From positions 248,001-312,000 of the forward strand of contig JAFCMP010000001.1 in assembly GCA_017506865.1 (NCBI GenBank): a DNA stretch of 64,000 nucleotides, read 5' to 3'. Made by a program: the position numbers and the translations under genes. The DNA is from Tribonema minus (Eukaryota; Sar; Xanthophyceae; Tribonematales; Tribonemataceae). A model generated the notes under the pieces. That model was not told where the DNA came from and made no database searches. It saw nothing but the letters and a program-made list of their open reading frames with translations. Of this stretch, positions 1-64,000 are shown in pieces; positions within the stretch are counted from its first letter, which is position 1; every line of letters starts with the position of its first letter.

Positions 1-695
1 ACTTGTAGCGTGTAATTGCCAGTTTCTACTCAGGCTTACTCCAATGCATTATTACAATTGCAAGGTGATCAATGACTAGCCGGTCTTCATGCCTGCAGTT
101 GCTCTCCTCCATACCCGCCGTAAGCGAATGCATAGCCTGCAGCATCCATATGCTCAACAGGCGTGGTAGCGTGCTTCATGCGGCAGACAGGGTACAGCTA
201 TGTACTAGTAGATGACGATGATATCAGGGGGCATCAGACCATCGCTGAGATTGCGTGGCATTGCTGATAACAGAGAGTGATCACTGATGAGTGTGTGGAT
301 TTCGGCAGGCTTGCACTCAACGTAGTTGTCAACGACGAAGCAGCCGAGGCACTTGAGCTTCTATAACTTGATGCATCTTGCTGCGCTGCGTCACACTGAT
401 GCACTGCTGACGTAGAGGCGCGCGTTAGCAGCATCTGATACTCTGAGGGAATAAAAGCCCATAGGAAGGTTGCAACACACTATGTAGTGCAGAGCAGCTT
501 GTGTCACAGCAGTTGACGCATGGTAGAACTTTGGTGAGCCGGCACGCGTGAGGAGTGACACGAGCGGTGACAAGGTGTTCTGCCTCAAATATTGCTTGAA
601 AAGCACTTCTCGATACTAGTCAGAAAAGAAATATCATTTCAGAATCCAGAAATGATAAAAAGAACTGAAGCTGCACAGCATCAGGTCCAACTCAC
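1..695. other. no secure gene; intron or flank 3' of the SLD5-like exon
   Basis: The exon at 696-952 (minus) ends in a splice donor, so this stretch should hold its first intron and perhaps later exons. I looked on the minus strand for the conserved SLD5 helix around R-x-x-x-[LV]-x-x-Y-L-R and found only a superficial Y-L-R match near 590 whose flanks and phase do not fit. The remaining exons probably lie left of the window. One TACTAGTA palindrome is at 203-210. Confidence 0.4.
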
Positions 696-952
696 TTGTA
701 ATCATCCAGGATAGCCTGCACTGAGGTCAGCTGCTCCAGCATCTTGTCTATGATCTCATCCCTGTACACCAGCAGCTCAGGTGCGCACACCTCGCCGACC
801 CAGGCGTTTTGTAACTCCACGACAGCATCGGGCAGCGCCTGACGCTGCACTGGTGGTGCTGTCTCCTCCTCCTGCTCGTCCTCGCTGCGGATAGGTGAGC
901 CAGGAGGTGACAGGTGCTCGTCCAGATAGCCCTGATCCTCGAAGTCAGACAT
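696..952 (-). CDS. SLD5: GINS complex subunit SLD5-like, first exon (partial)
   Basis: First coding exon of a GINS subunit. GINS (Sld5-Psf1-Psf2-Psf3) joins MCM2-7 and Cdc45 in the replicative CMG helicase in the nucleus. The exon encodes 85 residues: an acidic, Pro-rich start (about 1-35), then the family signature at about residues 45-75, an LQNAW segment followed by an APELL segment and an I-x-x-x-L-E-Q-L helix. This matches the start of the SLD5 helical domain (LxxAWxNExxAPELL...EQL in animals and fungi). The exon ends in phase 2 at a GTGAGT donor, so the later exons and the C-terminal beta domain are missing. The start is the only ATG ahead of the acidic leader, and an AACTTC-type motif lies 80-105 bp upstream. 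Family assignment rests on this short motif region; the rest of the gene was not found. Confidence 0.78.
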
Positions 953-1933
953 GCGAGACTTGCTGCTTCACGAACTGCTATACTGGGAGACTACTGCCTG
1001 CTGCAGCTCCCGCTTTGTTCGCTTTCTCCAGCGAACAACTTCAACTTGAAAACTTGACAGCGCGCGAAATCGGTTTGAAAATCTGGAATGTAGTTGTTTG
1101 CAATAACGTCGAGAGGTCGACGTGTAGCATGTTGTGAACGCAAGTCCTCCAGGAATACTCAGAAGCTTGGAAGGTTCGAAGGATTTGGAGGCTGCACTGA
1201 GAACTCACAGAAGTATGCTGCAGTTCTGCAGTCCAACCCATATAAGTATGCTGCATTGCTGGTCTGCAGTCGTGTACATGTTAGTATCAACAGCTAGGTA
1301 AACATTCCTGCACGCAATCAGCAGGCTGCTTCTGTGCATCGCATGCTCAACAGCCCATAGGTCGCATTACCATGAGTTTGCATGTTTGAACGCGCAAGCT
1401 TCAGTGCAGCACTCCAGTGTCTGACACCCAAGGTCACAGCAACAGCAGCAGCGCAGCAGCAGAACACATAGCACACAACAAAGGCAACAGAACTTGTACA
1501 CTGTCAGAAACGGCTACATTGCAGGAATAAATGGTGTGTAAATTAATGGTGTGCCTGATTCAGCAGCAGTGCTGCTAGGATGTGTTTGCATGGTCCACAC
1601 AGGTCCTTAGGGTTAGCACCACCAGTGCCTTCGCAGTGGCATACCAGCGGTACGCCATTTGTTGAATATGTGACTCAGTGACAATGAGGTCTCAAAAACT
1701 TCGTGGTGATTTCGGCGCGCTAATGGGGTGCCAGATGGACCATGCTGTGCAGCGGTGACTCCGCTCTTACACATGTCCTCGACACCCTCTTTCTGCATGC
1801 GACTGGAATACCTTCGCACATGTTGACGCAAACGGTTCGATCCACGGTGTCTTTTTACTTCGAATCTCTACTTCATCCATCGTCAACCGCATGTAGTCCG
1901 TTGTTTCAGCGGTGCCTGCTGTGTCAACGCCAT
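953..1933. other. intergenic region with AACTTC motif; no gene seen
   Basis: This lies between the SLD5-like start and the 3' end of the GPI-type protein gene, both on the minus strand. At about 1035-1058 there is an AACTTCAACTT run, the same motif found between RbfA and PNUTS, so it may be promoter sequence for the SLD5-like gene. I saw no convincing coding exon. Short open frames here have no domain or splice support. Confidence 0.45.
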
Positions 1934-3211
1934 TTACAAAGTGAGGACCGCCGCCGCGACCGCCGCCAGCGCCAGCGCTGCCGCGCTGCACGCCGCGTGC
2001 GCCCCCGCCCCATCCTCCTGGGCAGCGTCCGGGCTGGTGCTGCCGCCGCCACCGCACGCCTGCGCCGCAGGTCCCAAGGCAAAGGCGGAGCACGCCTTGG
2101 TGGTGCCTGCGCGTATGTCTGCGACGGCGGAGAAGGCGTCGGCGCAGGTGCTGGTGGCGGCGGCAGCGTCTGCGTCGTCGCCGTCGTAGTACTGGCAGCC
2201 GCGGATGCGGCACAGGCCCTGCTCCAGCTCCTTGCTGAGCGCGACGTTGTTCCACAGCGTTTGGCCGACCTTGCGACGAGGAGAGGGTGCACGAGAGGAC
2301 AGGCGCTACTGGGTCGGTGACGTTCGCTGCTGCTACTGGCCTCTGCGAAGTCAGTGCGTGACGTTAAGCAGCGCTGGTCACGATGGCATGCGCGGTGTTG
2401 TTGCCATAGCGTCCAGGATGTATGCGTGCAATGCACAACTGATTGCATGCATCAGCAACTGTAACAAACTGGCTGGCGCACAAGTTCTACCTGCGCAAGT
2501 GCAGCAGAGGCATACGCTCTACTAGTAGCGGTACCGTCTTGTCTATGATTACGGACACTGGACGGGCTTTTGTTGGTTTTAATGCCAAAACGAAAACATA
2601 GGACACCCTGTTAATAGCTGCACCTCATGCTGCTTTGAGGGCGGAGGTGTGCATAAGTGCCATCGCTGGGATCAATTTTTAACAGCCTATTTGAAGTTTG
2701 CGCAGTCATTTACTAATGCCTTGCTCACCTGTGCCATCTCCGTACTACCTTGTGTGGTTTTCAGGTATGTGGTGAGCTGCGAATAGCAGCCAGACTCGTT
2801 CGTCGTGCAGTCCACCCCCCCCACTGTTTCTCGCAATATTACCTTGCCAGCCACGTCCGGATCCTCCATGAAAAAGGTAGGGAAGCCTGCGCGCAGCGAC
2901 ATGGCAACACTGGAGCCATCGAATCGGAGGTAGTTCACCAGTCCAGAGGCTGACCCACCGGTGCCATCTGGATTGGGAAACAGGGTCGCCAGCAGATCAG
3001 GGTCGATCGCTTCCCGTTTGATGTTCAGATCATCCAGGCAGTCTTGAGAGCAGGCAGTGTACGCTCTGAGGACGCCATCGCCAAGCTGCCCTATCGCACT
3101 GCAATTCGCTGCATCCTTGCCCTTGAACTGGCAGACATCTGATCCACATGGGTCCACTGCAGCGCCTACAAGTGCGGCGCCGCACACGAACAATAGTGCT
3201 GTGCTTTTCAT
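1934..3211 (-). CDS. secreted Cys-rich protein with GPI-type tail (2 exons)
   Basis: Two-exon model: exon 1 at 2729-3211 (161 codons) and exon 2 at 1934-2269 (111 codons plus TAA), phase-0 intron, GTGAGC donor, and an acceptor ending CAAG after a pyrimidine-rich stretch. Residues 1-17 form a signal peptide (hydrophobic LLFVCGAALVGAA). The body has many Cys residues (near 22, 27, 37, 54, 58 in exon 1; about six in exon 2) and an NxS/T site, consistent with a disulfide-bonded extracellular domain. The last 17 residues are small and hydrophobic (SAAALALAAVAAAVLTL), the form of a GPI-attachment signal, so a surface-anchored protein is inferred. If the intron is not removed, exon 1 reads through for 13 residues to a stop, giving a 174-residue secreted form. 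I recognise no family. Exon 2 shows dense Ala/Gly GC-rich codon use. Confidence 0.68.
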
Positions 3212-3858
3212 CGCAGACCAGGGCCGCAGTGCACGATTTGGTTTGCCTTAGTAGGTGCTGTCAGGCCAACAGCAACAATTGGTAGAGCTCTGTGCTGCAT
3301 CTGCTTGCTCTCTCTTTGCCTGCTCGCGGTAATTGACAGCGAGGAGACCGGAGTGCATCACTGCGCACCATCGGGACCTTTACAATTGATGTACTCAGCG
3401 AATGTTGGACCATGGAAATTGTGTTACTGCCCGCTCTGTGAGCTTGGTGAGCGAGTGGCTTCACTAGCTGCCAAGCAAAACATGGGAACACGGAAGTTCT
3501 TTCGCGGTGACTCGCCTTTCTTCTGGAAGTGACTTGCCAACGTGGATGTTGGTGGTGATACGATCTTGGCTCCTGGTTCATCTGCAGTCAGTTCGATGAT
3601 CTTAGTGATGGCTGTCGGACTGGCATATGCAAACATGCAAACACCGCATATTTCCACAGTCGAGCGATGAAGTGGCTGACAGCGACGTTTAGCACAGCTC
3701 AGCGCAAACACACGTCCCCACCGAAAAAGCTACATCAAGGCAGCGCGTCTGTGATTATTGCAAGGTGGCAGAGCAAGTTGCTCCATGCAGATGTGATCTC
3801 TACGCAGTATGTACAATTTCTGTACCAGTGCAGTGCCCCCCCCCCCCCCCCCGTCTGT
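3212..3858. other. intergenic region with poly-C tract
   Basis: This separates the plastid-targeted gene (its stop at 3859) from the start of the GPI-type gene; both are on the minus strand. A run of 17 C lies at 3836-3852, just beyond the stop codon. No exon or RNA gene was recognised. The promoter of the GPI-type gene should lie directly above 3211, but no motif stands out. Confidence 0.4.
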
Positions 3859-6800
3859 CTAGAAGTATTTGTTGACTCTTCCACTTTGTGTAGATTCCTG
3901 GCTGTGATTGTGATCGACGGTGGCTGCTGAGCCAAGATCTTGAACCACTGTCACCGTCACCGCAGCATCATCTACATCTACCTTCACATCGCTGACCATG
4001 CTACCTTTACCCCCCACATCGACGGGAGGTTGCCTGAAAGGCGGTACCCGTGGGAGGCCTCTGGACACCGGGTCCGCCGCTTTATCAAAAGCGCTGTTGA
4101 CGCTTTCAGAGAAGCGCGTGAATGCCGACCGCGCCGCCTGCGTGGCAGTGATGGCTGCCTCCTGCAGCGGCACCACGATGGTGCTGCGGTGCGGGTTGGC
4201 GCCCGCCGCCGCCGCCGCGCTGCGCATCGGTCTCGGGCGCACCCCCTGCCGCCTCTGCTGCCCCAGCGAGTGCTCGAACGTCGCGAGCGTCTCGTTGATG
4301 GAGCGCTGCGTGTCCTCGAGCGCCGCGCGCAGCACGCTGACCGCCTCGCTCTCCGCGACCAGCGCCGTGTACGTGGCGGCCTGCGCGAGCTTCTCGGTGC
4401 TGTTGAGCCCGCCGACCAGCGCCTCCAGGGTCACGCCGCCGTACGCCGCCGCGGCGGCGTCGCCGCCGCCACCGCCGCCCTGCGCGTGCGCTGCCTGCAC
4501 GACGCTCGCCGTCGCGTTGGCCAGCGACAGCAGCCGCACGCCGTCGAGTAGCGCCTGCGGCACGGCGTAGCTGCCGGTGACCGCACCGTACACGTCCTGC
4601 ACGCTCAGCGCGCCGAGGCCCTGCGTGTCGAGCTTGCGCGTGACGGCCTCCAGCGCGCGCACGCGGCGCACGACCTCCGGCGGCAGGAGGTCTCGGATCA
4701 TGAGGTACGTGGTGTCGATGTTGTTGCTGAGGCTGCTGAGCCGTGCGAGGCCCTCCGCGCTCGTGCTCCACTCCTGCAGGATGCGCTCCACCTGCGTAAG
4801 GGCGGCTTGCGGTGTGTGGAGCCGCGTTGCGTATGTGGTGGCGGTACTTTTCGTGACATGCTGTATAGCTTGGCAGTGGCCAACCCAGGTTTGTAGTTGA
4901 TCACTTTGCTCTGTATCTGAGCACATATTGCGTCATCGCTCTGCACCTCGGCTGCGCCTCACCTCACAAGAGGTCAAGGTTTCGGCTGAAATAGCTCAAT
5001 CAGATCTGCCGAGGTCAACGAGCATGGACGAGAAGGCTCTTGCAGCCGTTGCGTCTACTGTGTCGTGTGCTGCTGGCTATGCGTAAGCGGTTACGTCAGC
5101 GTACTGTTGACAAGCCATGTGGTGCGCACCCCCTCACAACTGATCGATGGCTGGAGCAACCAGTTGACATGAGATAAAGATACCGTCTGGCATCTGATAA
5201 TAACAACTGCCAGCAATTGGTGTAATCACACTTGCACCATTTGCAAAGCCATCACTGTCTCACTCATGAGCTGACATGACATGCATGCATGATCCAAGCA
5301 AGGAAGATGTCCGATCGAGCACCCTGCAATCGTGATACCTGCACCCAGTGAACACCCTCTCATTACTGCCCTCTGATGACGCTACCAGAGAAAAACCCTG
5401 TGCCATCCTATGCAACGAAAAAAATACCTGTGCCATCACAAGCCATACGGTATGTACCTGCAGTTGCACCATGTCCAGCAGAAACACCTCAAGCTCGCTG
5501 TTCCCCACGCCTCGCTTCATCCACTGCTGCACCTCACGCGTCACCAGCGGCACCACGTCCCAGCCCGACTCCACCAGCTCAGATGCCTGTGAGGGAGGGC
5601 AAGCAAGCGAGGATGGCACTCCGCCGTCACATGCAGCCGTGACACCATAGTTCTCTGTACCACGACGACAAATGCCACTTGCTGGATTACTGCCATACAT
5701 GAATACCAATATATCCTTGCCGTTCCTCATCAAGTCCCCTACAACATTGCCAGCGCCCATGGTAACGCTCACCTTCTCGCCCAGCGTAACGTACGTCTGG
5801 TTGAGCAGCACGCGCGCCTTTGGCTGCACCTCCGCAGGCAGCGCGTCCACCTGCGCCGACACCTCACGCTTCAGCACCTCCACCGCGCTGATGCCGGCAA
5901 CCGCCAGCAGCCACTCCTTGGGCAGCCGCGGTATGACCTGCTTGGTGACGCTGTCCTGCAGGCGCCCCCACGGTACCCGCGCCAGGATCTGCCTGTTGGC
6001 CGTGAGCGCGAAGGTGGAGGAGGTACCGAGGCGGCAGCAACAGCGTTCACATCTGACCGTCAGGATGGTTCACCAAGATTGTAGCTGTGGTCTGCTGCAA
6101 GTGGAACCAGTCGCTGTTGCCTCTCACGGCACCAGCGTTGCTCATCAGTGGTGGTGGCTCACTGCACAGGAGAACCTGGCCCTCTCAACGGGCAGATGAG
6201 GTTTGCGCTTGGGAGCGAGGCGACCACAGCTGTGCCGCGTGAGACGAGCAGCTATACTGGCAGCCATGTGCCAGCGTCCAGCAGGCTGTGATGCAATACC
6301 AGCCAAATATTGGACAAACAAACATTGAAGTTCTGATGCCAAATCTGCAAGTGATCTGTTGCTCACCGCGCGAGGCGCTCCTTGATGCCTTCCACAACAG
6401 GTTCGCCGGTTGCTGGCAGCGGTGGGCGTGGCGTGGATAGCGACCACGCTCCGCAGCTGAAGTCCAGTTTTGGCAGCTGCTGCTGCGCTGATGCAATGTC
6501 CCTGTCGTGCTGCAGGGAGTCAGGTGCGCCAGCAGCATCCAATGCCTCTGCTGCTGCTACCAGCTCAAGCGTGGCACGCGCCTCTGCTACATCTAAATGG
6601 GCAGCAGTGTGAGGGCGTGTCTCATCCTGAGATCGTGCTGGTCGTTGCCGTGCCTTGTCAGTGTATTTAAACACCAGCTGCAGTAATGCTTTCGAGCGTG
6701 ATTGTGTGTATAGTGGGTCGGCATCGCTGGGAACTCCGGTCACTCTGGTCGCAGGGCGAACATCCTGGCATCCTGCATTTCTGAGGCGTGGCTGCAGATT

Positions 6801-6899
6801 ATGTCGCCATGGGGCTACCGCAGGCCCTGGTACAAAGGCAAGAGGTGCAATAGCCACCGAAAGGAGAAAGATTATGAATACCTGTAACCTGGTGCTCAT
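3859..6899 (-). CDS. plastid-targeted protein of unknown function (4 exons, 604 aa)
   Basis: Four exons: 6367-6899, 5773-5992, 5458-5586 and 3859-4791. Phases agree (2, 0, 0) and donors are GTGAGC, GTGAGC and GTACAT. Residues 1-21 are a signal peptide ending in PLA and followed by FVPGP, with a basic stretch after it. This is the bipartite leader of secondary red plastids, so import into the plastid is inferred. The mature part has a helical, Ala-rich domain (about 100-165), an R-Q-I-L-A-R-V-P-W segment at the exon 1/2 junction, an Ala/Gly low-complexity stretch (about 400-425) and a Val/Asp-rich C-terminus. Exon 4 is mostly heptad-like helix, possibly coiled coil. I recognise no family. A start 35 codons upstream is in frame, but ATG 6899 places the signal peptide exactly at the N-terminus. 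Confidence 0.68.
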
Positions 6900-9391
6900 T
6901 TCCAACCTTTGTGCACTGCAAACACAGTTGCAAGCTGTTGCCAATGCATACCCCTTGTACTGCTCGGTCACAGCAATGACGCTCAATTTGATCTACACTT
7001 CTCGTCCTGTCAGCTCCAGCTCGCTCGTTGTTTTCTCTCCTTCAAGTTCTGCTTCAACTTCAAGCTCAGCCCTGAAGCAGTCTTCGGGCCTGATGGCGCC
7101 CAACGCACTCCTCTGGAGCATTGCTCACATGCGGAGGATGGAGCTAGGGCATTCAGCGCGCTGCTTGTGGAATTGCCAGCGCCAGCAGCGCCAGACGGAG
7201 CTGGAGATTGGATGGTGCTTGTGGAGTCGTTGGGAGCAGCAGCAGCAGCTGCGCCAGCAACAGCAGCTCTTCCGCACCTGCATGCAGAGGCACTAACTTG
7301 GAGCCTGGTTGGCGCCCATGATTGCTACAACCACTCCTCTGGAGTGGGCACTGTTGTGGGGCCCGCAATTGCTTCAACCACTTCGCCGGGAGTATCGCCC
7401 GCGAGCTGGGGACGGACATGTGTGCGTTAGAGCTTGAGGGCAGTCAGGCAGCTGCAGCAGGCAGCTGCTGGGGGAGTTCCGCAACAGCCGGAGGACTCAG
7501 AGGGTAGTAATACCACCAGTGGTAGAAGTATTAGCAGCAGTAGAGGTAGGGGTAGCTGTACTTGGACAGGAATGGGATGCGCTTAGGTGCACCCTTGTGG
7601 TGCGCTGGGCGCTATTTGCTGACGGTATGGTGTCTATACTGCACAAACTTTGCATGCCACACAGGGTTCTTCGCCCCTGAAAGCGAAATAAATTAAAAGT
7701 GTTCATTAGGGCACGCCCTGTCTGCAGTGGGCATACCACTGGCAACCGCGGTGGTTCCGCTCACCAAATCACTCTACTGCATGCTGCGACAATGTTCCAG
7801 CATGGAATCACGTCGTTGTCGTGTGCTATAGATGGATGCCGCCTATTGCACCGAGTGACTGAGTCACAGCAAACTGCAGTGCCGCAGTAACAGCTGGCAC
7901 ATAATATAACAACACGACTGGTGGTGTTGCACCTGCAGGTGTCAGTGAGGACGATTGTGGCCTTGGCGGCAAGTACTGCATCTGCCCAGGGGATGCGCCT
8001 GGCATGTACGTTGACCAAAAACAAGTGCTGCGTTGCATCAAACACCAGTGTACGAGAACAGCCCGGCCGGCCCATGCATTGACAATACTTCCTCACTACC
8101 CCGCAATGCACACGGGCGTACCAAAGCACAGCACTGCGGTATCACATGAGACATCATCGCTAGCAGCAGTAGATTCTGCCTCGATGGATATCTGAGAACA
8201 AGCCCTGGACATACGACATGCACACTCGATACCTCTGACATATTCAAAGCATCAGCACGCAAGCACATGCCCTCTGCTGCGCTGAACGCTGAGCGCTGCC
8301 ACTTGTGCCTTGCAGGCGCATGCAGGGCGGTTCTGGTGTGCCGCTGCGACGTGGGCGAACGCTTCGTGACGCTGCGCGTGCTGGACGACGCCCATCGATG
8401 GCCGCAGCAGTGGCAGCGGCGGCGGCGGCGGCAGCGCAGCCGCCAGTCACTTCGCTTCACGGTCGTGGTCGCCACCAACCGCATCGCGTACACTTATGCT
8501 ATCGCATGCGGCGGCACCAGCTGGCGCGGACACGGAGATTTCATGTCAACATGCTGCCATACGAGAGTACTAGTAGGTGCGCACAGTCTCTGTGCATTCC
8601 TAGCTGTTGATAGTTGTGTTGAAAGGCAAATTAGCTCCATGTATACAGAGATCAAGCTGGGGCAAGAAGATGACAATGAATATGCTTGGATGCATTGATC
8701 GAATACCAGCGTGGGTGGCGCATGAAGCTCACCAAGGGGCTGAGATATACATGAGCGACAAGAGGACCAACAGACCACAAATTGCGGCTGGCGCGCGTGT
8801 TGCAAGAAAATATCACTGGAAAGCAACACGTCAGACTTGCACGACCTTCAACAGACACTCAGGAAAACCTCAACATCCTGACAGGTGGCGATGAAATGGC
8901 GACACTTGATTCAGAGTCCGAATAGCGAAATGATCACTGCAGTCTTTTTTAACAATTTGAAAGAATAAATCTCAGACGTCGACGAAACATTATGCAGCTA
9001 AATGAGCGCCACTGACGGCAGCGACACATGCTCAGCGCTGTCAGACAGCGCAGCACTACTGTAAGCACCTAAATTGTGCGCCCACATACCATCGTGAAGC
9101 TGCTTGTAAGATGTGGACACGTGGCAAACTGCAGGGCTTCTCGGCACTGCTACTGCTGGCGGGCACTTTGTGCGTTTGGAAACCAGATGTTGGAGTGTTG
9201 TAGAGTTGTGTGGGGAAGGGGCATGAGCGGCAATCACTCATGCATAGACGAGTGTTGCAGTACTGCTCAACACACGCGTGGACCGGTAACAAGCGTGTAC
9301 GTCTGTGGGATGAGACCGTGACCGCAGTCTAACCCTGAATCTAATTTTGAACCCTCAACCCACCGTGGCAACACACCACGCACTACGCTCA
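6900..9391. other. about 2.5 kb without a secure gene; two weak coding-like stretches
   Basis: The promoter of the plastid-targeted gene should lie just above 6899. Two GC-rich stretches on the plus strand are open and protein-like but have no start, splice partner or known domain: about 7060-7430 (an Ala-rich frame with L-S-P-E-A-V-F and a V-V-G-P segment) and about 8314-8590 (after a TGCAG acceptor, with RAVLVCRCDVGERFVTLRVL). They could be exons of unmodelled genes or relics. AACTTC-type motifs occur at about 7020-7070, and a TACTAGTA palindrome is at 8570-8577. Confidence 0.3.
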
Positions 9392-12300
9392 TCAGCGCCT
9401 CACGGCAAACACGGTGGCTCTCTCTGAGTGAGCGCTGCTGCCTGCTGCGTCCCCTTGCAGCTGCTCGTCTTCAGGCAGCTCCGGCGCCACCTTGCCACTG
9501 GAGCGCAGCGCCACGGATGGCGACTGCTGCTGCGACAGGGCGGCGGTGGCGACGCCGGCGCCAGTGCTGGTGGCCAACGTGTCATCCTGCGCAGTGCGCA
9601 GGCTTGCTGAGAGCGGCTGTGCCGCTTGCTGGTGCCGCAGGCTAGCACAAGACCCTGCATCTGGGGGAACAAAAGGGGGGCCTGCGGCCTCCGACGCCTG
9701 CAGCGGATAGAGGTGCTGCAAGGCGGCGCTGAGGTCTGCATCGAACAAGCCCCCAGTGTCGATTGCGGCCTGCGTGAACACGCTCTGCGGGTGCTGCTGC
9801 TGCTGTGGCTGGTGCTGCTGCTGCTGTGGCTGGTGCTGCTGCTGGAGGTGGTGGTGCTGCTGCACCATTGGGTTCAGCGCATTGTCCATGAAACACGCAT
9901 CGGCCATATCCAACAGCGATTCGTCGTCGAGCCGCCAGTTGCGCCAGCAACTCCTCGTCCACAGGTGCGTCCTGAAGTTTGGCAGCGTCGTAAAGGTCGT
10001 CTGCATCAGGATCAAAGCTGGCGGCGCGTCCACTGCTGCCCAAGCCAGCAGCAAAATGGGCGCCCACAGCAGTGTCCGGCACACCGCGCCAGTGGCTAGC
10101 ATCAAATCTAAGCCCAGGAGCCTCTGCATCAGCGGCACGCTTCGGGATGCCGTCCTCAGAAAGGTAATCATCGGAGCCGTAGAGGGTATCCTGTGCCACG
10201 TCAGCCGGCAGCGGCGGGCGCACGGGCCGTGGCATCGGCAGTCGCAGCGCACCGGCGCGATGCTCCGGCGCGTCGTCAACATCTGCGGCAGCCATTGTGC
10301 CCGCAGGTGCCAGCGTATATGAGCCCTGGTTCCCAATTTGATTGGTGACGTCGCCGCCGCTGTTGCCGTGGTCGTCTTCGTTGCTGCTGGCTGCGGAAGA
10401 CACGCGCGTGGCGGCAGCGGCGTCGTACGCGTCTGCCGGGTACGATGCGTTGCGCGGCGGTGCCTCCTGTGCAGTCTCCTCCTCTGGGGTGACACGCTCC
10501 CACAGCTTGGTATTTGGAGCGCGCCCGCACCAAGTGATGTACATCGCGGAGGGCTGCGTGGCAAGGTCGATCGCCGCCACCTCACCGGGGTGGAGGTCTA
10601 GCTGCGTGCAGTGCGTGAAGATGCGTGCTGCGCCGTGCGCATTCATGTCTGCCACGATGCGATGGACAGCGGCGCACCGGAACTCGCTGCGATTTCCGAA
10701 CACGCGGCAGCACAATCACAGGAGTGGGGGAGCGGAATGGAATGGGGGTGAGCAAGTCATTTTGTGGGGCATTTACATGAAGCAGTTGCGCAAGCATATG
10801 TACATGGCTAGGGCATGTGATTGCAAACCCGTTTTTTGCGCTGACTTGCTTGTCAACAGCTGTAAAACCCAGTGTCATGGCCATCAGCATTTTGCTCGCA
10901 AGAGATGATTGGTGAAAATTGTAGAAAAAGGCATAGTGTGATATCGACTTTGGCCTGAGCTGGACCTCTCTGGGACTGTAGATGTTATTACGCTCAAAAG
11001 CAACTGCCATGCGGTGGTCATGCTTTACGCCTTCTCGGCAGATAATTGTAGACACAATAAGATGTTAGCTGCAGCGCATGTGTGTGTGCGTGCGCCTACG
11101 GCAGCACAGCTAACACGCGATGCAACTCTAAGACAAGTCACTGGTGGTATGTCTGCTGCCTTCATGTAGCAACAGGCATGTAGTCGTAAACGCATCTACC
11201 TGTGGTCTCACAAGGATAACTGTCAACGGGGGCCGCCGCAGAGTTGCGCATCGACTTGCAAGCACCTTGTAACACCCAACGCGCACGGACAGCCCTACAT
11301 GGGGTCAGGATCACAGGGTAGAAATCAGAGGTTGGGATTGGGTTGAGCTTCAACGCCGCTGCGCACCTGCAGAGGCAGAGGCGCGCCTTGCCCTCCTCGT
11401 GCACCGGTAGCATGTCGCGGCCTTGTGCCAGGCCCATGGCGTTGACGGCGTGCGTCAGGGCGTCGTGCTCCGCGCGCAGCCCCGCATTTAGCAGCAGAGT
11501 CGCCACCCAGTGGGTCTGCATGGGGGGGAAGCCAGGGAGGGGGCGGGGCTGTGGTTCACCCGGGGTTGAGAGCCTGAGCAATGGTAACGTATATGACGTA
11601 TGCCATTAAGCCCCCCACACTTTGGTTAGGGCATGATGATTGAAAGAGGGCTAAATATACCATGTCATGGGCAAGCAGCAGGATCAACCGCTCAGACAGG
11701 GGTACACGGAATAAGGCCCCCCTCTCAATGTGTTGCTGCACAAATTGTGCCTATACTTCTGCAAGTCACGTTTTGAGGCCACATTTCAGCCTTTTGAAGC
11801 GAACTTGAGCCTGCGCAGACCATACTTTTAGTGATGAATCTTGCATCCCATTACGTGATCCACTACTAGGTCAATTGACACAAGAACTGCCAGAATTAAT
11901 AAACCTGTCTTGAAGTTAGATGTTCAGAGTGGGCAGCGGCCTGAATCACAGGCACGGAAGGCGACGACAGCGCTGCTGTGTATGATGGACGTGGACTTTG
12001 TGCACTCCTTGCCAATGGGTAGGTGTCATCTACAGTAACTCCTTTACGCCGTGCACTCAGGAACGTGAATGGCACATCAGTTCTTGAACTGCACGGCGCA
12101 AGAGTTTATCACCTATTGATGCTGGCAGGTCAAACTTCAATCATGCTGGCGGCACCTGGTGTCCGAGGCGGCGGATCACCCATGCCTCGACGAAGCAGTG
12201 GGTAAGAGCACCTTGCCCACATAGCTGGGCACTGAATTCGTGTTGATGCTTCATTGCTGTTATATTGCAGTTCCTGTGGATTGCAGCTTATGCCACATGC

Positions 12301-15300
12301 ATACAACGCTGGGTTGTGTTGCTGAACGCCCATAATGATATGCACTCCGCTTGGCTTTATTGAGTGCATGCAGTGCGTGCACGGTCCAATCACGCTGTGA
12401 GCTGGTGCCCGAACTTGCCTTGTAGTTGCTCTGTGATAAATTAATAAGCACCATGTGTGCCTCTTGCTTTAGCATCACTAATGGCAGTGACGGCAGGAGC
12501 TCATGATACTGATTTGCGGGAATACGCGTGCAGATAAGTTGCTGTTGCAGAAGTCGACTGTTTGAAAGCTCATAAAGGAGTTGAGCTGAGCATTGAAATT
12601 TTGACACGAGCCTGGACCCAATTCCTGTGTGTGCTCAGCAGTATTATCCCTGATGGCATGCTTGTTAGGCAGTATTGTACGCGTAAGCGAGTCTAAAATT
12701 TCTTATGGGATGGAGGAAGTATGCGGTATACATACGTATAGAATATACAGATCTGACCGTACGTACGACTCATTTTCTTCAACTTCAACTTGAAGTTTAA
12801 GAACCTGAAACGGCCGCAACGGGATGTAACGGGATGTTACATCATGTGAATCATTGTATATGATTCGCCTATGCAGGGGAACACATATCAGTGCCCTACA
12901 TAATCAATAAGTCGAAGAAAATAAGCTGTTACGCACCACATACGTTGCTTTTTAAATTATTGCTGACGGACAACCCGAGACGGAGCGAAAACTGGGTAAA
13001 TGGAACTAGAGCAAGAGGTTCACACCTCTAGCGCGGCGAAGCTAGGGGACCAGACAAGGCTCCTGACACGCGCTCCGCTGCTACGCTACTGCTCGTAGGT
13101 GAGGAAAGGAGAACGCTACGGATAGCTCGTGCTAAACAACCTGGAGCCTTCCATGTCGCCGCATGGATTGGTTCAAAACCCGCGTCATCACCTTCTACAC
13201 TACGCGCATTCAAGAGCGCTGTCACTAGCTGCTGAACCTCTGTGTTGGGCTGCCGGCTGGAGCTGGCCTACCGAACACGTGAGACCCATACTGAACACTC
13301 ATGCCTCGAACGCTACAAGCTTGCACACAAAGTCTTTTGACTGGTGGATACGGTGATACTGTTTGACTCGTGGCCAATTGCTGCAGCAGCGGCGACCACG
13401 GTTATTGGTGGAAGGCACTTGCGGCTAACCATCCTTGTCACCTAGAGCTCTACGATCTTTTGATTCGTTTTCATACAGGCCGTCATCAATGTATGTACTT
13501 CGAAGTATGTACATCACAGGAATATTGCATTGAGTGCACATCCAAAGAGAGGGCTTTTCGCGCCCCTTGCGAAGCGAAATCAATAAAAGTACATCACAGA
13601 TACTGCTGAGGCGCAGCCCTTTGACGTGAGCGTGGACGTTAAAAGCAGATGGAGCCGCTTATCTAGACTGCTGTGTTTTGAATGATGACCTTGTTGTGCG
13701 TCATAACTCTCAAAGTTTTGCACCGCCATCTGATGACGATGTACATGCCCTGAAAGGCCCCCATCTCTCTACCGAGGGACAGAACTCTGATCGTGTGTTT
13801 GGGTGAGCCAACGTGTCATGAGCACGCCTTTCTCATGACTTTATCTACAGTTTGAATTGTATTTGTATTGTGGCATAGTCAAGCAATTGAGGCCTGTGGC
13901 CCACGCAACTTATGGCGCAACCCTTGTTGTAACTCTGACCATTTGTCTCACATTGTGTCCCGTGCAAGCACACAACACCCACACCCTATCCTTTGACTGA
14001 CATTGTGGCGTAGGATAGCAAAGCGGTTGAGGCCCGGCGCACGCACGCAAACCCAATTGTGACGCTAAGCTTCTACTCACATTGTGTCGCAGACGGGTGA
14101 AGCGGAGCAGGCCCGCGGCGCTCGTGAGCATGTGCGCTGTTCTGCGGAGCGCCTGCAGGCAGCCCTCCTGTGTGTGGCGGTGGTGGACGCAACGCCGCAA
14201 GAGAGATTCATGTGAGCGCACTACACACGTGGGCAGGGGAAGCAGGTGTGCACGTAGCAGATGCAAATGCTTGACTCTGTTGTACTTCGAAGTTTTGATG
14301 TATGTAGAGGGGGGGGGAGGGGCAGGGGGCATTGCCGTAGTTGATAGCCGCCAGGAGTCACTGTGGTGTCTTGCGCGTGCATGACAAGACAAGCCAATGA
14401 CCACATGTGACACCAGTTGCAGGCCACCAAAGGCACCAGCCTGCACAGATGTCCAGCTGCGCAGGATCGTGGCAGCGCGACACGACACGCTGTCATCGCA
14501 CTTTCAACATACCGCACTTTCAACATACCTCGTCGCCGGCCAGCAGGCGCAGGAAAATGATTCCCCAGGCCACCGCCATGTGAACCAAGCCCGGCCTTGC
14601 GAGGAAGGACTCGTTGGCGATTGCCGTGACGAGACGCTCCAGAATGCGCTGCAGCCGCGCCCCGGCCTCACGGGCAGCAGTAAAGTCCATGCCCCTCGGC
14701 GTGGCGTTGATCATCATCATCACCTGCAGCAGCGATCAGGTGGATGTTGTCATCAATGGCAGCAGCATTGCACTGCAGCAGGCATGCAGGCAGGCAGGCA
14801 GGCGGCAAGGCTTGCCGTTGAAGGCCATCAATGCCGGCGACGTCAAACTTTTAATAACATCAATTACCATCAGTCACTCCAGCAAGCGCCTGCCAGCTGC
14901 AACAGCCAGAGCTAATAATTATTGTCGAGGGACAGCAGCGGCAAGGCAGGTGTGGCGCTGATCATCATCGTCGTCAATGGCAGTGGCTGGGCTGGCGGCA
15001 GCAGCAGCACTGAAGGCGCCACTTCATGACTGGATTTTCTGGGTACATGTGCGGCTGCAGAGGGGGTGTATGAAGAAGGGAGAACAGCACGACACATGCA
15101 GGCCTAGGTGCGCAGCGCCCAATGGTTGCCATTCATCAGTACTCAGCATGCAGCAGCAGTCTGGTACATTCGCTGCATGTCCTCAACAGCACAGCACAGA
15201 CGAGTGCAGTGCTAATGCAAACCACTTCCATCGTCAACACCACAGAGCGGCAAGGCCTCTCTCTTCTCTGGTTTGTCCGAGTCGCTCAGATGCATCACAG

Positions 15301-18300
15301 TCGGTGTCAGACAAAGCTGGCTGTGCGTGCAGCTGTTGCACGCATGCTGAGCAATGACGTGCACCAATAGTGCTCCGCGCTGAACCGACTTCTATGTGGT
15401 GCATTCGCCACAAGACTAGCGTGGGATGCGAACCAATTCCATCAAGGCCGGGGTGTGCCACCTGCCGTGCTGCATCAAGTTAGCTCACCTGCGCTACTCT
15501 CATGTCGAGCCCAAACACTACGGGGACCAGGCGCGTGTGCCCCCTTGAAGCGGTGGCCACCAGTTCCCCCTCCTGCTCACGCTTGACTTCTGGCTGCGCC
15601 AAGTGCATCATCGAGGTCACCACCACAGTGTGGCTCGGCAACTGCCTCTGGGCTCAGAAAGGAGGAGGAGAAATGAGATCAGGCTTGCTCACACCAGCAA
15701 TCACTTGTGAAGCAGCGTTGCAAGTATGCACACTGCTGCTCAAGAATGTAATGTGTTATGCACTGCTCAAACGTGGGTGTGGTAACGCTCATGCGCAGCA
15801 GCACTAAGCTGTTTCACGCTCACCCGCGGTCACATGAGCAGCCTGCGCAAGAGACAGCTGCCGCAGCGCGTGAATAAACGGTTGCATCAGAGTATACTGC
15901 TTGAAAGGAAGGCAATGAGGACTGGGGGGGCGGGCATCACAGCAACACAGACTCGCATCCTTGTTGTGTACGCATATCACGCATAGGGTACCCTCACACA
16001 TCATTTGCTTGAAAATTCATATAGTGTGCCTTATGCTGCAGTCGGTACCCAACATGTTAGCATACTCACTAAACTCATTCAGCCAAAACGCTGGCAAAGT
16101 GTACGTATTTCTGTATGTGTATCCAGACCCCTTCTAGTGCAAGGTTCTCCATGCAGAAGCACATACCGAGGTTCCCACAAAAAAAACAATTGCAGTTGAC
16201 GCGTGGGTGTCGCTGCCTTTTTGCCTTCATACCTGCATGGCCATCATGGGAGCCATGATGGCGGCTCTGTCCTCCTCCCTGACTTTGCTCAGTGGGTCGG
16301 GGAACCCTTCGACGGGCGGCGAATAGAAGATGAACATGCTGCCTGGCACCAGGTGGTGACCGGGCATGTTACTCATGACATCCTGCAGAACCAGTCCACG
16401 TCTGCAGGGCAGGGCAGCGCATACAGCACTAGCTGAAATCACTTTTTCGTGAGGAAGAGCTAGTCAAGAAAACATACTTTAAAGAACGCAACAAAAGGTT
16501 TTCAAAACAGAAACGCACAAAAGATGTTTTGGCAAGTTTAACTTAACAAAAAAGACGTTTTTTTGTAATAATTTGGGAAGAAAATCAAGTACTTGAAAAT
16601 ATTTGGTCCGCATCAGTACATACACTCTTGGTAGTGTTTATGTTGTTTCAACTCTGAAGAGGGACAGTGTGCCTGATGCAGACAGTCCACTGACACCAGA
16701 GTGTGCCAACTGAGCTGCATGTGTGGGCGTGACTGAGATGATTGCATTTGCTTGAGACCATCTACAGCTGCAAGCATAGCCACTGTGGACATGGACAAAT
16801 CTGTGCATATTGTTCCAGTCGCCGTATGAGTGAGGATCGCGTTGGTAAAGGGCCCTGACTGCTATGTTGCAAGCAGCAGCATCATAGGAGTCAGGTGGGG
16901 GCGGGTGGAAAAGTACCGTGTAAAACAGTTTTGAGCTTCTTCAACATGATAACATGATGAAATGCAGTTGAAGCAGGAGTTCGAGTGCTGAGCAGTTGCT
17001 CAGCGGGGCTCAATGCTGCGTGCATGTGCGCTCACCGTCCAAAGTGGTAGACGAGCCGGTGCTGCACGGCTGCCTTCCAAGCGGGTTCGCCCTCGAGGTA
17101 TGCTACGGCGTAGGCCTTGACTACTCGCATTGCCTGCAGCGCGCAGCGCGGCCACACAACAAGAAAGGCAGAGCTGAAGTATCAAGGGGCAACACCAACG
17201 CTGGGTTTGTGCTTCATGAGGAGTGTAATGCAGCTGCGCATCAGTGGGGGCCCTGAGGTTGTACCGCTTGTGGCATACTTGACATCCAATGTTAAAGCGC
17301 TAGTAGACCGATCCGCCCCGCTGAGTGTCAGCAGGTTTTCTAACCTCAAGCCTAGGCGTTGATGCTCTCAGAGCAACGCCGCTCAGACGGCACAGCATGT
17401 GCATTGCACACAGGAGCGGCTGGTTGTGACAGCATGCGCAAGGTCTAGGTGGCATGACGCAAGAATGGGACCATGGTCATCAAGCGTGCATTGCAAATGT
17501 GCTGGCCTGTGCATATTTGCGCATGATGACGTGCCCTGAGTGTTGGGGTCATAGTCAGGGCATACATACATGCAGCCTGTGCAGCACTCGCATTAAGGTA
17601 AGCTCTGTAAGACAGTTATGCGCGTCGATGCCGTCGCAGGCGTGCGACGTAATAGTATACTCGAAGCACAAAGTTCCACACAAGGCCGGTGTACTGCCAC
17701 CGCACACATGTACAAGCACTTGTAGAACTGACTGTATGTATGTATGAATGCACCTCAAACAAAATCCACGCTTCTTCGTCTATCTTGGTGGCAGGGTCCA
17801 ACTCGCGACCGGTACTGGCAGCGTCTGCCTGAGCGCGCAGTATGGCGGCCCCCACATCAGCGGCGGACTGGGAGTACGCAAAGAACCTGGTTGGCACCAG
17901 CATGCAGGCAGCAAGGTGGAGGGTGCGGTTTGCAACAGACGTGGCATTGGGCCACGGCAAGAATAATCTGCGCATCAACGGGCGGGTCTTGCCGTGTACG
18001 GTGCACTAGCAGACCGACCCTGGCACATGTGCACTATCTCTCTGCTGTGCTGTGAGTAAACACCTCAAGCCGATTTGATACTTCTATGCCAGACAGCAGG
18101 CGCATCGTACACAAGAATTCATGACCAGTGGCCGAGGTGCGTGTGAGCCTGCAGGCCGCATTCAGGGATGTAAAATGAGCGCTGACCCTGCGGCTTGTGC
18201 TATGGGGCGTTGACCTTACCAGCTGCATACCACTGTGTCTGACCGTCACCCTCACTGTTAGAGGCTGGGCCATAACCCCCACCCTGACTGTACACCAGCA

Positions 18301-21300
18301 AGCACCTTAAGGCCAGCACATCGTCAAGTCACAGCGGTGGTGCTGCTAATGATGGCACATGTCTTACAAGTAATGCCGCTCATGTCTCATTACTTGCGCC
18401 ACTGTTTGTCATCTGCAACAACAGTCAGAATCACTGAGTTCAAAGCCAGCAGGGATGTGCTGCATCATTTATGACTCACGGCCTGCGTCAGAGTCAGCAG
18501 CGGTACGGCCCCAGAGCAGTCGAGCTGCGCGCTGCCTCACCCTGCATCGTCCCCGCTGGCAATGTGTTTAACATGAACTGCCTGCAACAGTCTCTGTGCT
18601 TCCAGATCAAAGCCGAACGCTGCTCACCGGGCGTTACAGTAGTGCCTGCACATCGACGTGCTCAACATGTACTGCATAATTTATGAATCACGACTTGTGT
18701 CACACTCAACGGTATTACAGCCGAGCTGAGCGCAGCCTCACCCTGCGTAGTCCTCGATCACCACATGTATGAAGGTCAGGTTCAGGTACGCGAGCATGAG
18801 GGAAAGCACGGGCGACTCGCCGCAATGGCTGACCAGCGCGCGTGCGCAGTCAATGTAGGGCTGCGCCTCATTCACGCGGGAAGCGCTGCACAGGACCTTG
18901 CCGCCGGCGATGCAGGAAAGCAGCAGGGACTCGTTAGCGGCTGCGGTTACAGCGTGCCATCTGCTGGCGCCCGGATCGGGGGTCATGGCTCCGCTGAGGC
19001 CGTCTTTGCCCTGCGTGAGCAGGCGCATGGCTGTGCGCTGCACCTCCTGCTCGCGAACAAAGCCTGCAAGGGAAGCGAGAGCGTGTGCATGAAGCTACAT
19101 TATATCAGTGTTCAGAGCTGCTAGGAGGGGCGCCGGATTCAAGTTTTTAGAATCAAGAGCCGGTTAAGTGCCAGTGACAAGAGTGGGTACATGTGCGATG
19201 CACTGTCGTGGTGCCACGTCGGTTCGCACGCTTCTGTGGTGATTGGAGCAGTGCATCAACAATGCCGCCCTTCAGCAGACCTTGCAGTGGCTAGCAAGCA
19301 ACGCATTCGCAATCATCATGTAACTGCCAAGATGCGTGTGACGACAAGGCTGCTGAGCACTGCAGCTTGTTTCACTGTAAATACCCCAGTTTGCTATCGG
19401 CACATTAGAAGGAAAATGTTCATGTGTACTGCACGTGTGTTTCAGCACCAAAATCGCTGCAACACATGCCATGCCACTGCCAAAACGATGGCATCATTTG
19501 AGGTGATTGATCATACTTGGTCTTATGGAAACAAGTCAAAAGATCGTAGAGCACTACTTGACAAAGTGTGGTAAGCCGCCATCATACTTCGTGAAGTGCC
19601 CTAAATGCCGAGTAAACGCCGCCCCCCCCCCCCCCCCCCCTATGCAAACGCCCTTGGGCGTGCCTGCCAGGGCAAAGTGGGCAACGTCGCGCCCCCAACT
19701 TGTGAAGAAAACCCTAGCAGCCAAATCTGGCTGCACGTCGGCCCAACTGCCCTGGCAGATTTCATCAAATCAAGCCAGACTTCAATCAATCATTTCCTGA
19801 GTGCACTACAACTGCCGCCGGATGGTTACACAGGCAGACATGCTCGCTTGACAGGAGTTGCTGCAGCTACTGCAGCCTCGCCAGCACCGCCACCGCCGTT
19901 ATCAGAGTGCCCGCCATCGCCACCTCACAATTGTGCAGCACCGTGTATACCCCCCGCCCCCCCTCGCGAACGCCCCCTTCCTCAGGCTCTTGTAAACGAC
20001 CCCCCCCACCTTGATGCTAGCAATTCAAAATGGAGCAGCTAAGCACCCCCCCCCGGGTTCAGGCCCCCTACCCTGTGTGAAGGCCCATGGGCGTGCTGTG
20101 CACAGGTCCAAATCCGCTGGCCCTGGGGGGCATTTACTTGGGCATTGACGGTACTGAGCCTCAACTGAATCTGGCATGCTTTACATTTCATAACATGTGG
20201 CAGAGAGGCTGAGATCAGCAACCATCTTCACTGTCTGATGCATGTATGACTACGGAACGCCAGGTCATGTATCATGATGCAGGCAGCGAGCAAAGGGTTT
20301 TTGTGTAACTCTTGAGGCGGCTACAGCACTTGCTTCTACGTGGTCTATGCAAGGCAGAAGTGGATTGGTTCACGAGAGACAAGAACCCGTAGACACGCTT
20401 GCTCAACAGCAACATCACGCAGCTGACGTTGTGGTAAGAATTAGGGCTCAATGTGAGGTTAGAGCTAGGGGGATTCAGCGTACCTATGCCCATGTAGGCC
20501 ATCAGGTACATCTCCAGGTACTTGCGCTCTTCTTGACCCAGGAGCTGCCCAGTGTGGAGTGACGGGTGAGCAGGCAGCATGGCTTGCATTTGCCTCTGCT
20601 GCTGAGCATTGCTCACAGCGTGTATGCCACGATCACCGGTCAACTGCCCACTGCTCAAATGCTTCCTGGGCTTGGGCCCTCTCCTTCGAGGCTTACCGCA
20701 GAGAGAGGATTGGGGGAGACAGCAATATGACGGGGCATTGGCAAACTCCGCATAACATATGCATGTTTGTGCTGCCTGCCAGTGATGGAGTTGCAGCTCA
20801 TGAATCATTGAGGAAGTGCACGTGTACATTGTTTCTGTTAAGTTGCTGCTGCAAGTTGGCAAAGACCTGGAGCATTGCAACCCATCAAACTTCACACCGG
20901 TGCTCTTAACTGATGGCAGGATTTCCATTGCGACACTCCTGGTGTGCACGAACCGATGATATTGCTCTTAACAACTAACAAGATCAAGGTGCCACCATAT
21001 ATCATGCTCTACCAGCCCCCCCCCCCCCAGGGCACTACATTCACACACTTAGTTGCGTCAGCCACAAGCAGCACGCACTGCTGCTTATAAGCAATGTTCT
21101 TTGAATGCTGCTGCAGCAGCTGGTGCTGCTCTAACAGGTGTATGTTGCAATGTAGCCACTTGGATTTGCGCAGGGAATGGCAAGGGCATACAACAGTATC
21201 GTGTGGCAACAAGCTGCTGCCGCATCAAAAAACATAAGTTCTAAGAAAGCGTGTCACTCATTGGCGTGATGATGTTCCACAAAAGAACTGTCCGCACAGT

Positions 21301-21937
21301 GATGGTAGTGCCGCTCAACTCTGGTTGTGCACTTGACTCAGAGAAAGAGCTGTTCAAATCAGCTGGCACTGCGACGGACGGCGGCTAGTCATAAGCAGCT
21401 GGGTGCACAATTGCACTATTCGAAGCAAATAAGCATCAGGTGCGAAACACAGCTACACAAATGTCATGAAACTCCAAAAAGCACAAGTGCACGCAGACAA
21501 GTAAAAAATGGTGCACTGCAGTGCAACCATTATGACACCACGGACAGCGGAAGCATGCTCGCTACTAGCGTAGTTTTAGTTGCAAACAATCAACCTCACC
21601 TACTTGAAAACTTTAGATGAGCATGGACATTACTCTTAGACTACATGATTGAATGAATATGATGGCCTCAGTTCTGCAGATCACATGCAGCAGTGTAGGT
21701 CACCGATGCAAGCCCCACTGTAACAGGGCAAGACCTCAACTCATAAATCCACTTTTGTATTACCTGACTGAAAACGCACTGCAGGTTGTTCTTGAGACAC
21801 AGCTGGCAAGGCGCCGGCAAGCCTGAACAGCGGCGCTTGCGCTTTGTGCACATATTGCATGAACGCCTGGAAGTGCGCTGAGCCTCTGTGGCCTCATTAG
21901 CAGGTGCCACAGCGATTTCATCAGCTTGCGTAGACAT
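9392..21937 (-). CDS. Zn(2)Cys(6) binuclear-cluster transcription factor, copy A (11 exons)
   Basis: Nuclear DNA-binding regulator of the fungal-type zinc-cluster class. Exons (5' to 3' on minus): 21764-21937, 20484-20691, 18742-19063, 17754-17967, 17036-17133, 16233-16401, 15489-15641, 14529-14723, 14081-14167, 11367-11515 and 9392-10686. Every junction is GT-AG and phases agree throughout (0,1,2,0,2,0,0,0,0,2). Cysteines at residues 27, 30, 37, 44, 47 and 54 give the exact C-x2-C-x6-C-x6-C-x2-C-x6-C cluster with the basic TKRKRR stretch; exon 2 opens with the linker RRRGPKPRK. Exons 3-10 encode a helical middle region. Exon 11 has a conserved block (LDLHPGEVAAIDLATQPSA) and a Gln/His-rich, Ser/Ala-rich tail. 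The frame shifts by one base near 9940 in exon 11, which may be an assembly error, a mutation or a missed small intron. Length is about 1020 residues. Target genes are unknown. Confidence 0.83.
9790..9866 (-). repeat. imperfect CAG/CAC repeat encoding Gln/His
   Basis: Imperfect triplet repeat in the last exon of the copy A zinc-cluster gene. On the coding strand it reads as a Q/H-rich stretch of about 25 residues with CAGCAGCAGCACCAGCC units. Such tracts are common in activation domains of transcription factors. It is absent from copy B, whose exon stops earlier. Confidence 0.7.
13866..14130 (-). repeat. degenerate tandem copies of the exon 9 donor region (copy A)
   Basis: The 3' edge of exon 9 (coding for L-R-F-T-R-L-R-H-N and the donor) starts a repeat series. 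On the plus strand, related blocks opening with a CATTGTG-like string and continuing to a GCCCGGCGC-like string lie near 13868, 14002 and 14079. Only the 14079 block is the true exon edge. The others lie 3' of it in the intron and are eroded. Copy B has the same series. Confidence 0.6.
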
Positions 21938-23448
21938 GGCCCACGCTGCTGGATGCCTGCTGTTCTTCGCATCAAAGTGGACAGGCAAAAAACAAGGGTA
22001 ATGCAGAGCAGTCAATTTGAAAGTTAGAAAGAAGACCATGCATGATGGTCCACTGTGAAGGCACTGCTGCAGCCTGAGCGTCATCATCGTCTGATAACCG
22101 TTGCGGTAGTATAGGCAGTTCAGAGCGCATCCAGCAAGGCTGTAAATTACCTCATTGATGAATGCAATACTTCCCTCAGCATTCAATTCAGTCATTGCAA
22201 CAAAGTGTGATGGACCAGTCTGAGATCTCGAGCTTCACCTCAAATCATTGACTCACGTTCATCTTCCACTTTCTGGCATCATAATCATTCGCTCGCCGCT
22301 GCTCAAGATGGATGGAGAACTGGCATGCTAACGCGACGGCAATTTTCATGTGAGAGCATGGACGGTCACTGCAGAGTCATGAGCAGACTTCCAGTTGTCG
22401 GACGACCGCGCGACCCATCGTAATACTACTCTCAAAACTCCGCAAAACAAACACGACGTCCCGCGCACCACTGACGTTCCGCGCACCACTGACATCGGAT
22501 AAGCTGCCGGCGTCTAAATGGCGAATTTAGACGCGAATCTTAGCAAGCCATCACATATCCCGCGTGCTTCACGGATTCCCGCCACACACAACTTTGCATC
22601 AGCACGTGCATGGGGGCGCAGCTGAGGCAGCTTGGGCCATAATTGCAGGTCCACATTAACTCAGATATTGCTGTGCGGCTGGCGGTCACTTCAGTCTCAC
22701 CTGCGCCTTTGCCCAGAGGTGGGTCCCGGATCTAGGTGCCATGCAGTGCCGCGCACTAGTAATAGTAATAACCCCTGCACACTTTTTCCACACCGGCGAT
22801 CCTTTGGTGGCAGCAAAGAGCGATGTGGCACTCAAAGCAAATGGCTTACTGCACAGCCAGCTGGGATACTCCCTCCCGTCATGATCCGGCGATTGCAAAG
22901 GCTTTTAGAAAAAAAAAGTCATGGCTTTTGAAGAGTTGAAGTTGCTCTCCAATCGTGCGAAGGGCCTGCAAGCCTCGGAGGACCCTTCTTATTCTCCGCG
23001 GGGGGGGTACCGTGCACAAGTCAGTATGGTTCAAATATGAGAGAAGCACTATCACCATGAAGCATACATTGACAGCACGAATGGACAGTTGCCAATCGTG
23101 ATCACGAAGTTCAAGCAAGAAATTCTTTTGAACCTTGGACCAGTTTTGAACCTTGATTCCAATAATCACGACTTCAATTTTTGAACCTTCCAGACTGGAG
23201 CAAAACGCTGCAGGGATCATCAATGATTGCGTCGTACATGCAGTGCACATATTTGACGATAATCATGGCGAGGATCACGGGAGATGAGATCACAAACCAT
23301 GACGACACTCTACACACTCTCTGCAATGCAACATCAGACCGTCCGATCTTGGGTTCCTAGTGGTATGGCGTTATTAAGGGTCGTGGAGGATAACAGGTTG
23401 CTGCTGCGCAAAGTTTGCCGACAAAAACTCCAAATTGTGTTTGTTGTA
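21938..23448. other. intergenic region between the two zinc-cluster copies
   Basis: This holds the promoter side of copy A and the far 3' flank of copy B. A longer in-frame start exists at 22195, but copy B has no matching upstream frame, so ATG 21937 was preferred. The region has short AATAGTAATA-like strings near 22755 and no recognised gene. Confidence 0.4.
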
Positions 23449-23935
23449 CACAGCTGGCGCCATCGGAGTACTACTAGTAGAGGAGCAGACGACAGGCTGC
23501 TTAGGGTTAGGGTTAGGGCAAGCTGTCACAGTGTGCGGGAAGTCGCCGGGCGGCACTCTGCATGCGCGGCTGTGTCAAGCGCCACGCGTCAACTTGAAGG
23601 CGCACGACACCATCGTCCACAATAACGTCAAGAGGGCCACCGTGACGCAGCGCAATGCCATCATGATCCTGCGGCAATACCTCAAAATGGGACCAGCTGG
23701 TGGATGAGGACTACTCGTGTACGCCGTTTCTGGGATCCGCCGGGCCGCCGGGAAGTCGCAGCATGGACATCGTCCTGCCTGCCGACGCCTTCCCGGTGAC
23801 TGGCTACGATGACCCGACACGTCAACTACCGCTCATGGTGGACGTTACCTGCTTCGAGGCACAGGTGGCGTCGCGGGCGCAGAAGACTGACTCGAGACGC
23901 ATGAGGCCGCGGCTCTCAAGCTGCGAAGGCGTCCG
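23449..23935 (+). mobile_element. broken copy of an RLE-type non-LTR retroelement (zinc knuckle to endonuclease)
   Basis: This stretch is clearly related to the retroelement ORF at 62686-64000 and lies on the plus strand. It keeps CGKSPGGTLHARLCQAPRV, then an HDTIVHN block, then, after a frameshift near 23700, GSAGPPGSRSMDIVLPADAF and LPLMVDVTCFEAQVASRA. Both ends are lost. It carries a (TTAGGG)3 run, a TACTAGTA block and other indels against the intact relative. It lies just beyond the truncated 3' end of the copy B pseudogene and may be connected with that truncation. Confidence 0.75.
23501..23518 (+). repeat. (TTAGGG)3 telomere-like insertion inside a retroelement copy
   Basis: Three perfect TTAGGG units sit inside the zinc-knuckle region of the broken retroelement. 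The intact relative reads straight from GGCTG to CAAGCTG at the same place (about 63345-63360, minus), so the telomeric units are an insertion, with a short extra string a few bases later. Confidence 0.8.
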
Positions 23936-25292
23936 TATTTGCCCCAAAACGCTGATCAGCGTCATGCATGGTGTCTGCGCACGCTGTGTAGGAGAGCAAC
24001 TAGCCTAAGGGGGTTCAACTAAGTTAGGGTCAGGGTTGAGAAACCGCGGAGGCCGCCAACAGTGCCGAAAGTCCTCGCAGGTTGCTACATGCATGTCCAC
24101 GGTCCACAAGCAGCTCCAGGATGCGTGTGGCGCTCAACTTAGGTGCTTACAGTCATAATATTATGATAGTTGTTCACTTTTCGACTCCGTGGCGCCGTCG
24201 GGCACCCCATGCCACTGGCAAGCATCGGATCCAAGCTCAGAGGCACCTGCACCTGGTCCAGTGGCACCCTTAGGAGTGGTGTCCTCCAAAAGATAATCAT
24301 TGATGCCGCAGGTGTCCTGTGCCATGTCGGCCGGCAGTGGCGGGCGCACGGGCCGTGGCATCGGCAGTTGGTGCGCACCGGTGCGTGGCTCCAATGCGTC
24401 GTCAAAGTCTGTGGCAGCCATCGCGCCCGCAGGTGCCAGCGGATATGAGCGACGCTCCCCACTGTGATTGGTGACGCCACCGTCGGTGCTGCCACCATCG
24501 GTGTCGATGCCGCCGACCGCCGAGACGCGGCTGCTGGCGGTGGAGGACACGCGCGTGGCTGTGGCGACGGCGGCGGTGGCGGCGAAAGTGTCTGCCGGGT
24601 ACGCTGCGTTGTGCTGCAGTGCCTCCTGTGCAAAGCTCTCAAAGTCCTCTGGGGTGACACGCTCCCACAGCTTGGTATTGGGAGCGCGTCCGCACCAAGT
24701 GATGTACAGCGCGGAGGGCTGTGTGGCGAGGTCAATCGCCGCCACCTCACTCGGGTGGAGGTCGAGCTGCGTGCAGTGCGTGAAGATGCGTGCTGCGCCG
24801 CGCGCATTCATGTCCGCCACAATGCGGTGGACGGCAGGGCAGCGGAGCTCGCTGCAGTTTCCGAATGCGCAGCGCAGGCACACAGGCGGGGGCGCGGGGG
24901 TGCTGGGTGAGCATGCGCGTTCTGCTGGTTACTAAGTGAAGCAGTTCCACATGCACACACGGCTCAGGCGTGGGTTGACAAACCTGTTTCTGCGGTGATC
25001 TGGCAGCAGCAGTTTCATCACGAGGCGATGACGGAAAAATCAAACTGATGCTACTAGTAGGACGCAAAGTGTTAACCTGAGCTGGTACTTCTCGAGGACG
25101 ATGAATATAAACACTCAAGAGCAACTGCCATTTGGTGGTCATGCTTTGCGCCTCTCAGCAGAGATCTCAAGTCAAATCAAGATATTGTGCACGCCTGCCC
25201 CAGCACTGTGACAGCTTAAACGCGATGCGTCAGTAGTCACAGCTGCTACCGTCATGCTGCAACATACCATATTATTTAGAAAGTATGATTTC

Positions 25293-25756
25293 AAAGCCCA
25301 TGGGGCGAGTTTTTTTTATGAGAGCGAAAAAAGGTGGGTGGGGCGCCATTAACATATGGAGAAAAAAAGGGCGGGGCGCATTTAGGTTTGGGCCATTTTA
25401 GCTCATCTATCACCATCATGAGGTGCCAGCATGCTTCTACGCCGCTTCTGAAACCGGTTCAACTTTTGGAAAGCCAGCTGCTGCTTCTGAAAGCCTTCTT
25501 GTGAGATTGGCTAGTCTACATTGTTGGCTGTCTTTCTGTCTGCTCTGCACGTTACTGACAGTGCATGCATGTGTACACACAATCATGTGATGTAGCATGA
25601 GTCACTGAGTGTACAGAGTACACGTACGCAGAGGATACATGCTGCGAATGCATGTGAGAAAAGAGGGGGGGGGCATATTTTATGAGCGGAAAACAAGGGT
25701 GGGGCGTCATTTTGTGAGGGCTCGGAACCCCATAAAAAATTCGCCCCATGGGCTTT
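25293..25756. mobile_element. ~464-bp TIR element (MITE-like) in copy B intron 10
   Basis: The ends are inverted repeats of about 26 bp starting AAAGCCCATGGGGCGA and running into a T-rich stretch. Inside each end, GGGTGGGGCG-(T/C)-CATT motifs repeat in inverted orientation. It encodes nothing. The host intron is about 1150 bp, against about 680 bp for the same intron in copy A; the difference equals the element, so it inserted after the gene duplication. I could not define a target-site duplication by eye. Confidence 0.7.
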
Positions 25757-26489
25757 TAAGAATATAAATACTATTAGATAATAAGATACACGTACCTCCT
25801 CATGCACCTGTGCTTTCAGAAAAAGTTTGAAAAGCTCTCTGAAGGTGGGCGGATTGCGCACCGACTTGCAAGCACACTGTGACTCCGATGCAGCACTCGG
25901 TAACTCCATATGCGTGCGGACGGCTCTACATAGGTCAGGACTAAACTCAGAGTAAAAGACAGACTCTGGGGTGGGGTTGGGGTTCAACGCCACAGCGCAC
26001 CTGCAGAGGCAGAGGCGCGCCTTGCCCTCCTCATGCACCGGTAGCATGTCGCGGCCGCGTGCCAGCCCCATGGCATTGATGGCGTGCGTCAGGGCGTCGT
26101 GCTCCGCGCGCAGCCCCGCATTAAGCAACAGAGTCGCCACCCAGTGGGTTTGCGTGGGGGGCAAGGCAGGGAGGGGGGGCACTGTCGTTCAACCGGGATT
26201 GAGAGCCTGAGCATTGGTTTGCATATGTGTGCATGCATGCATTCATGTATGTACATGCAGGTCATGCCAAGCTGCTGCGCAGGCCTTAGCATGAGAGCTG
26301 ACGCACAAATCCCTGTGCTGTGAATGATGACATCGTAGTACGTCATGGTTCCCTATTTTGCACCGCCATCTGATGATATGTACCTGCCCTGGAAGCCCCT
26401 CCTCGTTTTTGAGGGGCAAAACTCTGCTTGACAATGTGTTCGGTGAGAGACAATGTCTAACCCGAACGCCAGGATCATGACAGGACATT

Positions 26490-26770
26490 CGACTGACATT
26501 GTGGCGCGGAATAGGGAAGAGCAGTTGAGACCCCAAGCACAAGTCACCCTGAATATAACCCTAATCCTGTTTGTCTCATTGTGGGTCCCGTGCACATACG
26601 AACAACCCCAAACACCTATCAGTTACTCTTTGGCTGCCATTGTGCTGCAGGATGGGAAAGTGGTGCAGGCCCGGCGTGCGCAGGTAATCCCAGTCCTTGC
26701 CGTACCCTACTGCTTGGACTCACATTGTGCCGAAATATGGGAAAGCGGAGCAGGCCCGGGGCGAACGCTA
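26490..26770 (-). repeat. degenerate tandem copies of the exon 9 donor region (copy B)
   Basis: This is the same arrangement as in copy A: blocks opening with CATTGTG near 26490, 26636 and 26723, each followed by a GGAAAG-CGG/GTGG-AGCAGG-like string. Only the last is the true exon 9 edge. Presence in both paralogues suggests that the amplification predates the gene duplication. Confidence 0.6.
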
Positions 26771-29590
26771 GCATGTGCGCTGTTCTCCGGAGCGCCTGCA
26801 GGCAGCCCTCCTGTGTGGCGGTGGTGGACGCAACGTGGCAAAGGAGATTCACGTGAGCGCACTACACATGTGAGCGAAGGCATCATGTGGGCATGTCGGC
26901 ACGGAAGTGTCATCCAATTGTAGTACCGATGTGGCAAACGTGAACGTTCAATAAATATTTCTTCCATTTCTTCCAGTTTTACCTTTACTTAATCCTCAAG
27001 TACATGTGTGGAGCGCGCCAAGATGTCAACACGCCGCAGAAAGGCATGCGACCTAGAGCGATAGGGGTTACCATTGCAGTATGGATGTTCTTCAAAGTAC
27101 ATGGTTTTGACTCTGATGCAATGCCCTGGGAAGCGGGAAGAGGGGAGGGAGCTGATCTGCATGTGAGCACTGAGCCAATGCGCCCGTACAGTGCTACCAG
27201 TCTGTCCAACATATATGAGCAACACACACAAATTTGCCACAAGTCACGGCCTGTACTACAGGCAGAACGACCAACCACTGCCCTCGGCATGTTTGCGTCA
27301 CTGCTTCCCTGCACTGTGGGCACGCAGACCACACACAGCTCAGGCGACGCAAAAGCAATTGCTGGCAATGTCTACCACATGTGCCATGGCCGCCAGGAAC
27401 TAGACAAGCAAACAGCCATCTAACACACCATTTGCAAGCCACTAACAGCACCAGCTCGCACAGATGTGAAGCTGCGCAGGCCTGTGGCAGCATGAGCTGC
27501 TGCCACATGAGCTGCTGCCACATCAACTTTAGTTGAACATCACTGTACCTCGTCGCCGGCCAGCAGTCGCAGGAAAATGATCTCCCACGCCACCGCTATG
27601 TGAACCATGCCCGGCTTCGCGAGGAAGGACTCGTTGGCGATTGCCGCAACGAGACGTTCTGTGATGCGCTGCAGACGAGCACCAGCCTCGCGGGCATCAG
27701 CAAAGTCCATGCCCCTCGGCGTGGCGTTGATCATCAGCAGCAGCGAACAGCAGGTGCGGATGCCACGATGATCACTGTCAATTTCATCACAGCAGAATTA
27801 AGGCTTGCCGTTCATCAAACGTGCTATTGCACTGCATGCAACCTGATTTGTTGAAGCAACACCAACCATTACCATCAGCCACTCCAGCAAGGCTTAGTGC
27901 CTGCCAGCTGCACCAGCCAGAGGTGATAATTATTGTCAAGGGGCTGCAGCGCCAAGGCACGTGTAGCGCTGATCATTGTCATCGTCAATGACAGTGGCCG
28001 GCGGCTGCGACAGAAGCTCAGGGAGGTGCTTCAAGTCTGGCCAGGACCTGGTGCCCTGCAGATGACACCGCAGATGATTCAGAGGAAGGGAGGACAACAG
28101 AATCTGCAGGCCCTGCGTGGATAGGGCTATAGTTGGGCGCACGATCGGTATCATTCATCGGCGCTCAGCATGCAGCACTTCCCGGACCGGCAAATGCAGT
28201 CATCAATAAAATATGAACATATGCACCACATCTCCACAACAGCACCGCACAGGCTCTTACGACGGGTGCAGTGCTGATGCGAACCACCTGCATTGTCAAC
28301 ACCACAGAGCGGCAAATCCTGTGATTTGGTGTTGTCGGTCAAATGTATCACAGTCTGTGTCGGACAAAGCTGGCTGTAAGTGCAGCTGCGGTATACATGC
28401 TGAGCGATGACGTGCACGGAAGCAGTGCTCAGCACTCTTACGACCTCCAAGCGCTTTACCACATAACTGATTAGTTGGCCATGAGTCCATTGACGCCATG
28501 CTTTGCCACTGCCTTGCTGCTAAGCTCACCTGCACCACTTTTATGTCGATCCCGAACACCAAGGGCAACAGGCGTGTATGCCCCCTCGAAGCGGTGGCCA
28601 CCAGCTCCTGCTCGCGCTGGACTTCTGGTTGCGCCAGTTGCTTCATCGAGGTCACCACTACAGTGTGGCTCGGCAGCTGATTCTGAGCTCAGGAACGAGG
28701 AGGAGAACATGAGGTCAGGCCTGCTCGCACCAGCACTGACTTTGTGCAGCAGTAATTTAAGTATGCGCGCTGCCGCTGAACAATGCGATGCACTGTGCAC
28801 TGCTCAAAGGTGAGTGTGGTGACGTGCAGGCAAAGCAGCAGTGCCGCAGCACCAAGCTGTTTTGCGGTCACATAAACAGCCTGCGCACGAGACAGCTTCG
28901 GCAGCGCACGAATGATGGGAGCACTGCTTGCGCGGGAGACGCATTGACAACTAATTTTCATGGACATTGCAGTGTCTTGTTTGTGCTCAGAATTTCCGTA
29001 CATCAACCAAAGCCATCTGTTTGTCCCCCTTTTTTCTCAGGACATTTGCTGATTGCATGTATTTGAGGTGTAAGTTGACGCCTCTTGTCGGCTATAGCGT
29101 CAAGGAAGGCTAAACCGGCTCACTTCACCGGCTTAGCAGATACCGGGTGTATGATGTGACTTTCTACCAGCTTTAGGCCAGCTTGAGGACTCCTCAGAGG
29201 TTGGCCAGCTTTTGAACGGCGCCAGATATCGTTTGATCGCTTCCATAAATGTTCAAGCCGTTGTGGGAACGAAGCAAAAAAAAGTAGTCTAAGAGCTCTG
29301 TGTCATGTACTCCCATGCGTTGTCATCAGCGTCAGCTCTGCGCATCTCCGCTTGATGTATTTTGTGGGCCACAAGCTGGTCAATCGGGTTAGGCAGCGCC
29401 GGTGGTGATTCAGATGCTGCGTGTTCTATTGCCATGTAGGAGTCAGTCATACATCTTGCTGGATGTCTACAGGTACTCCGCAGCAGCAGCTCCTGTTGAT
29501 GATGATTGATGATGATTATTTCGTTACTTTCTGGGGGGCAATTCGGGAGAGCATTAGCATTGTTAACAAACAAAATCAATAATTATTTAA

Positions 29591-29790
29591 TGCATACTTT
29601 ATGCGGATTGATTTCCCATTGGACATTTTGGACTGCCGCACATTTAAGTGTAATCTTATAAAAGATTCATCCATTCTTGTTACTAGTGACATAATACCTG
29701 CATAGTTTACGTGAATTAATTTTCGATTGGAGTGTTGGACTGCCGCACAAATAAGTGTAATGTTATAAACATAACATTATTGTTACTGAA
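29591..29790. repeat. two ~100-bp direct repeats in copy B intron 6
   Basis: Two adjacent AT-rich units (about 29591-29690 and 29699-29790) share TTGGACTGCCGCACA, AAGTGTAAT and TTATAAA strings in the same order. The intron is about 750 bp longer than its copy A counterpart, so this block may be an insertion. No coding potential was recognised. Confidence 0.6.
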
Positions 29791-32700
29791 GCCAGGGTAT
29801 GATCAGCGCAGTTGACTGGCAATACCGGCTAGCCGAAGCCGATCAATTTGACCGTAGTCAGCTCACAACTCTAACATACCCTGTGTCCTAAGTGCGTCGG
29901 TGCGTGTCCACTCTCCTTCTGTTGCAAGCTTTCCGTGCAGAAGCATGATATTGTTCCAAGACTCCACAGAACGTTCACTTCAAGCTGGTGTGTAGGTGCC
30001 ACTGCCTTACCTGCATAGCCACCATAATAGCCCTGATGGCGGCTCTGTCCTCCTCCCTGACATTGCTCATTGGGTCAGGGAACCCTTCGACTGGCGGCGA
30101 ATAGCACATGAACATGCTGCCTGGCGCAAGATGGTGACCCGGCATGTTACTCATGACATCCTGCAGAACCAGTCCATGCCCGCAGGGCAGCGCACACAGC
30201 AATATCACATTGAAACTGACATCTCTCTTCCACGAGGAAGAGCTGCGGGGAGGGATAGCGTGCCAGATGCAGTTCACTGACATCAGAGTGTGCCAGCTGA
30301 ACCAAATGTGTGGGTGTGACTGAGATGATTGCATTTGCGTCTGACAATCAACAGCTGCAAGCATGCCGCCATGTATGTGTGTGCCACTGCAGACAGCAGA
30401 CGAGAGAGGAGTGCATTGATGAAAGGCCCTGACTAATAGGTTGCACGTTGTAGCGTGATAGGGACTAGCTTGGGGCAGGTGGAGAGTACCCTTTGACAGG
30501 TTTGATCCTGAGCGTCTTCCATGATGTTGACATGAAATTGAGCCAGGAGTTCCACTGCTCAGCAGGTGATAAGTTCGGCCTGATGCTGCGCGCATGTGCA
30601 CTCACCGTCCACAGTGGTAGACGAGCCTGTGCTGCATGGCTGCCTTCCGAGCGGGTTCGCTGTCGAGGTATGCCATAATTAAGGCCTCGAACACTCTCAA
30701 TCCCTGCAGCGCGCAAACGCAGCCACACGACAAAGAGGCAGAGCTGAGTTGACAGTAAGGGGGACAACGATGTGTTTATGCTCTGTTGAGGCGTTGACAA
30801 AGCTGTGCAGCAGTGGAGGCCTGAGGCTTCAGGACTTGGCCATTCATGCTCACGCGCCAACGTGCCACTTTGGGTTAGCAATTGCTATGGTGTTGATGCT
30901 CTCAGAGCAATCTCGACCGGGTGACACAGCATGTGCCTCGCAGACACAAGCGGCTGGTTGTGACAGCATATCAAAAGTCTAGGTGGCATGAGGCAAGGAT
31001 GGGACTGTGGTGATGAAGCATGCAATGCAAAGCTGCTGGCATTAATCCTCAATCAACACTCAAGTCTCCATGATGTGCCGTGAAGGTTGGGGTCAGAGTT
31101 AGAGCTCTAGATAGGGCCATATATATATGCAGCCTATTGCAGCACTCTCGTGAAGCTAAGTTTAGTACGACAGGCGTTGGCGTCAAGGTCATTGCAGACA
31201 TGCAGCCCAACAATATACCAAGTCTAACACATTGTCAAGCAGGATGCAAAATTTTTAATTCGGCGTTCTTCTGAAATACTGCCACCACAAATCTGCATAC
31301 ATATTTGTGAACTGACCATATGGATGTACACATCTCAAAGAAAATCCACGCTTCTTCATCTGTCCTGGAGACAGGGTCCACCGCGTGACCGGCAATGGCG
31401 GCTTCTGCCTGAGTGCGCAGTATGGCAGCTCCCACATTGGCGGCAGAGTGGCAGTATGCAAAAAACCTGGTCAACACCGGTGATCAGGCAGCAGGGTGGA
31501 AGGTGAAGTTTCAAGGTGAAGTTCCCGCGCTTGTGGCAGGCGTGGCGTCGGGCACGGTGAACGAACGTCTGCACATCCACAGGCGACTTCAAGCACCGTG
31601 ACACAATCTATGGTACCGAGATGGCAGTTTTGGCGACAAGTAGCGCTTGCAACCACACAGCACACGTATTTGACGCGCTGCATGAAGAGAAGAAGAAAAG
31701 GTTATAGCACTTGAAGTATACTTCTACGTAATGGGAAGTATCTAAGAAAAGCACAGCGCTCAAAATTGCATGCGCTGGACACGTCACACTTTGAACACAA
31801 TATATATCACGCAGGCAGGGAACACAGGGGTCAGCAGCATTGCATCATGATGCACGGCGCCCGGTCAAGCCAGCAAGCATGTAAACCCTTGTGTCATGAA
31901 CACCGAAATACCGGCCCCAACACACTGCACCGTCTCCCTGTTGATCTTGCATGCCCATCAGCCACCTCAAGCCAAACAGGCTCGCCGGACTGTGTGGGTG
32001 TTCTACACTCAAAAGTATGGCTGGCGCATGCTTCGGCATGCCATGCTCAGCATTGCACATGCCCTCAGGCTGAGGCTTGTGCCAAGCGGCGATGACCTTT
32101 GAGGTTGCATGCGACTGCATCGGACCCTAATTCCGATTGTAAACTCCAAACCCTAACCTCGATGCTATTCACAAGCCAAAAAGCAGCTCAAAGGCCGGCA
32201 CGAGTGGGTGCTGCTCATGACTCATGACTGTCTACTGGCACTGCTCATAAGATCATATGACACATGTCTGATGACTTGTGAGAGGTGTTGCCCACAACTC
32301 ATGACTTGTGCCACTGCCTGCCATGTGCAGAACAGTCAAACTGCACGTCGACACTGAGTTCTGCTCCCCAGCACAGGTTGTGCTGCATGATTCAGGACTC
32401 ACGGCTGATATCACAGTAAACCGTTCCTTCGGTTCCAGATCAGAGGTGAGCGCTGCTCACGTGGCATAGTCCTTGACGCCAGCATGCACAGCATGTATGT
32501 ACTGCATGATTCGTGACTCACGAATAGTGTGTCATACTTCAAATATTCTACAGTATCATCAGCTGCGCTGAGTGCGCAGACACCTCTGTACGAGATGTAG
32601 TGAGTTCCAGCCGCCTTACTGTTTGTATGTGGTCAGTGATAGCGGGACAGGCCGCAGCAGAAGCCAACCTGCGGTCGCCAATGAGGATTTGAAAAAGGCT

Positions 32701-34425
32701 TTGCCTAGGCACTCAATGATTCGTGGAAAGTCGGGCGCCTTCGACATGTAACGTCTGCTCCCTCACCCTGCGTAGTCCTCGACGGCAACAAGCATGAAGG
32801 CCAGGTTCAGGTACGCGAGCATGAGGGAAAGCACAGGCGCCTCGCCGCAATGGCTGACCAGCGCGCGTGCGCAGTCAATGTAAGGCTGCGCCTCATTCAC
32901 GTGGGAAGCATCGCACAGGACCTTGCCGCCGGCGACGCAGGAGAGGAGCAGGGACTCATTAGCGGCCGCGATTACAGCGTGCCACCTGCTGGCGCCCTGG
33001 TCGGGTGTCATGGCTCTGCTGAGGCCATTTTTGCCGTGCGTGAGCAGGCGCATGGCTGTGCGCTGCACCTCCTGCTCGCGCACAAAGCCTGCAGAGAAGG
33101 GGGAGCGTGTTCATGAATTCATAAGCTACATTGTACCAGTGCTCAGAGCTGCCAGGAGGGGCGCTGCATATAAAACTAAGAGCCAGTCGTGTGCCAGCGG
33201 CAAGAGGGTGCATGTGCAATGCACTGTCACAGGTGCCGTGCCGCTCACATCAGCTTCCAGCCTGTGTGGTGATTTGAGCACTGCATCAACAGTGCTACCC
33301 TGCAGCGGACCTCACAGTGCGACGCTGACGCATTCACAATCATCATGCAAGTGCCAACATGCGCGTGTGACAAAAAGGCTGCTCAGCGCTGCAGCTCGTG
33401 CCCATGAGACTCACCGACATTGCCGGTAGCTAAGCCTCAGCTGAATCTGGTATCTTCTACGTTTCATCACATGCAGAGAGGCTGAGATCGGCATCCAGAA
33501 TTGCTGTCTGACGCATGTACTACTAGTAGAACGCCAGGGCATGTATCATAATGCAGCCAGCAAGAAAAGGGTTTCTGTACTTTAAAGTACCTTTTAGGCG
33601 GTTACTGTAACAGCACTTGATTCTACTTGGTTCATGCAAGGCAGATGTGATATCCGTCTCTGAGGCCAAGAATCTGTATACACACTGTGGCACTTGCTTA
33701 ACAGCGGCATCGCACAGCTGACGCTGTAATCAGGATTAGGGCTAGAGGTAGGGTTGGGGATACTAGGGGTATAATTACGTGCTTAGCATACCTACGCCCA
33801 TGTAGGCCAGCAGGTGGATCTCCAGGTACTTGCGCTCTTCTTGACCCAGGAGCTGTCCAGTGTGGAGTGATGGGTGAGCAGGCAACATGGCTTGCATTTG
33901 CCGCTGCTGCCTAGCATTGCTCACAGCGTGTATGCCACGGTCACCGGACAACTGCACAGTGCCCGCGTGCTTCTTGGGCTTGGGTCCCCTCCTTCGAAAC
34001 TGATCGCAGAGAGATGATGGGGGGGGGACAGTGAGATGAAGGGGAATGGGCACACCCCGCATGACGTGCATGACATGCTTGTGCTGCCTGCCAGTGAGGG
34101 AGTTGCAGCGCATGATTACATTGAGATGGTGACCGTGCGCGTTGTTTTTGTTGCGGTGCAGCTTCAATTTCGCGAAGATTTGGAGCAACGCAACCCAGCA
34201 AACTGCAAACCGGTGCTCTTGACTGATGGCAGCAATTCCATTGCAAGACATCCCTGTGTGCAACGAACGATTCTATTGCGCGCAACACAGAACAACATGA
34301 AGATCAAGGTGCCACCACTATACTCTACCAGGACCCCGGCGCCCCCCATCCCAGGGTACTACATTCACACCCTTAAATGCTGCAGCCACATTAAGCCCGC
34401 ATTGCTGCTAACAATGTCGTTTGAT

Positions 34426-34471
<46 letters not shown>

Positions 34472-34473
34472 GT
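34426..34473 (+). repeat. GCT triplet microsatellite
   Basis: A nearly pure (GCT)n run with one GCTACT interruption lies in intron 1 of the copy B pseudogene. The matching part of copy A (near 21105-21130) has only a short CTGCTGCAGCAGCTGGTGCT stretch, so the run has expanded in copy B. Confidence 0.85.
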
Positions 34474-35299
34474 AATAGTGCCACAGTGTGTATTGTGATG
34501 TCGCCACTCAGATTTGCGCACGGGAATGGCAAGCGCATACAACAGTGCCATGTGGCAACAAGCTGCTGCCTGCATCAGAAAACATAATTTTTCCGAAAGC
34601 ACGTCATTGATTGGCGTGATTATGTTCATAAAAGAACTGCCCGCACACTGATGGCAGAGTCACACAACTCTGATTGTGCATTTGACCCAAGAAATAGCTG
34701 TTCAACTCAGCTGGCACTGCGTCAGACGGCGGCTAGTCATACGCAGCTGGGCGCGCAATGACACTTTTTATTTCATAAAAGCATAATGGACAAAACACAG
34801 CTACACAAGTCATAAGACTCCGAAAAGCACATGTGCAGATAGATGCGTTGGGTATGGTGCACTGCAGCCATGCCAATTACAGCAACGACAGCACAAGCAT
34901 ACTTGCTACTGGCGAAGTATTGAATGCAATTAACTTTTCTAAAATTGAGTCTCAGACTAGCTCAGAAAATATTTAAAATTATTGGAATCGTTGTGAATAA
35001 TGGCCTCAATCTCAAAGACTCAGTTTGCAGATCACATGCACTCGTGTAGGTCACCGAGGTGCGAGATGTACCACTGTGACTGCAAGGCACCACCTCTCAG
35101 AGTCTACCCGGTTGAGCCACTTCACCTGACTGAAAACGCATGTCACATTGTTCTTGAGACACAGCTGGCAAGGCGCCGGCAAGCCTGAACAGCGGCGCTT
35201 GCGCTTCGTGCACAGATCGCATGAACGCCTGGCAGTACGCTGAGCCTCGGTGGCATCACCAGCAGGTGCCACAACGTTTTCATCACTTTGCGTAGGCAT

Positions 35300-36447
35300 G
35301 GCCAGGCTGCTCGATGCCTGCTGTTCTTCGCAACAAAAAGGAAAGTCCAAAAACCAAGGGCAACGCAGTCTGAGAGCAGATTGCGTAAATTTTGAAAGTC
35401 GGAAAGAAGGCCATGCATGATGGTCCACTGTGAATGCAGCCTGAACATTGTCAGTGTCTGGTGACAGTAGTTGCCGCAGTTAAGAGCGCATTCAGCTGAG
35501 CTGCAAATTGAGCTCAATGATCTTTTGATTCGTTTCTCATTTCATTGATGAGAGGGACACATATCCTCAGAATAATATATACTTCAAACTCAACAAAAAA
35601 CAAACCTAGGTGCTCTGTCAGTGAGAACTTCACCTCACTAGTCGCGTTCAAGTCCCGCTTTCTGGGAGCCAAATTTTTTTGGTCACCACTGCCATAGATG
35701 GATGGGAGAACTGGTGTGTTAATGCGATGGCAACTCAGTGTGAGAAATGACGGTTACTGCGACATCATGAGCAGACTTCCATTTACGACAAGAAGGTGGC
35801 GGTCACCCAAGGTATCTCAAAACACCACAAACACGATATGCGGCGCACCACTGATTTGGGGGGCAGAGCTGCCAGCTGCAGCTTCTGAAGGAATTTCGTG
35901 GTTTTTGGCGAATCTTAGCAATCTCAATGCCGACACCCTCGGTATGACGAAGGCCCGACATAAACAACTTTTGTTGCACCAATCCAGTTTTGACGCCGAT
36001 GCACCTGCATGGGCGCAGCTGGGGCCGCTTGGCGATGTTTGCAAGTCCACTTGGACAGAGGCATTGCTGCGCAGCTGATGTTCACTTCAGTCACCTGCGC
36101 CTTGCACTGCCTCGCCCGGTTGTCACTCCATCATGTTCACTTCCTTCTACACCGGCGAATCAGGAACAGGCACCGGGGGTGCTCGCGTGATAGTGGGCTT
36201 GCATTCCTCAAGACGCTTTACAAGCTGTTAGTAAGAGCCTCAAGGACTTCACACAAAAAAGTAGAACTTCAATAACTTTATTCCGGCGCGCCGTCTTCCG
36301 TCGTGTGTGGTGGTGTGCGTGCGTGCCTGGTGCTCGGGCGCAGATTCAAATACCGTGCGCTTCAACGATCTGCGTGCACAGCGGCGCAAGGTGTGATAGT
36401 AAAGAAACATCGGGGGACAATTCATTGAGAGAGGTGACGAGGACGAC
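35300..36447. other. intergenic region upstream of two divergent genes
   Basis: This lies between the copy B zinc-cluster start (minus) and the small plastid-protein gene (plus). A GAACTTCAATAACTT string about 180 bp before 36448 resembles the AACTTC motif of other upstream regions. I saw no further gene. Confidence 0.35.
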
Positions 36448-37566
36448 ATGCTGGTCGCCGCGCTTTCGCTGCTGGTTTGGACATGCTCATTCTGGCCCAG
36501 CGCGGCCTTCGTGGCACCTCCTTCCTCGTCTCATCCGCGTGGGCATCAGGTTGCCTTGAGCAGCAGTGGTGGAACACGGCGGCCGTCGCCCGCGAGCAAG
36601 GAGCAGTCGCCGCCAGCCTGTGAGTTCTCGGATTTGCGAAGTAATAGTTTCTGGGCCAGCTCTTGGATCTGCATGTGTGTGTTCTCTCTCTCGTGTGTCA
36701 TTTCAAATTGTCTGCCCCGCAACACAAATTTGGAAACGACGAGCCGACACCCAGGCTTCGACCTGCGCAGACCTTGCACATTGTCGCTTCCTGCTGTGGC
36801 TTGGGTGCAGACATTGTACTGCCATGCTTGCTCCTTCATACTTGTTTGCCCCAATCGTTCGCAATCTCCTTGCCAGCTCTCCTTACCAGCTCTGATTCTC
36901 TACCATCATACCTCAAAAGATCTCTTGCCCTCATACATGCAGCGGAGTTTGAGCCAGAATGCTCAGAAATGGAGTGGCTCAGGAAGGAAGCGGACTGGAT
37001 CGAGAGCCGCCAACATGTCAACCCCTACTGGTTGGCGAGGAAGGAGGCTTCATTTGAGAAGAAAATGGACGACAAGTTCGAGAACTTGAAGGAATACATC
37101 AAGAAAGCCCAGTTGATGACGTTGGCACTCCAAGTGCTCATCCTGACTTTGTACACAAGTTGCCCTTGGGTAGAATTATTTGCACTCCCTATGATGATTG
37201 AGGCAGTGCTACTCTTAAGTAAGAGTCTCAAGGCGTCGTTGCGTCCCTTGCTGCTTGGTGAGTCGTGTCAAACCTCGTTTACACGTGCATCAGTGAATGA
37301 ATGTGCTGCCCTGATGGTGCCGCTGTGTATAGAATGCTCACCTACTCGTCACTCTGCCGATGCTTTTGATGGTATGCATTCTGCTGAAACCATGTGCAAG
37401 CCAGACTGCAAGCCAATGCGGACGCAATGTTTCATGAAAAATTTGAGCATTGTCCGCAGCACTTGAACACCATCCATTGCAACTGCTCTTGATTGCAGCT
37501 TCTTCTCCGTTGCTGGCTTTGAGCTTTTCACAAGCGCATGTATGGAAGCCTTTCAAGTGGCCTTGA
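36448..37566 (+). CDS. plastid-targeted small membrane protein, unknown function (3 exons, 184 aa)
   Basis: Exons 36448-36619, 36943-37257 and 37499-37566; introns phase 1 and 1, GTGAGT donors, ATGCAG and TTGCAG acceptors. Residues 1-20 are a signal peptide (LSLLVWTCSFW core) ending S-A-A and followed by F-V-A-P-P, then a Ser/Arg/Pro-rich transit-like stretch to about 60, so plastid import is inferred. The mature part has an acidic/aromatic helix (EMEWLRKEADWIESR), a charged heptad-like helix (KKMDDKFENLKEYIKKA), then a hydrophobic stretch of about 35 residues that could form one or two membrane passes, and a short basic tail. No family was recognised. The third exon is the least secure part. 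Without it the ORF would read past the GTGAGT donor into intron sequence. Confidence 0.62.
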
Positions 37567-39730
37567 GGCAGTCAAAGCCATATTGGGTCCGTCACACGCA
37601 CTTTTTGAAACATCGCGCACTTAAGTTGAAGTGACTCGTTCACCAATCTCGAGGCGCTGGCATTTTCAAGCGCACCGCCGAAGGCATGCGTAGCTAGCTG
37701 AGCAGCGCACAAGCTAGCCAAAGCAGCACAAACTTGCAAGTTGACCTCAAGCGCTACGCTGAGATGGCGATCAGGCGACGACCGTTGGCGACTCGAGCTG
37801 TGCCCGTTGGGTCGCCGATCACAAATTCCATTGGGTAGCCTGCTGAGGGCATCGCTCGATGAGCTTGAATACGCATGCCCTCAAGAATGCACATGACGTG
37901 TTGCCGCTCCACGTCGCGCGTGGAGCCTCCTATCATGCAGTGGAACACCCACATGATAGCGAATACATCACATAACATGCATGTGTGGAGTGAATTGCTC
38001 TGTACTGCGACTGTTCGACAATCTATTGTAAGCAAGGGCAGTGGGTGGTAGACACGCAGCTGTTGCTGTCGTGTGCCAGTTGAGAGGTAGTCACAGGTAC
38101 GTGTTTGCATGTTATGACGCACGTGGCGGAGCGTAAGGGGGGGCAGATGGACGAGGACTTCGAGGGGGGCGAGATGCCATATGGCGATGTCGTTAGAAGC
38201 GATCGGCAATGCGCATTGAGACACTTTCAAGTAGTTCACAAAGACACACGTAGATTCTGGCTGCAAGTCCATGGACATCCACCATCTGGGCTTTTCGCGC
38301 CCTGAGTGAGAATATATCAAAATCTCAAACCGACGTTCAGTCCACGTGTTTCACCAAATCTGAACACATGTGCCAGATGCGGTCTGTGATGTTCCGTTTC
38401 AAGTCAAACATTGTATCATATACTTTAAGTTGTAATGTAAGATTGTGTGCACACACTGTGCCACACAGTGCACAAATCTGTGACTGCGCAGGCTGCAGGT
38501 GTGTGCTGCCGCCGCGCAGGTCAAAGTCACTGTGACATATGGTTGGCGCGCGTGTCTCGAAAGTTGGGGAGGAGAAGAAATGGTACATCTGGCGACAGGC
38601 CAAGCGACATTGCATGCTTCCCAGCCACATGCCACAGCCGTGTGCGCCTGCAGCACTTGTACAATTGTGTGACTGCACTGATGGACACTTTCAACCAGCA
38701 GGTTTAACGCCAGAGGCCCATTATTTGCAGCATGTCGCTCAGCTGAGTCATGCTGGTCATCTCATCTGCACTGTGCTCCGCCATTGGCAATTGTACAAGT
38801 TGCACAATGCTTGTGGTGCGATGTGTCATCGGTTCACGCAGCGGCGGTCCGAAGTCAGCAAATGGGCTTTTTTGCGCGTGAGCGGGAATTGATGAATAGT
38901 ACAAGTACCTGTTGGATGTGCGTCTGGCATCACCAATGTACAACGTCGTGAGTCCAGTCACTGGCACCTACCCACTGCTCAAACTGAGAGCCAATATGCC
39001 TCAGGCCAAACAGTCAGACTGGCGGCGCTGCCCGAAATGCCCCTTAAGAAAGCTCGACATTTGTAGTATGCACAACACGAGGTTTTCGCATAAAGCACGT
39101 GCTGCTACATGCACCGCCTTGTGAGAATGAAGCTGCTCAGATCCGCCTGCCGCTGCGCAAAGGAAATTTGATTGCATGGCCACAGATGACAAGCAAGCAT
39201 TTCAAAATTTCACGTGTCACAAGACAAGACAAGATGCACACCCACAATATGTGTTTGCAGCAAGCTGACCGCAGCACTTTGACTTGCGCGACCACTTAAA
39301 TGCTTCAAACAAACGAGGCCTGCGGCTGGGACACACAGCAGTGCCTGCAGGATGCAAGGCTGGGCGACAGTGAGCGCTGTCGGGCTTGGACAGGCACTTC
39401 CACAACATACACATGCAACGGGACAGCTGTCACTCCTACAAATGGGGACCAGCGTCAGTCAGGCTGCTACTGAGGGTTAGATGGGGGCCTGCCTCATCAC
39501 TGTTCGTACCTGAGTTTTCCAACCTAGCTCCATTCTCCCAGCTCCGGCAGCTCCCATCATCCCGCCACGCGGCAACAGCCTGCAATAACAGGTGTCGCAA
39601 CAATGGCTACAAACACATGCCAACACCACAACCGATTAACATAATAATCATTGAATGATTGCATTGACAGCAGAGTGATGCGATTGCAGCAAACACCTTG
39701 AGAGGCTGCTCCGCTGCTGCTATGATCCCT
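37567..39730. other. about 2.2 kb without a secure gene; holds a retroelement tail
   Basis: This lies between the small plastid gene and the 3' end of RbfA. The only recognised item is the retroelement 3' tail at 38137-38318. A 188-residue open frame on the minus strand (37754-38320) overlaps this tail, has no domain and is judged fortuitous. Confidence 0.4.
38137..38318 (+). mobile_element. 3' tail of the RLE retroelement family (5'-truncated copy)
   Basis: This starts with a G run and the string GCAGATGGACGAGGAC, continues with GAGATGCCAT, GACACTTTCA, ATCTGGGCTTTTCGCGCCCT and GAGTGAGAAT, and ends in A/T-rich sequence. The same ordered blocks occur at 51512-51710, 62360-62501 and, inverted, at 62532-62715 next to the retroelement ORF. 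It is read as a short, strongly 5'-truncated insertion. Confidence 0.7.
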
Positions 39731-40441
39731 TTAATATGGAGCTACGGACTCATCCAGACCATCGTCGTCATCTTTTTCGTCCTCATCTAATTCATCCGCT
39801 ACATCGTAGTCATCGTACTCAAAGTCCCCCTCGTCGTCGAAATCGAATCCGCCCACCATGCCCGACTCTGTCGTGCTACCGGAATTGACTTTGCCTATCA
39901 GGTGCATGACGTCGACAGCGGCCCCTATGTCCGTCTGCTGGAAAGTGAGCTCTGGCACACCCTTCATGTCCTTGAGTCGCTGGGACAGCGCAAAGCGAAT
40001 GCCCCCCGTGTTGCGCACACACCACCCGTAGGCCTCTCTTTTCTCCAGTCTGTCTCCGTACACAGACACGAATATGCGTGCGTTGCGTAGGTCCGGCGAC
40101 ACATTGACGTCCACGATGCTAATTTTGGACCGCAGCTCGTCGCTGAGAGCCTTGGAGCCTTTGACGTGATGCCCAAGCCTGATGATGCTGGCGAGTTCGG
40201 CTGTGAGAAGTTGGCTGATACGAGCCTGCCTCTTGGACTCCGGCCTGGCGGCCTTAAACCTGTTGGCCCTCCCCATGCGAAGCTGCGTCCTCGACGCTCG
40301 ACATGTGTGTGTCGCAGATGCTGTTTGTGTGGGCGCCAGGCAGGTTGTAGTTGCTGCTGGTCTAGCACTGGCTGGTGCGAGGAATGCCACCGCTGCAGGC
40401 GCACCGGCGAGAAGAGCAGCGCACACTGCGAACGCTTGCAT
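39731..40441 (-). CDS. rbfA: plastid ribosome-binding factor A (RbfA), nuclear encoded
   Basis: Single-exon gene of 236 residues. RbfA binds the small ribosomal subunit and supports 16S rRNA 5'-end maturation and late 30S assembly; here it should act in the plastid. Residues 1-19 are a signal peptide ending A-V-A, followed by F-L-A-P-A-S-A-R-P and a Ser/Thr/Arg-rich transit stretch to about 55. The KH-like RbfA domain spans about 70-175: RISQLLTAELASIIRLG, then IVDVNVSPDLRNARIFVSVY, IRFALSQRLKDMKGVPELTF and the closing D-I-G-A-A-V-D segment, all in bacterial order. An acidic Asp/Glu tail (about 195-236) is an addition to bacterial RbfA. The start is the first ATG and places the signal peptide at the N-terminus. 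It is divergent from the PNUTS-like gene, with 117 bp between the two ATGs. Confidence 0.93.
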   Translation of the reverse strand: MQAFAVCAALLAGAPAAVAFLAPASARPAATTTCLAPTQTASATHTCRASRTQLRMGRANRFKAARPESKRQARISQLLTAELASIIRLGHHVKGSKALSDELRSKISIVDVNVSPDLRNARIFVSVYGDRLEKREAYGWCVRNTGGIRFALSQRLKDMKGVPELTFQQTDIGAAVDVMHLIGKVNSGSTTESGMVGGFDFDDEGDFEYDDYDVADELDEDEKDDDDGLDESVAPY

Positions 40442-40558
40442 CCTCTCCGCAGAACCGTGTCCTCAGCTAGTTACGTTGGAGACTTCAACTTTTGGGGAGA
40501 CTTCAACTTTGTGAGCTGTTGAAGTTGGTGAAAAAACGAGTTAAGAGACCACAGCACC
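40442..40558. promoter_or_regulatory. 117-bp divergent promoter region with AACTTC/GAAGTT repeats
   Basis: This is all the sequence between the start codons of RbfA (minus) and the PNUTS-like gene (plus), so both promoters and 5' leaders must fit here or overlap coding sequence. It holds GAGACTTCAACTTT twice (about 40488-40510) and a reversed GTTGAAGTTGG near 40517-40530. No TATA box is evident. The function of the repeats is inferred from their position. Confidence 0.6.
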
Positions 40559-43500
40559 ATGCCTGAAGGTGACGATGCTGCAGCGATGGCCGTAGAGCCA
40601 CCGCCACCAGTAGCAGCAGCAGACGATGAAAAACCTGCTGCTGGTTCAATGAAGGTTGCCTCCCGTAAGGAGCGGCCAAGTGCCTTGGCGGCGGTACTGA
40701 AGCACCACCGGACAGTGCTGACCTCTCAGATCGACGCGCTCAGCAGCTTGCTGAAAGTTCAGCAAGAACTGCAGTCCAGTATGCCCGACACCCCAAACCA
40801 GGTGCTTAGCCCGAATGGGTCGAAGCCTGCAAGTTCTCGCCAACATACACTTGTTTAAGCCGTGAGCCATTGCGGGCTCTGCTGACCTTATAGGGCTTGG
40901 TCACATCAGCATGACTGTCATCACTTCTGGCTTTGCATGCTCCTGCTTTGAGGAGAACTCACAGCAGATCGTCAGACCGGACTTGGTGCTGGCTACAGCT
41001 CGTGTGTGCGGTTCTAGTCAAGGCAGCCAAATCTTTCAGGGAAGGCGTCGATGTACCTGCAAGAAATGACGCCCGTTCTGATGCGCCCATTACAGAGGCA
41101 GCTGCTGCCGCTGCGGCCGAGTGCCCAAACGCGCAGAACAGTGCTTGCCTCCCTTTATGCGCTGGATAGTAGTAGACTTTCAACTTGCACTGAGCCAACA
41201 CTGCCTGACACCAATGCAGGCGAGCCGAACTAGGCTATTCTCTCAGCGGAGGCGTGCGTTGGCGCACCTGAAGGGCGGCAGTGGCGCAGGAAAGCAGCCT
41301 GGAGGCATCAACGAGGACCTGATGGATGTGGAGCGATGCGTTTTGGCGTGCATTGACAACAAGGTCAGTGAAGCACAGGGTCTTGAAGCGTCAGCCTGCT
41401 GTGAGGCGCAGCAGTCTTATGCAGCGCCAGTTGCGAGGGCACCGGCAGGTGCTTGGCCACTCGCCGCTTGCCCATTTTTGCACCAGGTTCGACAAGGTGG
41501 CACTGGGCGTGCCGGCGCAGCGCAGAGGTCAGTGCATGGCGCCCTTGAGCTGATTCAAATATAGCACCAAACACTTCAGCGATACACATTCGTGGATCAC
41601 AAAAAGACGGCAACATCAGCTCAGTGGTGTCTGCCAAGTTGTGCTGATGATTGATCGCTTTTCGGCGGCGGCGTTAGTGATGAGTGATGCGTGGCAGTTA
41701 CGTCTGCGTTGAGGCATCCAGCCCAGCGAACGTGTCATTCGACATTCGAGCACAGACACCCATCGCGCGCCTTTGTGCGTTAAGCAGGTCGCTGTGTCGC
41801 ATAACGGTGGAGCACTGACACAATATTAGCGCACTGCCGCAGAGCTGACGTGTGCGACATGTCTCGCCGACAAGGTTGCACGCCCTCAGTCTCTGAACTA
41901 CAGTAGTGGAGTGTACTCGTTGTCCTGCTGAGCTGCGCAATGGCGCGTAGCTCGCAGGGGCACGTTCTTGGTGCATGTGTCGTCGCCAGCATGGCGTTGG
42001 GTTTGTGCCTCCATAACGTCGCTGCGCTTGTCAGGCAAGCTCTGAGCTGCTGCTGTGACAGTTCCCACCCTGGACACTGTGAACCCGCCAGAAAATATGT
42101 TGGGCACACGTCGTCCAATCCTTGCTCCTGCTGCACCTGAAGTGAAGTTGATTGACAGACGGATGATTTCAGCTACCGCCAGCTATTTGCTCACCAGTAG
42201 AAGAAATATAGTGCTGACCTCGGCAGATGCGCCGGTGATGTCTGCCTGATGTGCAGGGGAGACTGACGTCACCGCCAGTTGTGGAGGTGTTCCTGCAGGC
42301 CATGATGCAAGCCACATCGGTGAGTCACCACTTGAACATTGCACTTCAACATCAGCATCACACGAATGCTGTGCAAGCAAACTGGCCATGCGGCGTTGCA
42401 ACACGCCATGCCCTCGTCTGACTCTGACTCCAGCGCAGCTGCAGAGTGTGCTATTTGGCAGCATTCTTTGTTGGGTTTTTTTACGTGCACTGGTGTGGAT
42501 ATGTTGTTTCGCTTACAATAGTCCTCGTTCGCTACAGAGGAGAGCGCGGGCAAGTGAATTCCCCACCTCTGTGCCGACTAGTGCACACCAAGGCCCAAGC
42601 TTGTGAACTGCCATCGTTCTACGTTGATTCACATGTAATCGGCCACACAACATGTGCAAGGGTCCACATGAGTAGATTCCATCACTCCATGGCTGCGCAA
42701 CGCACAGGGACAGGGCAGTGTGGTTCTGCTTCTGTTTCCATCCGGTTCTCTCAGCGCTCTTTGCAGCCAACTGCTAACGGCCCGTGTACCCTGCTCTGCA
42801 CACGTCTCATACTCATGACCCACATGACACCATCGGCTTCTTTTTGTTGGTTCTATGTGCCGACAAACATGCAGCTGGAGGACAGGTCGCTGCTCCTGTC
42901 CGTGCTGCAGATCTCCAGAAAGCAGACGGCGTGCCTGGCCGCCTTTGTCGAGTATGGGGGCCTGCGTGTGCTGCGCCACTGGGTACGTGAGCTTCGCTGG
43001 AACAGAAGTGTCCAAAGTTCTGGGTCTCTAAATTTGCAGCCTTTGAGAACCTCTGCTGGCAAAGTGTGAGCACCAAGTAACCAGACAAGTGCTCTGCTTT
43101 GCTCTTATCTCTGCAGCCCAATGGATTCGCTCTGATGCAGCAGCAGCTGCGTAAGCTTTCAATGGTCACGAATCACGTAGATGCAGACGTCAGCAACTTG
43201 TTGCAGTTTGTGCCTGTGAAACTGAGGCGCTCGATAAACAAGAAAACCTTGTGCCGGAATATGACGAAGAGGCACTTGTCATGAGTGAGGCGCTTGATAG
43301 GGCTAGGATTAGTTTTAGGGTTAGGGTTAGGTATTGGGCGCTGACATAAAACCTGAATCAATCAGGCACTTTTACTCCAATAGGGGGGGGGGGGGGGGGC
43401 ATTTGCAGTGCAGAAGTCAACCAGTAGGGGGGGGGGGCATTACCTGGTACAGAGTGTGCTGATTGCACAGCTACATGATAGTGCCAGGGCGCAGGTCAAG

Positions 43501-46500
43501 TGTTAGGTCACAATCACAAGCGGTGCAAAGGCACCATCACATGTTTTACGACCCATGTATCTTGACGCATGCGAGTATGCACGCGGTACGCTGATGAATG
43601 TCGTCATACCTGCCACACGCACGCGTCTTGACTGTTGACGGGAGTTCCTTGCAGCAAGCCCTCTTTGTTGACTGTGCTGGGGTGCATTGTGTTTGGCAAC
43701 TTCAACATCAAGCTCATGCTCCACCGCAGGAATTTAACTCTGATGTTGCCTCGGAACGCCTGCCTTGTGTTTTGGGTACCTACAGCGTGTTTTGGCAGAT
43801 GGGTTTGCTGTGCCGTCGTGCAGCTGCTCAATCCCCTGGTGCACACACTGTCACGCGATTGGCGTCAGCTTCCGGTTGAACCTTCTGACCATCTTCAACG
43901 GTGACGCCCCACGCCCCCCTTCCCCGCGCCGCAGGTGTTCAGCTGGTTTAACAAAAAGGACCTGGACAAGACCGCCAAGGCGTACCTCACCGAGCTACTG
44001 CTGCAAGTGTGCACACGGCTGCCTGTTAACTTCACCGCCCTGCTGCAGTCGCGTGTGTCCACCATCTTCAAGCTCATCTCCAACGAGTCCTACCTCGGTG
44101 AGCGTTGCTGCGGACAGCTGCGCTTGCAGTTGCGCTTGCAGTTTCGCTTGTTGATGTTCACAACGCGTGATGCGAGCAGCAAAAAGCGGCTTGCGGCAGA
44201 TTACGCCTGTCTGAGCGGCAGACCGGCTCAAAGTTCTTGTGCTTTTCGTCCGTTTTGACATGGCCATGCTACTGACAGCTATCAAAGTTGTAGTCACAGG
44301 TGTTTTGTGAAGTGGCGCAGCTACCCGACGCCGACCTCATGACCATTCACAGCACTTTGGAAGCAGTTGCAACGCGTTGCACCTTCATAGATGCATGCTG
44401 TCGTGCCATCGTGCATGCTGTCGTGCCTCAGTGCTGCGACGCTGCCCAAGTTGTTTGAAAGACAGGGCTAATGCATCGTCTTTCATTGATGTCGTCACCG
44501 CACGGCATGCATGATTCATGTCAAGACACCTGTCACGACTCTTGGCACGACTCCTGTCACACCTCATGTCATGTCACGATGCTTATCAACTGGTGTGACA
44601 TTGATGGGTGATTTGCGAGGGCAAGCACAGGAAGGCATTAGCAATCACATTAATGTAGCCCTATCGGGCAGCGCACGTGGTGTAGGCAGAGTGCTTACAC
44701 AATGCCGGGAGCCCTTGTGTAGACATGTACCACATATATGTATGCTATACACCACTTGATCATGGCTGATGTCGCCAATGCGTTCATGTCAGCATGCACA
44801 TGTACGCACTACCCTAAATGCTGAAAATGTTGGAGTGGAGGTCGACACTCTACTTCTACGATATGCTGGCAAGGTGTGCTGTCAGCTCAGCAGCCCGCAT
44901 TGCACATGTGCTCACCGCTGGCTCTTCAAACCCCCATGTGCCCATGGGCCGTGCTGCGGTGGTGCGGTGCAGGCAGCGACAATATCAAGGCGCTGTGCAA
45001 AGAGCTCAAGAAAGAGTGGAAGACGAGCGGGGCCAGGACGGAGCCTCAGCACGCGGCTCAGTACATGCAGATCAAGGCATACCTGGACACCAAGGCCCGG
45101 CTGAGAGACGAGGCTGCCAAGCAGGTGCGGTTTGCAGTTGAAGTTGGAGCATATGGCCCATTATACGCAGGTCAAGACGAACCTGGACACCAATGCACGG
45201 CTGAGATATGACTGCCGGTGCGCTTGGCTGTTGAAGTCATTGTTGAAGTTTTGCAGTTGAAATGGGAGCCTCAGCACATGGCCCAGTACACGCAGATCAA
45301 GGAGCACATCAAATAGCAGCAGACAGCTAAGCCGGTAACTTCAAGGATTGAGGTACTGGTTGAACTCGTTACACTTCAAGAGCACCGCAGACGGCTACGC
45401 AGATGAGTTCTATCACTGAGGTTGTTGTTGTGGTTTCAGCGGTGAAGTTATGACATGCCTCAGCACGCTGAGCTGTGTATGGACTGAGCAGCGCATGCGT
45501 TTCAGAGCTGCCATCTTAGAGCCTCATGAGTTGCAGGGCAGAAGGAGACCGTAGAGTGGACCGAATGATTGAAATTGCATAGTTGATGTTCATTGAAAGA
45601 TGTGCAGCATCTCGTGGCATGCAGTTCGGCTCACTCGTCGTGCTCCTGGTGTCACGACTGACTGAAGTATCACTTCTGCGCACACGGCACAAAGGCAGAT
45701 GTCTGCATGCGGCACGGCACCTGAGCGCCACTGCACCTGCCGCACGTCGCTGCGCACTCCTCTCAACACCGTTGTCGAAACCGCTCTCGCAGGAGGCGGA
45801 GGAGGCGGCGGCGGCGACCGCAGCAGCCGAGAAGGAGGCCGCGGCAGCGCTCCCCCCTCCCGCCCTCAAGCGCGCCCCCTCGCTCACCATTGCCGCGCCC
45901 AGTGCCAACGCGAAGGCGGAGGAGCGCAGCGCCAAATCAACTTCAACTTTAAAGTCGTCTGGCGGGGACACTCCCGGCGCGTCCGCCGCCGCCGCCGCTG
46001 GGGCAGCGCGCCCCGGCTTCAAGCGCCAGCTCTCCGACTCCAGCAAGCTGCTGGTGAGGGGGCGTGGTTGGCATCTTGATGAGCGCTGCTGTCAGTGTGT
46101 GCGCCGCGCATGAGAATGCTGGCGGCATTTTCAACATGCAGTCACGGCATCATAGAAGTGGGAATGAAGTTACAGATCGTAGAGGTGCTGTCGATGTCGG
46201 AAGGTCGGTTGTCAGATAAGATGTGATGGGCCTGACGCAGCATGTCTCAGCCTTCGGTTGCTTGCGGCGGTTCTTCCACACCAGCAAATTGCTGGCAGGC
46301 AATATTTCGTTGGCATTGTTGCCATTGCCACATTAGATGAGCACGTGCACGCTGCTGAGCACTGCACTGTTGCGGGGGCAGGTGCTCTTTGAGTGTTTGT
46401 CTAGTCTGTGGAGTGATCCCAGTTTTTCCAAGCAACACTAATTTCTCTCATCCAAATGCTGACAATTGGTGCAGTGCAATGTCTTGTTGCGCATGACGCA

Positions 46501-49500
46501 CCGGTCACCGCATGTGTGCGGTCCACATCAGTGCTCAGCAAATGACAACAGATGCAGCATCAGATGCACACGAGTATACACGTGCTATTGAGATGTATCT
46601 GCATGCATACCTACACATGTCATTGAGTTGAGTGCAAGATGCCATCTGGACTGACAGGAACGCGGGGCCGCTGCAGACGTACATGAATGCAAAAACACAC
46701 ACAGCCATGTGTACTCGTGACGATGACAATCAACGCTCTCTCCACAATGACAGGACGTCGGGCCGCTGCAGCCTGGAGGCGTGGCACGGCCGCGCAAGCA
46801 GAACAAGATACAGCTGATCGATGCCACACAGGTGCGTGCCTTCATGACAAAACCAGCTCAAAACAGGCGTTGATGATCATCTACAGCGAGGGTAAAAGTA
46901 CAGTAGTGCAGGCTTTGGGGCTAGACTTGTGGTCTCCTTGCGTGCGTGCCTGAGTGACGGGATCTTCATTTTCAGGGCATCTGGATGGATAGTAAATATG
47001 TTTGTATACGCACGTGGCGTGATCCGGTTGCCGTTCCGACCTTTGCAAGATAGCAGTGTCCATCAGCTTCCCTCCCTCACCATGCTCGTTTGCCCTGTTT
47101 ACATTTGTACTTTCCTTGGCACATGCTGTGACAGACTTGTCCAAGTCGTCAACACTTTGATGGTCTACTACTGCCTACCTTCTGAATTCCTAGTCGCTGA
47201 ATCGCCTCCGATCATCCCATGAATCAGCCATCTGAACGCCACGAATAGTCGATCACCTCAAGCCTGTCTGACTCTTTGGGCTCCATGATGAGTGAATCCG
47301 CGACTGACAGTTGAAGTTTACAGTTGAAGTTCTGACAGAGCGCCGCGCCATGCACGCCGCCGCTGCAGGTCAAAGCCAAGCAGCAGGGCGGCGTCGTCAC
47401 GGGCGAGGCCTCCGTCAAGCGCGCCCCCGACGCAGACGCGGACGCCGACGCCGAGATGGCGGACGCGCAGGCGGTTACGCGCGGCGAAACCGCCGCCGCG
47501 GAGCCCGGCAAGAAGAAGTCAATCCTCAAGGTGCCCAAGAAGGAGGAGGCGGTGGCCGCCGCACCCGCGGTCTCCGTCATCACCGGCAAGGCGCCGAAGC
47601 CCATCACGAGCAAGGTGTCGCTGGCGGTGATGGGCGCGGTGGCGGCGGCAGCGAGCGGCGGCGGCGGCGGCGCGGGCGGGCCGCCGCGTATGCTCGCGTT
47701 TGGCGACGACAAGAAGCGCGCCGGCAAGGCGCACGTGTTCACGGTGCGTGCTGTGAGCGCGCTGCTGCCGCCGCTTCAATGTTGAAGTTGAAGTTGATGC
47801 TTGCGGTGGCGCGCCTCTCACAGCTACTGGACGGCTTCACGGAGCAGGTGCATCCAAGCAAGACCTGTGTGGTGCGCGCGTGTAGCCCTGACCCTAACTC
47901 TAAGTGCAGTCCGCCTGGCCCTCTCTGGGCTCTTGCGCCCCAACCCTCACCCCGAGTGCGGACCGCCACCCCCCCGCCCGGGCTCCTGCGCCGCCTTTCG
48001 TGTTCGGCGGCGCAGGCGCGTCACCCTCTCATGCTGGTGTGATACTCGAAGTACGAGATAGCGAGGTCATGTTGGAGTGTGCGCGCAGTCAGCGGTGTCG
48101 GGGCGTCACCGTGCGTGTCAGGGTCATGAACGTTGTTGATGTAGACAGCGCCGCGGATGGGCAGGCTGTGGTGCTTACGGTTGGCTGGTGGTTCCGTTTG
48201 TCCCTTGCTCATCTTGAAGCGCTACCTCGCCGTTATTAGTGTATTTGACAGCGATGAGAAACGCAATTTAACGCGCACGTCTTCACTGCGCACAGCAGGG
48301 CTAATGTAGCCAGCGTTTTCTTCTTTGCCCCTGCGCTCAGGTCGTGATTGATATGATCATGGTACCCAATACCGATGTTTTTCATGTATGTGTATACCCG
48401 GAAAGCCTACATTGTGGATTGTTGCTGACGTGTCGTTCATCTACCGTGCGTTGACGGGCGTTGTGCTGACAGATCAAGTGGGCCGACCAGGTGCAGAAGT
48501 CGTTGCGTGAGGTCAAGGAGTTCAAGATGGACGACGAAAGCATGAAGGCAAGTACTTCAACATCGCCTTGGTCATATGTGACAAGTACTTTAACACTACA
48601 TGGCAAGTACCTCAACATTGCCATGATCATACTGCGATGCTCCTGGAGGCTTGACTGGGCAGTCAGCACCTGGCAGTGGCAGCGGCTGCACATGCACTGG
48701 TTAGCGTTCACAATGGTGCATGAATTAATCCCTTAATTGGCATGAAGTCATGCAACATGATGCTGCTGCAATGAACATGAAGCATTGATTTGGTGGGCAC
48801 TCTGAGATGTGTCGATATTTTGTGATAATTGAAGCATGTCTACAAAGTGGAAGTAGAAGTATCCTTTATGCCTCAGATAGTCTGTCTGTGTGTGCTTATC
48901 CTTGAGCACTGAGGAGGCAGGGTGCAACTGCGTTATTGCGAGCCTAACTCATGGCACAACACAATTACCCCCAATGCAAACACCACAAATACTACAAACA
49001 TGTACTTGAGAAGTACAATACTGCGCTGCAGCGCGAGCAGATGCGCCACTTTTATTGACGGCATGTCCCCAATTGATGTCCAAACATGTGCACGCATGTA
49101 AGTTCTTTGAGCACATGGTGCAGACCGCAATGGCGCACGAGGAACACGGCCACGATATACAATGCCAGATACAACTCGAACACTACTCGTATCGCGCCAA
49201 TCAGAGCAACGGCAATGCCAGTCACAGCATGCACGTCCCCCTCATCACCTGATATTTACACGTGTTAACTCATAACTTAATAGGGTGATGCATACCGCGA
49301 CGGCGCACCAGCTGCACTGCCGCGGGCCCCATCCATGGCGGGACATGATGATGACTCCCAAGAACAGGCTGTGAAGTACTGCTTCAGCGTAGGCGCAGAG
49401 CGCGGTGCTCATGACAGCAGTCCCCCCCCCTGCTCACGACCCTCTTTAGACCTGCCTGTGACCCTGAGATGTGCGCGCATGCGTTTTGTGTTGAGCAGGT

Positions 49501-52500
49501 GATGCAGATGGCAACGGCGCACGAGCTAAACCATTAGGCGCAGAGCGTGGTGCTCATGACTGCACCCCCCCCCCCCTGCTCATGACCCCCTTAATATCTG
49601 CGTATGACCCTCCTAACATCTGCCTATGACCCTGGAATTGTGCACGCATGCGTGTCGGTTGAGCAGGTGATGCAGACTGCGACGGCGCACGAGCTGCACC
49701 ACCACGAGCCGCGCGCGTGGCGCGACATGGTCAAGAAGGAGCGCCTGAACGAGAGGGAGAGCCTGCAGCAGAGCCGCCTCAAGCCCGTGGATGCGGAGGC
49801 CGCGTGAGTGCGCCATACATACATACCCTGTACAAACACACGCGCAATGGGTACTCTGAAGTGCATGCGCGCATGTGCATGTTTGCATGTGACATTAATG
49901 CGGCGGCTCTGCTGTCTGGCTTGCGAGTCTGGAGGGTACGTTTGCCATCAGTCAATACCGGCCCCCTTTTTTCACGTCAGATATTGTTGAAACGCCCAGG
50001 CACAACTGCGCAATGCCAGCACTAGTACACCACACCACACACCACCAGATCCCGCATGTGCAACCTGCGAGAGCGTCATCAACACGCTCTTGAAAACACG
50101 CTATTGAAGTAGTTGTTGAAGTACCACTCGAAGCCAATCGCGCGCGGCGTTCACTTGACCTCACTGACGCCTGCATCTCAACCCGCGCGCGCGCAGCAGC
50201 GAAGGCAAGGAGAACGCCGTCATGACGCCGCAGATCCCGTGGGCGACGCCGCGGCCCCTACCTAAGCGGCTGAACGCTGATGGCGTGGAGGCTGACGACA
50301 CTATCGAGAGCACAGAGCTGGAGGCGCAGCAGTTGCGCTGCAGGGGGGTCATGGTGAGTGTGCGTCCTCTGTTGAACTTCATTTCCTCTGCGAGTCGTGC
50401 AGTGCGGAGTGGGAGGCTTGGCAGTTGCCGTGAAGGGCAGTTTATGGCTGTGACTCTCCACTCTCTGATGCATCGTGCAGCTTGTGCGCTGTCGTGTCTC
50501 GCACGCTGCGGCACGCCGTAGGTGACATGACACTATCAGTTGAAGTTGTCAGTGGGGGAGGTGCCCTGACTGCCTTGCCAGTAAACGATCGAAGCCTCAG
50601 CAGACGCAGTGCGAAGACTGCCGGGCTGAGCGTGCCAGTGGCGGTGCCGGACCCGATGGGCGCTCAGCACTTGTACCGAGATCTTCTGCTACCCAACATG
50701 GCCACCATGGTGGCACACTGGCTGTCCGACTGCAAGCAGCGCTCAGCGGAGGAGCTGCTGGTGCGGCCCGCAGCCGCGCTCGACGTGTTTAAGCACATGC
50801 TGGAACAAGCCGGAGGCGAAGGACCTGAGAGCGCAGATGGTACTGGCAGGGATCGGCAGCTGCCTCCCCTTCCAACTGCTCGCCTCTGCGGCAGCAGCAG
50901 CGGCGGTTGGCGCGTGCGGCGGCATGGGTGTCGGCGCCCGCAAGCGGCACTGTGGCCGCAGCAGCGGCGCACAGGGCGCATTGTGCGGAGCCCGCCCTTG
51001 CGGCGCGCCGCTGCCACCGCCAGCGCCGCTGCCGCATGTGCCGCGCCGCTGCCGCTGCCGCCGCGGGGGGTAGCGGATGGGACTCCTTGAAGGCGAGGCA
51101 GCTGCGGACCCCCCGCCAGCGCCATCGCGCTCAGGTCCCCTGCCCCCCGCTTGTTCCAGCCTTTCATGCGCTCGAGCCTGTTGAGCACATCAAGAAGACG
51201 CGCCAGCAGCTCCTCCGCGCAGCGCCGCTCGCAGGGACCCCAGCGTGCCAATTTGGTGACCATGTGATGGGCACTGCAGCAGCAGATTTCGGTAGAAGGG
51301 CTGAGCGCCTGCCAGGTCCGGCACCGGTGCGCTGGTGTTCTCGAGCGCCACCTGGCGCGCTGCGACGGGGGGGCGATGAACGGCACGGCTTTGCCGAGAA
51401 ACACAACCAGCGGGGCCTTCCTGCGCTGCCTGAAGGCGCTCGTGGTGGTGGTGGCCGAAGACGATGGCGATGGCGGCCAGCGACTAGCCCAGCCACAGGT
51501 ACAACTTTGCAGGGGGGGGGGGCACATGGACGAGGACGTAGGGGGGGATCTTGAGATGCCATTTGGCGGCGTCGTCGTTTGAGTGGCTGTCATCGAGACA
51601 CTTTCAGACTGTCACACGACATGTAAGTAGATTATTCCGTACAGCAAGCTTCAAGTTAGATACCATTCATCTGGGCTTTTTCATGCCCTGAGCGAGAATT
51701 ATAAAAAGTACAGCTTTGCCTGCATTGAGATGTTGACAGTCTGTCACCCCCTTGCCCCTTCCCCCCATCCAACGTCAACAGGAAGTGTTCTACATCTCGG
51801 CGGCGGACATTCCGGACACGCCCTCGGAGGTCGGCACGGTGATCGTCCCCTTCAACCCCAACAAGCCGCTCAAGCAGATCCAGTGGCTCGCGGAGGACGA
51901 GCGCGACAGTAACATAGACCTCGCGCAGCAGGCCGGCGCGCCAGAGGCGCCCATCGCCCCGCCTGCACTGGTGCGTGAGCATAGGTTATGTTCATGCATG
52001 ATGTGTAGTCAAAGACTCTGGATTGCTGGAGTTGGCGTGCGCTTAGCCAGAGGCGCCCGTTGCCCCGCCCGCGCTGGTGCGTGAGCATAATTCATGCTTG
52101 ATGCGTAGTCAGAGAGTCCGGATGGCTGGAGGACGCAGCGTCGGCGTGCACTTGTAGTACATGTACTCTTGCGCGGGGGTGCATAGTAAATTTTCATGAA
52201 TCTGAAGCACGTACTTGACGAATACTCTTGCAGTACTGTGAAAGTGAATTTCATGTTGCCGTTTGTTCAGCTTGAAGTGTGGGGATGCAAGTGATGAGTG
52301 GATGACGCTCCAGAGCTAACGCGTAGAGCCAAACGGGGCTTTGCCTGTGCAGATGCCACTTTGCAGATGTGAGAGATTCACTGAAGAGAAGCAGCAGCAT
52401 GCAGACGCGGCTGCATCAATGCTCATCATTAATGTCCTCCATATCGCACCCATGTTCCACACCAGAACCTCAAGTACAGCGGCTGCACAGCGCCTCTGCA

Positions 52501-53509
52501 TGCCGCACGACAGCCGAACCTGCATTTACAATTAACATCAACTGGTTTCAGATTCCGTGCCAGCTGAGCACTGCTACAACTTCAATGGCGCATGCGCACG
52601 ATGCAGTGCCGCTCTAACATCTCAAACATCGCAACGCGCGCGCCTGCCGCTGCCGCTGCCGCAACAGCAGCAGCGCCCCGACGCCTTTGGCGGCCCAGCG
52701 GCCTACCCGCCGCAGCACCCGCCGGCGCCCATGTACGGCCACCAGGACCCTCACGCGCCGCAGCAGCAGCGCTATGGAGAGGCGCCTTTCGGCGACCAGC
52801 AGCCGCCGCCTTTCGGCGCCCCGCCGCAGTTCCCGCCGTACGGTCAGCAGGGGCCGCCGCCGTTTGGCGATGCGCGCGGGGGGCCCGGGGGGCCCCGCCC
52901 TGGCGGTTTCGAGGGACCCCCTCCTGGCAGACAGGTACGCGCATGTATATTTGAAATGTAGTTTAGGGCGTCGGGAGGGGGCGTTTAGAGTCTTCAAACG
53001 CTGTGGAGAGGGTGGATTTGTACTTCTCATCAATTCTCGCTTGGGTCGCAAAAAATTTGCCTGGCAGCTGGATTTGTAACTTTTGAGGGAGATGCACCAG
53101 AACGCAGGGCGGCCGTGTTTGGCGCACTAGAGAAGGCCGTGTGCACATCAGGACAACACAATGAGCACCGTCATCCTCCACTGCATCATCGGCACTACTT
53201 GCTCTCATGCACACTTCAGCAGGAGAGCGTGCACCCAAGCCAGCGCCGTGTGTGTGCGCCACAACACAAACAGTGCTACTACGGTGTGGATGGTCACTCG
53301 CAGGTTTTAGCCCTGACCCTAACCCAGCAGCAACAGCTACTCGCTCAACGCCTCTTGCCTCAACGGTCGCTGCGATGCGCTTCTGACTTCACATGTAATC
53401 TCCCGTACTCACCATCACTCCAATTATCATGCGCGCATGTGCGTGTCCCACAGGCGCCGCCCTTCAGGCACGGCGGCGGTGTAGAAGGCGGCGCCGCCGC
53501 AGCCATGGC

Positions 53510-53543
<34 letters not shown>

Positions 53544-53888
53544 GGCGCCGGCGCCGGCGCCGGTGTTGGCGGCGGCGCTGGCGGCGGCGCTGGTGGCCTC
53601 GCTGGCGGCCCTATACACCCCACCCACGCACGCGAGGGGGCGCCGCCGTGCGCTTTCTGGGGCCACAACGTGCGCACGTGCCGCAAGGGCGAGATCTGCG
53701 ACTTTGTGCACGATGACAACAACACCAACCTTACCGTCCCCGGCGGCGGGCGCGGCAGGGGCAGGGGCAGGGGGGACATGGGCAGGGGCAGGGGGGAGTT
53801 TGGGCGCGGGGGGGTGCGCGGGGGCAGGGGGGGGTTCAGCAGCAGGGGGGGCCGCGCCACCAGGGGGGGGAGGGGCGGCAGCGTGTGA
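40559..53888 (+). CDS. PPP1R10: PNUTS/PPP1R10-like PP1 nuclear targeting subunit (14 exons, ~922 aa)
   Basis: Exons: 40559-40801, 41220-41363, 42257-42319, 42875-42982, 43935-44097, 44973-45124, 45793-46053, 47369-47743, 48473-48547, 49667-49803, 50197-50353, 51782-51970, 52668-52934 and 53454-53888; phases agree at every junction. PNUTS targets protein phosphatase 1 to chromatin and RNA polymerase II. Residues ~105-290 form the TFIIS-N/LW domain (LLLSVLQISRKQTACLAAF, GGLRVLRHW, LQVCTRLPVNFTALL). A WAD motif across exons 8/9 (FTIKWADQVQKSLREV) sits where PNUTS has its RVxF-type PP1 motif. It lacks the usual basic residue, whereas KQIQW in exon 12 fits the consensus. IPWATPRPLP in exon 11 parallels a PNUTS W-x-x-P-R-P-L segment. 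The C-terminus has a C-x9-C-x5-C-x3-H finger (844-864) and RGG repeats. Exon 2 could also begin at 41247. Confidence 0.8.
43314..43331 (+). repeat. short TTAGGG-like run in PNUTS intron 4
   Basis: TTTAGGG-TTAGGG-TTAGG in tandem. It is a second internal telomere-like run in the window, besides 23501-23518. It is too short to be more than a chance or repair-derived patch. Confidence 0.6.
43383..43437 (+). repeat. poly-G tracts in PNUTS intron 4
   Basis: Two G runs (17 G from 43383 and about 11 G from 43427) are each preceded by an A-T-A-G or G-T-A-G string and followed by GGCATT, so the G run and its flanks recur as a unit. Similar C or G runs of 9-19 bases occur at 3836, 19622, 20046, 21007, 25664, 49424, 49566, 51512, 55418 and elsewhere. 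Confidence 0.75.
45154..45335 (+). repeat. decayed partial copies of PNUTS exon 6 in the following intron
   Basis: Two eroded fragments of exon 6 follow it directly. One (about 45154-45215) matches the CAGTACATGCAG to GCTGAGAGACGA part. The other (about 45268-45320) matches GGAGCCTCAGCAC to CAGATCAAGG. Both have in-frame stops. GAAGTT motifs fill the gaps. They are read as tandem duplications of the exon's 3' half. Confidence 0.7.
48544..48640 (+). repeat. short tandem copies of the PNUTS exon 9 donor region
   Basis: The string from the GC donor (GGCAAGTACTTCAACATCGCC) recurs as a weaker copy near 48579 and a good copy near 48601 (GGCAAGTACCTCAACATTGCC), followed each time by a TGATCATA or TGGTCATA string. 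Confidence 0.65.
49113..49550 (+). repeat. tandem decayed copies of the PNUTS exon 10 acceptor and 5' edge
   Basis: Exon 10 opens at 49667 with GTGATGCAGACTGCGACGGC. Eroded copies of this edge lie near 49119, 49284 and 49498. The 49498 copy keeps the GAGCAG acceptor but runs to a stop within 12 codons. The last two repeat units also share a GGCGCAGAGCG string and a poly-C tract. The real exon is the only one with a long open frame. Confidence 0.75.
50694..51275. repeat. imperfect long inverted repeat in PNUTS intron 11
   Basis: The left arm (from about 50694, plus) and right arm (to about 51275, minus) carry related sequence. The plus arm reads M-V-A-H-W-L-S-D-C and SAEELLVR; the minus arm reads MVTKLARWGPC and CAEELLAR, and both continue into related helices. 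The arms look like two diverged copies of one coding block, head to head, with frames broken. Between them lies very GC-rich sequence. The transcript of this intron could form a long hairpin. Confidence 0.6.
51512..51710 (+). mobile_element. 3' tail of the RLE retroelement family in PNUTS intron 11
   Basis: This begins with an 11-G run and GCACATGGACGAGGACGTAG, includes GAGATGCCATTTGGCGGCGT and ATCTGGGCTTTTTCATGCCC, and ends near GAGCGAGAATTATAAAAAG. It is close to the tails at 62360 and 62532. It follows the inverted repeat directly, but the sequence before it does not match the retroelement ORF. It may be a 5'-truncated copy or a chimeric element. Confidence 0.7.
52040..52135 (+). repeat. 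decayed tandem copy of the PNUTS exon 12 3' edge and donor
   Basis: The exon 12 end (GCCAGAGGCGCCCATCGCCC to the GGTGCGTGAGCATA donor) is repeated about 100 bp downstream with few changes (from about 52050), including the donor and the GTAGTCAGAGA-like sequence behind it. The true donor at 51970 keeps the longest open frame; use of the second donor is possible in principle. Confidence 0.7.
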
Positions 53889-54561
53889 ATGAATTGTGCG
53901 CTGTGTGTGCCGGTCAATGTCAAATGCCGTGGTGCCAAACAAAAATGTTGAGTCATTGCACTTCCCGTTTTTCTGTGACTACTAGTATTACTACTACTAG
54001 TAGCTGGTCTACATCCCTCTATATCTTGTGGTCAGATGAGCCGCCCCGACAGACCATGAGGAAATAAAAAGGGGGGGCGCAGACCTTGCGGCTCGTGCTA
54101 CATTGCTGAGCACCGACGCCATCACCTACAACAGCAGCACAGACCCATGCTTTTACATGCGCTTGCAAAGCCATCGAGAACCACCAAGCCCTGGAATCCT
54201 GGATAGGTTCGCCTGTGAGGTTTACTCGCTTCAGTGGACCACAACACTGAGCCGGAACTGAGGGCGTGCGATGCGGTGGATAATTAACTCCAATTGGCAG
54301 CACTCGAGTAGGCCGCCACTAGAGTTTGCCATGGCTGAGCTAGAAATCAAACACTATTAGAACTGGTCTGGATTCTGGATTCCGGGGAACAGAGTTTATT
54401 CTTGCCGGTGGCGTGAACGCTGTTTTGCGGCGGATGCGAGAGCTTGAAAGACACCGAGTTGCAGCAGACGAGTTGCACCGCCACTAGAGCTCGCACGCTG
54501 CAGAGCAAAAACTCGGAGTTTCATACGCACACGCACACATCAACACATTCAACAGCAGCAC
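53889..54561. other. 3' flank of PNUTS and leader of pseudoprotease unit 1
   Basis: This contains two TACTAGTA palindromes (53980-53987, 53995-54002) in a block missing from the paralogous flank near 57790. It also holds a stretch (about 54094-54290) matching 57894-58100, with the string TTGCTGAGCACCGACGCCAT, and a second stretch (about 54360-54550) matching 58160-58350 just before the protein start. The flanks were therefore duplicated with the gene. No gene is called. Confidence 0.5.
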
Positions 54562-55233
54562 ATGGCGCCTGTAGCTGTTATAAGTGCGCCACCGTCACCG
54601 CACAGCATCTTGGAGGAATACCGTAAGCAGCAGCTTACCGAGCGTATCAAGGACTTGGTGACGCCCAGTACAGGCTTGAACGAAGATGGCGAGCCCTGCG
54701 CCAAGTTCAACGGGTTCGTCTACTTAGGAGGTGGACGGAAGGCGGATGGCAACTACGTGCTTTCCGTCGCACACGCCCTTGACTCAGCAGCGGTGGCGTA
54801 TCGCGCTGTCGTTAAGGGCAAGACCGTGGACTTGATCGAGATCAAAAGGAGCCCTCATGTGGATGCTGTCGTTTTCCGCTGCCAGCAGCCCCTGCCCGCC
54901 CTGACGGCGCCGATTCCTTATAGTGGAGGGCAGGTTGGGAATCATGCTTTCATGCTCACTCGCCGAGGCGATGCCGAGCACGAGCGTCAGCTCATCAGGG
55001 GTGTGATCACTTCCCTCAAGAGCCACGGCACTGCAGCGATGGTCACGGACGCCCGTGACGCCGGAGCTCCGATATTCACACCAAACGGCTACTTCATTGG
55101 GTTGATGCTGGGCAGGAGCTGTGTCGACAACGGAGATGCAGCATTTGTGCCGGCAGAGGACCTCTACGCATTCCTCTGGATGGCGGAGTCCGTGCCGCAG
55201 CTTCCCATGTTAAAGGTGAGAGACAGTATCTGA
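54562..55233 (+). CDS. trypsin-fold pseudoprotease, tandem copy 1 (223 aa)
   Basis: A 223-residue ORF with the landmarks of a chymotrypsin-fold peptidase. The N-terminal barrel strand FNGFVYLGGG leads to LSVAHALD with the catalytic-type His71. RSPHVDAVVFRC supplies the Asp101 position. RDAGAPIFTPNGYFIGLMLG is the nucleophile loop, but the expected Ser of G-x-S-G-x-P is Ala167. A His/Asp pair without Ser should not cleave peptides, so a binding or regulatory role is inferred. No signal peptide; probably cytosolic or nuclear. The reading frame ends with TGA shortly after a GTGAGA string, which could be a donor, so another exon is possible. Relatives at 58357 and 60353 share the Ala. Nearest families by motif are small viral-like or Deg-like trypsin domains; none can be named. 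Confidence 0.72.
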   Translation: MAPVAVISAPPSPHSILEEYRKQQLTERIKDLVTPSTGLNEDGEPCAKFNGFVYLGGGRKADGNYVLSVAHALDSAAVAYRAVVKGKTVDLIEIKRSPHVDAVVFRCQQPLPALTAPIPYSGGQVGNHAFMLTRRGDAEHERQLIRGVITSLKSHGTAAMVTDARDAGAPIFTPNGYFIGLMLGRSCVDNGDAAFVPAEDLYAFLWMAESVPQLPMLKVRDSI

Positions 55234-55737
55234 AGCACTTTGCGCGCTTTCCTTTCCTGTGCACCGTGTCACTCAACGCGGGATTTGCGTACGGGCAGAG
55301 CTGTGCTTACTGTGCTGTTGTATACACTGAAAACAACAGCCGCCTTTACCAAGGAAACGGGTTATAAATATTACCCCCCCGACTTGCAATTCCAGACCCT
55401 TGTTGCTGAGACTGGGGGGGGGGGGCTATACAAAGTAGCCCCTGTTTACAGAGTTCCCCCTGTACTAGCATCCTTCCCAGCCTTGTTTTTACAAGACCCC
55501 CCGTTTTTGGCAAATTTATCTTCTCAATTTGGCTCGAGAGCAGGCAGCGATAGCCTCGTCTGCTGGTCAATCAAGCGATGGTGCTGGTGGGAACACCAGC
55601 TCACTGATGTTAAGTGTATGTGCAGCATCATACGACACATGCAGCACATTCGCGGCATTCAGCTCACCAAAATGTACTCACGTTCAAGTCGATAACTGAG
55701 CCACAGTAGGCTGTACGCAGCAAGTGCATAGCATACG

Positions 55738-56255
55738 TACCGTCTTGTGCCTAATTAGGCCGACCGGACCAACATTTGGAGCGTTCCAGGCAGCGATCCT
55801 AATTACGCCCGGTGTTTTTTCCTGGCATTCTCAATTAGGCCTGGTGGCACATCCGCCGTGTTGACCTACTCCTATTGTGTGCTCGCACGGTCAAGTAAAT
55901 GCACCGGAACGCCATAGCAGGCAAGTAGATGGCGAGTGCCATGCTCACGAGTGTCGTGATATTGATGTGCAGTCTGTTTGCAGCCGCACGATGATGGCCT
56001 TCACACCCCCGTTCACTACCGTTTCTCGAGTTCGCAAACCAACTTCACCTGGAAGTTGAATTTTCTGCCGAAACTGTTGCAGAAGACGGGCATCGCGCTC
56101 ATGGATCGTCATTGTGTGCTCGTTTGTGGTGTTCCTGATGCTCTGTCCTAATTAGGCCTGGTGCTTTTTTCGCATGATCCTTATCCAGTGTCCGAGTGCT
56201 TTTTTCAACGATGCTTAATGTTGGTCCGGTCGGCCTAATCAGGCACAAGATGGTA
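55738..56255. mobile_element. 518-bp TIR element (MITE-like) with empty paralogous site
   Basis: The ends are 39-bp inverted repeats with two mismatches (outer part TACC(G/A)TCTTGTGCCT). Inside, CCTAATTAGGC-type palindromes recur several times, two of them followed by TGGTG(C) and T-runs. No ORF. The flanks GCATAGCATAC and TGCCATAGCTGCGC are joined directly, through CTA, in the duplicated segment near 61405-61430, which is the unoccupied site. No clear target-site duplication was found. Confidence 0.85.
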
Positions 56256-56396
56256 TGCCATAGCTGCGCGCGCGCGTTACTCAGAGTTCACTGCGCAGGG
56301 AGCGCATGCAACTTGAACTTCGAAGTATCGGCACGCCACTAAGGGCCCCATGAACTTCAACGAAAAAGTGCGAGGTTCAAGCTTGAGTGGCTGCTG

Positions 56397-56609
56397 ATGA
56401 CATTCATCTGGGGCTTTCCTGCTGTGTTGTTGAGCGCTGGCACAGCACTGATTGATTCTGTATTTGCTTGTCAGCAACAGTTGGTTTTAATGGCCTTGTT
56501 TGTGCCGCTTTGCTGTCCATGCAGACGTGATGAGAGCACAAATCAAGGGGCTGTGGCAGGAACAAAAGGGGTTGTGCGCAAGCAGGAGCACCTGCAGGAT
56601 GAGGAGTAA
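56397..56609 (+). pseudogene. relic of a coiled-coil exon, unit 1
   Basis: Homologous to 61661-61900. The reading frame that gives a coiled-coil-like protein in that copy (AQIKGL-QQE pattern) is broken here by a one-base indel and a stop after E-E. The alternative frame from an internal ATG reads MALFVPLCCPCRRDESTNQ and is judged fortuitous. The leader upstream (CAGCAACAGTTGG-TT-AATGGC) is also found ahead of pseudoprotease unit 3. Confidence 0.45.
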
Positions 56610-57338
56610 ATGCTGGTGGCACAAGATGACCTTTGGTTTTACGCTGTGCATGCTTTGCTGAGGCTACTGTACACATTTTATAGCTATGCGTTTTCTTCGC
56701 ACTGCAAAATGTGGAAATGGGACACTGCAGATGTATGCCATGCGTAGTTGTGCATTTCTAAATGAAAGTTCAACGCCGTAGCACTGGCATGCCCCTCCAA
56801 AGCCACAGGCACCTCAGGTCGAGGCAGGTGCCACTGCTGCCTCACATCAGCAAAGGCTGTGTGTGCTGTCAGTGAGCACTGCTGTTGAATGAAGAGTGCG
56901 CAGCAGCAGCAGCAGCATCGTGCTGGTGTCAGCATAATGTTTGAGAACCAGCATGCTCTGAAAATGTCAGTCTAATGGTCGAAATTGGCGTCCATCATTG
57001 CATAAATGCGACGGAATCAGCCTCACTGCTCGCCTGTGTTGACTGCCAATCTACGGCTGCCAAACCTTTACTGCAGTGTTTTGTTACAGTCTGACGTCGT
57101 ATGCAATACGCCGGCAACCAACACACACTCATCATTTACTGCTGCAGAGTGCTCTTGCAAAGAAGACAATTGCCGTTTCGCACACGTGGTAACAACACAC
57201 ATGCGTCACACTAGTCTGCACTATGATGCCTACTGCTGTAGAGTGTGTTGGAGGCAGCATCGAGTCCTGTGTGTATTCAAAAAGAGGGAAAGTCGGCAAA
57301 TTTTCCAGCAGTGATGACAGGTTCTCCACCAATATTTT

Positions 57339-57706
57339 TTGACTTTGATGGAGGGTACAATAGCAACGCCAAATCCAAGCAACGAAAGCGCTGGTGTTGG
57401 CGGCGGCGCTGGCGACTGCGGCAGCGGCACTATTCGCCCCACACACACATGCGTACGCGAGGGGGCGTTGCTGTGTGCTTTCAACGTGCGCACATGCCGC
57501 AAGGACGAGATTTGCGACTTTGTGCGAGATGACAACAATACCAACCTGACGGTCCCTGGCGGCGGGCGCGGGAGGGCAGGGGCAGGGGGGACATGGGCAG
57601 GGGGGAGTTTGGGCTTGGGGGTGCGCGGGGGCAGGGGGGCCCCCAGGGTTCAGCAGGGGGGGGCGCGCCACCAGGGGGGGGAGGGGTGGCAGGGTGTGAA
57701 TGAATC
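57339..57706 (+). pseudogene. orphan copy of the PNUTS last exon (CCCH finger and RGG tail)
   Basis: This matches the second half of PNUTS exon 14: V-G-G-G-A-G, then P-T-H-T-C-V-R-E-G, C-A-F-N-V-R-T-C-R-K-D-E-I-C-D-F-V-R and DDNNTNLTVPGGGRGR, followed by a Gly/Arg tail. The finger is damaged: three residues before the second Cys are lost and the final zinc-binding His is Arg. A frameshift in the Gly-rich part removes the RGG repeats. No start, acceptor or upstream PNUTS exons are present. It was evidently carried here by the duplication that copied the pseudoprotease unit. Confidence 0.8.
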
Positions 57707-58356
57707 ATGCGCTGTGTGTGCTGGTGAATGTCAAATGCGGTGGTGACAAAGGATTGTTCTGAGTACTTGCGCTTTCCGTTTCCGAGAGTCTGTGCTGGCC
57801 CGATCTAAATCTCTCTGACATTATCGGATGCTACCTTTGTTGGCTTGTATGAGGGCAAGGCGAGGGAGAAACAGAAGGGGGACGCACACCTCACAACTCG
57901 CGTCACATTGCTGAGCACCGACGCCATCACCTACAACAGCAGCACAGACCCATGCTTTGCATGCTCTAAAGCCATCAAGAAGCACCAAAACCCTGGAATG
58001 GAATCCTGGATAGGTTCGCCTGTAAGCTTTACTCGCTTCGGTGGACCGCAATACCGAGCCGGAATCGAAGGCGTGCGATGCGGCGGATAATTAACTCAAG
58101 CTGGCACACACTCGAGTTGGCCGCCACAAGAGCTGGCTGAGCTCGAGCACTATTAGGGCTAGTCTGGATTCCGGAGGGAACAGAGTTTATTCTTGCCGGT
58201 GGCGTAAAAGCTGTTTTGCGGCGGATGCGAGAGCTTGAAAGACATCTAGTTGCAGCAGACGAGTTGCACCGCCACTAGAGCTCGCACGCTGCAGAGCAAA
58301 AAGTCGGAGTTTCATACGCACACGCACGCATCAACACATTTCAACAGCAGCACACA
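57707..58356. other. leader region of pseudoprotease unit 2 (duplicated flank)
   Basis: Paralogous to 53889-54561, without the 26-bp TACTAGTA-bearing block. It is open for about 80 codons in one frame (57845-58090), but unit 1 does not keep that frame, so it is regarded as untranslated or promoter sequence. Confidence 0.5.
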
Positions 58357-59025
58357 ATGGAGCCCGTAGCTGTTACAAGTGCGCCACCGTCACCGCATGG
58401 CAACTTGGAGGAATACCGTAAGCAGCAGCTTACCGAGCGTATCAAGGACTTGGTGACGCCCAGTACAGGCTTGAACAAAGATGGCGAGCCCTGCGCCAAG
58501 TTCAACGGGTTCGTCTACTTGGGAGGTGGACAGAAGGCGGATGGCAACGTGCTTTCCGTCGCACACGCCCTTGACTCAGCAGCGGTGGCGTATCGCGCTG
58601 TCGTCAAGGGCAAGACCGTGGACTTGATCGAGATCAAAAGGAGCCCTCGTGCGGATGCTGTCCTTTTCCGCTGCAAGGAGCCCCTGCCCGCCCTGACGGC
58701 GCCGATTCCTCCTAGCGAAGGAATAGTTGGGAGGCTTGCTTTCATGCTCACTCGCCGGGGCGATGCCGAGCACGAGCACGAGCTCATCGAGGGCACGATC
58801 ACTTCCCTTAAGCGCCATGGCACCACCTTGATGGTCACGGACGCCCGTGACGCCGGAGCTCCGATATTCACACCAAACGGCTACTTCATTGGGTTGATGC
58901 TGGGCAGAAGCTGTGTCGACAACGGAGATGCAGCATTTGTGCCGGCAGAGGACCTCTACGCATTCCTCTGGATGGCGGAGTCCGTGCCGCAGCTTCCAGA
59001 GTCAAAGGTGAGAGACACAAACTGA
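58357..59025 (+). CDS. trypsin-fold pseudoprotease, tandem copy 2 (222 aa)
   Basis: Paralogue of the gene at 54562, one residue shorter because Tyr is missing from the strand before the His (GNVLSVAHALD). His70 and the Asp of RADAVLFRC (Asp100) are kept, and the nucleophile position is Ala166 in RDAGAPIF, as in the other copies. Changes are scattered and the frame is open throughout, so it is probably functional or very recent. The closing segment is SVPQLPESK followed by a GTGAGA string and TGA. The start ATG matches copy 3; copy 1 has Ala instead of Glu at residue 2. The upstream 200 bp are shared with copy 1, suggesting the same promoter. Confidence 0.72.
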   Translation: MEPVAVTSAPPSPHGNLEEYRKQQLTERIKDLVTPSTGLNKDGEPCAKFNGFVYLGGGQKADGNVLSVAHALDSAAVAYRAVVKGKTVDLIEIKRSPRADAVLFRCKEPLPALTAPIPPSEGIVGRLAFMLTRRGDAEHEHELIEGTITSLKRHGTTLMVTDARDAGAPIFTPNGYFIGLMLGRSCVDNGDAAFVPAEDLYAFLWMAESVPQLPESKVRDTN

Positions 59026-60259
59026 AGCACTTTGCGCGCTTTCCTTTTCTGTGCACCGTACGTGTGACTCAACACGGGATTTGAATACGGACAGAGCTGT
59101 GTATACTTCAAGTGTTTATTGTTCAACTTGTACACTGAAAACAATAGCCACATTTGTTTACGAAGGGTACATGGTTGTAATACATTGTGAAGACCACAGG
59201 TATCGGCAGTGACCTATATATAGTTCACCCATCAAATCTCATCTCTTCCGATTCCTGCGCAGTCATTCCCCTGTGCAGTCAAGCAGAAGGCACTCTCTGC
59301 GGCGCTTTTGGACGCCAATATTCACTAGCATCTGACAGTGAAGCAGCGCCTTGTTGATTGCTGCAACTACTCGCCGCGATAGCCATGATGCGAGCTCGAC
59401 AGCAAGTTGCAATACATCCTGTTGCTTGCTCACACCTCTATCGTGAATTGACCGTGACTACATGCTGCACAAGCTGCATCATTGCTGTTTAGGAGGTGGC
59501 GTGAAAGTTGTGACGCGCGCTGAGGTAAATGTAAATGCAAGGAAGGTTAACGCAGGGTTTGCTGCATCCATTTTGGCAGCAGAGGCGCAGCATTCAGTCA
59601 GGTGCTTCATCTCCCAAACTCACACCCATGATTGATGACGCATTGCAACGCTGCGGTCGACACAGCACGTTTCTGGGTTACGCATTGGAAGTTGGAGCTG
59701 AAATGCTTGCAATACATGCATTCTTACCCCCAAGACTCATTTCGACTTTGACACTGAAACGACTCTTCGCGGTTGAAGACATCTTGAAACGGCAGCCTAT
59801 CACCTCAGCGATCTCCCTTCAAGCACGTAGTGTGCGTGTGCTTGTCCAGGTATCGAGCTCTTTGTAGGCTAAGACCAAGAGCCTTGCAAGCAGGCCCATG
59901 TTGGAGTATGCCTATGCTCACTTCCAGCACTCCACCGTCACGCGTACACACATGCTTGGCATTGCCAAATGTTTTGGTGCAGCTCAATTTCTGCGTATAG
60001 TATGTAATACGACTTCCCTCTCTGGGTCCCTTTTGACCTACATCCCATTTAGCGGAACGTGTCCATGCTGACTACCCATATCTTGCCGCCACCAGTGCGC
60101 CGCTGCTGAGGTGCGCGTTTGATCATCAAATCAGCCCGTGAGCCGACATTTACTTTATGTTGCTTCATTGCCTCTCAAATACTCATCTAGGGCTTTCGTA
60201 CTGTGTCATTGGACACTTGCACAGCATAGTTTTACTCTGTATTTTCTTGTCAGCAACAG
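59026..60259. other. spacer between pseudoprotease copies 2 and 3
   Basis: An open frame of 110 codons at 59535-59867 (plus; TLTLKRLFAVEDILKRQPIT) is protein-like but has no partner exon or known domain. From about 60130 the sequence matches the leader of the coiled-coil relic (61600 and 56370), so the start of unit 3 is a junction of two repeat families. Confidence 0.35.
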
Positions 60260-60293
60260 TTGGGTTCAATGGCTCTATTTGTGCCACCTTGCT

Positions 60294-60294
60294 C

Positions 60295-60327
<33 letters not shown>
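60294..60327 (+). repeat. (CAG)10 run just upstream of pseudoprotease copy 3
   Basis: Ten CAG units plus CAA precede ATG 60353. Copies 1 and 2 have only AACAGCAGCAC at this place, so the run expanded in copy 3. Read in frame from ATG 60260 it gives an 11-Gln N-terminal extension. Confidence 0.85.
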
Positions 60328-60329
<2 letters not shown>

Positions 60330-60352
60330 TTCAACCGCAGCACACAGGAGCC

Positions 60353-61024
60353 ATGGAGCCTGTAGCTGTCATAAGTGCGCCACCGTCATCGCACGGCAAC
60401 TTGGAGGAGTTCCATCAGCAGCAGCTTACCGAGCGTATCAAGGACTTGGTGACGCCCATCACAGGCTACGACAAAGATGGCAAGCCCTGCGCCAAGTTCA
60501 ACGGGTTCCTTTACTTAGGAGGTGGACAGAAGGCGGATGGCAACTACGTGCTTTCCGTCGCACACGCCCTTGACTCAGCAGCGGTTGCGTATCGCGCTGT
60601 CGTCAAGGGCAAGACCGTGGACTTGATCGAGATCAAAAGGAGCCCTCGTGCGGATGCTGTCGTTTTCCGCTGCAAGGAGCCCCTGCCCGCCCTGACGGCG
60701 CCGATTCCTCCTAGCGAAGGAAAAGTTGGGAGGCTTGCTTTCATGCTCACTCGCCGGGGCGATGCCGAGCACGAGCACGAGCTCATCAAGGGCACGATCA
60801 CTTCCCTTAAGCGCCATGGCACCACCTTGATGGTCACGGACGCCCGTGACGCCGGAGCTCCGATATTCACACCAAACTGCTACTTCATTGGGTTGATGCT
60901 GGGCAGAAGCTGTGTCGACAACGGAGATGCAGAATTTGTGACGGCAGGGCCCCTCTGCGCATTTCTCTGGATGGCAGAGTCCGTGCCGCAGCTTCCAGAG
61001 TCAAAGGTGAGAGACACAAACTGA
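60353..61024 (+). CDS. trypsin-fold pseudoprotease, tandem copy 3 (223 aa, or 254 aa with poly-Q leader)
   Basis: Closest to copy 2 in the middle part. The His (SVAHALD), the Asp (RADAVVFRC) and the Ala in place of the catalytic Ser (RDAGAPIF) are all as in copies 1 and 2. Unlike them, the substrate-loop region reads TPNCYF instead of TPNGYF and the C-terminal part reads EFVTAGPLCAFL, so this copy has more radical changes. ATG 60353 is the start equivalent to the paralogues. ATG 60260 is in frame and would add MGSMALFVPPCS plus 11 Gln, derived from the leader of another repeat family; which start is used cannot be told from sequence. Confidence 0.7.
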   Translation: MEPVAVISAPPSSHGNLEEFHQQQLTERIKDLVTPITGYDKDGKPCAKFNGFLYLGGGQKADGNYVLSVAHALDSAAVAYRAVVKGKTVDLIEIKRSPRADAVVFRCKEPLPALTAPIPPSEGKVGRLAFMLTRRGDAEHEHELIKGTITSLKRHGTTLMVTDARDAGAPIFTPNCYFIGLMLGRSCVDNGDAEFVTAGPLCAFLWMAESVPQLPESKVRDTN

Positions 61025-62359
61025 AGCACTTGTGCGCGCTTTCCTTTTCTGTGCATTGGGTGACTCAACGCGGGATTTGCATACGGGCAGAGCTGTGCGT
61101 ACTGTGCTATAGCCGCTTGTACCGTAGAAATGGATTATAACACCTCCCCGGGGTGCCATCCTTCCCAGTTTTGACAAGACCCGGCGGCAAATTGATCTTC
61201 TCAATTTGGCTCGAGAGCAGACAGCAATAGCCTCGTCTGCTGGTCAATCAAGCGATGGTGCTGGTGGGAACACCTGGTCCAGCTCACTGATGTCGAGTAT
61301 GTGTGCAGCATCGTGCAGCACATTTGCGGCATTCAGCTCACCAAATGTACTCAATTTCAAATTGTTGCCTACCTAGCTGAGCCACCATAGGCCGTACACA
61401 GCAAGCGCATAGCATACCTATGCCATAGCTGCGCATTACTCAGAGCTCACTGCGCTGGGAGCGCATGCAAGTATCGGCACAGGCGGCACTAAGTTGACAG
61501 TGCCCCATAAACTTCAACAAAAAAGTACAACATCAAGTTCAAGTTTGTATACCGGAGTCTCCTGAGGCTTGCACTTTCTGTCATCAAACCAGCCCGTGAG
61601 CCGACGTTTACTTGATGTTGCTTCGTTGCATCTCACACACTCATCTGGGGCTTTTCTGCTGTGTTGTTGGACGCTGGCACAGCACTGATTGATTGTGTAT
61701 TGGCTGATCAGCAACATTTCGTTTTAATGGCCTATTTGTGCCGCTTCGCTGTCCATGCAGACGTGATCAGAGCACAAATCAAGGGGCTGCAGCAGGAACG
61801 AAACGGGTTGTGCACCAGGAAGGAGCACTTGCAGGAAGTGGAGTCGATGCTGGTGGCACGGGGGAGGACTTTCGGTTGTACGCTGTGCATGCTTTGCTGA
61901 GGCTACGCATTGTATAGCGATGCGTATTGTTCGCCTCCAAAAAGTGGAAAGGGAACACTGCAGATGCATTCTATGCGTGGATGTGCAGTTCTACATGTCG
62001 AAACGTAGTGGCACTGGCATGCCCATTCAAGCCACATGCACCTCTGGTAGAGCCGGGTGCCACTGCCCCACATCAGCAAAGGGTTTTGTGTGTGCTGAGC
62101 ACTGCTGTTGAATGAGGTGGCAGTGCTCAACAATGCTCAGCTCTTGCTCTGAAATTGCACGCAATCCGGCGGTGGCTGAAAGCAGCAAGCAACGGACTTG
62201 CAAGCACATCGCCAAAAAACATCATGTGACAAGGGATTTGTGAGTCATAAATGTGCACTTCGCGTTTCTGCTGTGCTGTCTCTGCGTTAATGAGGTGGTT
62301 GCTTGCACATGAGTCCGCGCAGCGGATTGCTATGCTGATGCTGACTGGTACATTGCCCC
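61025..62359. other. 3' flank of unit 3, duplicated from unit 1
   Basis: This matches 55240-56940 in order, with the pieces AGCCTCGTCTGCTGGTCAAT, GCGGCATTCAGCTCACCAAA, the empty TIR-element site near 61413, GCGCATGCAA and the coiled-coil relic. It ends against the retroelement tail. No other gene was recognised. Confidence 0.55.
61661..61900 (+). pseudogene. coiled-coil exon relic, unit 3
   Basis: An open frame of 79 residues. Its central part, DVIRAQIKGLQQERNGLC followed by T-R-K-E-H-L-Q-E-V-E-S-M-L, has heptad-like spacing. A CATGCAG string directly before the D-V-I codons could be an acceptor, with the first part then intronic. The homologue at 56397-56609 is frameshifted. No start region or further exons were found, so this is treated as a fragment of an unknown gene copied with the pseudoprotease unit. 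Confidence 0.35.
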
Positions 62360-62675
62360 GAGATGCCATTTGGCGGCGGCGGCGTTTGAGTGGCTGTCGT
62401 TGCGACCCTTTCAGACTGTCATACGACATGTAGATTCCTTGCAGCTAGATGCCAATCATCTGGGCTTTTTCGCGCCCTGAGCGAGAATTAATAACAAGTA
62501 CATTGCACTATGCACTATGCACTATGCACTATGTACTTTTTATTAATTCTCGCTCAGGGCGCGAAAAAGCCCAGATGATTGGCATCTAGCTGTAAGAAAT
62601 CTACATGTCGTATGACAGTCTGAAAGTGTCGCAACGACAACCACTCAAACGCCGCCGCCGCCAAATGGCATCTCG
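62360..62675. repeat. tail-to-tail inverted repeat of two retroelement 3' tails with 7-bp microsatellite centre
   Basis: The left arm (62360-62501, plus) and right arm (62532-62675, minus) are about 95% alike and read GAGATGCCATTTGGCGGCGG through ATCTGGGCTTTTTCGCGCCC to GAGCGAGAATTAATAA. Between them is a four-unit GCACTAT repeat. The right arm belongs to the retroelement ORF beyond 62686; the left arm is only a tail. Single-stranded forms would fold into a hairpin of about 140 bp. Confidence 0.88.
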
Positions 62676-62685
62676 CGGTCCTCCC

Positions 62686-64000
62686 CTACGTCCTCCTCCA
62701 TGTGCCCCCCCCCCTGGATTCTGCCATGTGTGTCATGACACGGCCAGAGTACGCCATGTGGAGCGCTGCCAACAGTGCCGAGCGTAAGCGCGCCAGGGCG
62801 ATGCCCTTGAGAGCTTTAGGGCGCGCTCCTCCGGGCACTGACATCCTGCTGGCATACTCCGTCGCCACAGCCACCAGCAGCTTCCGCCCCTGCTCCCCGA
62901 TGCTGCCAAATGACCCTATTGCCAAAGTGGCAAGTTTGTAGCAATTCTGATCATAATGACCAGAATAGTGGGTTGTCTTGGCGGCCTCTTGGTCGTGGCA
63001 GCATTGCTCGGGGTCTGCTGCAGTCTTCGCCGCCCGCGACGCCACCTGTGCCTCGAAGCAGGTAACGTCCACCATGAGCGGTAGGTGGCGTGTCGGGTCG
63101 TCGTAGCCGGTCACCGGGAAGGCGTCGGCAGGCAGCACGATGTCCATCCTGCGACTCCCCGGCGGCCCGGCGGACCCCAGAAACGGCGTGTAGTCCTCGT
63201 CCACCAGTCCCGTTTTGAGGTATTGCCGCAGGATGCGCTGCGTGGCCCTCTTGACGCTATTGTGGACGATGGTGTCGTGCGCCTTGACGCGTGGCGCTTG
63301 ACACAGCCGTGCATGCAGGGTGCCGCCCGGCGACTTCCCGCACAGCTTGCAGCCTGCCGTCTGCTCCTCTACTCCAATGGCGCGTTTGACGGCCAGCTGC
63401 CAGGAGAGGCCATCGAACGAAGCCGTTGTGGAGTACATGGGCTCGTTGAGGAATGCCATGCCGATCGAGTGCATGTGGCGCTGCGACCGGAATCGAGCAA
63501 GTGCTTGCGTGCGTTGCGTGCCCTGCGGCAGCTGTTGCAGGTCCGCCTCCACCTTATCTGCAAGCTCGGTAGCGACGGCATCTGCAAGCGCACTCTGATT
63601 GGGGCGCTTCAGGCTACACTGCAACTGCAGAGCACTGGCGTCAAGTACGCAAGCAGCATCCGCACCAGTGCCACCACCTGCTGTCGGCCGCAGCGGCGGC
63701 TGCTGCGTAGGTGGTTGCTGCTGCAGTGGCGTTAGCGCTGGTGGCAGTATATGTTCCAGCTTGTCACCTGTTGCTGCACGTAGAGATGTGGCAGCTGTGG
63801 CGATCGTCCGCATGAGGGGCAGGCGCGCCACCTCTGCTGCTGCTGCGCCTTGTAGCATTGCTGGTGTGGAACGCGCAGCGCTGCATTGACGGCTGCCGCT
63901 GCTGCGTGCGCTGGTGCTGCAGCTGCGCCGCCTGCCGTTGCTGCTGCTGCCAGTGGTGTTGCTGCTGCCGCAGGTGTTGGTGCAGCACCTGCTGCATTGG
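62686..64000 (-). mobile_element. non-LTR retrotransposon, C-terminal part: zinc knuckle and restriction-like endonuclease (partial)
   Basis: An open frame of at least 390 residues from ATG 63858 to the stop at 62686; the frame also appears open upstream to the window edge, so the reverse-transcriptase domain should lie beyond. Order: Ala/Gln-rich linker; a helical block with RSQRHMHSIGMAFLNEP; a C-x2-C-x8-H-x3-C knuckle (CKLCGKSPGGTLHARLC); HDTIVHN; then a nuclease-like core with R-R-M-D-I-V-L-P, LPLMVDVTCFEAQVASRA and K-T residues, resembling the R/PD...D-V-T...A...K pattern of restriction-like endonucleases in site-selective LINEs (R2, CRE, NeSL type). A basic helix follows. The 3' tail and a GCATAGT repeat lie beyond the stop. 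Broken relatives lie at 23449 and as tails at 38137 and 51512. The RLE assignment is by motif only. Confidence 0.62.

Follow-up and report, generated by a model that had tools for sequence, protein, structure and literature searches.

The window analyzed here, which is the whole stretch of 64,000 nucleotides from Tribonema minus, contains an open frame on the reverse strand (39731-40441), which we take to resemble ribosome-binding factor A and to carry a plastid-type leader of the kind found in secondary-plastid algae, as well as a retroelement present in an old and a young copy and a series of short palindromic sites. The eight copies of the palindrome TACTAGTA listed in the original prediction were all found (at 203, 2520, 23472, 25052, 33521, 53980 and 53995), with the copy that had been placed at 8570 located at 8568. 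The proposal that this palindrome is over-frequent in the window was upheld, as 100 dinucleotide shuffles yielded a mean of 0.13 copies and a maximum of 1. TACTAGTA ranks eighth by frequency among the 8-bp palindromes of the window, and the commoner ones are far less in excess than TACTAGTA (8 copies versus 0.22 under a third-order model). Five of the eight sites (2520, 23472, 25052, 33521 and 53995) carry TACTAGTA in the context CTACTAGTAG.

TACTAGTA is best taken as one member of a larger class of 6-bp palindromic scars and is not itself the unit. In this class, a 4-base target U, written x-T-y with T standing for two bases, is converted to U[1-3].rc(U).U[2-4], so that 4 bases become 10 with a gain of 6 bp. 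For example, CTAG gives CTA.CTAG.TAG, which is CTACTAGTAG, CAAG gives CAACTTGAAG and CCAG gives CCACTGGCAG. The sites in the window, none of which is assigned to a strand, are as follows.

203 to 210: TACTAGTA within GTACTAGTAG, which differs from the U=CTAG form by one base (from sequence)
2519 to 2528: CTACTAGTAG, the U=CTAG footprint form (from sequence and the rule)
8568 to 8575: TACTAGTA within GTACTAGTAG, which differs from the U=CTAG form by one base (from sequence)
23468 to 23480: GTACTACTAGTAG, site of a 9-bp insertion, holding the U=GTAG form GTA.CTAC.TAG (block absent near 63358)
23524 to 23533: TGT.CACA.GTG (U=TGTG), where the old retroelement copy holds 8 inserted bp (copy comparison)
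23590 to 23599: CAA.CTTG.AAG (U=CAAG), an insertion of exactly 6 bp in the old retroelement copy (copy comparison)
23638 to 23647: CAC.CGTG.ACG (U=CACG), a 6-bp insertion in the old retroelement copy (copy comparison)
23652 to 23661: GCA.ATGC.CAT (U=GCAT), where the old retroelement copy holds 12 inserted bp (copy comparison)
25051 to 25060: CTACTAGTAG, the U=CTAG footprint form, with a highly diverged paralogue (from sequence)
33517 to 33529: GTACTACTAGTAG, an extended form, with no insertion seen relative to 20240 (from sequence and alignment)
53980 to 54003: TACTAGTA followed by CTACTAGTAG inside a 26-bp block that the paralogue near 57785 lacks (alignment)
56866 to 56875: CTG.TCAG.TGA (U=CTGA), a 6-bp gap relative to a window paralogue (excluded by the stricter flank filter)
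61272 to 61281: ACC.TGGT.CCA (U=ACCA), a 6-bp gap relative to a window paralogue (passes the stricter flank filter)

Across the genome (158 Mb), CTACTAGTAG was found 1272 times, compared to 332 times for GATGATCATC, the same word reversed and not complemented; this control is conservative, since GATGATCATC is itself a footprint form (U=GATC). Similarly, CCACTGGCAG (U=CCAG) was found 3218 times, versus 336 times for the word read backwards. Loci fetched around 24 places or place groups with CTACTAGTAG (L001-L024) were enriched for the further words CAACTTGAAG, CCACTGGCAG, ACTCAGTCTG, AGTTACTGTA, AGTCACTGTG and CAGCCTGAGG, which share one common form. When combinations of overlap and overshoot were scanned in these loci, U[1-3].rc(U).U[2-4] stood out as a sharp peak, with 478 occurrences compared to 76 under a fourth-order Markov model and 37 under false base pairing. 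The same scan of the window gave 57 occurrences versus 29 and 18, respectively, and simulations of Markov order 3, 4 and 5 (40 each) gave means of 20, 23 and 26 with a maximum of 37, so that the footprint form is in roughly twofold excess in the window. With 1-3 spacer bases inserted at either joint, the count fell from 9.7 times that under false pairing to 1.1-2.6 times, and other target lengths showed no comparable excess (16 versus 6 for 5 bases, in one simulation); with 8-base targets, the form was found neither in the window nor in L001-L024. The scans for the peak, spacers and target length omitted words that nearly repeat at a period of 1-3, including CTACTAGTAG. Without this filter, and summed over all 256 U on both strands, L001-L024 contained 1098 occurrences versus 117. 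As these loci were picked for CTACTAGTAG, their densities are biased and not typical.

Targets of the form CNNG were the most enriched (264 versus 15.7 in L001-L024 and the window pooled), and the footprint form was also in excess for most other 4-base targets, each with its own palindromic scar. The original prediction had treated TACTAGTA as the recurring unit; this view was not borne out, as the inserted letters are set by the 4-base target. Because the letters depend on the target, the rule predicts no element ending in CTACTA/TAGTAG. One feature of CTACTAGTAG, as it occurs in the window and L001-L024, falls outside the rule, namely that GTA extends the palindrome on exactly one side in 25 of 41 sites and on both sides in none (e.g., 23468-23480 and 33517-33529). 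Hairpins with odd loops (1, 3, 5 or 7 bases) exceeded expectation in L001-L024 by more than those with even loops, with 80 versus 13.6 for a loop of 1 and an arm of at least 7; palindromes with a one-base center are explained by the footprint form. For the geometry and hairpin counts, loci were concatenated without spacers and a few words may span the joints.

The original prediction also stated that the TACTAGTA block was missing from a related sequence at four sites, which proved correct for two of them. At 23472, the relative lacks precisely the 9-bp block AGTACTACT, and 53980-54002 lies inside a 26-bp block absent near 57785. Of the other two comparisons, that of 33521 with 20240 revealed no insertion, the two copies being of near-equal length and distinguished by substitutions and minor gaps, whereas the alignment around 25052 is too strongly diverged to tell whether a block was inserted. 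The rule does not account for the 9-bp block at 23472, which belongs to the one-sided GTA type.

Further analysis of the old retroelement copy near 23472 against the young copy at 63358 identified about 20 substitutions and at least eight blocks of 4-19 bp found only in the old copy, within some 350 bp. When 40 full-length young copies, including that of the window, were scored out of 1421 candidate places with an 801-base query, they matched 801-803 bases; the extra blocks were therefore gained by the old copy. Within 194 bp (23468-23661), five exact footprint forms lie at insertions absent from the relative. Two blocks, at 23590 and 23638, are simple gains of 6 bp, those of 8, 9 and 12 bp exceed a single event under the rule, and one 6-bp and one 4-bp block have other geometries or no fit. 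The old copy also carries a telomere-like insertion of about 19 bp of TTAGGG repeats (within 23472-23530), which the young copy does not have; separately, L001-L024 show strong enrichment of CCCTAA words. The end of the young high-copy retroelement is an inverted repeat, with 62356-62678 matching its own reverse complement at 93%.

A survey of gaps between repeat copies, limited to pairs from sequence longer than 400 bases and to gaps of 4-20 bp with clean flanks (n=30), found 6 bp to be the commonest length (15 of 30). Eight of these 15 gaps obey the rule, or 7 of 14 independent ones, since one event was read in both orientations; only 371 of 20000 random 6-bp blocks (1.9%) do so. None of the seven gaps of 4 or 8 bp fits, and eight gaps of 5, 7, 9, 11 or 16 bp are unable to fit by construction; in all, 22 of 29 independent events do not fit the rule. 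Moreover, when a 428-base stretch of the transposable element family MITE-1 was compared between 21 young copies and L009, the only two indels of at least 2 bp were both 6-bp insertions that fit the rule, with CTAC giving CTA.GTAG.TAC (L073) and AAAC giving AAA.GTTT.AAC (L074). The polarity of the change, i.e., insertion, is established only for the MITE-1 and retroelement cases.

Two MITE families link the footprint form to element ends. MITE-1 (433 bp) has the ends AGGATCC...GGATCCT and MITE-2 (about 409 bp) has the ends AGGAGA...TCTCCT; both show the terminal inverted repeats and the target duplication of constant length (4 bp) that characterize cut-and-paste transposons and MITEs. A direct 4-bp duplication was found in 15 of 20 MITE-2 copies, one of them being CTAG, and an inverted block was found in one of the remaining five. 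The 41 MITE-1 records include 4 with a flank common to another record, leaving 37 that are independent, of which 18 have both ends intact. Among the intact copies, nine show a direct 4-bp duplication, four a one-sided form, one a two-sided form with different U (L062) and four neither. Among the 19 with damaged ends, two show a direct duplication, three a one-sided form unconfirmed by the other flank and 14 neither. One-sided junctions read U[1-3].rc(U).y|element|U, with an inverted copy of the target located one base outside the element end. In four junctions (L055, L056, L065 and L066), U is set by the other flank and eight bases are thereby fixed: GTT.AAAC.T|element|GTTT in L056, GAA.CTTC.G|element|GAAG in L066, GAC.GGTC.C|element|GACC in L065 and, mirrored, TAAA|element|T.TTTA.AAA in L055. 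The proposal of a recurrent tiny insertion rather than a static motif is thus supported by the gaps between repeat copies, the exact rule and the inverted blocks at MITE ends.

The 4-mers used as targets by MITE-2 also have high footprint rates (9.41 versus 2.55 per 1000, P 0.0009; without CTAG, P 0.0095). For MITE-1, the targets did not match the footprint preference (P 0.75), and MITE-1 need therefore not be the main source of the scars.

Taken together, these data suggest that the TACTAGTA sites are probably excision footprints of hairpin-forming DNA transposons that duplicate a 4-bp target. A short inverted copy between flanking direct copies is also what template-switch mutations leave, and such switching, or end joining of the polymerase-theta type, could place a very short inverted copy between direct copies without the action of a transposon; the nascent strand would hop to the complementary strand, copy a few bases backwards and hop back. 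A double switch yields xT.rc(U).Ty as well, and other gaps do carry inverted copies of another geometry (e.g., CAGC at 23694, which makes ACCAGCTGGT). However, many lengths and offsets would be expected from this route, whereas a single peak was found at 4 bases with an offset of one, and the fixed geometry is linked to element ends: template switching predicts neither the 4-bp duplications of the MITEs nor the inverted blocks one base outside their ends. We therefore regard it as an unlikely source of the sites.

Instability of microsatellites, in which TAC/GTA repeats would expand, flip and make TACTAGTA by chance, is in line with the TAG/TAC runs that adjoin some sites (L001, L008, L012 and L013) and with the one-sided GTA extension, which resembles slippage. 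This account appears highly improbable, as the peak persists after removal of words near-repetitive at period 1-3, CTACTAGTAG included, and non-repetitive targets such as CCAG, CAAG and ACTG are equally clear. Even less credence can be given to TACTAGTA as a functional or selected motif (e.g., a regulator site or splicing signal) or the end of a repeat family. Its strong over-representation and the asymmetric 13-mer CTACTAGTAGTAC would agree with such a role, but most other 4-base targets are enriched too and several of the forms are insertions in dead repeat copies.

Under the preferred reading of transposon excision, the element would lie between two copies of U, as seen in both MITE families. 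One strand of the flank would then receive a nick one base beyond the element and be linked to its partner, so that the flank closes as a hairpin, xT-y*-T'x*, whose tip carries the complement of y; the one-sided junctions, the footprints and the precedent of Ac/Ds point to this step. Opening of the hairpin four bases further on would leave a 3' overhang, which would be rc(U) for one flank and U for the opposite flank. As both overhangs would derive from U, they would be perfectly complementary and could anneal; sealing would produce xT.rc(U).Ty with a gain of 6 bp, the product seen at the sites, although the route to it may differ. With U = CTAG, this would give CTA.CTAG.TAG, the palindrome originally described. 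Where one end alone was processed and rejoined to the element, the result would be xT.rc(U).y|element|U, the arrangement found in the four MITE copies. A mariner-like footprint at TA was ruled out, as the target dinucleotide varies, and so were constant C...G element ends, as the two center bases are complements of the flanking bases.

In V(D)J coding joints, P nucleotides arise from hairpin opening. There, as in the route proposed here, opening some bases from the hairpin tip leaves a short inverted copy; in contrast to V(D)J, the main product here has no junctional diversity, and both overhangs would come from one target and match perfectly. The hAT elements have an 8-bp target site duplication, which was not found for the MITEs (4 bp in the 15 MITE-2 and nine intact MITE-1 copies with direct duplications), and the MITEs were therefore not assigned to hAT. 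The hAT dimerization domain PF05699 had 131 matches in the genome, none of them tied to MITE-1 or MITE-2. For the hAT element pair Ac/Ds, passages of PMC5873905 describe footprint palindromes centered on the complement of the base adjacent to the element, for which hairpinned donor ends were proposed, and a part of PMC1978519 gives a similar account, with a 7-bp target duplication in a figure legend. As far as the relevant parts of PMC5873905, PMC1978519 and PMC3499496 go, the footprints described here resemble those of Ac/Ds and other hAT elements in the palindrome center, the one-base offset and the small gains without large loss. They differ in the 4-bp target and in that one product dominates the genomic scan, whereas the hAT footprints are heterogeneous (28 types among 128 for Ac/Ds in the portion of PMC5873905 concerned). 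Among the few matches listed by a literature search of partial coverage, no genome-wide palindromic scars of 4-bp targets were found.

A wider interpretation, which we put forward tentatively and hold to be somewhat less than evenly balanced, is that a group of DNA transposons with a 4-bp target, distinct from the hairpin-forming superfamilies known so far, excises through flank hairpins with a one-base offset, that the overhangs anneal almost uniformly and that tens of thousands of scars have made this process a main source of non-coding insertions. Were the excess of 31 seen in the 64-kb window typical, the 158 Mb would hold about 77,000 scars. On the excision reading, each scar may mark a site where a transposon once sat and, since each retains a readable copy of its target, both the pre-insertion sequence and the location of the departed transposon could be recovered from a single genome, making excision history countable without strain data. 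Given about 8 insertions versus about 20 substitutions in the old retroelement copy, the process may rival point mutation in dead DNA. The scars could also offer a view of transposon-hairpin repair in one species at a scale beyond that of single-locus assays.

Among candidates for an autonomous element, a 2.4-kb stretch between MITE-1 ends that contains a MITE at one side (L093) was rejected, as its two longest open frames matched no Pfam family. Scans of inverted repeats for other elements returned mostly nested or simple-repeat pairs; a further inverted-repeat element with the ends TGTGCGCCCAGGT was observed at L005:5030-7165 and L007:1329-1589.
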